A stretch of DNA of 64,000 nucleotides from Clavibacter nebraskensis NCPPB 2581. Its GTDB lineage: Bacteria > Actinomycetota > Actinomycetes > Actinomycetales > Microbacteriaceae. Within the stretch, counting starts at the first letter, position 1, and each line of letters begins with the position of its first letter. The stretch lies in NCBI RefSeq assembly GCF_000355695.1, contig NC_020891.1, positions 2,976,001 to 3,040,000 on the forward strand, read 5' to 3'. Below the pieces are notes generated by a model. The model saw nothing but the letters and a program-made list of their open reading frames with translations. It did no database searches and was not told where the DNA came from. This document shows, piece after piece, positions 1 to 64,000 of the stretch. The position numbers were made by a program, and so were the translations under genes.

Positions 1-65
1 CGGGACGACAGCGCGATGGTGCGCAGCATCTCCGCGGCGCCCGGTCGCGCGCGCACGTCACTCAT
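1..65 (-). CDS. crtEb: Lycopene elongase, N-terminal fragment (cut by window start)
   Basis: Only the first 21 codons are inside the window, from an ATG at 65 reading MSDVRARPGAAEMLRTIALS. The start lies in an ATGAGTGA string that overlaps the last codons of the preceding cyclase subunit by 8 nt, so it is the last visible gene of the carotenoid operon. In Corynebacterium the gene after crtYf is crtEb, a UbiA-type prenyltransferase that adds C5 units to both ends of lycopene. The identity rests on gene order and this short N-terminus; no domain is visible. Confidence 0.6.
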   Translation of the reverse strand, partial: MSDVRARPGAAEMLRTIALSS

Positions 66-426
66 GCGCTTCGATGCCGGAGACGCTGCGGCGGCGGCGC
101 AGCAGGTACCAGACCGCCGGCAGCAGCACGAGCGCGGCGACCGCGTAGGCGAAGTCCTCGATGGGCGCGACGCCGAGGATGAGGCCGACGAGCTTGTCGC
201 GGTCGTACCCGACGAGGCCGACCTGGATCATGATGTTGTCGAAGATCAGCGTCATCACGAGCAGGATCGCGACGGGCATCCGCCGGTACCAGTAGTACTC
301 GGGGTAGTCGAAGCGGCTGGATCCGTACGGGACCGCGTTCGCCTCGCGCAGCAGCAGCCGGCGGAACAGGAAGCCGACGACGGCGACGGGGATCAGGAAC
401 AGCAGGTCGAGCAGGAGGTAGCTCAT
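58..426 (-). CDS. crtYf: C50 carotenoid cyclase subunit CrtYf
   Basis: This 122-residue integral membrane protein has about three hydrophobic helices and carries PIED near residue 88, a proline/acidic motif of the small lycopene cyclase-domain family. In C. glutamicum CrtYe and CrtYf form a heterodimer that cyclises C50 flavuxanthin-type precursors; neither subunit is active alone. The ATG at 426 overlaps the upstream crtYe stop in an ATGA, indicating translational coupling. Whether the product ring is epsilon, beta or gamma cannot be told from sequence inspection. The start follows a GGGAGCGCG stretch that may act as a weak ribosome binding site. Confidence 0.85.
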   Translation of the reverse strand: MSYLLLDLLFLIPVAVVGFLFRRLLLREANAVPYGSSRFDYPEYYWYRRMPVAILLVMTLIFDNIMIQVGLVGYDRDKLVGLILGVAPIEDFAYAVAALVLLPAVWYLLRRRRSVSGIEAHE

Positions 427-767
427 CGGTTCGCGCGCTCCCTCGCCCGGGCGACATGGTGGTCGGCGAGCCGGCTGAACCCGTTCACGAGGTTCATCGT
501 GAGGTAGCAGAGCAGCGTGAGGAAGAAGACCTCCTCGACGGGCAGCTCGGGGCCCACGAGGATCCCCGTCATGAACGACGTCTCGCCGCGGAAGAAGATG
601 CCCTGCGAGATGCCCGCGACGTCCCACGCGAGGAAGAAGGCGACGCCGATGAGGGTCGTGAGCGCCGCTGCCGTGCGGTCGCGCCAGAAGAACAGGCGCC
701 AGCGACGGTCGACGAGCATCATGCAGCCGATCGAGACGAGCAGCAGCACGAGGTAGACGAGGCCCAT
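423..767 (-). CDS. crtYe: C50 carotenoid cyclase subunit CrtYe
   Basis: This 114-residue membrane protein contains the family signature PELPVEE at about residues 73-79 followed by FFLTLLCYLTMN. It is the first half of the heterodimeric C50 cyclase with CrtYf. The ATG at 767 shares one base with the stop of the desaturase upstream (TGATG), and its own stop overlaps crtYf in ATGA. The three cistrons therefore look translationally coupled. Two separately encoded half-size subunits distinguish this actinobacterial cyclase from the single-chain CrtY of Gram-negative bacteria. Confidence 0.87.
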   Translation of the reverse strand: MGLVYLVLLLVSIGCMMLVDRRWRLFFWRDRTAAALTTLIGVAFFLAWDVAGISQGIFFRGETSFMTGILVGPELPVEEVFFLTLLCYLTMNLVNGFSRLADHHVARARERANR

Positions 768-3397
768 CAGACCACCGGGCGGCCGACCGTGCGCACGAGC
801 GGCACGGCGCCCGGGCCGGTCGACGTGTCGCCGCGGAGGCGCTTCACGAGGATCTCCGCGCTGATCAGGCACATGGGCAGGCCGATGCCGGGGATGGTGG
901 ATCCGCCGGCGTAGTGCAGCCCGTCGACCTTCTTGCTCGTGTTCCCGGCGCGGAACATGGCCGACTGGCTGAGCGTGTGGGCGGGACCGAGGATGGTGCC
1001 CTTCCACGAGTGCAGGTCGGCGGCGAAGTCGCCGGGGCCCGAGGTGCGGCGGAGGACGATGCGCTCGGCGAGGTCGGGGATGCCGGCCCAGTCGCTGATC
1101 TGCTGGATGGCGCGGTCGGCGATCTCCTCGACCCGCGCGTCCCCGGCGCCGCCGATGCCGCCGCGACCGATGGTCGGGTCGGCGGGGATCGGGACGAGGA
1201 TGAAGACGTTCTCGTGGCCCTCGGGCGCGACCGACGGGTCGGTGGCGCTGGGCTTGCAGACGTAGATGCTCGCGGGATCCGGCACCGAGGTCGTGCCGCC
1301 CTTCGGCGGGAAGATGCGGGAGAAGTTCTCGTCCCAGTCCTCCGTGAACAGCAGCGTGTGGTGGTGCAGCTCGGGCAGGCCACCCTTCACGCCGAGGTAG
1401 ACGAGCACGGCGCCGGGTCCGGCGGTGGCCTTGTCCCAGTACGCCTGCGGGTAGGTGCGGAACGCCTCGGGGATGAGCTCGGTCTCCGTGTGGTGGAGAT
1501 CGGCGGTGGAGACGACCACGTCGGCCTCGAGGGTCTCGGTGCCGGCGTCGGTGGTGACCTGCACGCCGCGCGCCCGCGCCTTCCCGGCCTTCGTCGGCTT
1601 GGTGAGGATGCGCGAGACGGGCGCACCCGTGCGGATCTCGACGCCCTCGGCCCGCGCGACCCGCTCGATCGCGTCGATGACCGTGATGAGGCCGCCCTGC
1701 GGGTACAGCACGCCGTCCTCGAGGTCGAGGTGGCTCATCAGGTGGTACATGCTCGGCGCGAGCTTCGGCGAGGAGCCGAGGAAGACGGCCGGGTAGCCGA
1801 GGATCTGGCGGAGGCGGCGGTCCTTCACGTAGCGGGCCACGTGCGTCTCGAGCGGCGTGAGCAGCAGCTTCCCGAGCGTGCCGGTGCGGGTGACGACGTC
1901 GCGCTTCAGCAGCGGCCGGTAGTCGGCGAAGGTCGTGTAGAGGAAGCGCTTCTTGGCCATCTCGTAGACGTCCTTGGCGGAGTCGAGGTAGCGGGTCATC
2001 GCGGGACGGGATCCGGGCTCGACGCTCTCGAACAGGTCGAGGTTGGCCTCGCGCGAGTCGCGGATGACGATGGGCTCGCTCTCGCCCTCGAAGAGCACGC
2101 GGTAGCCGGGCAGGCGCACGAGGTCGAGCTGCTCGGCGGCGCTCGTGCCCAACAGACGGAAGAAGTGATCGAACACCTCGGGCATGAGGTACCAGCTGGG
2201 GCCGAGGTCGAAGCGGAAGCCGTCCTCCTCCCAGGAGCCGGCACGGCCGCCGACCTCGTCGTGGGCCTCGACGAGGGTGACGCGGTAGCCGTCGCGGGCG
2301 AGGAGCGACGCGGAGGCGAGGCCGGCGATCCCGCCGCCGATCACGATGGCGGTGGGTGCGGTCATGGCGCTCTCCTGCTGCTCGGGGTCGGACGGGGCAG
2401 GCTGGGTGGGGACGGGACGGGACGAGGGGGTGGGGCGGACGCCGTCGGCGCGGGGTCCGCGGGAGCGGCGCACGAGGCGGCCGTCGACTCCGGACGGCTC
2501 GGCGCCCGCGGCGGCGGCGAGAGCGATGCGGGCCTTGACGGGATCCGGCACCCGCACGCGCGTGCGCACGAGCTCGGACGCGGGGGTGTCGCGGAGGCGC
2601 ACGGCGAGCTCGGCGAACAGACCCTGCGCGAGCGCGACGGCGCGGCGGCTGGAGGCCGGGAGGTCCGGGATCACGGCGCCGGACATGCGGAGGTCGTGGT
2701 CGATGTCGTCGAGGATGCGCTCCTTGTCGGCCTCCGAGAAGGACGCGACGTCGACGCCGGGGAAGTAGCTGCGGCCGAGCGCGCCGTGGTCGGCGGCGAG
2801 GTCGCGCAGGAAGTTGACCTTCTGGAACGCGGCGCCGAGGCGCTTGGCGCCCTCCTCGAAGCGGATCCGCTCGGGGCGCGTGGTCGCGTGGCCGACCAGG
2901 AACGCGCGCAGGCACATGAGGCCGACGACCTCGGCGGATCCGTAGACGTACTCGGTGAAGGAGGCGGGCGTGTGCTCCATGCGCCGCAGGTCCATGCGCA
3001 TCGAGGCGAAGAACGGCGCGGTGAGCTCGGCGCCGAAGCCGGCGCGGCGGGCGGTGATCGCGAAGGCGTGCACGACGAGGTTGGTGCTGTAGCCGCGGAG
3101 CATGGCGTCCTCGGTCTCCTGCTCCAGCGCATCCAGCAGGGCCTCGACGTGCGCGGGATCCACTCCGGCACCGGCCGCGGCGCCGTCGACGATCTCGTCG
3201 GCCACGCGCACGAGCGCGTACACGTTCTCGATGTGCTGGCGGACGTCGGCGCCGAGCAGGCGCGACGCGAGCCCGAAGGAGGTGGAGTAGCGGCGGATGA
3301 CGACGGAGGCCGTCTCCTGCGCGACGCGGTCGTACTTCTCGAGGCCCGTGGGCGCCTCGGGGGCGGCGGGCCGGCGGCCGGGCAGGCGACGCGTCAT
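767..3397 (-). CDS. crtBI: Phytoene synthase-phytoene desaturase fusion (CrtB-CrtI)
   Basis: One open frame of 876 residues covers two enzymes normally made separately. Residues about 15-300 are squalene/phytoene synthase, with the DEIVDG and NFLRDLAADHG acidic motifs that bind diphosphate-magnesium. Residues about 345-876 are a CrtI desaturase with an N-terminal FAD motif (VIGGGIAGLASASLLARDG) and the C-terminal GGSTIPGIGLP signature. A Pro/Ser/Arg-rich linker of roughly 45 residues joins them, and no stop separates them. An internal ATG at 2365, preceded by AGGAGA at 5 nt spacing, begins exactly where a normal CrtI would, so free CrtI may also be made. The start at 3397 overlaps the crtE stop (ATGA). 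Together the two activities turn geranylgeranyl diphosphate into lycopene. Confidence 0.88.
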   Translation of the reverse strand: MTRRLPGRRPAAPEAPTGLEKYDRVAQETASVVIRRYSTSFGLASRLLGADVRQHIENVYALVRVADEIVDGAAAGAGVDPAHVEALLDALEQETEDAMLRGYSTNLVVHAFAITARRAGFGAELTAPFFASMRMDLRRMEHTPASFTEYVYGSAEVVGLMCLRAFLVGHATTRPERIRFEEGAKRLGAAFQKVNFLRDLAADHGALGRSYFPGVDVASFSEADKERILDDIDHDLRMSGAVIPDLPASSRRAVALAQGLFAELAVRLRDTPASELVRTRVRVPDPVKARIALAAAAGAEPSGVDGRLVRRSRGPRADGVRPTPSSRPVPTQPAPSDPEQQESAMTAPTAIVIGGGIAGLASASLLARDGYRVTLVEAHDEVGGRAGSWEEDGFRFDLGPSWYLMPEVFDHFFRLLGTSAAEQLDLVRLPGYRVLFEGESEPIVIRDSREANLDLFESVEPGSRPAMTRYLDSAKDVYEMAKKRFLYTTFADYRPLLKRDVVTRTGTLGKLLLTPLETHVARYVKDRRLRQILGYPAVFLGSSPKLAPSMYHLMSHLDLEDGVLYPQGGLITVIDAIERVARAEGVEIRTGAPVSRILTKPTKAGKARARGVQVTTDAGTETLEADVVVSTADLHHTETELIPEAFRTYPQAYWDKATAGPGAVLVYLGVKGGLPELHHHTLLFTEDWDENFSRIFPPKGGTTSVPDPASIYVCKPSATDPSVAPEGHENVFILVPIPADPTIGRGGIGGAGDARVEEIADRAIQQISDWAGIPDLAERIVLRRTSGPGDFAADLHSWKGTILGPAHTLSQSAMFRAGNTSKKVDGLHYAGGSTIPGIGLPMCLISAEILVKRLRGDTSTGPGAVPLVRTVGRPVV
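2363..2376 (-). promoter_or_regulatory. Internal ribosome binding site and ATG for stand-alone CrtI
   Basis: On the minus strand AGGAGA (2371-2376) lies 5 nt before an in-frame ATG (2363-2365) inside the crtBI frame. The residues after it, MTAPTAIVIGGG, are a normal CrtI N-terminus. The site suggests independent internal initiation, so the cell could make both a CrtB-CrtI fusion and free CrtI (532 residues). Confidence 0.6.
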
Positions 3398-4464
3398 CGG
3401 ATGCGCCCGAGCACGGACTCCGCGACGGGCGCGAGCTCCCGGCGGAGCGCCTCCGGCACGACCGGGTCGTCGAGGCGCGCGACGGCGGCGACCGCGAGAT
3501 CCCGCGCGACGCCCTCGGCGTAGGCCCGGGCGCCCGAGCTCTCCAGCACCGAGCGGACGAGCGCCGCCTCGCCGCGGGAGAGGTCGTCCTTGCCGACGAG
3601 CGCGCTGATCTCGCCCCACTCCGACGAGCGGACGGCGTGCGCGATGAGCACGGTGCGCTTCCCCTCGCGCAGGTCGCCGAGGTTGGTCTTGCCGGTCTCC
3701 TGCTCGTCGCCGAAGACGCCGAGCACGTCGTCGACCACCTGGTAGGCGATGCCGATGTCGCGGCCGAAGTCGCCGAGCGCCGCGACCACCTCGGGTCGCG
3801 CGCCCGCGAGCACGGCGCCCGCCTGCAGCGGCGCCTCGAACGAGTACACGGCGGTCTTGAGCCGCTCCATGCGGAGGATCTCTTCCACGCTCGGCACGTC
3901 GGCGGTGAGCGAGAACTCGACGTCGATGAGCTCGCCCGCGGCCGACGCGAACACGGCGTCGTCGAGGATCTCCAGGAGGTGCGACCGGGTGAGGTCGCGC
4001 ACGCCGCTCGCGTCGATGAGGCGGTACGCGTTCACGAGCGCGAGATCACCCGCGATGACGGCGGCCGACATGCCGCGATGCTCGGCGAGCGGCTGCGGCA
4101 GACCCTGCGTGGTGGCGATGTCGCGGTAGGCGCCGGAGACGTTGGGGCCGCCGCGCCGGGTGAAGTCGCGGTCGATGACGTCGTCGTGGACGATGAGCGC
4201 GGTGTGGAGCATCTCGAACGCGGCGCCGACGTGGGCCGCGGCCTGCACGTCCTGGCCGCCGAGGCCGTCGTACGCGGCCATGACCATGCGGGGCCGGAAG
4301 CGCTTGCCGCCGGCGGTGTTCGACTCGAGCGTGCGCCACAGCTTCACGTACTCGGAACCCATGACCTCGGCCCGCACGAGCGACCGCGCGAAGAACGCGT
4401 CCAGCACGCCGTTCACATGGGCCTGCCTCGTCGTGGAGACGGCAGCGAGGTTGGTGGCGTCCAC
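3394..4464 (-). CDS. crtE: Geranylgeranyl diphosphate synthase
   Basis: This 356-residue all-helical trans-prenyltransferase has the first aspartate-rich motif HDDVIDRD around residue 94 and the second region VVDDVLGVFGDEQETGK around residue 243. Both coordinate magnesium and the allylic diphosphate. It supplies C20 diphosphate for phytoene synthesis. The GTG start at 4464 has no ribosome binding site but has TAGGTT exactly 6 nt upstream, which suggests a leaderless transcript. It is the first gene of the carotenoid operon; its stop overlaps the crtBI start. idi is divergent 44 nt away and supplies the C5 precursor balance. Confidence 0.9.
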   Translation of the reverse strand: MDATNLAAVSTTRQAHVNGVLDAFFARSLVRAEVMGSEYVKLWRTLESNTAGGKRFRPRMVMAAYDGLGGQDVQAAAHVGAAFEMLHTALIVHDDVIDRDFTRRGGPNVSGAYRDIATTQGLPQPLAEHRGMSAAVIAGDLALVNAYRLIDASGVRDLTRSHLLEILDDAVFASAAGELIDVEFSLTADVPSVEEILRMERLKTAVYSFEAPLQAGAVLAGARPEVVAALGDFGRDIGIAYQVVDDVLGVFGDEQETGKTNLGDLREGKRTVLIAHAVRSSEWGEISALVGKDDLSRGEAALVRSVLESSGARAYAEGVARDLAVAAVARLDDPVVPEALRRELAPVAESVLGRIR

Positions 4465-4508
4465 GGATGAAACCTAACATCGTGGGGGTAACGGAAAGCA
4501 GGGAGCGC
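4465..4508. promoter_or_regulatory. Divergent crtE/idi promoter region
   Basis: Only 44 nt separate the crtE GTG from the idi ATG. On the minus strand TAGGTT (4471-4476) fits a TAnnnT -10 element 6 nt from the crtE start. On the plus strand TAACAT (4475-4480) could be the idi -10. The two hexamers share two bases, so polymerase binding in the two directions would be mutually exclusive. I see no good -35 hexamer. This is inference from sequence pattern only. Confidence 0.5.
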
Positions 4509-5081
4509 ATGCCACAGCACACCGAGCTCGTCGTCCTCCTGGACGACGACGGCGAGACCATCGGGACGGCGCCCAAGGCGACGGTCCACACCCGCGACAC
4601 CGCGCTGCACCTCGCGTTCTCGTGCCACGTCTTCGATGCGGAGGGGCGGATCCTCGTCACGCGCCGCGCGATCGGCAAGCTCACCTGGCCGGGGGTCTGG
4701 ACGAACTCGTTCTGCGGCCACCCCGCGCCCGACGAGGACATGGTCGAGGCCGTGCACCGCCGCGCCGAGCAGGAGCTGGGCCTCACGCTCGCGTCCGTCG
4801 AGCTCGTGCTGCCCGACTTCCGCTACCGCGCGACCGACGCCGCGGGCATCGTCGAGAACGAGATCTGCCCCGTGTTCCGCGCCGTCGCGGCCACGCCGGT
4901 GAATCCGCGGCCCGAGGAGGTCGGCGAGTACCAGTGGGTGGATCCCGAGGAGCTCATCCCCGCGGTCGCCCACACGCCGTGGGCCTTCAGCCCGTGGCTC
5001 ACGCTCCAGCTGCCGCTGCTGTACCCGGAGCACGCGGCCCACGTCGGGCTCGCGGAGGCGGCGGCGGTGCCCGCCGTCTGA
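4509..5081 (+). CDS. idi: Isopentenyl-diphosphate delta-isomerase (type I)
   Basis: This Nudix-fold enzyme of 190 residues interconverts isopentenyl and dimethylallyl diphosphate. The NSFCGHP segment carries the catalytic Cys and VENEICPVF carries the catalytic Glu, both intact. I chose the ATG at 4509 because CAGGGAGCGC lies just upstream and the protein then begins at the usual family position; an upstream in-frame ATG at 4467 would fall within the divergent promoter. It sits back to back with crtE, as expected for pathway precursor supply. Confidence 0.92.
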   Translation: MPQHTELVVLLDDDGETIGTAPKATVHTRDTALHLAFSCHVFDAEGRILVTRRAIGKLTWPGVWTNSFCGHPAPDEDMVEAVHRRAEQELGLTLASVELVLPDFRYRATDAAGIVENEICPVFRAVAATPVNPRPEEVGEYQWVDPEELIPAVAHTPWAFSPWLTLQLPLLYPEHAAHVGLAEAAAVPAV

Positions 5082-5096
5082 TCCGCACCCCGCACG

Positions 5097-5142
5097 ACGT
5101 CGAGGGGCCCGGCAGCGCGAACGCTGCCGGGCCCCTCGACGT
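5097..5142. terminator. Bidirectional terminator between idi and the patatin gene
   Basis: This is a perfect 21-bp inverted repeat (5097-5117 with 5122-5142) around a CGAA loop. It lies between two convergent genes, 15 nt after idi and 13 nt after the patatin stop. It has no T-tract, as is common for actinobacterial terminators. Confidence 0.85.
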
Positions 5143-5155
5143 GGTGCGGCGGGGA

Positions 5156-6037
5156 TCAGCCCCAGAACGCGCGGACCTCGTCGGCGACGCGCTCGGCCTG
5201 CGCACGGCCCGCCTCGGCGGAGGCCTTCCGGGTCGAGAGCAGGAGCGAGTTCTCGCCGAAGGCGGCCGTGCTCTCGGCGTCGGCCTGGATCACGAGCACG
5301 TCGGCCCGGCCGCGCAGCTGCTGCACGACGCCGGACAGCGTCGGGCCCATGCCGCTCTGCGGGGCCTCGGGGCCGCACGCGATGACGAGGATCCGCTCGT
5401 AATCGGCGACGACGTCGGCGTTCGTGCCGGAGCGCATGCCGCCGTCCATGTAGGGGCGGCCGTCGATGGTGACGGGCGGGAAGACGCCGGGCACGGCGCA
5501 GCTCGCGGCGGACGCCCGCACGAGGTCGGCGCCGGAGTCCTTGTCGAAGACGGTGAAGCGGCCCGTGCCGGCGTCGACCGCGGTGATGCGGAGGTCCTGC
5601 TCGGGCCAGTCGCGGATGGGCAGCAGCTGGCCGATGCGCTCGACGCTCGCCGCGTCGTCCACCTCGGGGTCGTACTCCTCGAGCGCGAACTCGCCGATCC
5701 TCTGGCGGGTGGGGATCTCGCCCGCGGTGCTCACGACGCCCTCGCCGATGACCTCGACCGTGCGCGCGAGGTCGCGGCTGCCGGTCGGCTCGGCCATGCC
5801 CGCCACGTCGACGAAGTGCTCGTCATAGGCGGCATCGATGGCGCCCGCGCGCAGGTTGATCGCGACGACGGATCCGGCCGAGGTGCCGACGACCGTGTCG
5901 GCCGCGCCCAGGTCGACGCCCGCCGCGATGAGGCCCGAGAGGAGGCCCGTCTCCCAGGCGATGCCGGCGACGCCTCCGCCGCCGAGGACGAGTCCCCGCG
6001 TCGTGCCCTGCTCGTCCGATGCCAGCGCTGCGCTCAC
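5156..6037 (-). CDS. Patatin-like phospholipase family protein
   Basis: This 293-residue protein has the three patatin hallmarks: the oxyanion loop GLVLGGGGVAG near the N-terminus, the nucleophile elbow VVGTSAGSV (Ser of the Ser-Asp dyad) near residue 50, and YMDGGMRS carrying the catalytic Asp near residue 190. There is no signal peptide or membrane segment, so it should act on lipid or acyl substrates in the cytosol. It is a single gene facing idi across the shared terminator. The true lipid substrate cannot be inferred. Confidence 0.85.
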   Translation of the reverse strand: MSAALASDEQGTTRGLVLGGGGVAGIAWETGLLSGLIAAGVDLGAADTVVGTSAGSVVAINLRAGAIDAAYDEHFVDVAGMAEPTGSRDLARTVEVIGEGVVSTAGEIPTRQRIGEFALEEYDPEVDDAASVERIGQLLPIRDWPEQDLRITAVDAGTGRFTVFDKDSGADLVRASAASCAVPGVFPPVTIDGRPYMDGGMRSGTNADVVADYERILVIACGPEAPQSGMGPTLSGVVQQLRGRADVLVIQADAESTAAFGENSLLLSTRKASAEAGRAQAERVADEVRAFWG

Positions 6038-6104
6038 GGCTGCTCCTCTCCCGGCCCGCCCCGTGCGGATCCTCGACCATCATCCACGAGCGCGGTGACC
6101 GCCA

Positions 6105-6131
6105 GGCGGACGGGAGCTGGACGCGGGCTCC
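6105..6131. repeat. 27-bp direct repeat, left copy
   Basis: Bases 6105-6131 (starting GGCGGACGGGAGCTGGACGC) recur identically and in the same orientation at 8020-8046. The two copies bracket the AbiE-like gene pair, and the span between them holds nothing else. I could not fold the repeat into a tRNA 3' end. It may be an insertion-site duplication or an attachment core. Confidence 0.85.
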
Positions 6132-6150
6132 GGCACCTCGACGACGATCC

Positions 6151-6921
6151 TCACGGACGCGCGACGTGCCGTCGGATGAGGACAGCCAGCCGACGTGGAT
6201 CGATCGCGAGCTGGCGCGCCGAACGGCCCGCGAGGCGGTCCGCGAGGGCATGCAGGTGCTGCGCGGCGTCTCGGCGGGCGCCGATGAGGCCCGGCTGCCC
6301 GAGCGCCCATGGACCGGCGGCGTCCCCATGCCGTTCGCGGACGTGGAGGAGGTTCGACAGGTCGGTGACGTCCTTCACCGTCTGCCCACCCCGGCCACGC
6401 CACGCATACGCTTTGAGCACCACGGCCGCCTCCAGTCCGGGGACGACCACCGACGTCGACAGCTCCGTCCCGTCCTGGAGCAGGAGCGACGCGTCGAGAT
6501 GCAGCGGGGACGCGACGGCGAGATGGAGACCGGGCATCGCATCGAGCCGGCGGCCGCCGTGGAGCGCATCGGAGAACCGACCGGTCAGGGTGGGGACGAG
6601 GAGATCGATCGTCGGCATCGGTTCGTCCTGTCCGAGCACGTATCTGTTCCCCGCGACATCCCGATAGCCGGCTGCGATGAGCGCCGCGTGCACGGAGCCG
6701 TCATCCGCGAGCTCGACGGGGATGCCCGCATCCGCATCACCTGTCCTCCGCTCGACGAAGCCCGGGCTCGGGAAGGCGGCGGTGATGAGTCCCACCATGT
6801 GGCCGCCGACCACGCGTGCATCGGGATGCGCCTCCAGCACCTTCGCGAGGTCGCGGAGCGCGATGAAGGCCGCGTCGTCCTCCGGCCCGCCTGCGACGAG
6901 GTGGGCGGTCGGCACGCTCAC
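6151..6921 (-). CDS. AbiEii-like nucleotidyltransferase, putative toxin
   Basis: This protein of about 256 residues has the layout of the AbiEii/AbiGii nucleotidyltransferase family. It shows VVGGHMV early, then RRTGDADAGIPVEL with the D-x-D metal pair (motif I-like), and VVLKAYAWRGRGGQTVKDVTDL with the conserved Lys and Asp residues later. AbiEii toxins transfer nucleotides to RNA or other targets and arrest growth. I chose the GTG at 6921, which overlaps the upstream gene's stop in GTGA; an ATG at 6957 is possible. The coupling to a winged-helix gene upstream fits a type IV toxin-antitoxin pair. Family assignment is by motif pattern only. Confidence 0.6.
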   Translation of the reverse strand: MSVPTAHLVAGGPEDDAAFIALRDLAKVLEAHPDARVVGGHMVGLITAAFPSPGFVERRTGDADAGIPVELADDGSVHAALIAAGYRDVAGNRYVLGQDEPMPTIDLLVPTLTGRFSDALHGGRRLDAMPGLHLAVASPLHLDASLLLQDGTELSTSVVVPGLEAAVVLKAYAWRGRGGQTVKDVTDLSNLLHVRERHGDAAGPWALGQPGLIGARRDAAQHLHALADRLAGRSARQLAIDPRRLAVLIRRHVARP

Positions 6922-7895
6922 GCGTCCCCGTGCCAGCCGGCGCCTCCGGGGTGCCATGCCCCGCGGAGGATCAGGGCGCGGATCCGCTCTGCCGCCTCCT
7001 GCTGGTCGCCGGTGCTTCCGGTGCGCTCGACATCATGCGCGGTGATGACGGGGTCGGCGAACCCCGGCTCGACGCCGAAGGCGCGCGCTGTCGCGAAGAG
7101 GGTCCTGTCCGCAGGGACGGTGATGGAGAGCGTGTGGTCGGCGGCGTCCGCGAGCGCGAAGCCGACTCTCGCCGCGTCGAGGCCGGTCGGGGCATATGCG
7201 GTGACCCGCTCGGGCTTCCTCCATGCGCTGATGCGTCGCGCGGCGAGATCACCGGACAGCACGACGCCGTCCTGCCCCTGCACCATCCGCGCCTGGGTCT
7301 CGAGGTCGCCGTCGTGCCACCAGTGGGTCGTGATGCCACCGGCTCCCGGGTATTCCTCGTCAGCGAGGCGGAGTAGCAGCGCCCGGTCGCCCGCCTCGAA
7401 GCCCCTCGCCGTCCGGATGACGCCGTCATCTAGACGTGTGAGCGACTGGGACACAGCGGATTGCGTGAGACCGAGCAATTCCGCGAGGTCCTGCTGCCGC
7501 CGGAAGCGCCCCCCGAGGAGGAGCGCGCGGGCCACGGCGAGCTGCCCGAAGGGGCGGCGGCCGCGCTTCGGCGCCGGACGGCGATCGGGTCGATCCGCGT
7601 GCGGCTCACGCGCGTCCATCCACGCGGCACCGGTCGAGAGGTCCAGGAAGATGAGTCGGGGATCCCGCATCGCGGCAGCCTGGAGTGACGGGGTGAGGCG
7701 GTCGACGACGTACAGGACACGCTCGTCGGGATGCAGCTGCTCGAGGTCGTCGCGGATGTCGGACGGGGTCGGGACGCGTCGAGTCGTTCCCCGGAGGACT
7801 CGGCGCCCGTCTGCCGAGCGGAATGCGATCGCGCTCTCCGGCACGAGGGACAACCCCGCTGCTTCCAGCTCGCCCAATGCCGTGCTCACATCCAT
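6918..7895 (-). CDS. AbiEi-like winged-helix protein, putative antitoxin
   Basis: This 325-residue protein has a helix-turn-helix at about residues 115-155 (DLAELLGLTQSAVSQSLTRL), preceded by an alpha/beta N-terminal region. A C-terminal region containing VVLSGDLAARRIS resembles the C-terminal domain of AbiEi antitoxins. Such antitoxins repress their own operon and neutralise the nucleotidyltransferase without direct binding. The start at 7895 is preferred over 7910 because GGAGGA lies immediately upstream at proper spacing. It is the first gene of a two-gene operon with a GTGA overlap. It is longer than canonical AbiEi (about 200 residues), so it may be a divergent or fused form. Confidence 0.55.
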   Translation of the reverse strand: MDVSTALGELEAAGLSLVPESAIAFRSADGRRVLRGTTRRVPTPSDIRDDLEQLHPDERVLYVVDRLTPSLQAAAMRDPRLIFLDLSTGAAWMDAREPHADRPDRRPAPKRGRRPFGQLAVARALLLGGRFRRQQDLAELLGLTQSAVSQSLTRLDDGVIRTARGFEAGDRALLLRLADEEYPGAGGITTHWWHDGDLETQARMVQGQDGVVLSGDLAARRISAWRKPERVTAYAPTGLDAARVGFALADAADHTLSITVPADRTLFATARAFGVEPGFADPVITAHDVERTGSTGDQQEAAERIRALILRGAWHPGGAGWHGDA

Positions 7896-7910
7896 CGCTT
7901 CCTCCGGCAT

Positions 7911-7950
7911 CAGTTTATGCAGATTCGACGCATTTTCTTATATGAGACCG
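7911..7950 (-). promoter_or_regulatory. AT-rich promoter region of the AbiE-like operon
   Basis: The 40 nt upstream of the antitoxin-like gene are strikingly AT-rich against the surrounding sequence. On the minus strand TCATATAAGAAAATG could provide a -10 element (TATAAG). A weak dyad, ATGC...GCAT, lies just downstream and could be an autoregulatory site. Inference from composition. Confidence 0.4.
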
Positions 7951-8019
7951 ATGCCGCCCCCGGCGAGGGTTGCCGCGCAGGCCGCGGGCACCCGCCTGGA
8001 GCGCAGGTCGGGAGCGCTC

Positions 8020-8046
8020 GGCGGACGGGAGCTGGACGCGGGCTCC
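8020..8046. repeat. 27-bp direct repeat, right copy
   Basis: This is an exact copy of 6105-6131 in the same orientation, lying 33 nt before the start of the DIP1984-family gene. With the left copy it delimits a segment of about 1.9 kb that contains only the two AbiE-like genes. Confidence 0.85.
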
Positions 8047-8079
8047 ACCCGGCGTCGAGAGCCATGAGACGGTGGATCC

Positions 8080-8568
8080 ATGAGACTCGCCGAGGCGCTG
8101 ATGGAACGGTCCGACCTGCAGAGGGGCATCGAGTCGCTGCGGAGCAGGATCCAGGCGACGGCGCGGTACCAGGAGGGCGAGGATCCCGCGGAGGACGCCG
8201 CCGCGCTCCTCGCGGAGGCGGGCGAGACGGTGGACCGGCTCGCGGCGCTCGTCACGCGGATCAACCTCACGAACACGGCCGCCGGCCTCGACGACGGCAC
8301 GCCCCTCACGGCAGCGCTCGCCCGGCGTGATGCGCTGCGGACGCGGCACGGGATCCTCACGGCCGCGGCCGATGCCGCCTCCGGGCGGGCAGACGGGAGC
8401 AGCGTCGGCTACGCGCCGCGGCAGATGCGGAGCGAGCTGCGGCAGATCTCGGCGCTGCCGATCCGCGAGGTGCGCGACCGGGCAGACGACACGGGGCGCG
8501 AGCTCCGGGAGCTCGACGCCAGGATCCAGCGCGCGAACTGGGAGGTGGAGCTGGTCGAGGAGGCGTAG
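8080..8568 (+). CDS. DIP1984 family protein
   Basis: This 162-residue, mostly helical protein begins MRLAEALMERSDLQRGIESL and contains YQEGEDPAED and the RINLTNTAA segment, the pattern of the DIP1984 family (sometimes named septicolysin-like in annotations). Length matches the family. Long charged helices suggest a coiled-coil or helical-hairpin fold; there is no membrane segment or signal. Biochemical function is not established. The ATG at 8080 follows GAGACGGTGGATCC without a clear ribosome binding site. Confidence 0.75.
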   Translation: MRLAEALMERSDLQRGIESLRSRIQATARYQEGEDPAEDAAALLAEAGETVDRLAALVTRINLTNTAAGLDDGTPLTAALARRDALRTRHGILTAAADAASGRADGSSVGYAPRQMRSELRQISALPIREVRDRADDTGRELRELDARIQRANWEVELVEEA

Positions 8569-8777
8569 GGGCGAGTCGGTAGTCGTCCGGAGCGGGCACA
8601 CCCCGGCGGATCAGCGGGCAACCTGATCCCCTGTGGCGCGGAGGGCAGCGCACCCGGCGAGAGCCGAGCACACGTCAGCCCCGCACCTCGCACCGGGAAC
8701 GGTGCACGGGTACAGCTCACCACCACGTGCCGGTCGGACGACGAGGGAGGGTTCGGGGACCTCGCCCCTGCGTGACG

Positions 8778-8806
8778 CGGGCCCGGCGCGATGCGCGCCG
8801 GGCCCG
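8778..8806. terminator. GC hairpin terminator
   Basis: This is a 13-bp perfect stem (8778-8790 with 8794-8806) around a 3-nt loop, ending 3 nt before the stop of the following minus-strand gene. It lies between convergent genes and can serve both. The 8569-8777 stretch before it contains no supported gene. Confidence 0.75.
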
Positions 8807-8809
8807 TCT

Positions 8810-9286
8810 CTAGCCCGCGGCCGCGCGAACCTCGGCGGCCGTCACGACGCAGGCCGCGCGCGCGTCCGCGCCGCTCGACGTCTGCTCGGTGACGACGGTG
8901 CCGTCGTCGGCGTCCGGCGTCTCGACGCCCTGCGGCTCGGGCAGGGGCACCGGGCTCGTTGACGAGCGGGACTCCTCGACGGCGTCGCCGATGATCGTGG
9001 CGATGCCCACCGTGTAGACGATCGCGAGCACGATCGAGAGGATCAGCGCGATCGTGCTCAGGATCAGGCCGCCGAGCGCCATGCCCTTGGGCCGATCCTT
9101 GAGGATCAGGCCGATGATCCCGAGCACGATGCCGACCACCGCGAGGAATCCCGACGCGTAGTCGACGAGCGGGATGACCGCGCCGACGAGCGACACCACC
9201 CCGACGATGAGGGCCGCGAGCCCGACGCCGTTCGACGTCTTCCGGTCGCGGGGCGCGGTCGGCTCGGGGGCGTAGCGGAAGGTCAT
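8810..9286 (-). CDS. Small DUF4190-like membrane protein
   Basis: This 158-residue protein has a short Pro-rich N-terminus, then about three hydrophobic helices rich in Gly, Val and Ile (residues about 22-100). A Ser/Pro/Glu-rich presumably extracytoplasmic tail ends DARAACVVTAAEVRAAAG. The repeated pattern of glycine-rich helices resembles DUF4190-type membrane proteins. The ATG at 9286 has CAGGGT 6 nt upstream and no Shine-Dalgarno, so it is probably leaderless. No function can be assigned. Confidence 0.7.
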   Translation of the reverse strand: MTFRYAPEPTAPRDRKTSNGVGLAALIVGVVSLVGAVIPLVDYASGFLAVVGIVLGIIGLILKDRPKGMALGGLILSTIALILSIVLAIVYTVGIATIIGDAVEESRSSTSPVPLPEPQGVETPDADDGTVVTEQTSSGADARAACVVTAAEVRAAAG

Positions 9287-9362
9287 GCCCCGACCCTGCC
9301 AGGGATGCGGGCGGATCCGGCCGCAGCGGGGCCACGATCCCGCGACGGCCGGCCGGGTGGGG

Positions 9363-10478
<1,116 letters not shown>

Positions 10479-10555
10479 GCGCGTGCTCCGTCTCGTCTCC
10501 CCGCGAGGTGCGGCCGGCGGCAGCGATGCGGGAGGGCGGGTCCCATGCTGGCCAT

Positions 10556-10574
10556 CGTGCGTTTCGAACGCGTG
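10556..10574. promoter_or_regulatory. Near-palindrome between ald and its Lrp-type regulator
   Basis: CGTGCGTTTCGAACGCGTG is an almost symmetric site centred on TTCGAA, in the divergent intergenic region. It is a candidate binding site for the adjacent Lrp/AldR-type regulator, but Lrp sites are loose and this is inference from symmetry and position only. Confidence 0.35.
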
Positions 10575-10644
10575 AACTCCGTAGGATCGTCGGCATGGTC
10601 GCCTCATCCGGCGCGATCCTGCGGTGCGGAGAGGCGGTCGGGCG

Positions 10645-11139
10645 ATGCCGACGAAGGAAATGCGGACACCTGAGCCGCTCGACGCGGTCGACCGGAAGCT
10701 CGTTGCCCTCCTCCGGGCCGACGCGCGCACCCCGAACAGCCGTCTCGCCGAGCAGGCGGGCATCGCGCCGTCGACGTGCGTGACCCGGGTGCGCGGCCTC
10801 GTGGAGCGCGGCGTGATCACGGGCTTCACCGCCACGATCGACGCCGACGCGGTGGGCGTGGGGCTCCAGGCGCTCATCAGCATCGCGATCCGCGCGGGCG
10901 CCCGCCACGAGATGGCCCGCTTCGCCGACGAGATGCGCGAGCTCGCCGACGTGGTGCAGCTCTTCTTCCTCGGCGGATCCGAGGACTTCATCGTGCACAT
11001 CGCCGTCCGCGACAGCGACCACCTCCGCGACTTCGTCCTGAAGCACCTCTCGGCGCACCCGGCCGTCGCGTCGACCCGCACGAGCGTCGTGTTCGACCAC
11101 CACTACTCGGGGCCGGCGGTGGGGGATCCGAGCGCCTAG
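10645..11139 (+). CDS. Lrp/AsnC family transcriptional regulator (AldR-like)
   Basis: This protein of about 164 residues has an N-terminal winged HTH (LDAVDRKLVALLRADARTPN, then the recognition region SRLAEQAGIAPSTCVTRVRG). A C-terminal RAM/AsnC ligand-binding domain contains LFFLGGSEDFIVHIAV. Lrp members form octamers and usually sense amino acids. Divergence from ald argues that it activates or represses alanine catabolism. The ATG at 10645 is preferred; an in-frame ATG at 10624 would add seven residues. Confidence 0.88.
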   Translation: MPTKEMRTPEPLDAVDRKLVALLRADARTPNSRLAEQAGIAPSTCVTRVRGLVERGVITGFTATIDADAVGVGLQALISIAIRAGARHEMARFADEMRELADVVQLFFLGGSEDFIVHIAVRDSDHLRDFVLKHLSAHPAVASTRTSVVFDHHYSGPAVGDPSA

Positions 11140-11159
11140 CTGTCTAACGCGCGAGACGC

Positions 11160-11573
11160 TCAGCGGATCGCGTGCCCGGGGTGCTCCGCGTCGTACCGCT
11201 CGCGCGACTCCGCGATGCCCGCGCGCTCCGCGAGCGCCCAGTCGGCGAGGGCCTTCACGAGGTGCGTGAGCCGGCTGCCCGACGGCGTGAGCGCGTAGGA
11301 GACCTGCGCGGGCACGGTCGGGAAGACCGTGCGGGTCACGAGGCCGTCGCGCTCCAGCCGCCGGAGGGTGAGCGTCAGCATGCGCTGCGAGATCCCGTCG
11401 ACGGCGCGCTGCAGCTCGCGGAACCGCCGCTCCCCCGACGCCAGCTCGACGACGACCATCACCGACCAGGTGTCGCCGACGCGGTCGAGCACGTCGCGGA
11501 TCCCGCAGTCGGGGTGGTCCTCGCGGCCGCACGGCTCGAGGTCGGCGGTCACCGCGGTGTGCGTGAGTGACAC
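11160..11573 (-). CDS. HxlR-type winged-helix transcriptional regulator
   Basis: This 137-residue protein fits the HxlR/MarR-like family: a conserved Cys ([16 protein letters not shown]), the recognition helix [17 protein letters not shown], and the wing with YALTPSG. The GTG at 11573 has a strong AAGGAGG seven bases upstream. HxlR regulators often respond to electrophiles or quinones and control the adjacent reductase; here an NAD(P)-binding oxidoreductase is divergent 79 nt away. Confidence 0.88.
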
Positions 11574-11652
11574 GGGAGTGCCTCCTTGTGAGGGGTCGGG
11601 GGGTCGCAGCACGCTCGGAGACATCACCGACACGACCACGAGAGGTGGATCC

Positions 11653-12459
11653 ATGATCCTCGTCACCGGCGCCACGGGCCAGCTCGGCTCCGCCATCCTC
11701 CAGCACCTCCGCGCGACGGGGGCCGACGCGATCGGCAGCAGCCGCTCCGGCGCCGACGGGATGCGGCGCATCGACCTCGACGACCCGACGACCATCTCCT
11801 TCGCCGGCGTCGGCACGCTGGTGCTCGTCTCAGCGGGCGAGGCCGAGGACGACGTGGTGACCGCGCGGCACGACGCCGCGATCACGGCGGCCGAGCGCGA
11901 CGGCGTGGGGCACGTGATCTACACGAGCGTGGCGGCGGACGGGGATCACCTCGCCTTCGCGCTCGCGCACCGCTGGACCGAGCGGCGACTCGCCCGGAGC
12001 GGCGTGCCGTCGACCGTGCTGCGGAACGGCCTGTACGCGGAGCTGTTCGGGGCGCTGCTGACCTGGCGCGGACCCCGCCTGGAGTGGGCGTTCGGGGACG
12101 GCGCGCTCGCGGCCGTGGCACGCGGGGACCTCGCGGAGGCGGCGGCCGTGATCGCCCGCGCTCCGGAGGCGCATGCGGGCCGGCAGTACGACCTGGTGGG
12201 TCCGGCGATCACGGCCGCGGAGGTGGCCGATCGCGTCGGAGTGCCGCTCGACCGCCTCGACCTCGCCGCCCGGCGCGCGTCCTACGCGGACGCAGGGCTC
12301 AAGCCGTTCCAGCCCGCGATGCTCATGTCGATCCACACGGCCGTGCGGCACGGGTTCCTCGCCGGGACGAGCGAGGATCTGGCGACGCTGCTCGGGCGGG
12401 CGCCGACGCATGCGGTGCGGGTGGCGGCCGATGCAGCCGCCGCGGCCCGTCCGCGCTGA
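11653..12459 (+). CDS. NAD(P)H-binding atypical short-chain dehydrogenase (NmrA/QorB-like)
   Basis: This 268-residue Rossmann-fold protein begins [16 protein letters not shown], the cofactor loop of atypical SDRs. It contains VIYTSVAA and a C-terminal substrate region typical of NmrA/quinone oxidoreductase QorB-like proteins. It is divergent from an HxlR regulator, a pairing common for quinone or electrophile-stress reductases. The ATG follows GAGAGGTGGATCC, a usable ribosome binding site. The true substrate is unknown. Confidence 0.8.
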
Positions 12460-12483
12460 CCGCCGCCGGATGCAGCGGCCGGG

Positions 12484-13089
12484 CTACTCCCCCGGCTGCC
12501 CCGCGTCGGTCACCGTCACGTCGGTGTGCACGAAGTTGAGGTAGGAGCGGGAGGCCGTGGGGCCGCGCTGGCCCTGGTAGCGGGAGGCGTACTCGCCGGA
12601 TCCGTAGGGCTTCTCGGCGGGCGACGACAGGCGGAAGAAGCAGAGCTGGCCGATCTTCATCCCGGGCCAGAGCTTGATGGGCAGCGTGGCCACGTTCGAC
12701 AGCTCGAGCGTGACGTGGCCGGAGAACCCGGGGTCGATGAAGCCCGCGGTGGAGTGAGTGAGGAGGCCGAGGCGCCCGAGCGAGCTCTTGCCCTCGAGGC
12801 GCGCGGCGACGTCGTCGGGCAGCGTGACCAGCTCGAACGTGGATCCGAGGACGAACTCGCCCGGGTGCAGGATGAACGGCTCCCCCGGCTTCGACTCGAT
12901 GAGGCGCGTCAGCTCGGGCTGGTCCTCGGCGGGGTCGATGTAGGGGTACTTGTGGTTGTCGAACAGCCGGAAGAAGCGGTCGATGCGCACGTCGATGCTC
13001 GCGGGCTGCAGCATCCCGGGGTCGTACGGATCGAGGGCCACTCGTCCGGCGTCGAGCTCGGCGGTGATGTCACGGTCGGAGAGGAGCAC
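12484..13089 (-). CDS. dcd: dCTP deaminase
   Basis: This 201-residue trimeric dUTPase-fold enzyme deaminates dCTP. It shows QPASIDVRI, the FVLGSTFE strand, the catalytic-site segment [11 protein letters not shown], and [17 protein letters not shown]. Some actinobacterial homologues are bifunctional (dCTP deaminase plus dUTPase); sequence inspection does not settle this. The GTG start at 13089 has TATGCT exactly 6 nt upstream and no ribosome binding site, fitting leaderless initiation. It lies just before tRNA-Gly on the other strand. Confidence 0.93.
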
Positions 13090-13170
13090 GGCAGGAGCAT
13101 ACCGGCGCGGGGTGGCGTCCGGCCGGACTCTTGCTAGGCTGTGGTCTCGACCCGGCTCCTGGCCGGGCGC

Positions 13171-13244
13171 GCGAGTGTAGTTCAATGGTAGAACTTCAGC
13201 TTCCCAAGCTGATAGCGCGGGTTCGATTCCCGTCACTCGCTCCA
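13171..13244 (+). tRNA. tRNA-Gly (anticodon CCC)
   Basis: A full cloverleaf can be drawn. The acceptor GCGAGTG pairs with CACTCGC, the D arm is GTTCAATGGTAGAAC, and the anticodon stem is TCAGC/GCTGA with loop TTCCCAA (anticodon CCC, reading GGG). The T arm is GCGGGTTCGATTCCCGT, followed by discriminator T and encoded CCA. Its 3' end faces the AT-rich island that follows, the classical integration side of tRNA genes. Confidence 0.95.
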
Positions 13245-13285
13245 TTTCCGCGGACAGGATCCCCTCGGGACTACACCTGTTTGAC

Positions 13286-14887
13286 TTACCGATACAACTT
13301 ATTGCCGACATGATTGACGACAATACGCTTCCCCTTGTTATCGAAGTCGAAGTGTATGCGAGCGACACGTGGCCACGGAACTGAATCCGTAACCTTGACA
13401 TGAGGGACATTGCTGAATTCGTCATCTTCAAAAACAAAAAAGGCGTCGGCCTTATTGTGCGTCTCTATCGCCCCGTCGTGAAAAGCGACTGTTAATCCAA
13501 AATTCGATTGAATCCAATCATCAAGGCGCGCATCCAGTTTTGGGGTCGGCCCTACGCTACCAAAACGAGTGATCGCAAGACGACTTAGTGCAACAAGGGC
13601 CTGAGTCATCTGCTCGTAGTTCTCTAGCGCACACTTCGCCCAACTAGTCCTCGCGTTCGGGGTGAAGACGATCTTACCCGACGACACTCGCTCCAAGAAA
13701 TCAAAACTAGCACTCGCATCGCCCGGACTAAGCACAGGCGCATCTTCAAGACTTTCAGCTACGGACGACTCCCCACCAGCGCTCATTGCTAAGATCTGGC
13801 CTTGAAGTGCGTCGGCTTTATACCTGAAGGAATTGACTTCGCGTTCGCGGACAGCAAGTTCATCCTGTGCAGCCTTGGCGTCATCTGCATAAGATTGCGC
13901 AAGCGACTCTAGTTCAGCTGCCTTAGCTTGAAGTCCCGCTACCTGACTCTGAAGAGCCTGCGTCAACTCCCCGGAATCTCCTTTGGCCTTCGCAACAGAC
14001 ACACGCTCTTCAGCATCTGCAACCTGCCTGTTTGCATCTATTTGCCGCATTGTCGACCACAAGCGGTCCGAACCCCTCGAGCGCACTGAGAGGTCGGCTA
14101 GGTGACGCATAAGCTGCGCCCGCAAGCCCTCATCTCCGAGACTCGCGAGGTCGCCAGATGTAAATAGAAGCGGCGGGCTCTCGATGCGAGACCAGACAAG
14201 GGCGGCTCCGCCAAAGGGCACTTGCACAAGAGGTACTTCGTTAGAGATAGCACGTGTATAGCGATAACCGGCTACTACAACTCGAACCAAGCCGACGAGT
14301 CGCTTGGCAGCAGTGCGCGCCGCATCCCAGTCCGCTTGAACCCGGGGGTGAATTAAAAGAACAGGGATTCTCTTCACGTTCCTTATCGCCTGAGAAACCG
14401 CCTGGGCGTCATCTTCGCTTTTAATTATGAGGTAGCGCCCATCTTGCGACGCTCCCTCCACCGTGATAGATAGCGACTTTTCAGAGGCTACGCTAAGAAT
14501 AAGCGTTGGCTGCTTTATCGCCGGTGCTGCCGCGGGAGTGAGACCAGGCCCGAGCGCCTCACGTCCCAGTGATACCCGAATACTGGTCCTCCCTTCAATT
14601 TCAGCAACGGTCACACGAGTCTCGAAAATGACATTCGGTTGATCGGCTTGCCTGACCGTAACTCTCAGTGCACGAGCTCCTTCGTGATTGAAAGCCTCCC
14701 AACTGGCTAAGCCGAGATTCCATCGCTGGAAATCTCCTTCGCGCTTGAGATCGAGCAACACTTCCGCTTGGGCAGTCTTTTCGGTGATCCACCGATTCAC
14801 ATGAAGCAGGAGGATGTCATAGGCCGAGTCATCTGCCTCGCCAGCTTTGAGCGTAGCATCGAGCTGAACCACATACAGAATTTCCAT
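13286..14887 (-). CDS. Unrecognised coiled-coil protein, RloC-like gene's island partner
   Basis: I do not recognise this 533-residue protein. Residues 1-240 look like mixed alpha/beta domains without a known motif. Residues about 275-365 are a long heptad-like coiled coil rich in Ala, Glu, Gln and Lys. After a Ser/Glu linker, the last 50 residues ([20 protein letters not shown] onward, ending NHVGNKLYR) resemble the short beta-sheet core of RelE/ParE-like toxins, a weak resemblance only. There is no signal peptide or transmembrane helix. It lies 249 nt downstream of the RloC-like gene on the same strand, so it may belong to the same defence or mobile module. Base composition is foreign to the host. 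Confidence 0.75.
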
Positions 14888-15136
14888 CAGTTCTTCCCAG
14901 TCCAGATATATTCGAAACGAAACACTCTTCAGAATGGCTAAGCGCTGTCGCTAGAACAGCGCCACTTCGCATCGCTAAGCCTAAGTTCTAAGCGCATTGC
15001 GGCAAGTTGCCCCTGTCGTTACATTATGCCTTTGCAGGTACTTCAAATGATCACGTGTGGTAGAGCGTGGTAAACAGCTTCGCGACCATACGCACCAACC
15101 TGACGGCCCCAAAAGCAGTGACATTACGGTAGTGAA

Positions 15137-17380
15137 TCAAGCACGCGGCGGTAGCTCCAACTCGCCCATCATCATCGAGTAGTGCCCCTCTTGCTCGAGT
15201 ACCGTGAAAATTTTCTTGAAAATGCCCATGTACGTGGTTGCAGACGACGCCGAGGTTTCGTACTCAATGTCGTCAAATATGGCATGAGAACCAGCATTCG
15301 CCCAGGACAGAAGCGCTCGACACGCGGCTTGTTCCTCTCCACTGAACGCCCCGACAACTCTCGAGTAATCGACACCACCAAGGATCTTGAAGTATGTTTC
15401 GAGAATCCGCCGCAGGTAGTTCTGAAGCCCTGTTGCAGATTCCACTCCGTCTGCGCTCAGGCGCTTCACCTCGTCCCAGAGTGCCGCGTAAGCCGTCTTA
15501 ATGGGATTTTTGTCCATAAACTCAATTATACTGGGACCGGTTGCGTTTTTACGCACGATTCCAAATTGCCGACTTCCAGCCGTATCAGAAGAACCAACAT
15601 AAGTCACTTCTTTATGAAAGTGTGCATTGTGGGTGAGCAGGATGACCTGCTTCACCCGAGCTTTCCTATTGTTCACATTATTTAGCAGACGCCTAACTAG
15701 CGTTGAGACTGCATATAACACGTCGCTATCCAGGCTTGAAATGGGATCGTCTATTACCGCTACGACCTCTCTTCGCTCGCCTGCGCCTAAGGCAGCGCCT
15801 TCGAGGGAGTGTACGTAGTACAAAAAGGTGACAAATGTTCTCTCGCCTTCGCTAAGCGTGTCTACAACAACCTCGCCAGATTCGCGTGCTAACGAATAAC
15901 CATTTTTGAGGCCGGGAGCTTCAATTAGGTGAAAGTTGTTAAAACCGGCGGACGTAAGCAGGCGATTAATCTTTGCAATTATTGGTTTACTAGACGTCTC
16001 ATGACTCTGCAGCTCTACTACAAGCTTCTCGTCGGCGGCCAGCGACGATGCGGCGTCGGCGATCTTTTCGCTGAGCGTTCGTATCGCGACAGTCAGACTA
16101 GGTGCTAGGGCCTCGTAACGTGCCGACTCAGCGGCAAGCGTAGTGCGGGCGAACGTAATCCAGCAACGTCTTAATAGTTCACGACGCGTAAGTGCTGCGT
16201 TCTTTAGGCGTGCGTTATGCTCGCCGATTTTGGTATTTGTAGCGTCAAGTTCCCACTCCAGGCCCTCAGAAGCGTCTCCAGGCTCCTGAATCTGTATAAC
16301 CGCGGAAGGGTTACGTAGCTTCATCTCAATGTCACTTACGAGCGCCTTAACGATTCGCGTGAAGTTGACATGAGCCTTGGCGAGCGCCTCAGGATCAATA
16401 TATTTCCAACCTTCCGCACTCTGAGAGAGGCGGGACAGCGAATCGTTCCAAACGGATTCCCACGCTTGGACTTGCGCATCCAGTGACTTTATGTCCGCTA
16501 GTTGAGACGTATAGCGACGATTGAAGTAGTTCTCGATGTCATCGATAAATCCTTGAGGCAGTTGCTGCTGGCAGAACGGGCAGCGGTCGCTCGAGTGCTC
16601 AACGAATTGGATGCCCTGCTGGACCCAGTCGGCGTTTTTAAGATGACCGATTAGTCCCGACAAGTTAACATCTTGACTTCCGACTACGGGAGAGGACAAA
16701 AGACCATATCCCGGCATGGCCTCAAAGGCGGGACGCATTGGATAAGCCAACGGTGTGATTGGCGTGGCCTCGGCGTCTAGTACGGCGGCGGCTTCCACGG
16801 CTAACATATCGTAGGTGTCTATGTCATCATATGATTCCGATAAGGCCAATAATAGGCGATCGAAGAACTTATCTTTACTGTTGTTTAGTCCTACGAACAT
16901 CTTAGACAGCTCGGGTGGCACGGCGGACCGAAGTGACCAAGCTTTATCCCGCAAAGCCTCACGCTGAGAACGCAATTCTGAGGCTTTAGCTTCATGAGTT
17001 GTATTAAAGGCTAGAAGTGATGCCCTTTTTCTCTGGATCGAACCAACGGCGTCTCCAGCACCAAGAAGGGCGTCAATTTGCTCTTGTGCTTGCGCGTTCG
17101 ACTCGCCAAGGACGAACACTCCCGGCAAGTTTCGAGATTGTCGGAGCGTGTCTGCGACATAGTCGCGATTATAGACAGACACTTGTCGTTCGTTAGCTGT
17201 CGAGCTCCACGTTAGCGTGGTCCCCGGAAAGCTTGCCGGGGAAGCGAGTGCACGACTGATAGTTGTTTTCCCCGAGCCATTACCGCCAAATAGAAACGTT
17301 AATTCTCGTAGGGGACCAATCACCACCTCCCCGGACAGGCCAAACGCGTGCGCGTTACGGATAGTTATTGACGTAAGCAT
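15137..17380 (-). CDS. RloC/PrrC-like AAA ATPase, candidate anticodon nuclease
   Basis: This protein of about 747 residues has an ABC-type ATPase split around a coiled coil. Walker A GGNGSGKTT is at residues 32-40 and a zinc-hook-like CPFC at 267-270 in the coiled-coil insertion. The signature LSEGE is at about 509, Walker B VVAVIDDP at about 539, and an H-loop LLTHN at about 582. The C-terminal region carries R657-x3-E661 (LRRILE) and H699 (NAGSH), matching the Arg-Glu-His catalytic triad known for PrrC and RloC anticodon nucleases. Those enzymes cleave tRNA in the anticodon loop in response to phage or DNA damage. The start at 17380 is chosen at MLTSITIRN, the usual family N-terminus; 17437 is also open. 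Target tRNA is unknown. Confidence 0.75.
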   Translation of the reverse strand: MLTSITIRNAHAFGLSGEVVIGPLRELTFLFGGNGSGKTTISRALASPASFPGTTLTWSSTANERQVSVYNRDYVADTLRQSRNLPGVFVLGESNAQAQEQIDALLGAGDAVGSIQRKRASLLAFNTTHEAKASELRSQREALRDKAWSLRSAVPPELSKMFVGLNNSKDKFFDRLLLALSESYDDIDTYDMLAVEAAAVLDAEATPITPLAYPMRPAFEAMPGYGLLSSPVVGSQDVNLSGLIGHLKNADWVQQGIQFVEHSSDRCPFCQQQLPQGFIDDIENYFNRRYTSQLADIKSLDAQVQAWESVWNDSLSRLSQSAEGWKYIDPEALAKAHVNFTRIVKALVSDIEMKLRNPSAVIQIQEPGDASEGLEWELDATNTKIGEHNARLKNAALTRRELLRRCWITFARTTLAAESARYEALAPSLTVAIRTLSEKIADAASSLAADEKLVVELQSHETSSKPIIAKINRLLTSAGFNNFHLIEAPGLKNGYSLARESGEVVVDTLSEGERTFVTFLYYVHSLEGAALGAGERREVVAVIDDPISSLDSDVLYAVSTLVRRLLNNVNNRKARVKQVILLTHNAHFHKEVTYVGSSDTAGSRQFGIVRKNATGPSIIEFMDKNPIKTAYAALWDEVKRLSADGVESATGLQNYLRRILETYFKILGGVDYSRVVGAFSGEEQAACRALLSWANAGSHAIFDDIEYETSASSATTYMGIFKKIFTVLEQEGHYSMMMGELELPPRA

Positions 17381-17478
17381 GCATGACCCGATCTGTACGT
17401 CAAGGCCCGATGGCCACCAAGCTTTAAGATTGAGCACCTACCGGTACGGCTGAGCCGACAAGTAGATGTACTGCGAGA

Positions 17479-17706
17479 CTATTTGCTTAGCACACCTCGT
17501 GCCCGCCCCCAGTTCAGGGTACGTAATTTATTGTTTCGGCGGTAATAGCAATCGCTTAATTTAGTGGGAAATAACGCCGCTGGCGGGCGGCCTTGCGGAT
17601 TGCCCTCATCGTTTGACCATGTGTCTAGAAGTATCGGGAGAGCGCTGGCTCGGGCAGCTACGAGCAGGGTGTCTGAATCGAGCCGGCCGCTGCTTGTGAT
17701 GCTCAT
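17479..17706 (-). CDS. Small hypothetical ORF at the island edge
   Basis: This 75-residue reading frame of island-like composition lies between the RloC-like gene and the gluconate regulator. It begins MSITSSGRLDSDTLLVAARA and shows no recognisable domain, signal or membrane segment. The ribosome binding site is weak. It could be real, a remnant of a gene broken at the island boundary, or noise. Apart from this frame I see nothing in 17381-17717. Confidence 0.25.
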   Translation of the reverse strand: MSITSSGRLDSDTLLVAARASALPILLDTWSNDEGNPQGRPPAALFPTKLSDCYYRRNNKLRTLNWGRARGVLSK

Positions 17707-17717
17707 TGAGCTTCTGG

Positions 17718-18446
17718 TCAGCGGATCGCACTGCTGACCTCCGCCAACAACGACGCCATCCCCGCCTCCGCCGTCGCCGCATCCCCATCCCGGATCGCGT
17801 GCGCCACCTGCTCGTGGGTGTCCAGCGCATGCGGCCTCGGCGTCCGGGGCATCAGCCCCTGGTGCGTGCGGCCGCTGAGGACCTCCGTGATCACCTCGCG
17901 GAGGGCGCAGAACATGTCGTTGCCGCTGGCCTCGAGGATCAGGTGGTGGAACTCGATGTCGGCGGCGAGGAAGTCGACGAGGGCGCCGGCCTCGCCGAGG
18001 CGGCGGAGATCCACCGCGAGCTCGGCGATGCGCGTGCGCTGAGCAGCCGTCGCATTGCGAGCAGCGAGCGACGCCGCGACCGGCTCGACCGCGCGGCGCA
18101 GCTGGGTGAGGGAGCGGAACTGGTCCGAGCGGCCGGGGCCGGTGAGGCGCCAGCGGATGATGCGCGGGTCGTAGACGTTCCAGCGGTCCGGGCCCTGCAC
18201 CACGAGGCCCACGCGGCGCTTCGGAACGATCAACGCCATCGCCTCGAGCACGCGCACGCAGTCGCGCACCACCGTGCGGGAGACGCCGAAGCGCTGCTGG
18301 AGGTCCTCGATGGTGAGGCGGGTGCCCTCGGCGAGACGGCCGTCGACGATGTCGCGGCCAAGCTCCTCGATGATCCGCGTGGCCATCACCGTAGCGGCGG
18401 GGACCGCGCCGGCGGGCGCCGAGGGTGGGACTGACCGCGTCGTCAT
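17718..18446 (-). CDS. gntR: GntR/FadR-family regulator of gluconate use
   Basis: This 242-residue regulator has an N-terminal GntR winged helix (LTIEDLQQRFGVSRTVVRDC) and a C-terminal all-helical FCD domain containing the metal/ligand histidines in DIEFHHLILEASGN and DTHEQVAHAI. It is divergent from gntK and gntP, so it likely represses them until gluconate or its phosphate is bound. GGAGAGG lies 3 nt before the ATG at 18446. A symmetric GGTGTTACC core at about 18535-18543 in the shared intergenic region is a possible operator, by inspection only. Confidence 0.88.
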   Translation of the reverse strand: MTTRSVPPSAPAGAVPAATVMATRIIEELGRDIVDGRLAEGTRLTIEDLQQRFGVSRTVVRDCVRVLEAMALIVPKRRVGLVVQGPDRWNVYDPRIIRWRLTGPGRSDQFRSLTQLRRAVEPVAASLAARNATAAQRTRIAELAVDLRRLGEAGALVDFLAADIEFHHLILEASGNDMFCALREVITEVLSGRTHQGLMPRTPRPHALDTHEQVAHAIRDGDAATAEAGMASLLAEVSSAIR

Positions 18447-18599
18447 GGTCCTCTCCGGGTGCGCGTCGGCCGGCCGGCCGCCTCGATGAGCATAGGTCGC
18501 CGTCCGCGGCGCGGTCGTCGGCACTCTCCGCAATGGTGTTACCTTTGGCCGGACGGCGGCCGACGACACGGCACCGCCCGCGTCGACGAAGGAGTCAGC

Positions 18600-19118
18600 A
18601 TGGCCGCACAGCCCCGCCACGTCGTGGTGATGGGGATCTCCGGATCCGGCAAGACCACGATCGCCACCGCCCTCGCCGAGCGGCTCGGCTGGACCTTCGC
18701 GGAGGCGGACGAGTTCCACCCCGAGGCGAACATCGCGAAGATGTCCGCCGGCACGCCGCTCACCGACGACGACCGCTGGCCCTGGCTCGAGGCCATGCGC
18801 GACTGGATGGGCGGCGAGGCCCTCGCCGGCCGCAGCACCGTCGTCACCTGCTCGGCGCTCAAGCGCACCTACCGCGACCTGCTCGACGGCGCGGAGGGCG
18901 ACGTGCGCTTCGTGCACCTGTCCGCCGACACCGGCCTGATCCTCGAGCGCATGGAGACCCGCAGCGGCCACTTCATGCCGGCCTCGCTGCTGCCGTCGCA
19001 GATCAGCACGCTCGAACCCCTCGAGGCCGACGAGCGCGGCTTCGCGCTCGAGAACACGGGCACGCCCGACGAGGTCACGACCCGCATCGTCGACGAGCTC
19101 GGCCTCGTCGCCAGCTAG
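18600..19118 (+). CDS. gntK: Gluconokinase
   Basis: This 172-residue P-loop kinase phosphorylates D-gluconate to 6-phosphogluconate for the pentose phosphate pathway. Walker A MGISGSGKTTIA is near the N-terminus, followed by EADEFHPEANIAKMSAGTPL, the conserved substrate region of bacterial GntK. Later CSALKRTYRDLL and HFMPASLLPSQ match the family well. AAGGAGTC precedes the ATG. The permease follows after 57 nt, probably co-transcribed. Confidence 0.94.
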   Translation: MAAQPRHVVVMGISGSGKTTIATALAERLGWTFAEADEFHPEANIAKMSAGTPLTDDDRWPWLEAMRDWMGGEALAGRSTVVTCSALKRTYRDLLDGAEGDVRFVHLSADTGLILERMETRSGHFMPASLLPSQISTLEPLEADERGFALENTGTPDEVTTRIVDELGLVAS

Positions 19119-19175
19119 CGCCCGCATCCCACCCCGCACCACACCGCACACCGCACGTTCGTCAACGGAGAGAAC

Positions 19176-20576
19176 ATGACCATCGAAGACTGGACGCAGA
19201 CCCTCACCGCGGGTCCGCTCCTCCTGATCGCCGCGGGCGCCATCGCCGTCCTGCTGCTCCTGATCATCACGCTGCGCATCCACGCGTTCGTCGCCCTGAT
19301 CCTCGTGAGCCTCGCCACCGCCTTCGCCACCGGGATCCCGACCTCGCAGATCGTGACCGTGCTCGTCGGCAGCTTCGGCTCCACGCTCGGCACGGTCGCG
19401 CTGCTCGTGGGCCTCGGCGCGATGCTCGGCCGCCTGGTCGAGACCAGCGGCGGCGCGAAGACGCTCGCCGACACCCTGATCCGCGTCTTCGGCGAGAAGC
19501 GCGCCCCGTTCGCGCTCGGGGTCGCGTCGCTAATCTTCGGCTTCCCGATCTTCTTCGACGCCGGCCTCGTCGTGATGCTGCCCATCGTCTTCTCGGTGGC
19601 GCGTCGCCTCGGCGGCGGCGTGCTCCGCTACGGCCTCCCCGCCGCCGGCGCCTTCTCGGTCATGCACATCTTCGTGCCGCCGCACCCCGGCCCCGTCGCG
19701 GCATCCGAGTTCTTCGGCGCGAACGTCGGCATCGTGATCATCGTCGGCCTCATCGCGGCGATCCCCACCTGGTACGTCACCGCGTACCTCTTCGGACTGT
19801 GGGTGGGCAAGAAGTACGTGCTGCCGATCCCGTCGCTCATGGGCGAGGCGGACGTGCACGCCGAGTCGAATCCGCCGAGGTTCGGCACCGTCGTCGGCGT
19901 GCTGCTGCTGCCGCTCGTCCTCATCTTCCTGAACACGGGCCTCAACGCGGCCTCCACCGGCGGGATCCTGCCCGAGGGCACGAGCGACCAGGCCTGGTAC
20001 CAGGTGCTCCGCACCCTCGGCGAGACGCCCGTCGCGCTCCTCATCGCGCTGCTGTTCGCGGCGTTCGTGCTCGGCCGCCGCCGAGGGATCGACAAGACCG
20101 CGCTCGAGAAGACGCTCGAGTCGGCGCTCGGCCCGGTCTGCTCCGTGATCCTCATCACCGGCGCCGGCGGCATGTTCGGCGGCGTCCTCCGCACCAGCGG
20201 CATCGGCGACGCCCTCGCCGACGTGCTCGGCGACCTCGGCATCCCGATCATCCTGGCGGGGTTCCTCATCGCGGCGATCCTCCGCATCGCGCAGGGATCC
20301 GCGACCGTCGCGCTCACCACGGCCGCGGGCCTCGTCTCCCCGGCGATCCTCGCGGGCGACTTCAACGCGTTCCAGGTCGCGGCGCTCGTCGTGGCGGTGG
20401 CCGGCGGATCCGTGGTCGCGAGCCACGTGAACGACTCCGGCTTCTGGCTCGTCGGCCGCTTCTTCGAGATGGACGTGAAGACGACCCTGAAGACCTGGAC
20501 CGTGATGGAGACCACCATCGGCGTCATGGGCTTCGCGATCGCGACGGCGGTGTTCGGGGTTGCGTCGCTGGCCTAG
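19176..20576 (+). CDS. gntP: Gluconate:H+ symporter, GntP family
   Basis: This 466-residue polytopic permease has about 12 hydrophobic segments. It carries the GntP-type features FGFPIFFDAGLVVMLPI and HIFVPPHPGPVAASEFFGANVG, and C-terminally TVALTTAAGL and SHVNDSGFWL. It imports gluconate, which the upstream kinase traps. Length equals the family norm. The ATG follows ACGGAGAGAAC. It is the last gene of the gluconate unit; a decayed gene faces it downstream. Confidence 0.94.
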   Translation: MTIEDWTQTLTAGPLLLIAAGAIAVLLLLIITLRIHAFVALILVSLATAFATGIPTSQIVTVLVGSFGSTLGTVALLVGLGAMLGRLVETSGGAKTLADTLIRVFGEKRAPFALGVASLIFGFPIFFDAGLVVMLPIVFSVARRLGGGVLRYGLPAAGAFSVMHIFVPPHPGPVAASEFFGANVGIVIIVGLIAAIPTWYVTAYLFGLWVGKKYVLPIPSLMGEADVHAESNPPRFGTVVGVLLLPLVLIFLNTGLNAASTGGILPEGTSDQAWYQVLRTLGETPVALLIALLFAAFVLGRRRGIDKTALEKTLESALGPVCSVILITGAGGMFGGVLRTSGIGDALADVLGDLGIPIILAGFLIAAILRIAQGSATVALTTAAGLVSPAILAGDFNAFQVAALVVAVAGGSVVASHVNDSGFWLVGRFFEMDVKTTLKTWTVMETTIGVMGFAIATAVFGVASLA

Positions 20577-20614
20577 GCCGCGCCCTCGCCGGCGGCCCCG
20601 CGCCGGGTCCACGT

Positions 20615-20859
20615 CTAGCCGACGCGGTCGAACAGGATCCGCGCATGCCGCCGGTCGGGCGAGCCCTGCCAGAACTCCACGTGCACGGGACGGATGCGCC
20701 ACAGCGCCCAGTCGCCGGGGTCCACGTCGACGCGAGCGCCGCCGCCGGTGCCGCCGCGAGCTGCGCGCCCTTGGCCGAGGAGCGCGTGCTGGCGAAGGCC
20801 CACCCGCGCGGCGAGACGTCCTTGAGGATCAGCGGGCGAAGTCGTCGGAGGTCATGCAT
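20615..20859 (-). pseudogene. Remnant of a pyridoxamine-phosphate-oxidase (PNPOx) family gene
   Basis: Two pieces of a PdxH-like protein appear in different minus-strand frames. The first (from about 20859) reads LILKDVSPRGWAFAS then SAKGAQLAAAPAAAL, the FMN-binding core. The second (down to the stop at 20615) reads WRIRPVHVEFWQGSPDRRHA, the C-terminal signature with R-x-x-x-VEFWQG. The N-terminal third is missing and the frame shifts between the pieces near 20740. A normal family member is about 200 residues or more. This is therefore decayed unless there is a sequencing error. Confidence 0.75.
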
Positions 20860-20913
20860 CCAGTCTCGCGGGCGGTCGCACGATGCTCCAGCTCGCGTCC
20901 TCGCGCTTCGGCG

Positions 20914-21159
20914 TCAGAGGAGGCGGTGGTCGTCCGCCGAGGCGGTCTCCGCGGCCGTCCGCTCCCGCGCCGCACGCGCGGCGCGCACGCCCGTGAGCGT
21001 CGTCGCGACGGCGAAGGCGAGCCCGAGGACGAGCGCCAGCACGACCGCGACCGAGTCCGTGAGCATCTCCTGCCGACGCAGGCCCAGGACCACGAGGAGG
21101 AGCACGATGCTCGCCACCGCCGTCACGGACGAGCGCTTGCTCGTGGTCATTCCGATCAT
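20914..21159 (-). CDS. Small membrane protein
   Basis: This 81-residue protein has a short basic N-terminus (MIGMTTSKRSS), two hydrophobic helices around residues 13-26 and 36-58, and a charged C-terminal tail. No family is recognised. An in-frame ATG at 21150 is an alternative start; AGGGGATGATCC before the first ATG favours 21159. Whether it is expressed is unknown. Confidence 0.5.
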   Translation of the reverse strand: MIGMTTSKRSSVTAVASIVLLLVVLGLRRQEMLTDSVAVVLALVLGLAFAVATTLTGVRAARAARERTAAETASADDHRLL

Positions 21160-21317
21160 CGGATCATCCCCTGTTCATCGACGGTCCGGGCCATCATAGC
21201 GGCCATTTCCGCGCCTTGACTCCACGTCGACGATCGTGGAATGCTGACGCCGATCCGAATAAACGGGAATGCGCAGGGGGCGTATTCGACACCGACATTC
21301 ATGACGACGGGGGAAGC

Positions 21318-21695
21318 ATGGAAGAGAATTCGACGAGCCGTGGCATGCGGTTCTTCACGGGCGCCGCAGCGGCCGCGCTCGCACTCACGGGACTGGCCGT
21401 CCTGCACACCGCGACCGCCGCTCCGGCGAGCGCCTACGTGTGCGGGTACAGCGTCGAGAACGAGGACTACAAGTCCCTGTGGTCCGTCGACCTGCCGTTC
21501 GTCGGCACGGTGGATCCGTTCGGCGGCACGCGCCAGGTCGCGCACTACGGCAACTGCACCAAGGGCAAGCAGCGCATCTCCGTGAGCACCGGATCCGGGA
21601 AGAAGTCGTACTGCGTGAAGCCCGGGGACACGCGTCTCGGCTTCACCCAGAACGGCAGCAAGGTGTCCGGCGCGGTCAAGACCGGGACCTGCTGA
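21318..21695 (+). CDS. Secreted cysteine-containing small protein, DUF6355-like, copy 1
   Basis: This 125-residue protein has a Sec signal peptide (basic N-terminus, hydrophobic AAAAALALTGLAVLHTA, cleavage probably after ASA near residue 43). The mature part has four Cys, in VCGYS, YGNC, YCVKPG and the C-terminal GTC. The pattern CGY...YGNC...CVKPGDTRLG resembles the DUF6355 group of small secreted actinobacterial proteins. GGGGGAAGC lies before the ATG at 21318. The next gene begins 5 nt after the stop and is a paralogue, so the two form an operon. Function is unknown; two disulfides are inferred. Confidence 0.7.
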   Translation: MEENSTSRGMRFFTGAAAAALALTGLAVLHTATAAPASAYVCGYSVENEDYKSLWSVDLPFVGTVDPFGGTRQVAHYGNCTKGKQRISVSTGSGKKSYCVKPGDTRLGFTQNGSKVSGAVKTGTC

Positions 21696-21700
21696 GACCC

Positions 21701-22021
21701 ATGGGCACCATGAGGAAGCTCGCGGCCTCGACCCTGCTGGCCTGCATGCTGGTCGGCGGATCGCTGGTCGCCGCGGCTCCCGCGCAGGCGGCGACGCCGT
21801 GCGGGTTCTTCCCGATCACCACCGGCAGCCTCGGTGGCGGCGAGGACGGCCGATATGAGAAGGCCACGTACAACAACTGCAAGTCGAAGCCGGTGAAGAT
21901 CACCGTCCGGTACTATTACGCGAATCGCACCATGTGCGTCTCGCCCGGCGAGACGACCCTCTACGCGAATCCTGACCTCGGGGCCCTCGTGGGTGCGTCG
22001 TGGACGAAGAAGTACTGCTGA
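21701..22021 (+). CDS. Secreted cysteine-containing small protein, DUF6355-like, copy 2
   Basis: This 106-residue protein has a clear signal peptide (MRKLAASTLLACMLVGG..., cleavage near AQAAT). Its mature region has four Cys in the same order as the preceding gene: PCGFFP, YNNC, MCVSPGETTLY and a final KKYC. A Gly/Glu-rich loop (GSLGGGEDGRYE) replaces the first copy's insertion. An ATG at 21710 is an alternative start. The strong hairpin downstream ends the two-gene unit. Confidence 0.7.
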   Translation: MGTMRKLAASTLLACMLVGGSLVAAAPAQAATPCGFFPITTGSLGGGEDGRYEKATYNNCKSKPVKITVRYYYANRTMCVSPGETTLYANPDLGALVGASWTKKYC

Positions 22022-22058
22022 TCGGAGAATGAGGGACATCATTTCCCGACAGTGAGGA

Positions 22059-22100
22059 AATAGGGCCGTGGTGGGATTCCGATCCCATCGCGGCCCTATT
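22059..22100. terminator. Terminator hairpin after the secreted-protein pair
   Basis: An 18-bp stem with two G-T wobbles (22059-22076 with 22083-22100) surrounds a 6-nt loop. It lies 37 nt after the second secreted-protein gene and overlaps the last codons of the convergent nei-type gene, so it can terminate both. Confidence 0.8.
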
Positions 22101-22926
22101 CTCGTGGCCGCGAGGATGGCGCATCCGGGTCAGCCGGCTGGCACCGCGGGCACCACCACGCCCGCCGGCCGCGCTCGCTCGGGCTCCCGGGATCGTCGAC
22201 GCCGAGCACCATCGTCCCGCAGCGCAGGCACGGCCGGCCCGCGCGGCCGACCACCCAGTGCGTGCGGCCGCGGCGGGGATCGCCCGTCGTGATCTGGTAC
22301 GCCGCGGGCACCGTCGCCGAGTGCTGGAGCGAGCGGGCGGCGAGGTCGACGAGGGGCGGGAGATCCACGTCGCGGACGCGGGTCGCCGGGTGCACGCCGC
22401 GCAGGAAGCCGACCTCGTTGACCCAGAGGTTGCCGAGGCCCGCCATCGGGCGCTGGTCGAGGAGGGCAGCGCGGATCGCGTCGCCGGGACGGGCCGCGAG
22501 GCGGGAGACGGCGAGCGCCGGATCCCAGTCGTCGCGCAGCGGGTCGGGCCCGAGGTGGCCGATGGCCGCGCGCTCGTCGCGGGTGGGGATCAGCTCGACC
22601 ACGGGCAGGTCGATGCCCCACAGGGTGCGGCCGTCGTCGAGGCGGAGGCGCACGCGCACCTGGTGCTGGATCCGCTCGGGTACCCGCTTGCCCGGCCCGG
22701 TGACCGTCCACGACCCCTGCATGCGCAGGTGCGTGTGGAGCGTGGTGCCGTCGTCGAGCCGCATGAGCAGGTGCTTGCCGTGCGTGTCGAACCCGGTGAT
22801 CCGCCGGCCGCCGAGCCGCGCACCCGCCCGCGCGCCGGACCGGAGCTCCCCGTCGGCGATGAGCGCCCCGCCGACCTGCGTGCGGAGGCGCGCGGCGAGG
22901 ACGAAGACGGAGTCACCCTCGGGCAT
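22096..22926 (-). CDS. nei: Formamidopyrimidine-DNA glycosylase/endonuclease VIII family (Nei-type)
   Basis: This 276-residue base-excision repair enzyme begins MPEGDSVF, with the catalytic Pro2 and Glu3 and the GDS variant seen in Nei rather than MutM proteins. HGKHLLMRL supplies the beta-strand Lys and HTHLRMQGSW follows. The helix-two-turn-helix GLGNLWVNEVGFL is present, and the C-terminal zinc finger has CLRC and CPRC pairs. It should remove oxidised pyrimidines and nick the strand. The ATG at 22926 has TACCGT 6 nt upstream, another probable leaderless start. Confidence 0.9.
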   Translation of the reverse strand: MPEGDSVFVLAARLRTQVGGALIADGELRSGARAGARLGGRRITGFDTHGKHLLMRLDDGTTLHTHLRMQGSWTVTGPGKRVPERIQHQVRVRLRLDDGRTLWGIDLPVVELIPTRDERAAIGHLGPDPLRDDWDPALAVSRLAARPGDAIRAALLDQRPMAGLGNLWVNEVGFLRGVHPATRVRDVDLPPLVDLAARSLQHSATVPAAYQITTGDPRRGRTHWVVGRAGRPCLRCGTMVLGVDDPGSPSERGRRAWWCPRCQPADPDAPSSRPRE

Positions 22927-22959
22927 GGGTCGACGGTAGCGGCGGCCGACGACAGGGGG

Positions 22960-24078
22960 TCAGGCGAGATGGGTCGAGGTGTCGGGTGAGGCGGGCACGG
23001 GCGCGTGCGAGCGCGGGAGGTCGCCGACGGTGGCCGCGTACCGAGACATGCGGCGGTGCTGCACGAACGCGAACGGCACGGTGCCGGCCAACGTGAGGAG
23101 CGCAGCGAGGAAGAGGACGAGGAGCCACCCGTCGATGTCTCCGCGGAGGACGGTGGGGACGAAGATCCCGACCAGCAGCATCGCCGACTGCCCCAGCTGG
23201 AACGGCTGCAGCGTGCAGCTGTAGACGGCGAGCCGGGCGGCGCGCCACTCGAGCTCCGGCTCCAGCTCTGGGCCCTTGCCCGCGGCGCGCTGCGCGACCG
23301 CCTTCCGGTCCTCCTTCGAAAGACCCGCTGTGATGGAGGATCCCGACAGCTGCGCCCCGACCGAGACGAACAGGCACGTGAGCGCCGGCGCGAGCAGCGA
23401 GAACTGGAGCACGAGCGCGAACGCCTGGACGGTGTCCTGCGGCTCGAACCGGTCGAGCAGCAGCGTCCCGCCGAGGGTGACGACGAGCGCGAGCACGAAC
23501 ACCAGGCCGATGAGACGCCACTTGCGTCGGGCCGTGTCCTCGGTCCAGTCGAGGTCGATGGAGAGGGTGGGGGCGTCGTCGGCGAGTCGCGCGCCCAGCC
23601 GCCGGACCGCGGCGGCCTGCGCGCGCTGCACGAGGATCCAGCTGGTCGCGGCCGTGGCGACCGCGGCCACCGCGAAGCCGAGCACGACGAGCGGGGAGAC
23701 CCCGCCGACCAGCGACGCGACCGCGTGCACGACGACGGCGAGCGCGGTGATCCCCAGCCACACGAGCACCCGCGCCGGACGGCGGCGCGTGCCATCTGCG
23801 TCCACGGCGTCACGCGACCACTGCAGCTCCAGGAGGCCGAGCGACGGCGCGAAGGCGAGCGCCAGGAGGCCGGCGATGAGCTGCGGGAGGATCGCGACGG
23901 CATCCGCGTCGGACACGACCGCCGCCTCGTAGAGGCCGTAGCCGTAGAGCGTGCCGAGCCCGAGGAGCAGCACGACCAGGAGGGCGAGTAGGGCGAGTAG
24001 GGCGATGCGGGCACCGAGACCGCCCGTGTCCTGGCGATCGCCCGTCCGACGTGCCTGGTCCGTGCCGCGTCCGCTCAT
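22960..24078 (-). CDS. Polytopic membrane protein of unknown function
   Basis: This 372-residue protein has roughly eight hydrophobic segments in pairs (around residues 25-47, 63-85, 100-150, 190-212, 225-250 and 305-350) and a cytosolic loop containing KEDRKAVAQRAAGKG. I recognise no family motif, catalytic residue or transporter signature. The ATG at 24078 has TACGTT exactly 6 nt upstream, fitting leaderless translation. It lies 33 nt downstream of nei's start on the same strand, but nei appears to have its own promoter. Confidence 0.65.
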   Translation of the reverse strand: MSGRGTDQARRTGDRQDTGGLGARIALLALLALLVVLLLGLGTLYGYGLYEAAVVSDADAVAILPQLIAGLLALAFAPSLGLLELQWSRDAVDADGTRRRPARVLVWLGITALAVVVHAVASLVGGVSPLVVLGFAVAAVATAATSWILVQRAQAAAVRRLGARLADDAPTLSIDLDWTEDTARRKWRLIGLVFVLALVVTLGGTLLLDRFEPQDTVQAFALVLQFSLLAPALTCLFVSVGAQLSGSSITAGLSKEDRKAVAQRAAGKGPELEPELEWRAARLAVYSCTLQPFQLGQSAMLLVGIFVPTVLRGDIDGWLLVLFLAALLTLAGTVPFAFVQHRRMSRYAATVGDLPRSHAPVPASPDTSTHLA

Positions 24079-24276
24079 CCCTCGAACGTATCGGCCCGGC
24101 GTCACCCGACCGGCCGCCAGGTGCCCCCTTTCGAGCCGTAGGCCCCTCCCCACATGAACTCCCGCTGGATCCTCCGCGCTCCCCCGCGCGCCCGCCCCCG
24201 TCGCCCAGCCGACGGGCCACACTCGACCCACGCACCCGAACCCGACAGCCGCGCGCCACCGCGGCGAAGGAGCACC

Positions 24277-25023
24277 ATGAAGATCACCGGCCGCACCGTC
24301 CTCATCACCGGCAGCACGTCCGGCATCGGCCGCGGGCTCGCCGAGCGGTTCCACGCCGCGGGCAACCGCGTCGTCATCGCGGGCCGGCGCAGCGAGCTGC
24401 TCGACGAGATCACCGCGCAGCACGACGGCATGTCCTCGGTCGTGCTCGACGTCGCCGACCCCGCGTCCATCACGGCCGCGCGCGACGAGCTCGCCGCCAG
24501 CCACCCCGACCTCGACGTCGTGATCACGATGGCCGGCATCATGCAGGCGGAGGACCTCCGCGATCCCGCGCACCAGGCCGCCGCCGAGGCCATCGTCACG
24601 ACGAACCTCCTCGGCACGATCCGCACGGTGGACGCGTTCCTGCCCGGCCTCCTCGCGAGCGACGAGGCGACGCTCATGACCGTCTCGTCCGGCCTCGCGT
24701 TCGTGCCGCTGCCGGCCACGCCCACCTACTCCGCCACGAAGGCGGCCGTGCACTCGTACACGCAGAGCCTCCGCGCGCAGCTCGCCGGCACGTCCGTCGA
24801 GGTGGTCGAGCTGGTGCCGCCCAAGGTGCAGACCGCGCTCATGCCCGGCCAGCAGGACGCGGGCGACGCGATGCCGCTCGAGGACTTCCTCGACGAGGTG
24901 ATGGGCATCCTGCAGGCGCGCCCGGAGGACGAGGAGATCCTCGTGCAGGACGTGCACGGCCTCCGCTTCGCCGAGCGCGACAGCCGCCACGACGAGATGC
25001 TCGCCCTGCTCAGCGGCCACTGA
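24277..25023 (+). CDS. Short-chain dehydrogenase/reductase (DltE-like)
   Basis: This 248-residue classical SDR has the cofactor loop TGSTSGIGRGLA near residue 12, NAG replaced by MAG (ITMAGIM), the catalytic Ser in VSSGLAF, and Tyr/Lys in TYSATKAAVHSY. The C-terminal half resembles DltE-like oxidoreductases. GGCGAAGGAGCACC upstream of the ATG is a good ribosome binding site. The substrate is not predictable. No operon partner is evident. Confidence 0.85.
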   Translation: MKITGRTVLITGSTSGIGRGLAERFHAAGNRVVIAGRRSELLDEITAQHDGMSSVVLDVADPASITAARDELAASHPDLDVVITMAGIMQAEDLRDPAHQAAAEAIVTTNLLGTIRTVDAFLPGLLASDEATLMTVSSGLAFVPLPATPTYSATKAAVHSYTQSLRAQLAGTSVEVVELVPPKVQTALMPGQQDAGDAMPLEDFLDEVMGILQARPEDEEILVQDVHGLRFAERDSRHDEMLALLSGH

Positions 25024-25100
25024 CCCGCCGGGCAGCTGACCCTCCGGGCCGCCGGCTGATCCGCCGGGTCGCCGCCCACCCGCCCGCCTAGGCTCGATCC

Positions 25101-26117
25101 ATGTCGACGACGATGCCGCCCGCCCCCGCCCGCACGCACGACGGGGACGACGCCCGCCCGATCCGCTTCGGCGTGGTCGGCGCCGCCGGCATCGCGACCT
25201 CGGTCGTGCCCGACATGCTCCTCGTGCCCGGCGTCGACGTCGTCGCCGTGCACTCCCGCTCGCGTGCCAGCTCCGCGGCGCTGGCCGAGGCGCACGGCAT
25301 CGCGCGGATCCACGACACCCTCGACGCGCTCCTCGCCGACCCCGAGGTGGACGCCGTCTACGTCGCCGCCCCGCACACCCTCCACCGGTCGCAGGCCGAG
25401 GCCGCCCTCCGCGCTGGCAAGCACGTCGTCTGCGAGAAGCCCGCCACCACCACGGCCGCCGACACCCGCGCCCTCGTCGACCTCGCCCGCGCCGAGGGCC
25501 TGCTCTTCCTCGAGGCGCTCTGGATGGCGTTCTCCCCCGGCTACCTCGCCGTCCGCCGGGCCATCGCGGACGGCCGCATCGGGGATCCGCGCGCCATCTC
25601 CGTCGCCTTCGGCTTCGTCACGGAGGAGGGGACGGGCCGCCTGTGGGACCCGGCGGTCGGCGGCGGCACGCTGCTCGACATGGGCGTGTACCCGCTCGCC
25701 TTCGCGCACGGCCTGTTCGGCGCCCCGTCGTCCGTCTCCGCGGTCGGCACCGTGATCGACGGCGGCGTCGACACCGAGGTCGCGATCCTGCTCGGCTGGC
25801 CCGACGGCCGCCACGCAACCCTCGCCTGCTCGCTCGTCGCGGCGCTGCCCACGGGCGCGACCGTCAGCGGCGCGGCCGGCCGCATCGAGGTGGATCCGCT
25901 CTTCCTCGCCTCCCGCGCGCTCACGGTCGTGCCCGCCGACGGGGATCCCGAGCGGCAGGAGCACGAGATCGAGGGCCGCGGCTACGTGCCCATGTTCCGG
26001 GCGGCCCGCGACGCGATCCGCGCGGGCGCCGTCGAGTGCGCGGAGATGCCGCACGCGGAGTCGGTGGCCCTCGCGGAGCTGATGGACGGGATCCTCACGG
26101 ACATCGGCGCGCGCTGA
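25101..26117 (+). CDS. Gfo/Idh/MocA family oxidoreductase
   Basis: This 338-residue NAD(P)-dependent sugar/inositol-type dehydrogenase has the N-terminal Rossmann motif GVVGAAGIATSV and the hallmark EKPATT with its catalytic Lys near residue 113. The C-terminal alpha/beta domain begins around residue 125 (FLEALWMAFSP) and includes GGGTLLDMGVYPLAFAHGLFG. The ATG has TAGGCT exactly 6 nt upstream and no Shine-Dalgarno. Substrate is unknown; such enzymes often act on diols or cyclitols. Confidence 0.88.
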   Translation: MSTTMPPAPARTHDGDDARPIRFGVVGAAGIATSVVPDMLLVPGVDVVAVHSRSRASSAALAEAHGIARIHDTLDALLADPEVDAVYVAAPHTLHRSQAEAALRAGKHVVCEKPATTTAADTRALVDLARAEGLLFLEALWMAFSPGYLAVRRAIADGRIGDPRAISVAFGFVTEEGTGRLWDPAVGGGTLLDMGVYPLAFAHGLFGAPSSVSAVGTVIDGGVDTEVAILLGWPDGRHATLACSLVAALPTGATVSGAAGRIEVDPLFLASRALTVVPADGDPERQEHEIEGRGYVPMFRAARDAIRAGAVECAEMPHAESVALAELMDGILTDIGAR

Positions 26118-26246
26118 CCGGCGACCGGAGGCGTCCGTCCGGGAGCCGTCAGAACACGGTCGTCAGGGTCGATGAGGAGGCACGCGCCTCCCCTGCGGCA
26201 CGTCGACGGAGACGACCCGACCGGAACGACCCCGAAGGAGAACACC

Positions 26247-26798
26247 ATGACGCACGTCCTCGTGCTCGTCGGCAGCCTGCGCTCCGCCTCCACCAACCAG
26301 CAGATCGCCGAGGCGGCGGTGCACCACGCCCCCGACGGCGTGACCCTCGACATCCATGCCGGCCTCGACCGGCTCCCCTTGTACAACGAGGACATCGACG
26401 TCCAGGGATCCGTGCCCGCCGAGGCCGTGGCCTTCCGCGACGCGATCGCCGCCGCGGACGCGCTCCTCGTGGTCACGCCCGAGTACAACGGCACGATGCC
26501 CGCGGTGCTGAAGAACGCCATCGACTGGGCCTCCCGCCCGTTCGGTGCCTCCGCGCTCGCGGGGAAGCCGACCGCCGTGATCGGCAGCGCCTTCGGCCAG
26601 TACGGCGGCGTGTGGGCGCAGGACGAGGCCCGCAAGTCGCTCGGCATCGCCGGCGCGCACGTGCTCGAGGACGTGAAGATGGCCGTCCCCGAGTCGGTCA
26701 TCCGGTTCGCCGAGCGGCACCCGGCGGACGACGCCGAGGTCGTGGAGCAGCTCCGCGCGGTGCTCGACGCCGTGCGCACCTCGGCGACCGCCGCCTGA
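26247..26798 (+). CDS. NADPH-dependent FMN reductase family protein
   Basis: This 183-residue flavodoxin-fold enzyme begins with LVLVGSLRSASTNQ (phosphate-binding loop for FMN) and contains VVTPEYNGTMPAVLKNAIDW, the conserved FMN-isoalloxazine contact region of the SsuE/ArsH-like reductase group. Residue length is typical. AAGGAGAACACC precedes the ATG. It probably reduces flavins or quinones/azo compounds; exact partner is not visible. Confidence 0.9.
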   Translation: MTHVLVLVGSLRSASTNQQIAEAAVHHAPDGVTLDIHAGLDRLPLYNEDIDVQGSVPAEAVAFRDAIAAADALLVVTPEYNGTMPAVLKNAIDWASRPFGASALAGKPTAVIGSAFGQYGGVWAQDEARKSLGIAGAHVLEDVKMAVPESVIRFAERHPADDAEVVEQLRAVLDAVRTSATAA

Positions 26799-26832
26799 CC
26801 CGACCCTCCGATACGGGCGACACGCCCCGCGC

Positions 26833-26873
26833 ACGACGACGGCCGCGCCCCCTCGGGACGCGGCCGTCGTCGT
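26833..26873. terminator. Bidirectional terminator
   Basis: A perfect 15-bp stem (26833-26847 with 26859-26873) around an 11-nt loop lies between the convergent FMN-reductase and alcohol-dehydrogenase genes. It ends 12 nt before the stop codon of the latter. Confidence 0.85.
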
Positions 26874-26885
26874 TCGAGCCGGAGG

Positions 26886-28061
26886 CTACGGCTTGAGCAC
26901 CACCTTGATGCAGCCGTCCTCCTTCTTCTGGAAGATCTCGTACATGTGCGCGGCCTCGCTGAGCGGCACGGAGTGCGTGACGAGGTCGAGGACGCCGAGC
27001 GGGTCGGACGGGTCCTCGACGAGGGGCAGCAGGTCCTGGATCCAGTGCTGGACGTTGCACTGGCCCATGCGGATCGCGATCTGCTTGTCGAAGAGCGACT
27101 TCATGGGCAGCGGGTCGGCCTCGCCGCCGTAGACGCCGGAGATGGAGACGGTGCCGCCGCGGCGGACCGCGTCGAACGCCGTGTGTAGGGCCGCGAGGCG
27201 GTCGACGCTCGCGACGTCCATGACCTTCTTCGCGATGCCGTCGGGCAGCAGGCCCGCGGCCTTCTGCGCGAACGAGGCGGCGGGGCTGCCGTGCGCCTCC
27301 ATGCCGACGGCCTCGACCATGGCGTCCGGCCCGCGGCCGTCGACCATCTCGCGCAGCTTGTCGGCGACGTCGTCGGTGAGGTCGAGGGTCTCGATGCCGT
27401 GGCGCTCGGCCATCGCGCGGCGCTCGGGGACCGGGTCCACCGCGATCACGCGGTAGCCGAGGTGCTTGCCGATGCGCGAGGCGAACTGGCCGACCGGGCC
27501 GAGGCCCATGACGCCGAGCGTGCCGCCCTCGGGCACGTTCGCGTACTGCACGCCCTGCCAGGCGGTGGGGAGGATGTCGCTGAGGAAGAGGTAGCGCTCG
27601 TCGGGGAGCTCGCTGTTCACGACGATCGCGTTGACGTCGGCGAGCGGCATGCGGAGGCGCTCGGCCTGGCCGCCGGGGATGGACCCGTACATCTCGCTGA
27701 AGCCGTAGAGCGCGGCGCCGCTGCCCTGCGACTTCACCTGCGTGGTCTCGCACTGCGTGAAGAGGCCCTTGTCGCACATGAAGCAGTCGTGACAGGCGAT
27801 GACGAACGGGACGACGACGCGGTCGCCGACCTTGAGCTTCGTGACGGCGCTGCCGACCTGCTCGACGACGCCCATGTTCTCGTGCCCGAGCACGTCGTCC
27901 TTCTCGAGGAACGGTCCGAAGACCTCGTAGAGGTGGAGGTCGGATCCGCAGATCGCGGTCGACGTGATCCGGATCACCGCGTCGGTGTCCTGCTCGATCA
28001 CGGGGTCGGCGACCTCCTTGACCTCGACGTCGTGGATGCCCTGCCAGGTGAGTGCCTTCAT
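26886..28061 (-). CDS. Zinc-dependent alcohol dehydrogenase (glutathione-independent formaldehyde dehydrogenase-like)
   Basis: This 391-residue medium-chain dehydrogenase has catalytic zinc ligands in ICGSDLHLY and GHENMG, and the structural zinc loop CHDCFMCDKGLFTQC with four Cys. The NAD Rossmann motif GVMGLGPVGQFA is near residue 190. The long spacing after the structural zinc and KEDGCIKVVLKP at the end resemble the formaldehyde-dehydrogenase-like subgroup. GAAGGAGCACC before the ATG is a good ribosome binding site. The true substrate is not determinable. Confidence 0.9.
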   Translation of the reverse strand: MKALTWQGIHDVEVKEVADPVIEQDTDAVIRITSTAICGSDLHLYEVFGPFLEKDDVLGHENMGVVEQVGSAVTKLKVGDRVVVPFVIACHDCFMCDKGLFTQCETTQVKSQGSGAALYGFSEMYGSIPGGQAERLRMPLADVNAIVVNSELPDERYLFLSDILPTAWQGVQYANVPEGGTLGVMGLGPVGQFASRIGKHLGYRVIAVDPVPERRAMAERHGIETLDLTDDVADKLREMVDGRGPDAMVEAVGMEAHGSPAASFAQKAAGLLPDGIAKKVMDVASVDRLAALHTAFDAVRRGGTVSISGVYGGEADPLPMKSLFDKQIAIRMGQCNVQHWIQDLLPLVEDPSDPLGVLDLVTHSVPLSEAAHMYEIFQKKEDGCIKVVLKP

Positions 28062-28439
28062 GGTGCTCCTTCGTTCTCGGGCGCGGATCCTCGTGGGACG
28101 CGCGCTCGTCCAGCCAACGCCCTCGCGGGCTGTCCGCCAAGCGAAGGTCAGGCCGCGTCCAGGGAGCGGGGATATCCGGGCGCGGCGATCCGGAAGCTGC
28201 GAGCGCGGGGACGTGGGCCGCGCAGACGATCCGCCCCGGGGAGTCGGTCGTCCACGACACGACCGGACCGGGGCGGATCTGAAGGCCGGTGATGACGGTC
28301 CGGACTGCATAGGAGGACTCTCGACAACCCTCAAGCGCCCGAGCCCGCGTCGGCCTCGTGCGCACAGTGTGCTCCCCAGTCGGGGAAATGCACCAGTCCC
28401 CCGTCGTGACTCCCGGCGGACGCGCGGGAACGACGCGCC
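28062..28439. other. 378-nt intergenic region without a supported gene
   Basis: I see no convincing coding frame. The region holds the adh ribosome binding site at its left end and a prominent hairpin at 28228-28279. Open frames crossing it have no homologous look. Confidence 0.6.
28228..28279. terminator. Long GC-rich hairpin, possible terminator or structured RNA
   Basis: An outer perfect 12-bp stem (28228-28239 with 28268-28279) encloses an inner 6-bp stem GGTCGT/ACGACC. It sits 160 nt downstream of the 108-residue gene and about 170 nt upstream of adh, so it may end the former. A regulatory leader for adh is an alternative. Confidence 0.5.
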
Positions 28440-28766
28440 TCAGACCTCCCAGCCGTGGGCGCGTTGCACCTCGCGGAGCGCCTCGGCGGCCTCGTGCTCG
28501 CCGTAGGGGAGGAGGTCCCAGCGGATGCCGGTGGCGGAGATCCAGCCGAGCTCGGCGAGCGCGACCGCGAGGTCCTCGATGTAAGGGGCGACGGCCTCGT
28601 CGGCGCCGCGGATGGCGTCGCCCGTGATGGACCAGCCGAAGTAGCCGGCCACGAAGCGCGCCTGCTCGGTCGGGCTGCGCCCGGGACCCGTGCGGCGCTC
28701 GGGGAGGGACTCGCTCGCGGAGGACTGGACCAGGTCACCCATGTCGTCGGTGCCCGTGTCATGCAT
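28440..28766 (-). CDS. Hypothetical 108-residue acidic protein
   Basis: It is rich in Asp, Glu, Ala and aromatic residues, beginning MHDTGTDDMGDLVQSSAS and containing EQARFVAGYFGWSI and VAPYIEDLAVALAELGWI. No transmembrane segment, signal or known domain is visible. GGAGAGGGACGCG before the ATG at 28766 gives a plausible ribosome binding site. Codon use and GC match the genome, which supports a real gene, but function is unknown. Confidence 0.6.
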   Translation of the reverse strand: MHDTGTDDMGDLVQSSASESLPERRTGPGRSPTEQARFVAGYFGWSITGDAIRGADEAVAPYIEDLAVALAELGWISATGIRWDLLPYGEHEAAEALREVQRAHGWEV

Positions 28767-28852
28767 CGCGTCCCTCTCCTGGATCACGCCCCCGCGCGAC
28801 CCGCCCCCACGATGCCAGCCGCGCGGACGCCGCCCCAATGGGACCGTGGGGG

Positions 28853-28882
28853 TTGACACACGCGATCGACCCCGCCTATGGG
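28853..28882 (+). promoter_or_regulatory. Sigma70-like promoter pointing antisense to the next gene
   Basis: TTGACA (28853-28858) and TATGGG (28877-28882) are separated by 18 nt on the plus strand. The only gene immediately downstream, at 28908-29231, is on the minus strand. It would therefore direct transcription antisense to that gene. The -10 lacks the usual final T, so this is weak. Confidence 0.35.
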
Positions 28883-28907
28883 CAGGGTGATGCGGATGCG
28901 GTGAGGG

Positions 28908-29231
28908 TCAGCGCGTGTCGTCGCGCGGCTCGTCCTCCGTGGGCTCCCGCATGATGAGCAGGCCGCCGGGGCTGTTGGCCGTGGTCATGAGCGCATCCAC
29001 CCACTTGCGGTTGATAGGCGGCACGCGGCTGCCGTGGTACTTGAACACCAGCGGCAGCGAGTTGTGCATCCAGATGGTCGTGCGCCCGTCGCCCACCTCC
29101 ACGTCGTCGCGCCAGGAGAAGTAGAAGTTCTCCCCGCGGCGCAGCTTCGCGCCGATGACGAGCTGCAGGTGCGCGAGCAGGCGGTCGTCGAACTCCGCCG
29201 TCAGCGTCGAGTCGTACTTGAACGTGCCCAT
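28908..29231 (-). CDS. Small conserved Microbacteriaceae protein (107 residues)
   Basis: It begins MGTFKYDSTLTAEFDDRLLAH, then LQLVIGAKLRRGENFYFSW, GDGRTTIWMHNSLPLVFKYH and WVDALMTTANSPGGL. I know this pattern from a small family in Microbacteriaceae that some databases label ATP-dependent DNA ligase. No ligase motif (KxDG) exists here and the length is far too short, so I reject that name. There is no signal or membrane helix. The ATG at 29231 lacks an obvious ribosome binding site. Confidence 0.75.
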   Translation of the reverse strand: MGTFKYDSTLTAEFDDRLLAHLQLVIGAKLRRGENFYFSWRDDVEVGDGRTTIWMHNSLPLVFKYHGSRVPPINRKWVDALMTTANSPGGLLIMREPTEDEPRDDTR

Positions 29232-29557
29232 GATCGATCCCGTGTCCCCCTCCCCGCGTGAGCTCTCGGGCCCCGCGCCGACGGAGAGGGGGCCTGAGAG
29301 CGGCGCTGAGCTTCGGCCGTGCCCACCCACTATGCCAGCGTTGCCGCTCGGGATCGCGTCGTCCGGAAGGCAGGTCCGCATGTGGTAATGGGCCACGGCT
29401 GGGGAGGGGGCGGCGACGAGCGCGGATCCGGCGCCCCCGACGCGCCCGAGGCGACCCGCCGCCGTCTGTCAAGGGGGTAGGCGCTCCCCTGGGCCCGGCG
29501 AACGGTGGACGCAGATCCGCGATCGCTCCGGACCGCGACGACGACGAAAGGGCCTCG
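29232..29557. other. 326-nt divergent intergenic region
   Basis: It separates the 107-residue gene (minus) from Mn catalase (plus) and must hold both promoters. I see no convincing coding frame. GGGGGTAGG near 29475 could be part of a stress-sigma -10, but I cannot establish it. GAAAGGGCCTCG just before 29558 is the catalase ribosome binding site. Confidence 0.5.
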
Positions 29558-30442
29558 ATGTTCTTCCACAAGCAGGAGCTCCAGCACAGCGCCACCCCCG
29601 ACAAGCCCGATCCCATCTACGCCCGTCACCTCCAGGAGGTGCTCGGCGGCCAGTACGGCGAGATCTCCGTCGCCATGCAGTACGGCTTCCAGTCCTGGAA
29701 CTCGAAGCTCCCCGGCAAGTACCGCGACATGCTTTACGGCATCGGCGCGGAGGAGTTCGGCCACGTCGAGATGCTCGCCATCATGATCGCGAAGCTGCTC
29801 GAGACCGCGCCCGTCGAGGCGACCGAGGACGCGATGAAGGACCCGACCCTCGCGGCCGTCATCGGCGGCGGCGACATCCAGCACGCCATCGTCGCGGGCG
29901 CCGGCGCGCGCCCCGTCGACAGCAACGGGAACCCGTGGCAGGGATCCTTCATCACGGCGAGCGGCAACCTCCTCGCCGACTTCCACGCCAACGCGAACGC
30001 CGAGATGCAGGGCCGTCTCCAGGTCGCCCGGCTCTACCACATGACCGACGACCACGGCGTGAAGGACCTCCTGTCCTTCCTACTCGCGCGCGACACCATG
30101 CACCAGAACCAGTGGGTCGCCGCGATCGCCGAGCTGCAGGCCGAGGGCACCGAGAACCTGCCCGTTCCGAGCGACTTCCCCGTCGAGCTCGAGGACCGGG
30201 ACGTCTCGTACCAGTACCTCAACTTCTCGGACGGGCCCGCCGCGGCCGAGGGCTCGTGGGCGTCCGGCCCCGCGCCCGACGGCAAGGGCACGTTCACGTA
30301 CCACGACGGCCCGACCTCCTCGGTGCCGATGCCGCCGCCGCCCGTCGGCAACCCGCTCCTCCACGGCACCATCCCGCCGAAGGAGCCGGGCATGCTGAAG
30401 AAGGCGGCGAGCGCCGTGAAGGACGCCGTCACGCCCGAGTGA
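29558..30442 (+). CDS. Manganese catalase
   Basis: This 294-residue four-helix-bundle enzyme dismutates hydrogen peroxide at a dimanganese centre. Helix motifs supply the metal ligands: GGQYGEISVAMQYGFQS, AEEFGHVEMLA, DFHANANAEMQGRLQVARLY, and DDHGVKDLLSFLLARDTMHQ with its following NQW. The C-terminal Pro/Lys-rich extension is of the usual type for bacterial Mn catalases. It is heme-independent and probably cytosolic. It stands alone, divergent from the 107-residue protein gene. Confidence 0.94.
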   Translation: MFFHKQELQHSATPDKPDPIYARHLQEVLGGQYGEISVAMQYGFQSWNSKLPGKYRDMLYGIGAEEFGHVEMLAIMIAKLLETAPVEATEDAMKDPTLAAVIGGGDIQHAIVAGAGARPVDSNGNPWQGSFITASGNLLADFHANANAEMQGRLQVARLYHMTDDHGVKDLLSFLLARDTMHQNQWVAAIAELQAEGTENLPVPSDFPVELEDRDVSYQYLNFSDGPAAAEGSWASGPAPDGKGTFTYHDGPTSSVPMPPPPVGNPLLHGTIPPKEPGMLKKAASAVKDAVTPE

Positions 30443-30580
30443 CCCGCCGCGCACAGCGCGGGCGGCACGCCACTCGGTGGGCCGCCCGCGCCGCGCGCTC
30501 GTCCCGTCGCCGGGCTGGGTACCGGCCGTGCGGATCCGGCCGGCCCGGTCGCCGCGCGCCGACGGTCGTAGGGTCGGGAC

Positions 30581-30784
30581 ATGACTGATTCCACGTACAC
30601 CGCACAGCTGGTCGGCCCCGATGGCACGGAGGAGACCGAGGTCGAGCTCCTCAACGGCGAGCCCGTGAAGAGCTTCGTCCGCGCCACCTCGCTCAGCGAG
30701 GAGGAGGTCGTGTGGGAGCTCGACTCCGACGCGGACGGCTACGTCTACCGGCCGGCGGGCATCCCGGGCGCCGACTACTCCTGA
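30581..30784 (+). CDS. Small hypothetical acidic protein (67 residues)
   Basis: It begins MTDSTYTAQLVGPDGTEETE and contains ELLNGEPVKSFVRATSLSEE. It is acidic, with mixed beta-like strands and no membrane segment. The ATG has TAGGGT exactly 6 nt upstream and no ribosome binding site, a leaderless-type start that argues for a real gene. No family recognised. Confidence 0.65.
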   Translation: MTDSTYTAQLVGPDGTEETEVELLNGEPVKSFVRATSLSEEEVVWELDSDADGYVYRPAGIPGADYS

Positions 30785-30806
30785 TCCGCGGAGCCGTCGC
30801 GCTCCG

Positions 30807-31025
30807 CTAGCTCCACACGATCGGCAGGCAGCAGAGGACGCTGACCGCGAGCGCACCGGAGGACGCGAGCGTCCACGGCAGGGCGGGCTGGGCGAAGAGC
30901 CTCGCCCGGCCCCAGCCGTGCTCGCGGGCTCCCTTGATCGCGCCGATCACCTGCAGCACCATCCCGACGGCGAGGGCCCCGAGGGCCACGGACACGAGCG
31001 CGGTGGTCGTGCCGTCGGAGATCAC
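30807..31025 (-). CDS. Small membrane protein (72 residues)
   Basis: Two hydrophobic helices (about residues 8-30 and 46-71) are separated by a basic loop KGAREHGWGRAR. The GTG at 31025 lies exactly 6 nt after TAGCGT, so it is probably leaderless. It faces the preceding acidic small gene tail to tail. Function is unknown. Confidence 0.6.
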   Translation of the reverse strand: MISDGTTTALVSVALGALAVGMVLQVIGAIKGAREHGWGRARLFAQPALPWTLASSGALAVSVLCCLPIVWS

Positions 31026-31132
31026 GCATAGACGCTACCGGCGTGGATCCTCAGCGGCTGCCCCTCGTCCGGCCGGGCCGATCCGGACCCCCGCCGTAGG
31101 ATCGAGGTCCCGCACGACGTGAGGATCCCCGC

Positions 31133-31855
31133 ATGAGCACCAGCCCGTCCACGCCCGCGACCGACACGGCCGCGATCGCCCGCATCATCGACCACACGCT
31201 CCTGAAGCCCGAGGCCACGCGCGACGAGGTCGCCGCGCTCGTCGCCGAGGCCGTGGAGCTCGGCACGTACTCGGTGTGCGTCTCGCCCTCGATGCTCCCG
31301 CTGGAGCTGCCCGCGGGATCCGACCTCAAGGTCGCCGTCGTCTGCGGCTTCCCGAGCGGCAAGCACCACAGCGAGGTCAAGGCCGCCGAGGCCGCGCTCT
31401 CGATCTGCCAGGGCGCCGACGAGGTCGACATGGTGATCGACGTGGGCGCCGCCCGCGAGGGCCGCTTCGCCGACGTCGAGGCCGACATCCGCGCCGTGCG
31501 CGAGGCCGTGCCCGCCCCGGCCGCGCTCAAGGTGATCATCGAGTCCGCCGCGCTCGACGACGATCAGATCGTCGCCGTCTGCCAGGCGGCCGTCGCCGCC
31601 GGCGCCGACTTCGTGAAGACCTCCACGGGCTTCCACCCGACCGGCGGGGCCACCGTCCACGCGGTCGAGCTGATGAGCCGCACGGTCGACGGGAAGGCCG
31701 GCGTCAAGGCGTCCGGCGGCATCCGCACGTACGAGACCGCCGTGCAGATGATCAAGGCGGGGGCCACACGCCTCGGCGTCTCGGGCAGCGCGGTCGTGCT
31801 CGCCGGCCCCGTGCAGACGCCGGAGAACGGCGCGCTCGGATCGAGCGGCTACTGA
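31133..31855 (+). CDS. deoC: Deoxyribose-phosphate aldolase
   Basis: This 240-residue TIM-barrel aldolase cleaves 2-deoxyribose 5-phosphate to glyceraldehyde 3-phosphate and acetaldehyde. The Schiff-base Lys lies in [10 protein letters not shown] and the second active-site Lys in [22 protein letters not shown] near the N-terminus is conserved. TGAGGATCCCCGC lies before the ATG, and an upstream TAGGAT may be its -10. The stop shares one base with the M18 aminopeptidase start (TGATG), so the two are coupled. Confidence 0.94.
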
Positions 31856-33150
31856 TGCCCGCGGACCGCCGCGCGCACCTCGCCGACCTCGGCCGGTTCA
31901 TCCAGGCCTCCCCCTCCTCGTTCCACGCCGCGGAGGAGGGCGCCCGCCAGCTCGAGGCCGCGGGCTTCGCGCGCCTCGACGAGCGCGACGCCTGGCCCAC
32001 CGACGCCGGCCGCCGGTTCATCGTGCGCGACGGCGCGCTCCTCGCGTGGATCCAGTCCGCCGGCGCGCACGCGACCACGCCCTTCCGCGTGCTCGGTACC
32101 CACACCGACTCCCCCGGCTTCACGCTCAAGCCGAAGCCCACGATCGGATCCGACGGCTGGGTGCAGGCCGGCGTCGAGGTCTACGGCGGCCCGCTCCTCA
32201 ACTCCTGGCTCGACCGCGACCTCGAGCTCGCCGGCCGCCTCGTCACGCGCGACGGCCGCCGCCACCTCGTCCGCACCGGCCCGCTGCTGCGCTTCCCGCA
32301 GCTGGCCGTGCACCTCGACCGCGGCGTCAACACCGACGGCCTGCGACTGGATCCGCAGCGCTACATGAGCCCGATCCTCGGCACGGGCTCCCCCGCCGAC
32401 GCCGACGTGCTCGGCCACCTGGCCGGCCTCGCCGGAGTGGCGGCCGACGACGTGCTCGGCTACGACGTGGGCGTCGCGGACACGCAGGCGCCCGGATCCC
32501 TCGGCTTCGACGGGGAGCTCTTCGCCGCCGGCCGCATGGACAACCTCAGCTCCGTGCACGCGGGCCTCGCGGCGCTCCTCGAGCTCGCGGCCACCGCGGA
32601 CGACGACCCGGAGGCGCCCATCGCGGTGCTCGCCGCCTTCGACCACGAGGAGGTCGGATCCGCGACCGCGTCGGGCGCCGCCGGCCCGATCCTCGAGGAC
32701 GTCCTCGGCCGCATCTCCGCCGGGCTCGGCGCCTCCTCGGAGGAGCGCCGCCGCGCGTTCGCCTCCTCCTGGTGCCTCTCCGCGGACGCCGGCCACGCCG
32801 TGCACCCCAACTACCCGGACCGCCACGACCCGGCGAACCGGCCGGTGCCGAACGGCGGCCCGCTGCTGAAGATCAACGCGAACCAGCGCTACGCGACCGA
32901 CGGCGTCGGCGCCCGCGAGTGGGCGCTGGCCTGCGAGCGCGCCGGCGTGCCGTTCCAGGAGTTCGTGTCCAGCAACGCGGTGCCGTGCGGGTCGACCATC
33001 GGCCCCATCACGGCCACGCGCCTCGGGATCCGCACGGTCGACGTCGGCATCCCGCTGCTCTCGATGCACTCGGCCCGCGAGCTGTGCGGCGCCGACGACC
33101 CGGGGCACCTCGCCGCCGCGGCCGCCGCGTTCCTGCGGCCGGCCGCCTGA
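31855..33150 (+). CDS. M18 family aminopeptidase
   Basis: This 431-residue zinc metallopeptidase has the family features GTHTDSPGFTLK, FDHEEVGSATASGA, DAGHAVHPNYPDRHDP and a C-terminal MHSARELCG. These contain the dizinc ligands (His, Asp, Glu, His). Length is close to the family norm. It probably trims N-terminal acidic or hydrophobic residues from cytosolic peptides. It is translationally coupled to deoC, though the metabolic link is not obvious. Confidence 0.93.
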   Translation: MPADRRAHLADLGRFIQASPSSFHAAEEGARQLEAAGFARLDERDAWPTDAGRRFIVRDGALLAWIQSAGAHATTPFRVLGTHTDSPGFTLKPKPTIGSDGWVQAGVEVYGGPLLNSWLDRDLELAGRLVTRDGRRHLVRTGPLLRFPQLAVHLDRGVNTDGLRLDPQRYMSPILGTGSPADADVLGHLAGLAGVAADDVLGYDVGVADTQAPGSLGFDGELFAAGRMDNLSSVHAGLAALLELAATADDDPEAPIAVLAAFDHEEVGSATASGAAGPILEDVLGRISAGLGASSEERRRAFASSWCLSADAGHAVHPNYPDRHDPANRPVPNGGPLLKINANQRYATDGVGAREWALACERAGVPFQEFVSSNAVPCGSTIGPITATRLGIRTVDVGIPLLSMHSARELCGADDPGHLAAAAAAFLRPAA

Positions 33151-33185
33151 GGCCGGACCGGCGCACCGCGCGACACGACACGACA

Positions 33186-33218
33186 CGAGGGCCCGACGCG
33201 ATCCGCGCCGGGCCCTCG
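33186..33218. terminator. Hairpin terminator after the M18 gene
   Basis: An inverted repeat with about 14 paired bases and one internal mismatch (CGAGGGCCCG...CGGGCCCTCG) lies between convergent genes and ends 16 nt before the DUF305 gene's stop. Confidence 0.75.
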
Positions 33219-33233
33219 CTCGTGCACCGGGGA

Positions 33234-33947
33234 TCAGCTCCCGTACGACTCCAGCAGCGCGCGCATCTTCGTGAGCTGGTCGCCCTGCGATGCCGCCATG
33301 GCGCCCGCGAGGTCGAGCGCCTCGGTCGAGGTGCCGAGCTGCGCTTCGCCGTCGGCCAGCGCGATCGCGGCCTGGTGCCGGGCGATCATTCCCTGCAGGA
33401 ACAGCCGGGCGGCATCCGCGCCGGTCGCCTGCTTGAGCACCTGCAGCTCGGAGTCGAACGCGGCGTCGCTCATGGCCTCGATGTCGGCCTCGGACGCGGC
33501 GTCGCTCGCGGTGCCGCCGGCGCTGCCGTCCTCGGATCCGCTGCTGGCCGACACGCCGCCGGCCTCGTCGCGGTCCTCGGTGCCGGTGGCGCCGGATCCG
33601 CCCTCCTCGCCCGACCACTCCTCGGCGAGCTCCGCGAGCGTGCGCGCCTGCGGGCCCTGCTCGTCGCGGATCTGCACGGCCAGCTCCTCCGCCCCCGGCG
33701 GCAGGTCGCGCACCTGGAGCGCGGCCACGGCGAGCTCGACGGATCCGGCGGCGTGGTCGCCCATCTCCTCGGCGAAGGAGAGGTCGGCCCGGTTCCACCC
33801 CTGCGACTCCGTCTCGGAGGGGGCGGCCGCGTCGGCGCTGGAGCTGGCGGCGTCCTCGGGGGTGCGCGGCGGGGTCGAGCAGCCGGCGAGCGCGGCGGCG
33901 AGGGCGATGGCGGTCGTGGCCGCGGCGAGGCGGTGGCGGTATCCCAT
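33234..33947 (-). CDS. DUF305-family lipoprotein
   Basis: This 237-residue exported protein starts MGYRHRLAAATTAIALAAAL with a lipobox LAGC at about residues 20-23. It should be anchored to the outer face of the membrane. The DUF305 repeat pattern appears as NRADLSFAEEMGDHAAG and FLQGMIARHQAAIALA. The first half carries one His where many members have two adjacent His. A low-complexity Ser/Gly/Glu/Asp insertion of about 45 residues lies between the repeats. GGAGGATCGTCGC precedes the ATG. Function is unknown; metal binding has been proposed for the family. Confidence 0.8.
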   Translation of the reverse strand: MGYRHRLAAATTAIALAAALAGCSTPPRTPEDAASSSADAAAPSETESQGWNRADLSFAEEMGDHAAGSVELAVAALQVRDLPPGAEELAVQIRDEQGPQARTLAELAEEWSGEEGGSGATGTEDRDEAGGVSASSGSEDGSAGGTASDAASEADIEAMSDAAFDSELQVLKQATGADAARLFLQGMIARHQAAIALADGEAQLGTSTEALDLAGAMAASQGDQLTKMRALLESYGS

Positions 33948-34002
33948 GCGACGATCCTCCTCCACGGCGCGGCGCGCGCGGGCCCGACGATAGGTTCTCC
34001 CC

Positions 34003-34653
34003 ATGCCCGAGATCGTCGACCTGCCGCACCCCGGCGTCACGCTCGAGTTCGGCGGACCCGGCCGCCCCGTGGTCGTGCTCGTCCACGACGACCACGGCCG
34101 CCTCCCCTGGCTCGACCAGTACGCGCTCGCGCTCGCCCGCGCGGGCTTCCACGTGCTCGTCCCCGACCTCTACGACGGCCGTGCCACCCTCGACGACGGC
34201 CTCGCGGCGGGGCTCGCCGCCGAGCTCGACGTGGGGTACGCCCTCGGCACGATCCGCGACGGCATCGACTCGGCGCGGGTCCGCGGATCCCGGCGCGTGG
34301 GCCTCGTCGGCTTCGCGCCCGGCGGCTGGCTCGCGCTCCTCGAGGCGCAGGACGGTGGGGCCGACGCGGTCGTCGCCCACTGCGCGAGCCTCGGCCCCCA
34401 GGAGCACGGCGTCATCCCGTGCCCGGTGCTCCTCCACCTCGCCGAGCACGACGAGTGGATCGACGACCAGCGGCCCGAGGCCTTCATCGGCCGGCTCCGC
34501 GAGCACGGCACCCCGGTCACCGCGCACACCTACCCGGGCACGACCCCCGTGTTCCCGAACGCGAGCCTCCGCGACCGCTTCGATCCCGACGCGGCGGCCC
34601 TCGCCTACCGCCGTACTGAGACGTTCCTCGTCGAACATCTCGGAGACCAGTGA
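34003..34653 (+). CDS. Dienelactone hydrolase-like protein, catalytic residues missing
   Basis: This 216-residue alpha/beta-hydrolase fold matches dienelactone hydrolase: VVVLVHDDHG, DLYDGRATLDDG, a nucleophile-elbow strand and AEHDEWID. At the elbow it reads GFAPGG where DLH has GFCxGG (or Ser), so the nucleophile is Ala. The histidine segment reads YPGTTPVFPN where DLH has YPG-x-x-H-x-F, so His is Pro. The third acid (Asp) seems present. It may therefore be a non-enzymatic paralogue or use other residues. The start has TAGGTT 6 nt upstream (leaderless type). Confidence 0.75.
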   Translation: MPEIVDLPHPGVTLEFGGPGRPVVVLVHDDHGRLPWLDQYALALARAGFHVLVPDLYDGRATLDDGLAAGLAAELDVGYALGTIRDGIDSARVRGSRRVGLVGFAPGGWLALLEAQDGGADAVVAHCASLGPQEHGVIPCPVLLHLAEHDEWIDDQRPEAFIGRLREHGTPVTAHTYPGTTPVFPNASLRDRFDPDAAALAYRRTETFLVEHLGDQ

Positions 34654-34753
34654 CCGATCAGTGCGGCTTAGGCACCAATCCGGTCGATTAGGCGGTACGA
34701 ATGTAGGGAGCCTGGGAGATCCCCGGCTCTTCCCTACCAGTGGAGGCACCATC

Positions 34754-35173
34754 ATGAGCTCGTCCCCGAACCGCCTGCTCGGCACCGTCTTCGGCGCCGT
34801 CTACGTCCTCGTCGGCCTTCTCGGCTTCCTGTTCCCGCCGCAGAGCGGGGGCTTCTTCTCCTCCGACGGCGGCCTGCTGCTCGGGATCTTCATGGTGAAC
34901 CCGTTCCACAACGTGGCGCACCTCCTCATCGGCGCGGCCCTCCTCATCGGCGGCCTCTCCAGCGTCGCGTCGGCCAAGGCCGTGAACTCCACCATCGGAT
35001 TCGCGTACCTCGCCCTCGGCATCGTCGGCTTCTTCCTCGTGAACACCGACTTCAACATCCTCGCGCTCAACACCGCGGACCACTTCCTGCACGTCGGCAG
35101 CGCCGTCGTGCTGCTGATCGTGGGCCTCGGCGCCGAGAAGGGCGTCCGCAACCGCGCCGCCCGCGCCGCCTAG
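34754..35173 (+). CDS. DUF4383 membrane protein
   Basis: This 139-residue protein has four transmembrane helices, with MVNPFHNVAHLLIGAALL (the family's N-x-x-H-x-x-H-like core) and NTADHFLHVGSAVVLL near the C-terminus, as in DUF4383. GGAGGCACCATC precedes the ATG. The function is unknown. It precedes a second membrane protein on the same strand, 71 nt apart, with a tandem AGCACGAC-rich spacer. Confidence 0.8.
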   Translation: MSSSPNRLLGTVFGAVYVLVGLLGFLFPPQSGGFFSSDGGLLLGIFMVNPFHNVAHLLIGAALLIGGLSSVASAKAVNSTIGFAYLALGIVGFFLVNTDFNILALNTADHFLHVGSAVVLLIVGLGAEKGVRNRAARAA

Positions 35174-35244
35174 GCAGCACGACAGCACGACAGCACGCAG
35201 CACCGCACCACCCGCGGCGCCCGGGACGACGAAGGGACCAGCAC

Positions 35245-35937
35245 GTGTCACTGCTCATCCGCCACTGGCTGGCCCTCGCCGCCCTGGGCGCCGCGCTCAT
35301 CCACCTCGCCGTCGGCGCGGGATCCCCGCCCGCGGCCATGGTGGCCCTGCTCCTCATCGGCCTCGCCGAGGGCGCGTGGGCCATCGCGGTCCTCCGCTCC
35401 GACCGCCTGCCGGTCCCTCGCTGGGCCGCCCTCGGCACGCTCGTCCCGGTCGCCGGCTGGGCGCTCCTCGTCACGGCCGCGGTCGTCATGTCCGCCCCCG
35501 GCATCACGAGCGACCTGCCCGCCATCCCCATGCTCGCCGCGACCCTGCTCGACCTCGTGGTCGCCGCGGTCGTCGGCCGCCACCTCCGCTCCCGCGCCGA
35601 GTCCGAGGCCCAGGCCGTGTGCACGGCGGTCGAGGCGACGTTCCCGGCCGACGCCACGCTCGTCGGATCCGGCGCCCCGCTCGCCTCCGCCCCCGCGTCG
35701 CCCGCCGCCGTGGCGACCACGCTGGCCGCCGCGACCACCGCCACCCCGTCCGCCGCCGCCGAGCCCGAGCGCACCGGCGGCCGCTACCTCGTGGGCGTGC
35801 TCGTCGGCGCCTTCGTCGTCGCGGGCCTCGTCACGCCGGCCCTCTCGCTCACGCGCGCCGGCGAGTTCGCCGTGCCGCACGGCCAGCACAGCACGATCGA
35901 CCTCGACGGCATCCAGGGCGAGCACTCCGGCCACTGA
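35245..35937 (+). CDS. Membrane protein of unknown function
   Basis: This 230-residue protein has four N-terminal hydrophobic helices, a linker of about 60 residues rich in Ala, Thr and Pro (about 130-185), and one further helix (about 184-205). The tail ends with His-rich residues HGQHSTIDL and GEHSGH. The GTG at 35245 follows AAGGGACCAGCAC. Terminal His residues could bind metal, as inference. No family recognised. Confidence 0.65.
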   Translation: MSLLIRHWLALAALGAALIHLAVGAGSPPAAMVALLLIGLAEGAWAIAVLRSDRLPVPRWAALGTLVPVAGWALLVTAAVVMSAPGITSDLPAIPMLAATLLDLVVAAVVGRHLRSRAESEAQAVCTAVEATFPADATLVGSGAPLASAPASPAAVATTLAAATTATPSAAAEPERTGGRYLVGVLVGAFVVAGLVTPALSLTRAGEFAVPHGQHSTIDLDGIQGEHSGH

Positions 35938-35966
35938 GCCGGCGCGCACGCCGTCGGACAGGCGGG

Positions 35967-37268
35967 TCAGCTCGCGGGCGCGACCGCCGGCGTCACGCGG
36001 ATCCGGGTGGCCTCGCTCATGAACCGCCGCACGTTCTCGTCGACGATGATGTCGCCGGGGCGCAGCGGACGCGTGAGGTACAGGCCGCCGATGTCGGTGA
36101 TCCGGCTGAGCGCCACGTACGTCTGACCGGGGCTGAAGACGCGCGCGCCGAGGTCGACGATCGCCCGGTCGTACGTCTTGCCCTGCGACTTGTGGATGGT
36201 GACCGCCCACGCGAGACGCAGCGGGAACTGCGTGAAGTCGGCCACGACGTCGCGCCGCAGCTGCTTGGTGGTGGGCGAGTACGAGTACTTGTGCTTCTCC
36301 CACGTGACGGGCTCGACCTCGTGCACGACGCCGTCGAGCTCGACGTACACGTTCGTGTCGATGCGCGTCACGACGCCGACGGATCCGTTCACCCAGCGCT
36401 GGTCGACGTCGTTGCGGAGGAACATCACCTGCGCGCCGATCTTGAGGTCGAGCTTCTCGTCGGCCGGGTAGGTGCGGCCGCCGAAGTCGCCCGTGACGTC
36501 GGCGGTGGCGGTGAGAGAGCGGCCGGGCAGGCGCTTGAGGGCCTCGGCGTTGATCCGGTTGACGGTGTCGTTGCGGGTGGCGAGCGTGATGGCGCCGTCG
36601 GTGGGAGCCGGCCGGGCGCCCGCCGCGTTGAGCACGCCCGCGATCTCGGCCGTGACGCGACCATGGCGCACGGCGTTCAGCATCTCCTTGAACGCCTCCT
36701 CGTGCTGCCGGTGGATCTCGGTGAGCTCGTAGATCCGCAGCTGCGCCTCCTCCCACACCTTCGCGTCGAAGAACCACATGGAGCGGTAGCGGTCGGCGAA
36801 GTAGGCGCGCTCGTCGCCGTCGCCCGGCACGGGGGCCAGCTGGTACGGATCCCCGAAGAGCACCACCTGCACGCCGCCGAACGGCACGTCCTTCTTGTGG
36901 CGCGCCTGCCGGAGGCTGCGGTCGACGGCGTCCACCAGATCCGCGTTGACCATGGAGACCTCGTCGATGACGAGCGTGTCGATGGTGTTGAGGAGCTTCC
37001 GCAGCTCGCCCGTCTGCTCGATCTCCTCGTCGGCGATCACCCCGATGGGCAGCTTGAACAGCGAGTGGATGGTCTGCCCGCCCACGTTGAGGGCCGCGAC
37101 GCCCGTGGGCGCGCAGATCACGATCTGCTTCTCGGTGTTCCACGACAGGTGCGTGAGGAGGGTCGACTTGCCGGTGCCGGCGCGGCCCGTGACGAAGATG
37201 TGGTCGCGCGTCCCCTCGATGGCCTGGAAGACCGCGGCCTGCTCCGGGGAGAGGGGGACCGTGCTCAC
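35967..37268 (-). CDS. Pif1/RecD-like superfamily 1 DNA helicase
   Basis: This 433-residue ATPase/helicase has Walker A TGRAGTGKSTLL at about 27-38 and APTGVAALNVGG. Motif II is VIDEVSMVNADLVDAVD, motif III-like GDPYQLAPVP, and the late motifs are TIHKSQGKTYDRA and YVALSRITDIGGLYL. It is short for a full RecD and fits stand-alone Pif1-like helicases. It probably unwinds DNA structures or is a nuclease-system accessory. It is a monocistronic minus-strand gene. Confidence 0.85.
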   Translation of the reverse strand: MSTVPLSPEQAAVFQAIEGTRDHIFVTGRAGTGKSTLLTHLSWNTEKQIVICAPTGVAALNVGGQTIHSLFKLPIGVIADEEIEQTGELRKLLNTIDTLVIDEVSMVNADLVDAVDRSLRQARHKKDVPFGGVQVVLFGDPYQLAPVPGDGDERAYFADRYRSMWFFDAKVWEEAQLRIYELTEIHRQHEEAFKEMLNAVRHGRVTAEIAGVLNAAGARPAPTDGAITLATRNDTVNRINAEALKRLPGRSLTATADVTGDFGGRTYPADEKLDLKIGAQVMFLRNDVDQRWVNGSVGVVTRIDTNVYVELDGVVHEVEPVTWEKHKYSYSPTTKQLRRDVVADFTQFPLRLAWAVTIHKSQGKTYDRAIVDLGARVFSPGQTYVALSRITDIGGLYLTRPLRPGDIIVDENVRRFMSEATRIRVTPAVAPAS

Positions 37269-37399
37269 GCGGGGCTCCTGGCGGGTCGGGGGTGGATGCA
37301 GCGCGGATCGACGGCGGCGGCGCGGCGCGGATGCGCACTCGAATCTACCCCGGCACCGCGGCGCGGAGGCGCGGATCCCCCGCCCGTAGGATGATCCGC

Positions 37400-38419
37400 A
37401 TGCCGAGCCCCGCCGTCGACGCGCGCGGCGAGCTGCGTCGGGCCGTCGTCGTCTGGTCCCTCCTCGCGGCGCTCCTCGTCGGAGCGTTCCTCGGCACCGT
37501 CGCCGCGCTCAACCAGGGCACCTTCAGCGCCCACGGCTTCGTGCGCTCCTACCTCGACGCGCTCGCCCGCGAGGACAGCCGCGACGCGCTCTCCACCCCC
37601 GGCGTCGCCCTGCCGGACGACGGCAGCCGCGCCCTCCTGGACGCCCGCGCGCTGCCCGGCCTCGCCGACGTCGAGCTCGTGTCCGACGAGCCCGCGGGCG
37701 GCGGCGAACGCGCGGTCACGTACTCGTACACGCTGCCGTCGGGGCCCGGATCCACCGAGTTCCGTGTGCGCGAGACCCCCGCGGCCCTCGGCCTCTTCGC
37801 CCGGTGGGAGTTCGCGACGAGCCCGGTCGCGGCGATCGACCTCGAGCTCCGGCACGCGTCCACCTTCACGGCCAACGGGCTGCCCGTCTCCGCGACGCCC
37901 GGCGGCGAGACGGCCGCGGGCGCCGGATCCACCTACCTCGTGCTCGCGCCCGCGTCCCTCGCGCTCGACCACGCGTCCCAGTACCTCCAGGCGGAGGACG
38001 CCGAGGTGGCGGTCACCGAGCCGGGCAGCGTCGTGCCGGCGCGCGTCGACGCCGAGCCGACCGACGACCTCGTCGCGTCCGTGCGGTCCGAGGTCGAGGC
38101 GTACCTCACGGAGTGCACGACGCAGTCGGTGCTGTACCCGTCGGGCTGCCCGTTCGGGAAGACGATCCGCGACCGGATCACCGCGCCGCCCGTGTGGAGC
38201 ATGACGGCCATGCCGCAGGTCACGCTGCAGCCCGCGAGCGACGACCCCGCCGACCTCGACTGGGTGGTGCCGTCGACCGTCGGCACCGCGCACATCGAGG
38301 TCCCCGTCCGCTCCCTCTACGACGGCAGCGTTAAGGACCTCGACGAGGACGTGCCGTTCAGCGTGAGCTGGCGCGTGAGAGTGGACGAGACGTCGGGCGT
38401 GCGGATCCAGGGGCTGTAG
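37400..38419 (+). CDS. Membrane-anchored extracytoplasmic protein, unknown
   Basis: This 339-residue protein has a single N-terminal transmembrane helix (VVVWSLLAALLVGAFLGTVA, about residues 16-35). A beta-rich extracytoplasmic domain follows, with FVRSYLDALAREDSRDALS resembling the start of NTF2-like or MCE-type secreted domains. Two Cys (ECTTQ and SGCPFG, about 15 apart) could form a disulfide. TAGGAT lies 7 nt before the ATG. No known family. Confidence 0.65.
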   Translation: MPSPAVDARGELRRAVVVWSLLAALLVGAFLGTVAALNQGTFSAHGFVRSYLDALAREDSRDALSTPGVALPDDGSRALLDARALPGLADVELVSDEPAGGGERAVTYSYTLPSGPGSTEFRVRETPAALGLFARWEFATSPVAAIDLELRHASTFTANGLPVSATPGGETAAGAGSTYLVLAPASLALDHASQYLQAEDAEVAVTEPGSVVPARVDAEPTDDLVASVRSEVEAYLTECTTQSVLYPSGCPFGKTIRDRITAPPVWSMTAMPQVTLQPASDDPADLDWVVPSTVGTAHIEVPVRSLYDGSVKDLDEDVPFSVSWRVRVDETSGVRIQGL

Positions 38420-38534
38420 CCGCTCCCGCCACCCTCCCCCCGCGTCACGGTGCGGCGCGGGAGCGGCAGGGCCAGGATCAGGACGCAACAGGGTCCGTGC
38501 GACCGCGGGGATCCGTCACCCGAGGAGCGCCCGC

Positions 38535-38957
38535 ATGTCCGCGATCATGACCCCGTACCTGTCCTTCCGCGACCAGGCGGCCGACGCGCTCCGCTTCTAC
38601 CAGGGGGTGTTCGGCGGCGAGCTCGCGATGACGACCTTCGGCGAGCAGGGCATGAGCCCGGATCCCGCGGAGGCCGACAAGGTCATGCACGGCCGGTTGG
38701 ACTCCGGCGCGGGCTTCGTGCTCATGGCGTCGGACACCCCGGCCTCGATGGGCGTACCGAGCGGATCCGCCATCACGCTCTCCCTCTCGGGCGACGACGC
38801 GGCCGTGCTCGACGGCTGGTGGGACGCGCTCACGGCTGACGGCACGGTCGTGCTGCCGCTCGAGCTGGCGCCGTGGGGCGAGCGCTTCGGGATGTGCACC
38901 GACCGGTACGGGATCGACTGGATGGTGTCGATCGCGCAGCCGGCAGCCGCCGCCTGA
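38535..38957 (+). CDS. VOC family protein, PhnB-like
   Basis: This 140-residue glyoxalase-fold protein begins with TPYLSFRDQAADALRFYQGVFGG and contains GSAITLSLSGDDAAVLDGWW and APWGERFGMCTDRYGIDWMV, the pattern of the PhnB/YjdN subgroup of the vicinal-oxygen-chelate superfamily. The metal-binding residues of true glyoxalases are not all evident. GAGGAGCGCCCGC lies before the ATG. Function is uncertain. Confidence 0.85.
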   Translation: MSAIMTPYLSFRDQAADALRFYQGVFGGELAMTTFGEQGMSPDPAEADKVMHGRLDSGAGFVLMASDTPASMGVPSGSAITLSLSGDDAAVLDGWWDALTADGTVVLPLELAPWGERFGMCTDRYGIDWMVSIAQPAAAA

Positions 38958-38980
38958 TCCGGCCGGCCGGATCGCCGGCC

Positions 38981-39841
38981 TCAGGTCCAGCGGCCGCCGC
39001 GCGGCACGATCAGCGGGGTGTGCGAGACCGGGTCGTCGATCACGAGGCACGGCAGCCCGAAGACCTCCTCCACCAGCTCCGCCGTGACGATGTCGCGCGG
39101 GGCACCCGAGGAGACGACGCGGCCGTCCTTCATCACGATGAGGTGATCGGCGTAGCGCGCGGCGTGGTTGAGGTCGTGCAGCACCGCGACGATGGTGCTG
39201 CCGTCGCGGTGCAGGTCGGCGAGGAGGTCGAGCAGCTCGATCTGATGGGCGATGTCGAGGAACGTCGTCGGCTCGTCGAGCAGCAGCACGGGCGTCTGCT
39301 GCGCGAGCGCCATCGCGACCCACACGCGCTGGCGCTGGCCGCCGGAGAGCTCGTCGACGTGGCGCGCGGCGAGGTCGGCGACCCCCGTGGCGGCCATCGC
39401 CTGCTGCACGGCGTCCTCGTCGGTCGGCGTCCACTGGCGGATGAGGTTCTGGTGCGGGAACCGGCCGCGCGCCACGAGGTCGGCCACCGTGATCCCGTCG
39501 GGCGCGATGGCGCTCTGCGGCAGGAGGCCGACGATGCGCGCGACCTCCTTCGCGCGGTAGGAGCCGAGCGGTCGGTCGTCGAGGAGCACGCCGCCCGCGG
39601 TCGGCGCGAGCAGGCGCGAGAGCGCGCGGAGCAGCGTCGACTTCCCGCACGCGTTCGGGCCGACGATCACGGTGAACGAGCGGTCGGGCACGGCGACGTC
39701 GAGCTGCTCGGAGATCACCCGCCGGTCGTAGGAGAGCGTGACGCCCTCGGCGCGGAGGCGCGGGGCGGTGGTCGCGGGCGCGGTGGTGGCGGTGTCGTCC
39801 ACGGATGGACCTCCCATCGGGTCGGGGGCGGCGTCAGGCAC
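38981..39841 (-). CDS. Iron-siderophore/heme-type ABC transporter ATPase
   Basis: This protein of about 286 residues is a FecE/FepC-like ATP-binding subunit with Walker A GPNACGKSTLL, LSGGQRQRVWVAMALAQ signature, Walker B VLLLDEPTTFLD and the H-loop HDLNHAARY. The GTG at 39841 overlaps the upstream permease by 8 nt; ATG at 39817 is an alternative. With the two permeases it forms one operon, divergent from the binding-protein gene and downstream of an iron-box-like site. It should energise uptake of a ferric siderophore or heme. Confidence 0.9.
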   Translation of the reverse strand: MPDAAPDPMGGPSVDDTATTAPATTAPRLRAEGVTLSYDRRVISEQLDVAVPDRSFTVIVGPNACGKSTLLRALSRLLAPTAGGVLLDDRPLGSYRAKEVARIVGLLPQSAIAPDGITVADLVARGRFPHQNLIRQWTPTDEDAVQQAMAATGVADLAARHVDELSGGQRQRVWVAMALAQQTPVLLLDEPTTFLDIAHQIELLDLLADLHRDGSTIVAVLHDLNHAARYADHLIVMKDGRVVSSGAPRDIVTAELVEEVFGLPCLVIDDPVSHTPLIVPRGGRWT

Positions 39842-40925
39842 GGCGGGACGCCTCGCGGATGAGCAGGGCGATGAGGTAGGCGCCGCCCACGACGACCGTG
39901 ACGATGCCCACGGGCACGGTCCCCGGCAGCGCGTGCTGGGCGGCAGGGTCGGCGGCGAGCAGCAGCAGGCCGCCCGTGAGCGCGGCCGGCACGAGCGGCA
40001 GGCCGGCGCTCCGCGTGAGGCGTCGGGCGATCTGCGGGGCGGCGAGCGCGACGAACGCGATGGGCCCGGCGGCGGCAGTCACCACCGCGGTGAGGGCGAC
40101 CCCGAGGATCAGCAGCGCCAGGCGCGTCGGCTCGGCCCGCACGCCGTGGGCGCGCGCGGCGTCGTCGCCCAGCTCGAGCTGCCGGAGCGGCGCGGAGAGC
40201 AGCAGGATCGCGGGCGCGAGCACGAGGAGGGCGACGAGCGCGGGCAGGGCGCGGTCCCAGCCGACGAGGGCGAGGGATCCGGCGCCCCAGATCGATGCGG
40301 CCATCGCGACCTCGGTGCCCGCCTTCAGCAGCAGGAAGGTGTTGACCCCGTGCAGCACGGCCGTGACGGCGATGCCCGTGATGATCAGCCGGAAGCCCTG
40401 CACGCCGCCGCGGTACGCGAGCAGGTAGACGACGAGCGCCGTGCCGAGCCCGCCCGCGAGCGCGCCGACGGCCGTGGGCAGGAACGCCGCGCCGGCGAGC
40501 GTGGTGACGATGAGCGCGCCCGTGTAGGAGCCCGTCGAGAAGCCGATGATGTCGGGCGAGCCGAGCGGGTTGCGCGTGAGCGACTGGAACACGGCGCCCG
40601 CGACGCCGAGCGCGGCGCCGAACGCGAGCGCGGCCAGCACGCGCGGGAGGCGCCACTCGAGGACGATGGTCGAGGCGAACGAGCCGTCGGGGAGCGCCAT
40701 CGCGCGGATCACCTCGGGCACGGTGAGCGGGAAGTCGCCGGTGCCGAGCGCCACGAGCGCGAGGACCACGATCGCGACGGCGAGCGCCGCGCCCACGAGC
40801 GCCTCGCGCCGCCGCAGCCGGATGCCCACGACGGGCAGGCGCACGGTGCCTGCCATCCGCGCAGTGCGGGCGGCGGCGGGGAGGCGGGGATCCGGGCGAC
40901 GGGCGGCGCGGGCGGGCGCGCTCAC
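39834..40925 (-). CDS. FecCD-type iron-siderophore permease, second subunit
   Basis: This 363-residue membrane protein (about ten helices) contains TIVLEWRLPRVLAALAFGAAL and TRNPLGSPDIIGFSTGSYTGAL, the classical FecCD signature. The cytoplasmic-loop GAAGPIAFVALAAPQIARRLTR lies near residue 285. The GTG at 40925 overlaps the stop of the first permease (GTGA). It probably pairs with that subunit as a heterodimer. Confidence 0.9.
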   Translation of the reverse strand: MSAPARAARRPDPRLPAAARTARMAGTVRLPVVGIRLRRREALVGAALAVAIVVLALVALGTGDFPLTVPEVIRAMALPDGSFASTIVLEWRLPRVLAALAFGAALGVAGAVFQSLTRNPLGSPDIIGFSTGSYTGALIVTTLAGAAFLPTAVGALAGGLGTALVVYLLAYRGGVQGFRLIITGIAVTAVLHGVNTFLLLKAGTEVAMAASIWGAGSLALVGWDRALPALVALLVLAPAILLLSAPLRQLELGDDAARAHGVRAEPTRLALLILGVALTAVVTAAAGPIAFVALAAPQIARRLTRSAGLPLVPAALTGGLLLLAADPAAQHALPGTVPVGIVTVVVGGAYLIALLIREASRRA

Positions 40926-41980
40926 AGCCCCGACGCCCTCTGCCGGCGGACGAGCAGGATCAGCACGGGTGCGCCGAGCACCGCGGTCACGATCCCGGCG
41001 GGCAGCTCGGCCGGCCGCAGCACGATGCGGCCCACGATGTCGGCCGCGAGCAGCAGCACGGGCGCGAGCACGATCGTGTACGCGAGGATCCAGCGCTGGT
41101 CGGGGCCCACGATCCAGCGGGCGATGTGCGGGATCATCAGCCCGACGAACGCGATCGGCCCGGCCATCGCCGTCGCCCCGCCCGCGAGCAGCGTCACGGC
41201 GACCACGGCCACGGCCCGCACCACGACCACGTTCGCGCCGAGGGAGCGCGCCAGGTCGTCGCCGAGCGCGACCGCGTCGAGGCTCCGGGCGATGAGCGCG
41301 GCGAGCAGCACGCCCGCCGCGAGGAAGGGCGCGACCGGCACGAGGGCGTCCCAGCCGCGGTCCTGCAGCGAGCCCGACTCCCACGCGCGCATCGCGCTGA
41401 AGCCCCGCGGGTCGGCCAGCAGCAGCGCCGACGTGATCCCCGCGAGCACGGCTCCGAGGGCGACGCCGGCGAGCGTGAGGCGCACCGGATCCCCGCCGCC
41501 GCGCCCCGCGGACCCCACGACGTAGACCACGACGGCGGCCACGAGCGCCCCCGCGAAGGCGAACCAGAGGTAACCGCTCACGGCGGTCACGCCGAGGACG
41601 CCCGTGGCGATGGCGACCGCGAAGGCCGAGCCCGCGGTGACGCCGAGGATGCCGGGATCCGCCAGCGAGTTCCGCGTGACGGCCTGGATGAGCGCGCCCG
41701 CGACCCCGAGCGCGAGGCCTGCGGCGAGGCCGACGAGGGTGCGCGGGACGCGGAGGTCGAGGATCACGACGAGCTCGGCCGGGTCGCGCGGGCGACCCGC
41801 GAGCGCGTCGACGACGGCGCCGACGGGGATGTCGCGGGAGCCGATCGCGATGCTCGCGAGCGCCGCCAGCACGAGCACGCCGAGCGCGAGCACGAGGCCC
41901 GCCGAGCGCGACAGCCCGCTCCGCGCCCGGCCCTCGGGGGCGTCGGGGGCGGAGGCGCGCGCGAGGACCCGGAGCGACAT
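40922..41980 (-). CDS. FecCD-type iron-siderophore permease, first subunit
   Basis: This 352-residue polytopic protein has DLRVPRTLVGLAAGLALGVA, VTRNSLADPGILGVTAGSAFA and AMAGPIAFVGLMIPHIARWI, all FecCD-family hallmarks. Its start region (41980) lies 23 nt from the iron-box-like element, which it shares with the divergent binding-protein gene. TAGGCT lies 9 nt before the ATG. It is the first gene of the import operon on this strand. Confidence 0.9.
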   Translation of the reverse strand: MSLRVLARASAPDAPEGRARSGLSRSAGLVLALGVLVLAALASIAIGSRDIPVGAVVDALAGRPRDPAELVVILDLRVPRTLVGLAAGLALGVAGALIQAVTRNSLADPGILGVTAGSAFAVAIATGVLGVTAVSGYLWFAFAGALVAAVVVYVVGSAGRGGGDPVRLTLAGVALGAVLAGITSALLLADPRGFSAMRAWESGSLQDRGWDALVPVAPFLAAGVLLAALIARSLDAVALGDDLARSLGANVVVVRAVAVVAVTLLAGGATAMAGPIAFVGLMIPHIARWIVGPDQRWILAYTIVLAPVLLLAADIVGRIVLRPAELPAGIVTAVLGAPVLILLVRRQRASGL

Positions 41981-42003
41981 GGCCCGGTCAGCCTAGCGTG
42001 CCC

Positions 42004-42022
42004 TTAGGTTAGGCTGCCCTTG
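42004..42022. promoter_or_regulatory. DtxR/IdeR-like iron box
   Basis: TTAGGTTAGGCTGCCCTTG matches the actinobacterial DtxR/IdeR consensus (TTAGGTTAGGCTAACCTAA) at about 15 of 19 positions, with the left half perfect. It lies between the divergent FecCD operon and binding-protein gene and should let iron-loaded repressor block both promoters. Confidence 0.75.
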
Positions 42023-42074
42023 CCTGATGGGATCCACACCGGCCCGTCACCCCACACCCGAGAGGCCCTGCACC

Positions 42075-43079
42075 ATGAGGTTCCCCACCACCGGCTCCGC
42101 CCTCGTCGCGCTCACCGTCGCGACGCTCGCCCTCACCGGATGCACCGCCTCGTCCGACCCGGGCGCCTCGGCCCCGCCCGCGTCCGGATCCGCGACCGGC
42201 GCCTTCCCCGTCACGGTCGACACCAAGTTCGGCGACGTCACCGTGCCGAGCGAGCCGAAGCGCGTCGTCGCCCTCGGCTGGGGCGACGCGGAGACCGCGC
42301 TCGCGCTCGGCGTCCAGCCCGTCGGCGCGTCCGACTGGCTCGGCTTCGGCGCCGACGCGGACGGCGTCGGCCCGTGGGCGCAGGGCCTCTACACGCAGAA
42401 GCCGCAGATCATCGAGACCCTCGAGCCCTCCTACGAGGCGATCGCGGCGCTCAAGCCCGACCTGATCCTCGACACCAAGGGCTCCGGCGACCAGACCCGC
42501 TACGACCGCCTGTCGCAGATCGCCCCCACCATCGGCGTGCCCGAGAGCGCCGACAGCTACCTCACCGACATGGACGACCAGGTCGACATGGTCGCCGAGG
42601 CCCTCGGCCGCGAGGACCAGGGCGACGCCCTCCTCGACGCGGTCGACCAGCGCTTCGAGCAGGTCGCGGCCGCGCACCCGGACTGGAAGGGCAAGACGGT
42701 CACGGCCGCGACCAAGACCAGCGAGGGCTGGGGAGCCTACGTCGAGGGCAGCGAGCGCGTCGCGTTCCTCGAGAAGCTCGGCTTCGAGCAGAGCCCGACC
42801 ATCGCGGGGATCCCCGCGAACGCCGGCGGGTTCTCGGTCGACGTCTCCTCCGAGCAGCTCGACCTCCTGGACGCCGACGTGATCGTGGCGTTCCCGATCT
42901 TCATCGACAAGTCCGTCATCACCGACGACCCGCTGTGGCAGGCGATCCCCGCGGTCGCGGCCGGCCACTCCATCGTCCTCGACGGCGACGTCTCGTCGGC
43001 GTACTCGATCGGCACCACGCTCTCCACCGGCTACGCGCTCGACCAGCTCGTGCCGCTGCTGGAGACCGCCACGTCCTGA
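42075..43079 (+). CDS. Iron-siderophore ABC transporter substrate-binding lipoprotein
   Basis: This 334-residue protein has a signal peptide ending in a lipobox (TLALTGC, Cys at about residue 22) followed by a Ser/Ala linker. The FepB/FhuD-like fold starts with EPKRVVALGWGDAETALALG and includes PSYEAIAALKPDLILDTKGS and SDSYLTDMDDQVDMVAEAL-type helices. It captures the ferric ligand for the divergent permease. The start at 42075 follows GAGAGGCCCTGCACC. The ligand is not predictable. Confidence 0.9.
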   Translation: MRFPTTGSALVALTVATLALTGCTASSDPGASAPPASGSATGAFPVTVDTKFGDVTVPSEPKRVVALGWGDAETALALGVQPVGASDWLGFGADADGVGPWAQGLYTQKPQIIETLEPSYEAIAALKPDLILDTKGSGDQTRYDRLSQIAPTIGVPESADSYLTDMDDQVDMVAEALGREDQGDALLDAVDQRFEQVAAAHPDWKGKTVTAATKTSEGWGAYVEGSERVAFLEKLGFEQSPTIAGIPANAGGFSVDVSSEQLDLLDADVIVAFPIFIDKSVITDDPLWQAIPAVAAGHSIVLDGDVSSAYSIGTTLSTGYALDQLVPLLETATS

Positions 43080-43094
43080 TCCGCATCCACGTCC

Positions 43095-43131
43095 CGAGGG
43101 CCCGTCGCGCACCGAGCGCGGCGGGCCCTCG
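43095..43131. terminator. Hairpin terminator after the binding-protein gene
   Basis: A 16-bp stem with one G-T wobble (43095-43110 with 43116-43131) surrounds a 5-nt loop. It lies 15 nt after the stop and before the tandem repeat and convergent ArsR-type gene. Confidence 0.8.
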
Positions 43132-43135
43132 TCGT

Positions 43136-43191
43136 CCCGGCGGCGACGTCCCGGCGGCGACGTCCCGGCGGCGACGTGTCGGCGGCTACGT
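43136..43191. repeat. Tandem 14-bp repeat
   Basis: CCCGGCGGCGACGT is repeated three times exactly (43136-43149, 43150-43163, 43164-43177). A fourth unit with changes, GTCGGCGGCTACGT, extends over the stop codon (43186) of the ArsR-type gene. It lies between two convergent genes and is probably a slipped-strand expansion. Confidence 0.85.
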
Positions 43192-43476
43192 GTCGAGCAT
43201 CGCCGTGAGGGCCCGCCTGTAGTCCTCGAACGCGCGCCGCCCGACGGTGGTCAGCGCCAGGTAGGTCACGGGCTGCCGGCCCTCGTGCGTCTTCCGCACC
43301 TCGACGTAGCCGGGATCCTCGAGCTTCCGCAGGTGCGTCGACAGGTTGCCGGCCGTCATGTCGAGGATCTCCTGCAGCCGGGGGAACGACAGCGCCTCCC
43401 CCGCGTCCAGCGTCGCGAGGGCCGCCACGATCCGCAGCCGGGCCTGCGCGTGGATCACCGGGTCGAGGTCAGCCAA
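43186..43476 (-). CDS. Winged-helix transcriptional regulator (ArsR/MarR-like)
   Basis: This 96-residue DNA-binding protein is nearly a bare winged helix: HAQARLRIVAALATLDAGEA, recognition region TAGNLSTHLRKLEDPGYVEV, wing RKTHEGRQPVTYLALT. It resembles the small regulators of the YbaO/transcriptional-repressor type that lack sensor residues. The TTG at 43476 overlaps the stop of the upstream membrane protein (8 nt), so the two are an operon. It likely binds the CTTTG sites upstream of that operon. Confidence 0.85.
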   Translation of the reverse strand: MADLDPVIHAQARLRIVAALATLDAGEALSFPRLQEILDMTAGNLSTHLRKLEDPGYVEVRKTHEGRQPVTYLALTTVGRRAFEDYRRALTAMLDT

Positions 43477-44158
43477 GGCGGGCTCGCAGCGACCGGCGCG
43501 TGCGACCGGCGAGGAGGGCGGCCGCGATCCCCGTCACGAGGTACGCCCCTCCGCCGACGACCGCCATCACGATGTAGTTGCCGGGGTAGCCCGCGAAGGG
43601 CGCCACGAGCGCGGCGACCACGAGGATGGATCCGAGCAGCAGCGACGACCGCGAGCGGAAGAGCGCGGCCGTCGACAGCAGCATGAGGCCGGCGACGAAC
43701 GAGAAGCCCGACGTGTAGAAGATCGACAGCAGGCGGGTGGGGGCGTCGTTGACTGCCAGGCCGATGCCGAGCACGTAGACCGAGACCATCGCCACCGACC
43801 AGCTGATCCCGTAGACGCGCCCCTGCCAGGCCGACTCGGGCGAGCTCTCCACCCCCGGGGCGTTGCGGATCCCGAGCACGATGCTCACGATGCTCGACAG
43901 CACGATCAGCCCCGCGAAGATGCCGACGGCGACCGGCAGCGGCAGGCTCACCGCGTCCGACCCGTCGATGAGCCAGAGGGCCGTGTATCCGAGGATCCAC
44001 GCGACGCCCCAGCAGACCTCCATCACCCAGACGAACGACATCTGCGCGTCGACCGCGACCCGGCGCTGGTCCTCCATGAGCGCGTGCATCTCCCGCGGGT
44101 CGGGCGCGGGCCCGTCGTCGTCGACCTTCCTGTCGTGCGTGAGCGCCGCCTGGTCCAT
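43469..44158 (-). CDS. Membrane protein in the ArsR-type regulator operon
   Basis: This 229-residue protein has a short charged N-terminus (MDQAALTHDRKVDDDGPAPD) and about six helices from residue 50, with no known catalytic or transport motif. It is coupled to the winged-helix gene downstream, a pattern seen for regulated membrane proteins of unknown function. An operator-like repeat lies upstream. The ATG at 44158 follows GAGAGGCACGG. Confidence 0.7.
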   Translation of the reverse strand: MDQAALTHDRKVDDDGPAPDPREMHALMEDQRRVAVDAQMSFVWVMEVCWGVAWILGYTALWLIDGSDAVSLPLPVAVGIFAGLIVLSSIVSIVLGIRNAPGVESSPESAWQGRVYGISWSVAMVSVYVLGIGLAVNDAPTRLLSIFYTSGFSFVAGLMLLSTAALFRSRSSLLLGSILVVAALVAPFAGYPGNYIVMAVVGGGAYLVTGIAAALLAGRTRRSLRARLG

Positions 44159-44208
44159 CCGTGCCTCTCCGCGGGCGACCTTCGCCCGCCGGGCTCGCGC
44201 CCTCGCTA

Positions 44209-44230
44209 CTTTGTAACGCAAAGTGCTTTG
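44209..44230. promoter_or_regulatory. Operator-like CTTTG/CAAAG repeat
   Basis: CTTTG (44209-44213), CAAAG (44219-44223) and CTTTG (44226-44230) form overlapping inverted repeats 51 nt upstream of the membrane-protein/winged-helix operon, in an unusually AT-rich patch. It is a good candidate for autoregulation by the small regulator. Inference from symmetry. Confidence 0.5.
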
Positions 44231-44317
44231 CCGTGTCAATGGCATCTCGGTGCGGAGAGGATGGACGCGTCCGCCACGGACGAGACCCGGCGCCGCGTGC
44301 GTCCCCGAAGGAGCCCC

Positions 44318-44995
44318 ATGAGCCCGCACCGCCCGCTGATCCCCACCGCCGCCGGCATCGCCTGGGTCGCCGCCGCCGCCGCCGCCGTCTACGTCGGCAC
44401 GGAGGCGATCGCCGCGTCCGCCTTCCCCGGTTACAGCTACTCCGCCAACTACATCAGCGACCTCGGCGTGCCGGACGTCGCCGTGTTCCAGGGCCGCGCC
44501 ATCGACTCGCCGCTGCACGCGGTGATGAACGCGGGCTTCATCCTCCAGGGCGTCCTCTACCTCGCGGCCGCCGTGATCGTGACCCGCGCCCTCCGCGCCG
44601 GCCCCCGCCGCGCCTTCCTCGTCCTCGCCGCCGTGCACGCGGCGGGGATCACGGTGGTCGGCCTCATCCACGGCAGCGCCTCGAGCGCGGCCAGCGGCAT
44701 CGGCTGGATGCACGTGGTCGGGGCCGGCATGGCGATCATCGCGGGCAACGCCGCCTCGATCGTGGCGGGCCTCGGCTCCGGCCGCATCGGCGTCGCGCGC
44801 GCCGTCCGCGTCGCGAGCGTCGCGCTGGGCGTGGTCGGCCTCATCGCGCTCGCCCTGCTCGAGGCGCTCGGCGGATCCACGATCGACGGCGTCTGGGAGC
44901 GCGGATCCGTCTACACGGTCACCGCGTGGGAGCTGATGGCGGGCGTCGCGGTGCTCGTGGCCGCCCGCCGCCACCGGCTGCGCCCGCACGACTGA
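44318..44995 (+). CDS. DUF998 family membrane protein
   Basis: This 225-residue protein has six transmembrane helices. It contains GYSYSANYISDLGVPD with the family's N-x-x-S-x-L-G core, PLHAVMNAGFILQGVLY, and GIGWMHVVGAGMAII, as in DUF998. GAAGGAGCCCC precedes the ATG. The function is unknown. Confidence 0.8.
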   Translation: MSPHRPLIPTAAGIAWVAAAAAAVYVGTEAIAASAFPGYSYSANYISDLGVPDVAVFQGRAIDSPLHAVMNAGFILQGVLYLAAAVIVTRALRAGPRRAFLVLAAVHAAGITVVGLIHGSASSAASGIGWMHVVGAGMAIIAGNAASIVAGLGSGRIGVARAVRVASVALGVVGLIALALLEALGGSTIDGVWERGSVYTVTAWELMAGVAVLVAARRHRLRPHD

Positions 44996-45035
44996 CCCGC
45001 GCCGCCCGGAGGACGACGCGGGCGGACGACGCCGG

Positions 45036-47015
45036 CTAGCGCCGCCCGGACGCCTGCAGCGCCTCGAGGTTGCGGTTGTACGCCTGGAGCTCCGCGTCGC
45101 CGTCGCGGTCGGCCTTGCGGTCATACCGGACGGAGTCCCGCTTGTCGCTCTTGCTCCACATGATGGCCGTGACGATCGCGAGGATCACCGTGGGGATCTC
45201 GCCGATGCTCCACGCGATGCCGCCCCCGGCCTGCTGGTCGGCCAGCGCCGACTCGCCCCACGGCCGGCCCATCGCGCCGAACCAGTCCGCGAGCAGCAGC
45301 CCGGTGCCGGTCATGAGCGAGAGGCCGAAGAACGCGTGGAACGCCATGGTCGCGAGCAGCAGCAGCAGGCGCATCGGGTACGCGATGCGCACCTTCATCG
45401 GGTCGACGCCGATGAGGTTCTGCGTGAAGAGGTACCCGACGATGAGGAAGTGCACGATCATCCACTGGTGCCCGATGTGGTCGGTCGTGGCCCAGCTGAA
45501 CAGCGGCGAGTAGTAGAAGACGAGCAGCGAGCCGGCGAACAGCACGGCCGCCACGATCGGGTGGCCCACGAACGACGCGAAGCGGGAGTGCACGGCCATG
45601 AGGATCCACTCGCGGCCGCCGCGGCTGCCGTCCTGCCGCTTGCGGATGGCCCGCATCGCGAGCGTCACTGGCGCGCCCGGCACGAGCAACAGCGGGATGA
45701 CCATGGCGAGCACCATGTGCGCCAGCATGTGCGAGCTGAAGAGGTACTTCTGGTAGACGTTCACGCCGCCGTTGGTGATGTAGAAGAGGCCGATCATGCC
45801 GGCGACCCAGAGGATCGAGCGATGGATGGGCCACGCGTCGCCGCGCGTGCGGAGGCGGTGCACGCCGGCCAGGTAGAAGAAGATCCCGAAGGCGCAGAGC
45901 AGGATCCAGAGCAGGTCGAAGTTCCACTCCGTCAGGTAGCGCATGGGCGTGAGCTCGGGCGGCAGGGGCTCGCCGGTGAGGATCTGCGCGGGCGTCGGAT
46001 CCGGCAGCTGCGTCGCGACGACCTGGCTCACGGGCGGCGCCGTGCGGGCGAGCGCGGCGGCCACGCCGGACGCCACGCCCATGAACGCGAGCTCCGCGGT
46101 CACGAGCCACCAGAACGGGCCGCGCGCCGCGGATCCGCGCTCCTCGAGCCGCCCGATGAGCACGCGCCGGTACGCGGCGCCGAAGAGTCCGAGCGCGAGC
46201 AGCGCCGCCACCTTGATCAGCACGAGCAGCCCGTACGCGGTCAGCAGCCGGTCGAGCGTGCCGACGCGGATCTCCGCGCTCACGTACCCGGAGGCCGCGA
46301 CGACCACGAAGCACACGAGCGCGACCGCCGAGTAGCGGCGCAGCACCGGAACGAGCCGGTCGCCGTCGAGCTTCGACCGCAGCAGCACCATCGTGAGGAG
46401 CCCGCCGAGCCAGACGGCGGCGAACACGAGGTGCAGGCCGAGCGCGTTGACCGCGGCGTCGTGGCCCTCGGTGCCGCCCGCGTGGCCCTGCTGCGCCATG
46501 GGCACCAGGCCGCCGACCGCGATGACGAGCACGAACGCGATGGCGGTGTGGTTGCGGACCGCGAAGCACAGCACCGTGACGGTCGCGGCGATCAGCGTGG
46601 TCGCGAGCCACGCCTGGCCCACGGAGATCTGTGTGAGCACCAGGCCGAGGCTGGTCCCGAACTCGGAGCTGAAGGAGAAGGGCGTGCCCGAGACGCTGAG
46701 GAAGGTGAAGAACGCGGTGATCGCCGAGGCGACCGTCCAGAGCGCGGCGCCCGCGGCGGCGATGTCGAGCGCGCGGCCGTACTCGGGGCGCTGCCGCGAC
46801 AGGGCGAACGCGGCGAGCAGCAGCGCGCCGATGGCCGTGGCCGCCGAGAGGTTGACCATCATCTTCGCGGCGGGCAAGCCGTAGCGGACCACGGGACCCG
46901 CGTCCTCGAGCAGCTGCGGGGCGGCGCCTCCGCCGATGGCGAGCGCGGCCAGCAGCGAGAGGAACGCGACGATGACGAGGGCGGCGGGCCCCGCGACGCG
47001 GAGGAGTCTGGGCAT
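45036..47015 (-). CDS. CopD-CtaG fusion: copper import and cytochrome oxidase assembly
   Basis: This 659-residue membrane protein joins two families. Residues about 1-330 resemble CopD (copper resistance D), with a histidine-bearing segment NALGLHLVFAAVWLGGLL and several helices. Residues about 340-640 are a caa3-type CtaG domain, with SSHMLAHMVLAMVIPLLLV, FYYSPLFSWATTDHIGHQWM and MAFHAFFGLSLMTGTGLL. The fusion suggests copper delivery to the oxidase CuB centre. TAGGCT lies near the start, 9 nt before the ATG. Such fusions occur in actinobacteria. Confidence 0.88.
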   Translation of the reverse strand: MPRLLRVAGPAALVIVAFLSLLAALAIGGGAAPQLLEDAGPVVRYGLPAAKMMVNLSAATAIGALLLAAFALSRQRPEYGRALDIAAAGAALWTVASAITAFFTFLSVSGTPFSFSSEFGTSLGLVLTQISVGQAWLATTLIAATVTVLCFAVRNHTAIAFVLVIAVGGLVPMAQQGHAGGTEGHDAAVNALGLHLVFAAVWLGGLLTMVLLRSKLDGDRLVPVLRRYSAVALVCFVVVAASGYVSAEIRVGTLDRLLTAYGLLVLIKVAALLALGLFGAAYRRVLIGRLEERGSAARGPFWWLVTAELAFMGVASGVAAALARTAPPVSQVVATQLPDPTPAQILTGEPLPPELTPMRYLTEWNFDLLWILLCAFGIFFYLAGVHRLRTRGDAWPIHRSILWVAGMIGLFYITNGGVNVYQKYLFSSHMLAHMVLAMVIPLLLVPGAPVTLAMRAIRKRQDGSRGGREWILMAVHSRFASFVGHPIVAAVLFAGSLLVFYYSPLFSWATTDHIGHQWMIVHFLIVGYLFTQNLIGVDPMKVRIAYPMRLLLLLATMAFHAFFGLSLMTGTGLLLADWFGAMGRPWGESALADQQAGGGIAWSIGEIPTVILAIVTAIMWSKSDKRDSVRYDRKADRDGDAELQAYNRNLEALQASGRR

Positions 47016-47084
47016 GAGGGGATCAGCCTAACTCGGGCCCGCTGACGGCCGGCTGGCCGTCGGAGCGCCGCCCGGGAACGCGAC

Positions 47085-47118
47085 AGCGGGGGCGCCGACC
47101 GGAGTCGGCGCCCCCGCT
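47085..47118. terminator. Hairpin terminator after HU
   Basis: A perfect 15-bp stem (47085-47099 with 47104-47118) around a 4-nt loop lies 20 nt after the HU stop on the minus strand. Confidence 0.85.
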
Positions 47119-47137
47119 GGGCGTGTGGTGAGGAGGA

Positions 47138-47425
47138 CTACTTGACGGCGGCCTTGAGCTTGCTGCCGGCGGAGACCTTGACGCCCTTGGACGCCTTGAT
47201 CTCGAGGGGCTCGCCCGTCTGCGGGTTGCGGCCCGTGCGCGCGGCGCGAGCCGTCTGCTCGAACGCGACCCAGCCCGGGATCGTGACCTTCACGCCGTCG
47301 GCGACGTTGGTCGCGACGGTGGAGAAGAGCGCGTCCAGGACGCCGTTGACGGCGGCCTGGCTCTGACCCGACTCCGCGGCGACGGCGGCAACGAGCTCGG
47401 TGCGGTTGAGTGACTTGTCAGCCAT
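47138..47425 (-). CDS. hup: HU family DNA-binding protein
   Basis: This 95-residue histone-like protein begins MADKSLNRTELVAAVAAESG and has the HU dimerisation core (GWVAFEQTARAARTGRNPQTGEP arm) with the lysine-rich C-terminus. Unlike mycobacterial HupB it lacks the long basic tail. GAGGAGGACACCC precedes the ATG. It compacts DNA in the nucleoid. It lies next to the zinc-free ribosomal gene cluster but on its own promoter. Confidence 0.93.
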   Translation of the reverse strand: MADKSLNRTELVAAVAAESGQSQAAVNGVLDALFSTVATNVADGVKVTIPGWVAFEQTARAARTGRNPQTGEPLEIKASKGVKVSAGSKLKAAVK

Positions 47426-47556
47426 GGGTGTCCTCCTCGGACCTGGTGCCGTTCTTCGCGAGCGGCCGTGTGATGGATGGTGTCTGTCTACGTCAGCGGA
47501 CCGTGCGAGCCGAAGAGGCCATCAGCGGTCCGATCGGCCGTACGGCCGCTTGGAAC

Positions 47557-47862
47557 CTACCAGCTGGACTTGGTGATGCCCGGAAGCTCGCCGCGGTGGG
47601 CCATGTCCCGGAAGCGCACGCGGGAGATGCCGAACTTCGACAGGTTGCCGCGGGGGCGCCCGTCGATGCCGTCGCGCTGGCGGACGCGGACGGGCGAGGC
47701 GTCGCGCGGGAGGCGCTGGATGCCGGCGCGGGCCGCCTCGCGGCTCTCGTCGGTGCCGTTCGGGTCCACGAGGGCCTTCTTCAGCTCGAGGCGCTTCGCG
47801 GCGTACCGCTCGACGATGACCTTGCGCTGCTCGTTGCGGGCGATCTTGCTCTTCTTGGCCAT
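47557..47862 (-). CDS. rpsN: 30S ribosomal protein S14, zinc-independent form
   Basis: This 101-residue long-form uS14 has [20 protein letters not shown], the conserved [20 protein letters not shown] and [19 protein letters not shown]. It has no CxxC pairs, so it is the C-minus paralogue that does not need zinc. In actinobacteria this form is derepressed by Zur in zinc starvation, often with L28 and L33 homologues as here. It lies 2 nt downstream of rpmG. Confidence 0.95.
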
Positions 47863-47864
47863 GG

Positions 47865-48032
47865 TTAGCGCTCCTCGCGGAAGTCGACGTGCTTGCGGAC
47901 GACCGGGTCGTACTTCTTCAGCACGAGGCGGTCGGGGTTGTTGCGGCGGTTCTTGCGGGTCACGTACGTGTACCCGGTGCCAGCCGTCGAACGGAGCTTG
48001 ATGATCGGACGGACGTCCTGCTGCTTGGCCAT
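47865..48032 (-). CDS. rpmG: 50S ribosomal protein L33, zinc-independent form
   Basis: This 55-residue bL33 reads [20 protein letters not shown] and ends [10 protein letters not shown]. It lacks the two CxxC pairs of the zinc-binding form. Its start shares bases with the L28 stop (TAATG), so the genes are translationally coupled. It belongs to the C-minus set that replaces zinc-containing ribosomal proteins. Confidence 0.94.
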
Positions 48033-48268
48033 TAGATCTTCACCCCACGACCGAGGAGGTCCTTGACGACGGACTCGATGCCGCGGGCGTCGATGACCTT
48101 GATGCCCTTCGCGGACAGCGTGAGCTTGACGTTGCGACGCAGCGAGGGGACGTAATACGTCTTCTTCTGCACGTTCGGGTCGAAGCGGCGCTTGGTGCGC
48201 CGGTGCGAGTGCGAGATGTTGTGTCCGAAGCCGGGAACGGCGCCGGTCACCTGGCAGGTTGCTGCCAT
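48032..48268 (-). CDS. rpmB: 50S ribosomal protein L28, zinc-independent form
   Basis: This 78-residue bL28 contains [20 protein letters not shown] and [20 protein letters not shown]. Only one Cys is present, so the zinc ribbon of the C-plus form is absent. It is the first gene of rpmB-rpmG-rpsN. GGAGGAAACC precedes the ATG. A 12-nt palindrome lies upstream at 48309-48320. Confidence 0.94.
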
Positions 48269-48287
48269 GGTTTCCTCCGTAGGTACC

Positions 48288-48320
48288 GTAGGGCGAGACC
48301 GCCCTACCCAAGATTTCTTG
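48288..48320. promoter_or_regulatory. Dyads upstream of the L28-L33-S14 cluster
   Basis: Two inverted repeats lie just upstream of rpmB: GTAGGGCG/CGCCCTAC (48288-48307, 4-nt centre) and CAAGATTTCTTG (48309-48320). The second could be a Zur-type operator and the first a hairpin in the leader. Neither matches the palindrome before znuA, so the assignment is tentative. Confidence 0.35.
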
Positions 48321-48463
48321 TCGGCACGCCCGTCCCCTGTTCTCGAGAGAGGGGGCTCTGTCCCTCAGGAGGGGCAGCGGGCGCACATGCGAGCGGATGA
48401 GCCGCTCGGCCAAGGATCGAGGCTACGCGACGACACGCCCGGGCGCAAGCCGAGGGCCCGGGA

Positions 48464-48907
48464 TCATGCGGATGCGGGGGCCTCGGAGGTGCTGGCGACC
48501 GGCCCGCCCGCCGCCTCGGCCGCGCGGCGCGTGCACTCGGCGCAGAGTCCGAACACGTCGACCACGTGGCTCGGCGCGGTGAAGCCGTTGCCCGCGGCGA
48601 CGTCGTGCGCCCACGACTCGACCTCGTCGGCCGCGATCTCGACGGTCTTCCCACAGACACGGCAGATGAGGTGGTGGTGGTGGCCGCCTGTGGCGCACGT
48701 GCGGTAGAGCGCCTCGCCGTCGGGCGACTGCAGCGAGTCCGCGTCGCCCTCGGCGGCGAGGTCGCCGAGCGCGCGGTAGACGGTGGCGAGGCCGATGGGG
48801 GATCCGGCCTCGTGCAGCCGCGCGTGCAGCCGCTGCGCGCTCACGAACTCGGTCGATGCGTCCAGCGCCTGCCGGACGGCCTCGCGCTGCCAGGTGTTCC
48901 GCTTCAT
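48464..48907 (-). CDS. zur: Fur-family zinc uptake regulator
   Basis: This 147-residue Fur-fold regulator has TWQREAVRQALDAS, the helix-turn-helix PIGLATVYRALGDLAAEG, and the metal region GGHHHHLICRVCGKTVEIA with a later CAEC pair. The two CxxC pairs form the structural zinc site. Location as the last gene of znuA-znuC-znuB-zur, with ATGA overlap, strongly supports zinc rather than iron sensing. It should repress the znu operon and perhaps the zinc-free ribosomal genes next door. Confidence 0.9.
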   Translation of the reverse strand: MKRNTWQREAVRQALDASTEFVSAQRLHARLHEAGSPIGLATVYRALGDLAAEGDADSLQSPDGEALYRTCATGGHHHHLICRVCGKTVEIAADEVESWAHDVAAGNGFTAPSHVVDVFGLCAECTRRAAEAAGGPVASTSEAPASA

Positions 48908-49830
48908 GCCCGTGCCCTCCCGGCGGGCGATCCTCCCCGCTCCGCCAGGGTACGCGTCCCGCCCGACGTGCCGCTGCGCGCCCGGAGGGCGTCGACGCCG
49001 CGGCAGACGAGGTAGATGGCGAACGAGATGGTCGTGACGTACGGGCTGATGGGGATGCTGCTGCCGAGCGCGAGCATGATGCCGCCGACGATGCTGGCGA
49101 GCGCGAACAGCACGCTGAGCGACACGACCACCCGCGGCGTCGACGAGACGCGCATCGCGGCGGCCGCAGGCGTGACGAGCAGCGAGAGCACGAGCAGCGC
49201 GCCGACGATCTGGATGGAGACCGCCGTGCCCAGCCCGAGCAGGATCATGAACACGATGGAGAGCAGCCGCACGGGCACGCCCCGGGCGGCGGCCACGTCG
49301 GGATCGACGCTCGCGAACATCAGCGGCCGCCAGACGACCGCGAGGCCGAGGATGACGACGGCGCTGATCGCGACGAGGTAGCCGAGCTGCGGGTTGTCGA
49401 CCGAGACGATCTGGCCCGTGAGCAGGCCGAACTTGTTGCTCGCGCGGCCGTCGTAGAGGGCGAGGAAGAGGATCCCGAGGCCGAGGCCGAACGGCATGAT
49501 GACGGCGATGATCGAGTTGCGGTCCTTCGCGCGCGTGCCGAGCACGCCGATGGCGATGGCGGCGACGAGCGAGCCGACGAGGGACCCGCCGACGACGTTG
49601 AGGCCGAGCAGCAGCGCCGCCGCGGCGCCCGCGAACGAGAGCTCGCTCACGCCGTGCACCGCGAAGGCGAGGTCCCGCGTCATGACGAAGACGCCGATGA
49701 GGCCGCCGACGACGCCGAGCACGGCGCCCGCGATGATGCTGTTCCGCAGCAGCGCGACGAGCGCGCCGTAGTCGGAGAAGTCGAACAGGCGCGACCAGAC
49801 GTCGCCCGCGTCCGCGAGCAGGTGGATCAC
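48904..49830 (-). CDS. znuB: Zinc ABC transporter permease
   Basis: This 308-residue protein has about eight transmembrane helices and is of the ZnuB/TroC type. It contains SELSFAGAAAALLLGLNVVGG and DVAAARGVPVRLLSIVFMI, family motifs, and a short N-terminus. It overlaps znuC (ATGA) and zur (ATGA). It imports zinc (or manganese); linkage to a Zur-like regulator favours zinc. Confidence 0.9.
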   Translation of the reverse strand: MIHLLADAGDVWSRLFDFSDYGALVALLRNSIIAGAVLGVVGGLIGVFVMTRDLAFAVHGVSELSFAGAAAALLLGLNVVGGSLVGSLVAAIAIGVLGTRAKDRNSIIAVIMPFGLGLGILFLALYDGRASNKFGLLTGQIVSVDNPQLGYLVAISAVVILGLAVVWRPLMFASVDPDVAAARGVPVRLLSIVFMILLGLGTAVSIQIVGALLVLSLLVTPAAAAMRVSSTPRVVVSLSVLFALASIVGGIMLALGSSIPISPYVTTISFAIYLVCRGVDALRARSGTSGGTRTLAERGGSPAGRARA

Positions 49831-50702
49831 GCGGCCCTCCCGTCGGCGGGACCGGCCTCGTGCAGGCCGTGCGTCCCGTGGTCGCCGTGCTCGTCGTGCT
49901 CGTCGTCGTCGTGCGAGTGGTGCCCCTGCGGGTCGTCGGTGGCGCCCACCACGACGACGCGGCCGCGCACGCGCACCACGTCGACGGGCGTGCCGTAGAG
50001 CGAGCTCAGCACTTCGGAGTCGAGGACCTCGTCGGGCGTGCCGATGCGGAACCGACCGCCCACGAGGTAGAGGACGCGGTCGACCATGTCCAGCACGGGG
50101 TTGACGTCGTGGGTGACGAACACGACCGCCGCGTCGGTCTCCCTGCGGTGCCGGTCGATGAGCTCGCTGACGACGCGCTGGTGCCCCAGGTCGAGGCTGA
50201 GGAGCGGCTCGTCGCAGAGGAGGAGCCGCGGATCCGACGCCAGGGCCTGGGCCACGCGCAGCCGCTGCTGCTCGCCGCCCGAGAGCGTCGCGACCGGGGC
50301 GTCCGCGTAGGACGTGGCGCCGACCGCGTCGAGCAGCTCGTCGACCCGGGCGCGCTCGGCGCGCCGGCTGATCGGCAACCCCCAGCGGTGGCCGGTGACG
50401 CCGAAGCCGACGAGGTCGCGCGCGCGCACGGGCGTCGCCGCGGTGATGAGCTTCTGCTGCGGGATGTAGCCGATGCGCCGCGCGCCGCGGCGCACCGGCT
50501 CGTCGAGGAAGCGCATCTCCCCCGACGTGAGGCGCTGGGCGCCGAGGACGGACTTGAGGAAGCTGGTCTTGCCGGATCCGTTCGGGCCCAGCACCGCGAC
50601 GAACTCGCCGGGCACCACGTCGAGGTCGAGCCCGCTCCAGAGGGTGCGCGCACCGAACGCGAGCGTCGCGTCCCGCAGGCTCAGGACGGGTGCGCCGGTC
50701 AC
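49827..50702 (-). CDS. znuC: Zinc ABC transporter ATPase with His-rich tail
   Basis: This 291-residue ATPase has Walker A GPNGSGKTSFLKS, signature LSGGEQQRLRVAQALA and Walker B LLLCDEPLLSLD with H-loop HDVNPVLDMVD. A C-terminal tail rich in His and Asp (HHSHDDDEHDEHGDHGTHGL, about residues 266-285) probably binds metal. The GTG at 50702 overlaps the znuA stop (GTGA). It powers the ZnuAB uptake system. Confidence 0.9.
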   Translation of the reverse strand: MTGAPVLSLRDATLAFGARTLWSGLDLDVVPGEFVAVLGPNGSGKTSFLKSVLGAQRLTSGEMRFLDEPVRRGARRIGYIPQQKLITAATPVRARDLVGFGVTGHRWGLPISRRAERARVDELLDAVGATSYADAPVATLSGGEQQRLRVAQALASDPRLLLCDEPLLSLDLGHQRVVSELIDRHRRETDAAVVFVTHDVNPVLDMVDRVLYLVGGRFRIGTPDEVLDSEVLSSLYGTPVDVVRVRGRVVVVGATDDPQGHHSHDDDEHDEHGDHGTHGLHEAGPADGRAA

Positions 50703-51652
50703 GATCCCCGGATCGCGGAGGCCACGGCGTCGACGTTCTCGGTCATCCACTCAACGTACCCGCTGCCCGCGGGCAGGTCGGCGGGCAGGGTCTCCGTGAC
50801 CGGCACGACGGGGACGCCGGCGGCCTTCGCGGCGGCGACGACCTGGTCGGTCGTCGCGCCCGTGGTCTGCGAGTTGTAGACGAGCGCCGCGACCTTCTTC
50901 TCGGAGAAGAGCGCGAGCGTCTCCTTCAGCACGTCGGCCGGCACATCGGTGCCCTCCTCGACGGCCTCGCTGAACTCGTCCGGCGTGCGGTTCTCGAGGC
51001 CCATGGCGCTCGTCATGTACAGCGGCACGGGCTCGGTGATCGCGACGCCCTTGCCGGTGCCGGCCGGCTTCGCGGCGGCCTCGGCGTCGGCGATCGCGTC
51101 GAGCTTCGCCGTGAAGGCCTGCTCGTTGGCCTCGAACGTCGCGGCGCCGGCGCTGTCCGCCTTCGAGAACGCCTGCTCGATCTCCTCGGCCAGCTTCTTC
51201 ATCGTGGGCATGTCGTACCAGACGTGCTCGTTGAACTCGCCCTCGGCCGGCTTCTGGTCGTAGCCCGAGATGTCGGCCGCGTTGAGGAGGACCGGGCTCT
51301 TCCCGCCGGGCAACGCCTTGATCATGGTGTCGACGAAGTCGTCGTATCCGCCGCCGTTCTGGATCACGACGTCGGCCGTGGAGAGCGCCAGCTGGTCGCG
51401 CGAGGTGGCCTGGTACTCGTGCGGGTCCTTGTCCGGGCTGTCGATGATCGACGTCACCTTGACGTCGTCGCCGCCGATCTGCTGCGCGATGTCGCCGTAG
51501 ACGTCGGTCGAGGCGACGACCTCGAGCGTGCCTCCGCCGGATGAGGACGCCGACGCGTCGTCGGAGGGCGCCCCGGATCCGGAGGCGCAGCCCGCGAGGG
51601 GGACGGCGAGGAGCGAGACGGCGAGCAGGGCGGTGAGGGGGCGACGGTTCAT
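50699..51652 (-). CDS. znuA: Zinc ABC transporter substrate-binding lipoprotein
   Basis: This 317-residue protein has a signal peptide and lipobox VPLAGC (Cys near residue 21). The ZnuA/TroA-like cluster A-I fold shows DKDPHEYQATSRDQLALSTA, NGGGYDDFVDTMIKAL and FNEHVWYDMPTMKKLAEEI, the likely metal His ligands. It lacks the long His-rich loop of some ZnuA proteins. The ATG at 51652 is preferred over 51664 because TATGGT (51660-51665) is a good -10 seven bases upstream, giving a leaderless start. Confidence 0.9.
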   Translation of the reverse strand: MNRRPLTALLAVSLLAVPLAGCASGSGAPSDDASASSSGGGTLEVVASTDVYGDIAQQIGGDDVKVTSIIDSPDKDPHEYQATSRDQLALSTADVVIQNGGGYDDFVDTMIKALPGGKSPVLLNAADISGYDQKPAEGEFNEHVWYDMPTMKKLAEEIEQAFSKADSAGAATFEANEQAFTAKLDAIADAEAAAKPAGTGKGVAITEPVPLYMTSAMGLENRTPDEFSEAVEEGTDVPADVLKETLALFSEKKVAALVYNSQTTGATTDQVVAAAKAAGVPVVPVTETLPADLPAGSGYVEWMTENVDAVASAIRGS

Positions 51653-51666
51653 GGATCCGACCATAC

Positions 51667-51691
51667 GGTATTGATAACCGGTATCAGTACC
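51667..51691. promoter_or_regulatory. Zur-type palindromic operator
   Basis: GGTATTGATA (51667-51676) and TATCAGTACC (51682-51691) are inverted repeats with 9 of 10 bases paired around a 5-nt centre. They lie directly upstream of the znuA -10 element, overlapping the -35 region, where a repressor would exclude polymerase. The neighbouring zur gene is the obvious regulator. Inference from symmetry and context. Confidence 0.65.
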
Positions 51692-51721
51692 ACCACGCCC
51701 TCGCTGTGGAGGACGGTTCCG

Positions 51722-53122
51722 TCACTCCAGGAGCAGCGCCGGCTCCTCGATGATGCTCGCGACGTCGGCCAGGAAGCGGCTCGCGACGTCGCCGTCGACC
51801 ACCCGGTGGTCGAAGCTCGCGCCGATGGTCGTGACGAAGCGGGGGCGCACCTCGCCGTCGACGACCCACGGCTTCTGCTTGATGGTGCCGAGCGCGACGA
51901 TCGCGACCTCGCCCGGGTTGAGGATCGGCGTGCCGGTGTCCATGCCGAAGACGCCGATGTTGGTGATCGTGATGGTCCCCTGGCCCATGTCCGCCGGGGT
52001 CGTCTTGCCGTCGCGTGCCGTGAGCGTGAGCTGCTCGAGCGCGCGGGCGAGCTCCAGCAGCGACATGGCCTGCGCCTCCTTGACGTTCGGCACCACGAGC
52101 CCGCGCGGGGTCGCGGCGGCCACGCCGAGGTTCACGTAGTGGCGGACGATGATCTCCTGGTCGGTCCACGAGGAGTTCACCGTGGGGTTCCGGCGCACGG
52201 CCCAGATCATCGCCTTCGCCATGATCAGCAGCGGCGAGACCTTGACGCCCGCGAAGTCGGTGGACGCCTTGAGGCGCTTGACGAACTCCATCGTGCGGGT
52301 CGCGTCGACGTCGACGAACAGGCTCACGTGCGGCGCCTGGAACGCGCTCTGCACCATGGCGGAGGCGATGACCTTGCGGACGCCCTTCACGGGGATCCGC
52401 TCCTCGCGCGCGTCCGGCCACTCGGGCGTCTCGATGTTCTTGAAGACGCTCGCCTGCTGCGCCGTGCGGATGACGTCCTCGCGCGTGATCTCGCCGACGA
52501 GACCGGTGGCCTCGACCTCGGCCAGGTCGACCTCGAGGTCCTTCGCGAGCTTGCGGATGGGGGGCTTGGCGATGATCGGCACGGCCGAGGCGGCGGGGAC
52601 CGAGGCGGGACGCGGGGCGCGGGCGGCGGGCGCTCCGGCCGGGGCGCCCGGACGCGCGGCATGGCGGGCGGCGGGAGCGGCGTCGCCCGGCTCGGTGCGA
52701 CGGCGCCGGCTCGCGACCTTGCCGACCGTGCCGTAGCCCACGAGCACGGCGCCCGAGGTCTCCTCCGCGGCGGGCGCGGGCGCCGGCTCGCGGTTCTCGA
52801 TGGCGGTGTCGTCCTCGATCACCGTCTCGCCCGGCAGCGCCATCTGGGCCGGCGTCTCGGCCGGCGCGGACACGCTCGGCGAGCCCTGCGCGATCGCGAT
52901 GATGGGCGTGCCGACCTCGACCGTCTGCCCCTCCTGCACGAGCAGCCCGGAGACCGTGCCCTCGAACGGGCTCGGCAGCTCCACGAGCGACTTCGCCGTC
53001 TCGATCTCGACGATCACCTGGTTGAGCGCCACCTGGTCGCCCGGCTGCACGCGCCACGAGACGATCTCGGCGTCGATGAGGCCCTCGCCCACGTCGGGCA
53101 GGGTGAACTCGGAATCAGCCAT
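51722..53122 (-). CDS. 2-Oxo acid dehydrogenase E2, lipoyl acyltransferase
   Basis: This 466-residue protein has one N-terminal lipoyl domain (lipoyl Lys in [13 protein letters not shown], about residue 44). A long Pro/Ala/Arg-rich linker follows, then a peripheral-subunit-binding domain ([22 protein letters not shown], about 186-210). The catalytic domain ends with [19 protein letters not shown], holding the catalytic His. Together with E1alpha/E1beta upstream it forms a branched-chain-type complex. E3 (lipoamide dehydrogenase) is not in the window. Confidence 0.92.
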
Positions 53123-53178
53123 CGTGCGGTCCTCTTCTTCTGCCGCGCGGGCGGCGGGCGTCGTGACGGGTGCGGCGT

Positions 53179-54234
53179 CTAGTAGGCGAGCGAGCGGTCG
53201 ACGGCCTCGAGGATGCGGTCGGCATCCGGGAGGTACAGCGTCTCGAGCTTCGCGGGTGGGAACGGGGCGTCGAAGCCGGAGACGCGGATCACCGGCGCCT
53301 CGAGCGAGTAGAACGCGCGCTCGGTGACGGTGGCCGCGATCTCGGAGCCGACGGACACATGGCCGGGCGCCTCCTGCGCGACGACCAGGCGGCCGGTGCG
53401 CTGCACCGACTCGAGGATGGGGCCGTAGTCGACGGGCGACAGCGAGCGCAGGTCGACGACCTCGACGCTCGTGCCCTCCTCCGCCGCGAGCTCGGCGGCC
53501 TGCAGCAGCATCGCGACCATGGCGCCGTGGCCGACGAGCGTGACGTCGGTGCCGGAGCGGACCACGCGGCTCTCGTGCAGGCCGATTCCGGGAGCCGAGA
53601 AGTCGACCTCGCCCTTCGGCCGGTAGCGGGCCTTGGGCTCGAAGAACATGACCGGGTCGTCGCTCTTGATGGCCTCCTGGATCATCCAGTAGGCGTCGTG
53701 CGGGGTGCTCGGGCTGACGACGCGGAGGCCGGGGGTGTGCGCGAAGTACGCCTCGGGGCTCTCCTGGTGGTGCTCGATGGCGCCGATGTGGCCGCCGTAC
53801 GGCACGCGGATCACCACGGGCATGCGCATGGCGCCCTCGTGCCGGTTGGTGATCTTGGCGAGCTGGCTCGTGATCTGGTCGAAGGCCGGGTAGATGAACC
53901 CGTCGAACTGGATCTCGCACACGGGCCGGTAGCCGCGCATCGCCAGGCCGATGGCCGTGCCGACGATGCCGGACTCGGCGAGCGGGGTGTCGATGACGCG
54001 GCGGGCGCCGAAGTCGCGCTGCAGGTGCTCGGTGATGCGGAAGACGCCGCCGAGCGGGCCGATGTCCTCGCCCATGAGCAGGACCTTCTCGTCCTCCTCG
54101 AGCGCGCGGCGGAGGCCGGCGTTGAGCGCCTTCGCCATGGGCATGCTCTCGATGCCGGCGGGGGCGCCCGTGCCGCTCGTCGCGGCGTCGTCGGATCCCG
54201 CGGGGGTCGCGGCGCGGTCGATGGTGTCGGTCAT
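53179..54234 (-). CDS. 2-Oxo acid dehydrogenase E1 beta subunit
   Basis: This 351-residue transketolase-like subunit has [40 protein letters not shown] and GEDIG, plus [20 protein letters not shown] and the acetyl-transfer region [19 protein letters not shown]. It has an N-terminal extension of about 40 residues compared with minimal homologues. The ATG at 54234 overlaps the E1alpha stop (ATGA). Substrate (branched-chain or pyruvate) is not fixed by sequence. Confidence 0.92.
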
Positions 54235-55343
54235 CGGTTCCCCTCCAGGGAAGCCTCGTAGCGCTCGAGCCACTCGCGCTGCTCCGTCGTGACGGGGTGC
54301 GGCTCCGAGTAGACGTGATCGAAGATGCCGGGCAGCGCGGGGCTCGTGAGCTCGATGGTGCGGCGGCGGACGTCGGCGGCGAGGTCCTTGGCCTCCTCGT
54401 CGATGCCGTCGAAGAGCGACTGCGGCGCGCCCTGGTTGCGGAGGTACGCCTCGAGCCGGGCGATGGGGTCCTTCGCGACCCAGCCCTGCAGCTCGTCGTC
54501 GGTGCGGTACTTCGTGGGGTCGTCGCTCGAGGTGTGCGCGCCGACGCGGTAGGTGAGCGCCTCGATGAAGGAGGGCCCGTCGCCGTTGCGCGCGTCATCG
54601 AGGTGCTTGGCCGTGACGGCGTAGCTCGCGAAGACGTCGTTGCCGTCGACCTGCGTGCTCGGCACGCCGAAGCCGCGCGAGCGGAGGTAGAGAGGGGTGC
54701 GCGACTGCGTGGAGACCGGCACCGAGATCGCCCAGTGGTTGTTCTGGAGGAAGAAGACCTGCGGGGTCTGGAAGCTCGCCGCGAAGACGAACGCCTCGCT
54801 CACGTCGCCCTGGCTGGTGGCGCCGTCGCCGTAGTAGGCGATGACGGCGGTGTCGCGGTCGGGATCCCCGGTGGCGACGTCGCCGTCGAACGCGACGCCC
54901 ATCGCGTAGCCCGTGGCGTGCAGCGCCTGCGAGCCGATGACCAGCGTGTAGAGGTGGAAGTTGCCCGCCGCCGGATCCCAGCCGCCGTGGGTGACGCCGC
55001 GCATGAGCCGCACGATGTCGACGGGGTCGATGCCGCGGATGAGGGCGACGCCGTGCTCGCGGTAGGCGGGGAACACGTGGTCCTGCGGGCGCGTGGCCCG
55101 GCCGGATCCGACCTGCGCCGCCTCCTGCCCCGTGCTCGGAGCCCAGAGGCCGAGATGGCCCTGGCGCTGGAGGTTCGTGGCCTCGAGGTCGAACGCCCGC
55201 GTGAGGCGCATGTCGCGGAGGAAGCCGCTGTGGTCGTCCTCCGTGAGTCGCTCGAAGTACGGGAGGAACTCCTCGGCGGAGTCGCTCGGTGCGAGCTCGC
55301 CCGCGGGGGTCAGGAGCTGGACCGTCACATCGCTTTCCGGCAT
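54231..55343 (-). CDS. 2-Oxo acid dehydrogenase E1 alpha subunit
   Basis: This 370-residue thiamine-diphosphate enzyme has the TPP-binding segment [20 protein letters not shown] ending in NN (QNNHWAISV). It also has [19 protein letters not shown] and [20 protein letters not shown], which favour branched-chain oxo acids (BkdA-like). The ATG at 55343 lies 6 nt after TAGGTT, so it is probably leaderless, with its own promoter within the 3' end of the preceding aminotransferase gene. Confidence 0.92.
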
Positions 55344-55352
55344 CGTCCCAAC

Positions 55353-56468
55353 CTACCGGCGCGCCGGGTGGCCCTCCGGCAGCCCCCGGACAATTCCCGC
55401 CGAGGCGTTCAGTAGCTTCCGGACAGAGGCGGGTTCGCCGATGGTGACGCGGATCCCCTCCGACGCGAAGGCCCGGACGACAAGCCCCGCCGCGGCGAGC
55501 TGCGCCTCGACCTCCGCGGTCTCGGCGCCCGTGGCCAGCCAGACGAAGTTGCCGTGCGGTCGCGGCACTGCCCAGCCCTGTTCGGTGAGCGCGCGCCAGG
55601 CCTCGTCGCGGTCGCGGGCGAGCACGGCCACGCGCTCCAGGAGCTCGTCCTCGTGCTCGAGCGACGCGAGCGCCGCATGCTGCGCGTGGCCGGTGACGGA
55701 GAGCGGGATGGCGGCGGAGCGGGCGGCGTCGAGGATGCGCGGGTGGCCCACGGCGTAGCCGATGCGGAGGCCGGCCAGCCCGTACGCCTTCGAGAATGTG
55801 CGGAGGACGACGAGGTTCGGGTGGTCGGCGAGGAGGCGCATGCCGTCGAGGGCATGCTCCGGTCCGACGAACTCGCCGTACGCCTCGTCGAGGAGCACGA
55901 GCACGTCGCGCGGGACGGCGGCGAGCAGGCGCTCGAGGTCGGCCTCGCTGACCAGCGTGCCCGTGGGGTTGTTCGGGGTGCAGACGATGACGACGCGCGT
56001 GCGGTCGGTGAGCGCGGAGATCATGCCGTCGATGTCGTGCGCGTGGTCGGGCAGGTTCGGCACCGGCACGCCCGTGGCCCCCGCGACGGTGATGAGGGTG
56101 GGGTACGCCTCGAAGGAGCGCCAGGCGTGGACGACCTCGTCGCCGGGGCCCGCGGCCGCGGTGATGAGCTGCGAGAGGATCGCCACGGATCCGGCGCCGG
56201 CGTGGACGTGGTCGACCGTGACGCCGAAGCGGTCGGCGAGCGCGGTGCGCAGCAGGGTCGCGCCCGCGTCGGGATAGCGGTTCACATCGCGCACCTGGTC
56301 GATACGGGCGAGCACCGAGGGCAGCGGATCGAACGGATTCTCGTTGCTGGAGAGCTTGAAGTCGTCCTCGCCGGCCGGCTTGCCCTGGCGGTACGCGACC
56401 ATGGCGGCGATGGCGGGACGGAGCCGGACGGGTGCGGCATCGTCGAGGGGCGCGGGTTCGGGGATCAC
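55353..56468 (-). CDS. hisC: Histidinol-phosphate (or aromatic) aminotransferase
   Basis: This 371-residue PLP enzyme of the HisC subgroup has NPFDPLPSV, the substrate region [20 protein letters not shown], and the PLP Lys in [17 protein letters not shown]. HisC paralogues in actinobacteria sometimes serve phenylalanine/tyrosine rather than histidine (Pat), and there is no his operon here, so the aromatic role is possible. The GTG at 56468 has TAGAAT 6 nt upstream. It lies just before the 2-oxo acid dehydrogenase genes. Confidence 0.85.
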
Positions 56469-56538
56469 CGGGCGATTCTACGGGCGGGCCGCCGCGCGGC
56501 CCATGGTCCGCGAGGGCGGCGTCTGCGAGGATCGGCGC

Positions 56539-56934
56539 ATGCCCCGATTCCTCGTCCGCGTGGTCGTCAACGCCGTCGCGCTCTGGCTCACCACGCTCAT
56601 CGTCTCCGGCACCGTCGTGACCGCCTACGAACCGGGCGACACCACGGCCACCGTGCTCACGTACCTGCTGCTCGGCGCGATCTTCGGCGTCGTGAACGGC
56701 GTGATCGGCACCGCCGTCCGCATCGTGGCCTTCCCCCTCTACATCCTCACGCTCGGCCTCATCGCGCTCATCGTCAACGGGCTGCTCTTCCTCCTGGTGG
56801 CCGCCATCTCCGACGCGCTGGGCTTCGGCCTCACGGTCGAGGGCTTCTGGTGGGGCGTGCTCGGCGCCCTCCTCATGGCGTTCTTCAGCTGGCTGGTGGG
56901 TCTCGTGCTCCGCCCGGTGACCGCGAGGGCCTGA
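56539..56934 (+). CDS. Phage holin family (DUF1469/PspC-like) membrane protein
   Basis: This 131-residue protein has four transmembrane helices and the pattern of the phage-holin-IV family (RFLVRVVVNAVALWLTTLIV, FGVVNGVIGTAVRIVAFPLY, TLGLIALIVNGLLFLLVAAI). These chromosomal members are not prophage genes; they are membrane-stress or wall-associated proteins of unknown role. GAGGAT lies exactly 6 nt before the ATG, a leaderless-type start. Confidence 0.85.
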   Translation: MPRFLVRVVVNAVALWLTTLIVSGTVVTAYEPGDTTATVLTYLLLGAIFGVVNGVIGTAVRIVAFPLYILTLGLIALIVNGLLFLLVAAISDALGFGLTVEGFWWGVLGALLMAFFSWLVGLVLRPVTARA

Positions 56935-56942
56935 CCCGCGCG

Positions 56943-58304
56943 TCACATCCCACCGCCCGATCCGCCGGGCGGTGGGAGCGGGGCCCGCTCCGCCCGGTAG
57001 AGGTGGGACGCGACCGGCGTCGCCCCGTGGAGGAACCCGTGGAGCTCGTCCCGCGCCCGCTCCAGGAGCGGGGAACGTGAGGCGTCCATCTCGGTCGCCG
57101 TCGTCCGATACGTGCCCAGCTGGTGCGCGTCGAGTAGACCCGCCGATGCGGTCGGCCCGAACGCCGGGGCGCGCACCACGACGTCGTCGCCCGCGTCGCC
57201 GTCGGACGGGCGCCCGCCCCCGAGCGCGGGGACGGGATCGTCCGTGTGCTCCACCGCGACGCCGTCGATCCCCTGGCGGATCGGCAGCTGCCCGACCGGG
57301 GAGCCGAACGTGAGCTCGTGGGTCACGTGGAAGCCGGGGGCGTCGCCCACGGATCGCGCGAGGATCCCGCCCATCGAGTAGCCGACGACGTAGACCTCGT
57401 CCTCCGCGGTCGCGCCGGCCTCGCGGAGCGCCGTCTCGGCCGCATGGACGGCGGATCCGCCCTCGGTGGCGAGCGCGGCGGCCGCCGAGGCCGGATCGAA
57501 GTCCTCGCGGCCGGTGCGCGGATCCAGGGTCACCATGCCGCCGAGGTAGGCGACGAAGCGGCGGCGTCCGTCCGGCGCCCGGTACTCCTCGACGCGCATC
57601 TGCGGGGCGCCGGGGACCGGGTCGGGGATCCGGTCGGCGAGGTCCGCCAGGGTCGACGGCGCCGGGCGGAGGGCGTCGCGGCGGGCGCGGACGGTCGCGG
57701 GCGCGTCACGCAGGATGCCGACGGCGCCCAGCGCGGCGAGGAGGCCCGCGGCGGCCTCCCGCACGCCGTCGTCCCCCGCGGGGCGCGGCGGAAGGAGGCG
57801 CGTGGCCGACGCCGCGACGTCCGAGACGGCGTCCCGCAGGACGCCGGGGAGCATGATCCGGCCGAGCCCGTCGGGATGGAGGGCGAGCATGACGCCCACG
57901 CCCAGCAGCCGGAACCCGTCCGTCCCCACGCGGACGAGCTGGTCGCCGAGGCCACCCGGGGACGGGCGGGCGGCAGCCGTCGCACCGTCGCCCGCCACGG
58001 AGCGGACGCAGCGGTCGACGTCCCGCTCGCCGTCCGCGTACTCGGCGGCGACCCGACGCAGGTCGGCGGCGAGCGCCCGCGCGTCGTGGGCGGCGGACGA
58101 CAGGAGACCGCGCGGGGCGTCGAGGCTCGCATCGTGGTCTCCCGCGATCGTGGCGACCAGCGGCGGCAGGGCGAGCGCACGGGCATGGTCGTCGAGCCGC
58201 CCGGCCTCGTCGTCGAGCCGCGCGGCGATGCGCGTGAGGGCGTCCGTCTCGACCGCGGTGCCGCCTCCCTCGGTGACGGTGAGCCCCGCGACCGCCGCGG
58301 TCAC
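56943..58304 (-). CDS. Alpha/beta hydrolase with helical N-terminal region
   Basis: This 453-residue protein has a helical N-terminal half (about 1-230), reminiscent of WXG100/ESX-type or DUF1023-associated helices, and a C-terminal alpha/beta-hydrolase domain. The nucleophile motif is VVGYSMGGILA. ELTFGSPVGQLPIRQGIDGV is also seen and HQLGTYRTTA may carry a catalytic His. The GTG at 58304 has GGAG upstream and overlaps the stop of the 108-residue gene (GTGA), so the two form one unit. It may be secreted through a non-classical route; no signal peptide is visible. Confidence 0.75.
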   Translation of the reverse strand: MTAAVAGLTVTEGGGTAVETDALTRIAARLDDEAGRLDDHARALALPPLVATIAGDHDASLDAPRGLLSSAAHDARALAADLRRVAAEYADGERDVDRCVRSVAGDGATAAARPSPGGLGDQLVRVGTDGFRLLGVGVMLALHPDGLGRIMLPGVLRDAVSDVAASATRLLPPRPAGDDGVREAAAGLLAALGAVGILRDAPATVRARRDALRPAPSTLADLADRIPDPVPGAPQMRVEEYRAPDGRRRFVAYLGGMVTLDPRTGREDFDPASAAAALATEGGSAVHAAETALREAGATAEDEVYVVGYSMGGILARSVGDAPGFHVTHELTFGSPVGQLPIRQGIDGVAVEHTDDPVPALGGGRPSDGDAGDDVVVRAPAFGPTASAGLLDAHQLGTYRTTATEMDASRSPLLERARDELHGFLHGATPVASHLYRAERAPLPPPGGSGGGM

Positions 58305-58627
58305 GCGTGCGCTCCGGCGCAGCCGGGCACCGAGCCGGCGGGGGGATGCGCGTCGTGGAGGAGGGTGCCGGCGAGCGCCACCCGGCCGGCGAGGTCGTCG
58401 AGGGCGCGGATGAAGGCGTCGTGCGCGCGTCCGGACCAGGACGGGTCGTCCCGGCAGGAGACGATGCCGCGGTGCGTCTCCGCCACCGCGTCGGCGACGA
58501 CGGCGAGCGCATGAGCGCGCGTCAGCGCCTCGGCGCGGAGCTGGCCGGGCGTGCTGCCGCCCTCCCTCCCCGTGCCTCCGAGCGGATCGCCCCCGCCCGC
58601 ACCCCATCCGCCCGGCTCTTCCCGCAT
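58301..58627 (-). CDS. Small helical protein coupled to the alpha/beta hydrolase
   Basis: This 108-residue protein contains ALTRAHALAVVADAVAETHR, a WSGRAHDAFIRALDDLAGRV segment and a Gly/Pro-rich N-terminus. The W-S-G-x-A pattern resembles the WxG turn of WXG100-like (ESX-type) proteins, a weak resemblance. It overlaps the hydrolase GTG by 4 nt. A secretion role of the pair is inference only. Confidence 0.6.
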   Translation of the reverse strand: MREEPGGWGAGGGDPLGGTGREGGSTPGQLRAEALTRAHALAVVADAVAETHRGIVSCRDDPSWSGRAHDAFIRALDDLAGRVALAGTLLHDAHPPAGSVPGCAGAHA

Positions 58628-58759
58628 CGCGTCCCGTCCTCTCCCGTCGGCCCGCATCGTGCGCTGCGGCGGGGACTGCGGGCCGCCGGACGCCGCATCC
58701 GGGGGACGGAGGAGGGATCCGAGAGTGTGGGGAGGGACCGCAGCCGACAGAATGAGCGC

Positions 58760-59287
58760 ATGGGAGCCCCCGACACTCCGGACCCGACGGCCCCACCCGT
58801 CTTCCGGATCGCCTTCGTCTGCACCGGCAACATCTGCCGCTCCCCGATGGCGGAGGTCGTCTTCCGCGACCTCGTGCAGCGCGCCGGGCACGCGGATCGC
58901 GTTTCCGTGACGAGCGCCGGCACGGGCGACTGGCACGTGGGCGAGCAGGCGGACGCGCGCACGCTCGCGGCGCTCGAGCGCCACGGCCTGTCGGGATCCG
59001 CGCACCGCGCCAAGCAGTTCGACCCGGACACGCTCCCCGACCTCGACCTGGTGGTCGTCTTCGACCGCGGCCAGGAGCGGACGCTGCGCCAGTGGGCCCG
59101 GACGGAGGCGGACCGGGCGAAGATCCACCTGCTGCTGTCGTTCGATCCTCCACAGGCCCACCTGCGGGACGTGCCCGACCCCTACTACACGGATGCGGCG
59201 ATGTTCGATCGGGTTCTTGGGATGATAGACCGAGCCGCCCGGGCCCTCCTCGCGCAGGTGGAGCCCGGCATCCGTCCCCCCAGCTAG
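58760..59287 (+). CDS. Low molecular weight protein-tyrosine phosphatase
   Basis: This 175-residue enzyme has the phosphate loop VCTGNICRSPMAE (CX5R) near residue 20 and the catalytic Asp in VPDPYYTDA near residue 140. Length is typical with an 18-residue N-terminal extension. It dephosphorylates tyrosine residues of proteins such as BY-kinase substrates. The ATG has CAGAAT 6 nt upstream (leaderless type). It precedes purB by 13 nt. Confidence 0.9.
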   Translation: MGAPDTPDPTAPPVFRIAFVCTGNICRSPMAEVVFRDLVQRAGHADRVSVTSAGTGDWHVGEQADARTLAALERHGLSGSAHRAKQFDPDTLPDLDLVVVFDRGQERTLRQWARTEADRAKIHLLLSFDPPQAHLRDVPDPYYTDAAMFDRVLGMIDRAARALLAQVEPGIRPPS

Positions 59288-59300
59288 GAGATCCCCCCGC

Positions 59301-60683
59301 ATGAGCCCGTTGCCCCCGCAGGTGCTGAGCCCCCTCGACGGCCGCTACGCCCCCGTCGTCACCGAGCTCGGCGAGCACCTCTCGGAGGCAGGCCTCAACC
59401 GGGCGCGCATCCACGTCGAGATCGAGTGGCTCATCCACCTCACCGACCGGTCGCTCCTCTCCTCCTCGCCGTTCACGGACGCGCAGAAGGCGGCGCTGCG
59501 CGAGGTCGTCGCGGGCTTCGGGCAGGAGCAGATCGACGCGCTCGCCCGCGTCGAGGCCGTCACCCGGCACGACGTGAAGGCCGTCGAGTACTTCGTGCGC
59601 GACCGCCTGGAGGAGCTCGGCCTCGGTCACGTCGCCGAGCTCACCCACTTCGCGTGCACCAGCGAGGACATCAACAACCTCTCCTACGCGCTCGTCATCG
59701 ACCGGGCCGTGCGCGAGGTGTGGCTGCCGAAGCTCGTCTCCGTCATCGGCGCGCTGCGCGAGCGGGCCCTCCTCTTCCGCGACGACGCCATGCTGTCGCG
59801 CACGCACGGTCAGCCGGCCACGCCCAGCACGCTCGGCAAGGAGCTCGCGGTGTTCGTGCACCGGCTCGAGCGCCTGCGGGCCGACGTGGAGGACGTCGAG
59901 GTGCTCGGCAAGTTCAGCGGCGCCACGGGCACGTTCGCGGCGCACCTCGCGGCCGACGCCGACGTCGACTGGCCGGCCGAGTCCCGCGCGTTCGTCACGT
60001 CGCTCGGCCTCATGTGGAACCCGCTCACCACGCAGATCGAGTCGCACGACTGGCAGGCCGAGCTCTACACGCGCATCGCGCACGTCAACCGGGTGCTGCA
60101 CAACCTCTGCACCGACGTGTGGACCTACATCTCCATGGGGTACTTCCGTCAGATCCCGCAGGCGGGCGCCACCGGGTCGTCGACCATGCCGCACAAGATC
60201 AACCCCATCCGGTTCGAGAACGCCGAGGCGAACCTCGAGCTGTCGGACGCGCTGCTCGACTCGCTCGCGTCGACGCTCGTCACCTCGCGGCTGCAGCGCG
60301 ACCTCACCGACTCGACGACGCAGCGCAACGTCGGCGTCGCGCTCGGCCACTCGCTGCTGGCGCTCGACAACATCGGGCGCGGACTCCTCGAGATCGACGT
60401 CGACCGGGCGCTGCTCGCGGCCGACCTCGACGCGAACTGGGAGATCCTCGGCGAGGCGATCCAGACGGTCATCCGGGCGGAGATCGTCGCCGGGCGCAGC
60501 TCCATCAGCGACCCGTACGCGGTGCTCAAGGAGCTCACGCGCGGCAAGCGCGTCGGACGCGACGAGATGCGGTCGTTCGTCTCCGGGCTCGACATCGGCG
60601 ATGCCGCCAAGGCACGGCTCCTCGAGCTGACCCCCGCCGGGTACGCGGGGCTCGCGTCGGAGCTGGTCGACCACATCCTCTGA
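59301..60683 (+). CDS. purB: Adenylosuccinate lyase
   Basis: This 460-residue fumarase/ASL-superfamily enzyme has the signature TGSSTMPHKINPIRFENAEA with its mobile-loop Ser. SRTHGQPATPSTLGKELAVF (catalytic His) and RLQRDLTDSTTQRNVG are also conserved. It is of the long, E. coli-like type. It acts in both de novo purine synthesis and AMP formation. GGAGATCCCCCCGC gives a ribosome binding site for the ATG at 59301; it may be co-transcribed with the phosphatase. Confidence 0.95.
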   Translation: MSPLPPQVLSPLDGRYAPVVTELGEHLSEAGLNRARIHVEIEWLIHLTDRSLLSSSPFTDAQKAALREVVAGFGQEQIDALARVEAVTRHDVKAVEYFVRDRLEELGLGHVAELTHFACTSEDINNLSYALVIDRAVREVWLPKLVSVIGALRERALLFRDDAMLSRTHGQPATPSTLGKELAVFVHRLERLRADVEDVEVLGKFSGATGTFAAHLAADADVDWPAESRAFVTSLGLMWNPLTTQIESHDWQAELYTRIAHVNRVLHNLCTDVWTYISMGYFRQIPQAGATGSSTMPHKINPIRFENAEANLELSDALLDSLASTLVTSRLQRDLTDSTTQRNVGVALGHSLLALDNIGRGLLEIDVDRALLAADLDANWEILGEAIQTVIRAEIVAGRSSISDPYAVLKELTRGKRVGRDEMRSFVSGLDIGDAAKARLLELTPAGYAGLASELVDHIL

Positions 60684-60693
60684 GGCCGGGCAT

Positions 60694-60721
60694 CGGGATC
60701 CCCGTCGGGGCGGGGATCCCG
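60694..60721. terminator. Hairpin terminator after purB
   Basis: An 11-bp perfect stem (60694-60704 with 60711-60721) with a 6-nt loop starts 10 nt after purB's stop. Convergent small membrane genes follow on the other strand. Confidence 0.75.
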
Positions 60722-60765
60722 GCGGGGCTCAGCGGGGAGATCGAGCCGGGGCGGATCCCGGCGTC

Positions 60766-61035
60766 TCAGTGGCGGGTGGGCCGGTCCGGGTGGTCCTGCT
60801 CGTCCATGTCCAGCAGCTCGTCGCGGTTCGGCTTGAACGACAGGGCGAGCATGGCGAGCATCACGAGGGCGCCGATGAAGGCGACTCCCGTGAACACGAT
60901 CACGACCGTCCACGACTGCGCGTCGCCCGGCCGCGTGCTGAGCGCCACGATGAGGCCGACGAACGCGGCGAGCGCCGCCGCGATGCCGAGCAGCTCGGCG
61001 GGGCGCATGCGGTCCTTGCGGATGTCAGAAGTCAC
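60766..61035 (-). CDS. Small membrane protein (89 residues)
   Basis: Two transmembrane helices (about residues 13-31 and 43-66) follow a basic N-terminus (VTSDIRKDRMRPAE). The tail is acidic and His-containing (NRDELLDMDEQDHPDRPTRH). The GTG at 61035 lies 2 nt after the stop of the next gene upstream, so it is the second gene of a membrane-protein pair. No family recognised. Confidence 0.65.
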   Translation of the reverse strand: MTSDIRKDRMRPAELLGIAAALAAFVGLIVALSTRPGDAQSWTVVIVFTGVAFIGALVMLAMLALSFKPNRDELLDMDEQDHPDRPTRH

Positions 61036-61037
61036 GG

Positions 61038-61712
61038 TCAGCTCGCGCTCTCGGTGGTCGTGGGGGCTGCCGCCGCGGAGGTCGCGGTGGGCGTGGAGGT
61101 GCCCCATTTCATGCTCAGGGCGGCGATGACCAGGAAGACCCCGACGATCGCCGCGTAGGCGCCCAGGAGGCCGACGGCCACGACGGGCGCGGTGAGCTGG
61201 CCCTCGCGCTGCTCGACCCCGCCGTACTGGACGACGAGGTCCGGCGGCACCAGGAGGAAGGCGACGGCGAGCACCACGGTGAGCGCGCCGGCGGTGATCG
61301 CGTCGGTGGCGCCCGGCACACGGCCGCGGGAGCGCAGGCCGGCGACGAGCTCCAGGAACCCGGTGACGACGGCCCAGATGCTCACGACGTAGAGGAGGAC
61401 GAGCACGCCGCCGCCGCGGGCGAGCAGCGCGGCGACGCCGGCCACGACCGTGATCGCGCCCTGGGCGACGGCGCTCATGCGGAGCCGGGCGGCGGGACCG
61501 CGGAGGGCGCGCGCGCCGAGGACCGTGGTGATCAGGCCGGAGAGGATCGCGAAGACGCCGAACGCCACGAGGCCGAGGGCCGGCGAGTGGTCGCTCGAGA
61601 AGGTGATGAACGCGCCGAGCGCGAGGGCGGGCAGTGCGCGCAGGAGGAGCACGGGCCAGTACGCCGCCCGGAACGTCAGCTCGTCCTCGGACACGGCAGC
61701 CTCTCTCTCCAT
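61038..61712 (-). CDS. Membrane protein, HdeD/DUF308-like
   Basis: This 224-residue protein has about six transmembrane helices in a repeated pattern (YWPVLLLRALPALALGAFIT, FGVFAILSGLITTVLGARAL, YVVSIWAVVTGFLELVAGLR). This repeat resembles the HdeD/DUF308 family. TAGGCT is 7 nt before the ATG at 61712. It is followed 2 nt later by the 89-residue membrane protein. Function is unknown; HdeD acts in acid resistance in enterics. Confidence 0.75.
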   Translation of the reverse strand: MEREAAVSEDELTFRAAYWPVLLLRALPALALGAFITFSSDHSPALGLVAFGVFAILSGLITTVLGARALRGPAARLRMSAVAQGAITVVAGVAALLARGGGVLVLLYVVSIWAVVTGFLELVAGLRSRGRVPGATDAITAGALTVVLAVAFLLVPPDLVVQYGGVEQREGQLTAPVVAVGLLGAYAAIVGVFLVIAALSMKWGTSTPTATSAAAAPTTTESAS

Positions 61713-61800
61713 CCGGGCCAGCCTACTCGGTGGGTTCCTGGGCGGATGCTCGGCCGGACGCCGCGGTGACGGTCCCGCCGGGCTGGCCTAGGCTCGACGC

Positions 61801-61917
61801 GTGACGAGTCCCCTCCCCCGTCTGGCCGCCGCGGCGACCGGTGCGGTCGTCGGGCTCGCGGTCGTCTGCGCCGTGGGCGTGGCCTGCGGGATCGTCTACG
61901 CGAACCGGGCGTTCTGA
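61801..61917 (+). CDS. Single-helix 38-residue membrane protein
   Basis: A short gene starts at GTG 61801, directly after TAGGCT plus a 6-nt spacer, the leaderless pattern of neighbouring genes. It encodes a basic N-terminus (MTSPLPRLAAA) and one hydrophobic helix GAVVGLAVVCAVGVACGIVY with two Cys, then a basic C-terminus ANRAF. Without the promoter pattern I would not call so short a frame. Confidence 0.5.
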   Translation: MTSPLPRLAAAATGAVVGLAVVCAVGVACGIVYANRAF

Positions 61918-62037
61918 GGCGCGACGGCCCCGCGGCCGCCGGCCCGGGATCCGCGCGTCGGGCCCGCCCGATCCGCCGCTCCGCGCGACGCGCACCCGCG
62001 CCCCGCAACCCGCAACCCGCAACCGAGAGGCCCCGCC

Positions 62038-62922
62038 GTGCCCCAGCCCGAGACCGCGCCGCGGCCCGCCCCCGAGAGCGGCCGGACGGCAGGCGGGTTC
62101 ATCCCCGTCGACCGCGCCGTCGTCGCCGCCCCCGAGGGCGCCGCGGAGGCCCTCGCCCGTCGCGACCGGCTCGCGCTCGGCATCGACATCGGCGGCACGA
62201 CGCTCAAGGCGGGCATCGTCGACACCACCACGGGGATCCGGCTCACCGAGCGCATGACCGTGGCGAAGCCCGTCGGCGGCGAGCCCGAGGACATCGCGGA
62301 CGTGATCGCCGAGATCGTGCTGGCGCTGACGCCCGAGGAGGACCTGCCCGTGGGCGTCGGCGTCCCTGGCATCGTGCGGGACGGGATCGTGCGCTCCTCC
62401 GCCCACATCTCCGACCGCTGGCTCGGCATGGACGCGCGCACCGCCATCCGCGAGCGCAGCGGGATCGACGTGCTCACCGTCAACGACGCCGACGCCGCCG
62501 GGGTGGCGGAGCTCGAGTACGGCGTGCTGCAGGGCCGCGGCGGCCTCGTGATCCTCACGACGCTCGGCACCGGCATCGGCACGGCGCTGCTGCACGACGG
62601 CACGCTGATCCCGAACAGCGAGCTCGGCCACGTCCACATCGACGGCGGCGACTACGAGATGCAGGCCGCGTTCTCCGCGGTGCGACGCGAGGGGCTGACC
62701 TTCGAGGAGTGGGCGGCGCGGCTGGAGCTGTACTACCGGCACCTCGAGTCGATCATGTCGCCCGACCTCATCGTGGTAGGCGGCGCGGCGGCGCACGAGT
62801 TCGGGCGCTTCTCCGGCTTCCTGCACCTCGACACCGAGATCATCGCGGCGAGCCGGGGCAACGACGCCGGGCTGGTGGGCGCGGCGCTGCTCGCGCACCG
62901 GGCAGGTGTCGCGCCCGACTGA
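62038..62922 (+). CDS. ppgK: Polyphosphate glucokinase (ROK family)
   Basis: This 294-residue sugar kinase has the phosphate loop LGIDIGGTTLKAGIVDT, PVGVGVPGIVRDG, and VLTVNDADAAGVAELEYG. The polyphosphate-type glucokinase signature appears as TLGTGIGTALLHDG with PNSELGHVHI. It should use polyphosphate (and ATP) to phosphorylate glucose. The GTG at 62038 follows AACCGAGAGGCCCCGCC. Strict polyphosphate use is inferred from the family; classical ROK glucokinase is the alternative. Confidence 0.88.
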   Translation: MPQPETAPRPAPESGRTAGGFIPVDRAVVAAPEGAAEALARRDRLALGIDIGGTTLKAGIVDTTTGIRLTERMTVAKPVGGEPEDIADVIAEIVLALTPEEDLPVGVGVPGIVRDGIVRSSAHISDRWLGMDARTAIRERSGIDVLTVNDADAAGVAELEYGVLQGRGGLVILTTLGTGIGTALLHDGTLIPNSELGHVHIDGGDYEMQAAFSAVRREGLTFEEWAARLELYYRHLESIMSPDLIVVGGAAAHEFGRFSGFLHLDTEIIAASRGNDAGLVGAALLAHRAGVAPD

Positions 62923-62993
62923 TCCGGCTCCGCGCGGTCCCGGCGGGCCCCGCCCCCATGACCGTGCGCGACCCCGTCCGGCAGACTGGCGCC

Positions 62994-64000
62994 ATGAGCA
63001 CCGCCGCTCCCCGCCCGCTGCGCGTCGTCGTGTCGCCCGACTCGCTCACCGGATCCGCGACCGCCGTCCAGGCCGCCCGGGCCCTCCGTCGCGGCTGGCT
63101 CCGCGCCCGACCCGACGACGAGGTGGTGATCGCGCCCATGGCCGACGGCGGTCAGGGCACGCTCGACGTGCTCGACGCGGCCGTCCCGGGGGCGCGGCGC
63201 ATGCCCGTCCGCGTCACCGGACCCGACGACCGGCCGGTCGACGCGCACTGGCTCCACCTGCCCGACGGCACGGGCGTCGTGGAGGTCGCGTCGACGAGCG
63301 GGATCACGCTGCTAGATCCGCTCCGCCCGCTCACCGCCCACACCCGCGGCTTCGGCCAGGCGATCCGCGCGGCGCTGGATGCCGGCGTCCCGCGCCTGCT
63401 GCTCGCGCTCGGCGGCAGCTCCTCGACGGACGGCGGCGTCGGCGCGCTGCGGGAGCTGGGCGCGCGGGCGATCCACGCCGACGGCTCCCCGGCCGGCGAC
63501 GGCGGCGGCGCGCTCGCGGGCATCGCGTCGCTGGACCTCTCCGGGCTCCGGGCGCTCCCGGCGGGCGGCGCCTGGATCCTCGGCGACGTCCGCGCTCCCC
63601 TCACCGGGCCCGCGGGCGCCGCCGCCGTCTACGGTCCGCAGAAGGGCGCGACGCCGGCGGACGTCCGCGCGCTCGACGCCGGCCTCGCGCACCTCGCCGG
63701 CCTGCTCGGCGTGGATCCGGCCACCGCGGGTGCGGGTGCGGCGGGCGGCACGGCGGCGGGCCTCGTCGCGTGGGGTGCCGTGGTGGGATCCGGATCCGCC
63801 GGCGTGGCCGACGCGATCGGACTGGCCGGCCTCGTCTCGGGCGCCGACGTCGTGATCACCGGCGAGGGACGCTTCGACGCGCAGTCCCGGACGGGCAAGG
63901 TCGCCTCGCACGTGCTCGACCTCGCCCGGGCGCACGCGACCGCGGCGATCCTCGTCGCGGGCTCCGTGGCCGCCCCCACCGACGGGTTCGCGGCCGCGCG
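62994..64000 (+). CDS. glxK: Glycerate kinase (GK2-type), cut by window end
   Basis: At least 335 residues are visible; the frame runs off the window. It begins MSTAAPRPLRVVVSPDSLTG, then TAVQAARALRRGW and PMADGGQGTLDVL. Later LLLALGGSSSTDGGVGAL and VITGEGRFDAQSRTGKVAS match the glycerate-2-kinase GK2 family. CAGACT lies 6 nt before the ATG, a leaderless-type start. It converts D-glycerate to 2- or 3-phosphoglycerate. Confidence 0.88.
   Translation, partial: MSTAAPRPLRVVVSPDSLTGSATAVQAARALRRGWLRARPDDEVVIAPMADGGQGTLDVLDAAVPGARRMPVRVTGPDDRPVDAHWLHLPDGTGVVEVASTSGITLLDPLRPLTAHTRGFGQAIRAALDAGVPRLLLALGGSSSTDGGVGALRELGARAIHADGSPAGDGGGALAGIASLDLSGLRALPAGGAWILGDVRAPLTGPAGAAAVYGPQKGATPADVRALDAGLAHLAGLLGVDPATAGAGAAGGTAAGLVAWGAVVGSGSAGVADAIGLAGLVSGADVVITGEGRFDAQSRTGKVASHVLDLARAHATAAILVAGSVAAPTDGFAAA

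What the first reader, a model, noticed from the sequence alone, without database searches (positions are those of the whole stretch)
15137..17380. RloC/PrrC-like nuclease in an island beside tRNA-Gly
The ATPase carries a CPFC hook in its coiled coil and a C-terminal R-x3-E...H set that matches the known anticodon-nuclease triad. PrrC and RloC are anti-phage or DNA-damage-activated tRNases. This one has foreign composition and no restriction-modification genes nearby, so it may be a self-contained abortive-infection system.
Basis: partly seen in the sequence, partly recalled or inferred. Interest (0 to 1): 0.8.

Follow-up and report, generated by a model that had tools for sequence, protein, structure and literature searches.

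The report
RloC-type tRNA-cutter in defence slot
The gene looks like an ordinary member of a known family of bacterial suicide enzymes that cut tRNA after DNA damage or phage attack; it sits in a chromosomal slot beside a glycine tRNA gene where related genomes carry differing, mostly anti-phage-looking gene cassettes.

Summary
Observation confirmed. 15137-17380(-) is an intact 747-aa AAA_13/PDC-S06 protein with the RloC sequence features that I could test: ABC-ATPase motifs, CPFC hook, R657-x3-E661-x37-H699. In 44 aligned sequences both hook cysteines and R657 occur in 44, E661 in 42, H699 in 43. Best reading: an RloC-type anticodon nuclease, a new member of a known kind. Lack of linked restriction-modification genes is usual for RloC (8 of 73 linked in print). 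Activity, target and phage defence are untested; structure prediction was off.

The setting is more interesting. The GC-poor island (13245-17717) runs from the base after tRNA-Gly to the stop codon of a convergent GntR-type gene. The bins beside it align in 15-17 of 17 other genomes of the genus, the island in 0 of 17. All 18 genomes hold a GC-poor cassette there, in 14 homology groups; 16 are defence-like by PADLOC (two by homology only). No integrase or transposase turned up in the part scanned with Pfam. Of 20 such sites in other genera, 1 is GC-poor. The HEC-07 neighbour is not an obligate partner.

The parts
15137..17380 (-). RloC-type ATPase / predicted anticodon nuclease, 747 aa (ATG at 17380)
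   Evidence: AAA_13 6e-133; PDC-S06 PDLC04890 6e-202; conserved motifs
17264..17287 (-). Walker A, GGNGSGKT, residues 32-39
   Evidence: sequence; N34, G37, K38 invariant in 44
16571..16582 (-). CPFC zinc-hook motif, residues 267-270
   Evidence: both cysteines in 44 of 44
15842..15856 (-). ABC signature LSEGE, residues 509-513
   Evidence: invariant in 44
15725..15754 (-). Walker B / D-loop IDDPISSLDS, residues 543-552; linchpin histidine H584 follows
15398..15412 (-). R657-x3-E661 (RRILE), first two residues of the predicted nuclease triad
   Evidence: R 44 of 44, E 42 of 44
15284..15289 (-). S698-H699, third residue of the predicted nuclease triad
   Evidence: S 43 of 44, H 43 of 44; 37 residues after E661
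13286..14887 (-). 533-aa HEC-07-type gene, second cargo gene of the island
   Evidence: PADLOC HEC-07 PDLC04161 2e-17; in 4 other of 297 order genomes
13245..17717 (.). GC-poor cassette; variable slot of the genus
   Evidence: aligns in 0 of 17 other genomes of the genus, the bins beside it in 15-17
13171..13244 (+). tRNA-Gly(CCC), left edge of the slot
   Evidence: ARAGORN; Rfam RF00005; sequence after it differs between genomes
17718..18395 (-). convergent GntR-type regulator (named from my reading of the sequence, not from a family scan); its stop codon is the right edge of the slot; true start not determined

Best explanation
The gene encodes an RloC-type anticodon nuclease. The ABC-ATPase head with its coiled-coil and CxxC zinc hook senses broken or phage-processed DNA; ATP hydrolysis then frees the C-terminal domain, whose Arg-Glu-His set cuts a host tRNA in the anticodon loop and stops translation, so that the cell stops growing or dies before phage are released. 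It needs no restriction-modification partner. It came in as part of a GC-poor cassette in a slot between tRNA-Gly and a GntR-type gene, where genomes of this genus carry differing, mostly defence-like cassettes. Shown here: gene, motifs, their conservation, the slot. Inferred from characterised RloCs: coiled coil, DNA sensing, tRNA cutting, phage defence.
For: Size, ATPase motifs, hook and R-x3-E-x37-SH fit the published RloC definition. The best PADLOC family, PDC-S06, covers residues 1-740. Four of 9 phage records with a relative (27% identity over 95% of the query) are annotated 'translation-disabling ACNase'. Flank ORFs of 15 relatives (91 ORFs) hold only 4 N6_Mtase, 3 Methylase_S and 3 HsdM_N matches, so R-M linkage is uncommon, as in print. 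A characterised RloC is activated by DNA breaks and cuts tRNA also when R-M genes are deleted (passages seen). Slot.
Against: No structure could be made, and no solved chain found by sequence covers the nuclease domain. The isolated C-terminal 148 residues match only PDC-S06 models, not PrrC. The HEPN motif Rx4-6H is not present before H699 in the window protein, and position -4 is N in 40 of 44. No alignment to the tested Geobacillus or Acinetobacter RloC was made, as neither sequence was in hand. No promoter-like site lies on the gene's strand (2 found in the stretch, both on +, 2.9 expected by shuffling). Nothing shows activity, target or phage resistance.
Confidence: 0.78

Rival explanations
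1. The two island genes form one two-part system: the ATPase senses and the HEC-07 protein (or both together) acts.
For: Same strand, ATPase upstream, 249 bp apart, same island and composition; both match defence-candidate families.
Against: In 297 genomes of the order HEC-07 relatives occur in 4 other genomes (E up to 1e-6) and the ATPase in 8 others (E up to 1e-20), with no genome in common but the own one. None of the 80 loci fetched around ATPase relatives holds a HEC-07 relative by tblastn (a number of these loci have short flanks). The ATPase carries its own conserved nuclease-type triad.
Confidence: 0.1
2. The C-terminal domain is a nuclease of another specificity (mRNA, rRNA or DNA) rather than an anticodon nuclease; the family PDC-S06 is broader than the tested RloCs.
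For: The window protein matches 13 PDC-S06 models, one of them far better than the rest (671 bits, next 443). Tested RloCs are few; the natural substrate of one was not identified and another cut tRNA-Glu and tRNA-Gln (passages).
Against: The triad spacing and the hook fit the definition used for tested RloCs.
Confidence: 0.12
3. Silent gene: foreign, GC-poor DNA kept by drift or silenced, with no defence role in this host.
For: Strong GC contrast; no promoter-like site on the gene's strand in 13100-17800 (only one promoter type is covered by that scan).
Against: The frame is intact with the conserved motifs kept; all 18 genomes of the genus have the slot filled, mostly with defence-like genes, which drift alone does not predict.
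Confidence: 0.08

Closest known systems
RloC (Davidov and Kaufmann 2008, PMC2610378; Klaiman et al. 2013, PMC3874168; passages seen)
   Same: Length class, ABC-ATPase motifs, CxxC hook, R-x3-E-x36-52-(S)H, usually no linked R-M
   Different: No activity shown here; identity to the two tested RloCs not measured
PrrC (described in passages)
   Same: ATPase plus C-terminal Arg-Glu-His; weak match to the PADLOC PrrC model at 542-734
   Different: Window protein is about twice as long, has the hook, and has no R-M gene in its island; PADLOC PrrC was found in 0 of 246 genomes of a phylum sample at E up to 1e-20 (1 of 14 control genomes rang)
PADLOC PDC-S06 (defence candidate; 4 papers hold the term, listing only seen)
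   Same: Full-length match 6e-202
   Different: A candidate label without a mechanism; RloC is the mechanistic name
Core defence hotspots and replacement islands (P. aeruginosa cDHS1/2, PMC10250203, passages seen)
   Same: Conserved flanks, a tRNA near the edge (proline tRNA for cDHS1), lower GC, differing defence systems, almost always occupied
   Different: Here short whole cassettes (2.0-6.4 kb; cDHS1 median 26 kb), no integrase or transposase found in the part scanned, in an actinobacterial genus

Membership tests
RloC | 658-897 aa | tested here: met
   747 aa (range)
RloC | Walker A, ABC signature, Walker B/D-loop, linchpin His | tested here: met
   residues 32-39, 509-513, 543-552, 584
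RloC | CX2C zinc hook in an insert of the ATPase domain | tested here: met
   CPFC 267-270, between Walker A and signature; both C in 44 of 44
RloC | antiparallel coiled coil flanking the hook | not tested
RloC | Arg-X3-Glu-X36-52-His, often Ser before His | tested here: met
   R657, E661, 37 residues, S698-H699
RloC | only rarely linked to an R-M system | tested here: met
   no R-M family in the two island genes; one N6_Mtase match in the genome, about 217 kb away; other R-M families and the rest of the window not searched
RloC | anticodon-loop cleavage / wobble excision, DNA-dependent | not testable with these tools
   needs biochemistry
PrrC | 341-416 aa, no hook insert | tested here: not met
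   747 aa, CPFC hook
PrrC | linked to a type Ic hsd locus | tested here: not met
   no hsd gene in the island; single N6_Mtase match far away
HEPN RNase domain (PMC3710099, passages seen) | Rx4-6H motif | tested here: not met
   no R 5-7 residues before H699 in the window protein; N at -4 in 40 of 44. The paper nevertheless places the RloC and PrrC domains in HEPN
HEPN RNase domain (PMC3710099, passages seen) | all-helical HEPN fold | not tested
   structure tool off
HEC-07 (neighbour gene) | match to PADLOC HEC-07 models | tested here: met
   2e-17, residues 77-527 of 533
Defence hotspot (replacement type) | conserved flanks with unrelated, mostly defence cassettes between genomes | tested here: met
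   right flank gene absent in 2 of 17
Integrase-borne genomic island | integrase and flanking att repeat | tested here: not met
   window island genes: no integrase, no repeat of the tRNA end at 17 of 22 or better in any of 19 slots; 2 Phage_integrase matches in the own genome, neither near. Serine integrases not searched for by name

The most novel reading that the evidence does not exclude
The slot between tRNA-Gly(CCC) and a GntR-type gene is a genus-specific, always-filled, one-cassette defence slot in which whole GC-poor cassettes are swapped with edges at the end of the tRNA and at the last codons of the regulator, by a process that leaves no integrase, transposase or att repeat: either flank-driven homologous exchange or a recombinase supplied from outside the cassette.
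Probability: 0.3. Interest if true: 0.65.

Novelty: new member of a known kind. Interest (0 to 1): 0.42.

Why it matters
As a single gene it adds one well-preserved actinobacterial RloC. The slot matters more: it gives a small, sharply bounded collection of 14 cassette groups from one genus, of which one group (two genomes) matches no PADLOC or Pfam family in its main gene, and so offers a place to look for new defence genes and to ask how defence cassettes are exchanged without mobility genes of their own. The paper on P. aeruginosa hotspots names as open whether such core hotspots are common in other clades.

Tried and rejected
PrrC membership was rejected on size, hook and context (see membership test). 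A fixed two-gene system with HEC-07 was tested by co-occurrence and not supported. HEC-07 relatives are rare: 1 other of 396 phylum genomes at E up to 1e-10, 1 plasmid record, none in viral contigs. Integrase-type island: no repeat of the tRNA end and no integrase in the island. Solved-structure searches gave weak ATPase-head, coiled-coil or chance matches and nothing for HEC-07. An attempt to name the organism by plasmid similarity failed.

Rows dropped: of the 80 loci, 41 with long matches were examined; four of these (L026, L040, L043, L050) had internal stops in the frame used and were left out, not mended; L061 was left out of A3 and A4; L013 (partial) was left out of A1 and A3. The neighbour tally used 91 of the 136 ORFs listed, from 15 of 20 loci; these ORFs are mechanical calls of 200 aa or more within 6 kb. 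G309, G313 and G302 were not scanned with PADLOC but are homologous to scanned G306, G298 and G304. G314 belongs to another genus and is not among the 18. In one search loci were returned for the best 30 of 59 matching genomes; one search looked at 28 loci, of which 20 had the tRNA beside dcd; 'GC-poor' there means under 62% in the first 1000 bases (one locus had only 447 bases).

Literature: searches (HEC-07 with PADLOC: 0 papers; PDC-S06: 4 papers; hotspot searches; listings only, apart from PMC10250203): I saw no paper on this slot. Most subscription journals, and preprints, are not held.

Full report
The gene. The minus-strand ORF 15137-17380 encodes 747 aa from an ATG (766 aa from an upstream GTG). 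It matches Pfam AAA_13 over nearly its whole length (6e-133) and PADLOC PDC-S06 (6e-202, residues 1-740). PADLOC PrrC matches weakly at 542-734 (2e-8); the last 148 residues alone match only PDC-S06 models. NCBIfam has no match over a cut-off. No solved structure found by sequence covers the nuclease domain.

Motifs. Walker A, signature, Walker B/D-loop and the linchpin histidine are in place. CPFC is at 267-270. RxxxE occurs five times, but only R657-E661 is followed by the conserved S-H. In alignment A3 (window plus 43 relatives, 17-39% identical), C267, C270 and R657 are in 44 of 44; E661 in 42 (D in L014 and L045); S698 and H699 in 43 (L032 lacks both); H733 in 39. The E-to-H gap is 37 in the window and 32-44 in the set; the published range is 36-52, so two relatives (32 and 33) fall short of it.

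Comparison with RloC. From passages of PMC2610378: RloC orthologues are 658-897 aa, carry ABC motifs, a CX2C hook in a coiled-coil insert and Arg-X3-Glu-X36-52-His, often with Ser before His; 8 of 73 are linked to type I or III R-M. From passages of PMC3874168: a DNA-break inducer activates RloC in its own host, also when R-M genes are deleted, and tRNA-Glu and tRNA-Gln are disrupted. The window protein meets each sequence feature tested; the coiled coil was not tested. Passages of PMC3710099 place the RloC and PrrC nuclease domains in the HEPN superfamily; the literal Rx4-6H motif is not present here, so I rely on the paper for that assignment.

Relatives. tblastn finds the protein in 143 plasmid records; the best, 44% in Arthrobacter sp. 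U41, is in two pieces with an annotated DDE-type integrase/transposase under the match. Nine phage records hold a relative. In the order, 8 other of 297 genomes have it at E up to 1e-20; in the genus only the own of 18 genomes at E up to 1e-10, although three others hold distant PDC-S06 proteins (below). In the flanks of 15 relatives (91 ORFs), 4 ORFs match N6_Mtase, 3 Methylase_S and 3 HsdM_N (the PADLOC tally agrees): R-M linkage is uncommon but occurs.

The neighbour. 13286-14887(-), 533 aa, matches PADLOC HEC-07 (2e-17) and no Pfam family over its cut-off. HEC-07 relatives occur in 4 other of 297 order genomes, none of which has the ATPase at the thresholds used, and in none of the 80 loci around ATPase relatives. 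A 2026 paper says that several Hma-embedded candidates, naming HEC-06, showed antiviral activity (passages); the passages seen do not name HEC-07.

The slot. The island is 13245-17717. In 17 other genomes of the genus the 750 bases up to the end of tRNA-Gly are 94-98% identical to the window. After the tRNA no two of the 18 genomes share 6 bases or more, except G302 and G304, which share 59; in G297 the last base of the tRNA also differs. On the right, 15 of 17 have the GntR-type gene; G307 and G311 do not. Counting the own genome, 9 of the 16 copies end in TGA, 5 in TAG and 2 in TAA and the last codons vary (read, where ends were extrapolated by up to 13 bases), so cassettes may bring the end of that gene. 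In three copies (G297, G313, G299) the tool counts stops inside the frame. G304 and G308 carry an extra 3' piece of the gene beyond the first cassette, as a single-crossover insertion by homology would leave; that is inference. In 500-base bins the bins beside the slot align in 17 (left) and 15 (right) of 17 genomes, and all nine island bins in 0 of 17. Other flank bins do less well: 7 at 11.2-12.2 kb, 10 at 18.2-19.2 kb, 3 at 20.7-22.2 kb, 1 at 6.2-8.2 kb, and fewer towards both ends, partly because the pieces compared were 7.7-15 kb long. So the slot is not the only variable place, but among the bins compared it alone aligns in none. Other-genus control: of 20 family genomes with the tRNA beside dcd, 1 (G314) is GC-poor downstream; a few others lie at 62-66%.

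Cargo. The 18 cassettes of the genus are 2.0-6.4 kb and 51-58% GC (for G307 and G311 the right limit was set by eye). They fall in 14 groups if proteins alike over most of their length are joined (G302/G304, G306/G309, G298/G313, G300/G303); short ATPase matches between G000, G300, G303 and G308 were not used. PADLOC matches at 1e-10 or better: PDC-S06 in G000, G300, G303, G308; PtuA/PtuB in G306 (G309 by homology); Old in G305; PD-Lambda-2 proteins in G298 (G313 by homology) and G301; Tmn over the first 530 residues in G297; PDC-S46 in G299; methyltransferase and AbiU in G310; methyltransferases in G312; QatA in G307; AriA/Old type in G311. That is 14 by scan and 2 by homology, 16 of 18; the main protein of G304 matches nothing in PADLOC or Pfam. 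PADLOC models of ATPases cross-match widely, so these are labels of kind, not proof of system. CxxC-bearing PDC-S06 proteins with an R-x3-E occur in four slots and differ greatly (G300/G303 51% identical, other pairs only short matches of 28-33%). No integrase or transposase family appears among 34 distinct cassette proteins of the 17 other genomes scanned with Pfam (3 more are from G314) or among the island's own genes; the remaining larger cassette proteins were scanned with PADLOC only, and ORFs under 70 aa not at all.

Mechanism. Shown: an intact, conserved RloC-type architecture and a cassette that differs between genomes. Inferred: the ATPase-hook part senses DNA ends, hydrolysis releases the nuclease, a tRNA is cut and translation stops. 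The natural target and the trigger in this host are unknown.

Verdict.

Noticed in passing
13245-17717; L145-L161: Slot between tRNA-Gly(CCC) and a GntR-type gene, filled with differing GC-poor, mostly defence-like cassettes in 18 of 18 genomes of the genus; the right-hand gene is absent in two of them.
   Followed up: yes
L149:848-3831; L157:855-3835: Cassette with a thymidylate-synthase-like gene, an alpha-glutamyl/putrescinyl thymine pyrophosphorylase (a DNA base-modification family usually seen in phages, as I recall) and a PD-Lambda-2_B/IrrE-type gene, in two bacterial genomes.
   Followed up: partly
L147:733-2163; L152:713-2143: 477-aa protein that fills most of a cassette in two genomes (98% identical); the L147 copy matches neither PADLOC nor Pfam: candidate new defence gene.
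   Followed up: partly
L148:987-1835; L154:945-1832: 283-296-aa protein behind a PtuA/PtuB pair in two genomes; the L148 copy matches no PADLOC or Pfam family.
   Followed up: no
L147 and L146: Extra 3' pieces of the GntR-type gene beyond the first cassette, with DNA of higher GC behind them.
   Followed up: partly
L156 (G297), end of the tRNA-Gly gene: The last encoded base of the tRNA differs (CCT in place of CCA) at the cassette edge.
   Followed up: no
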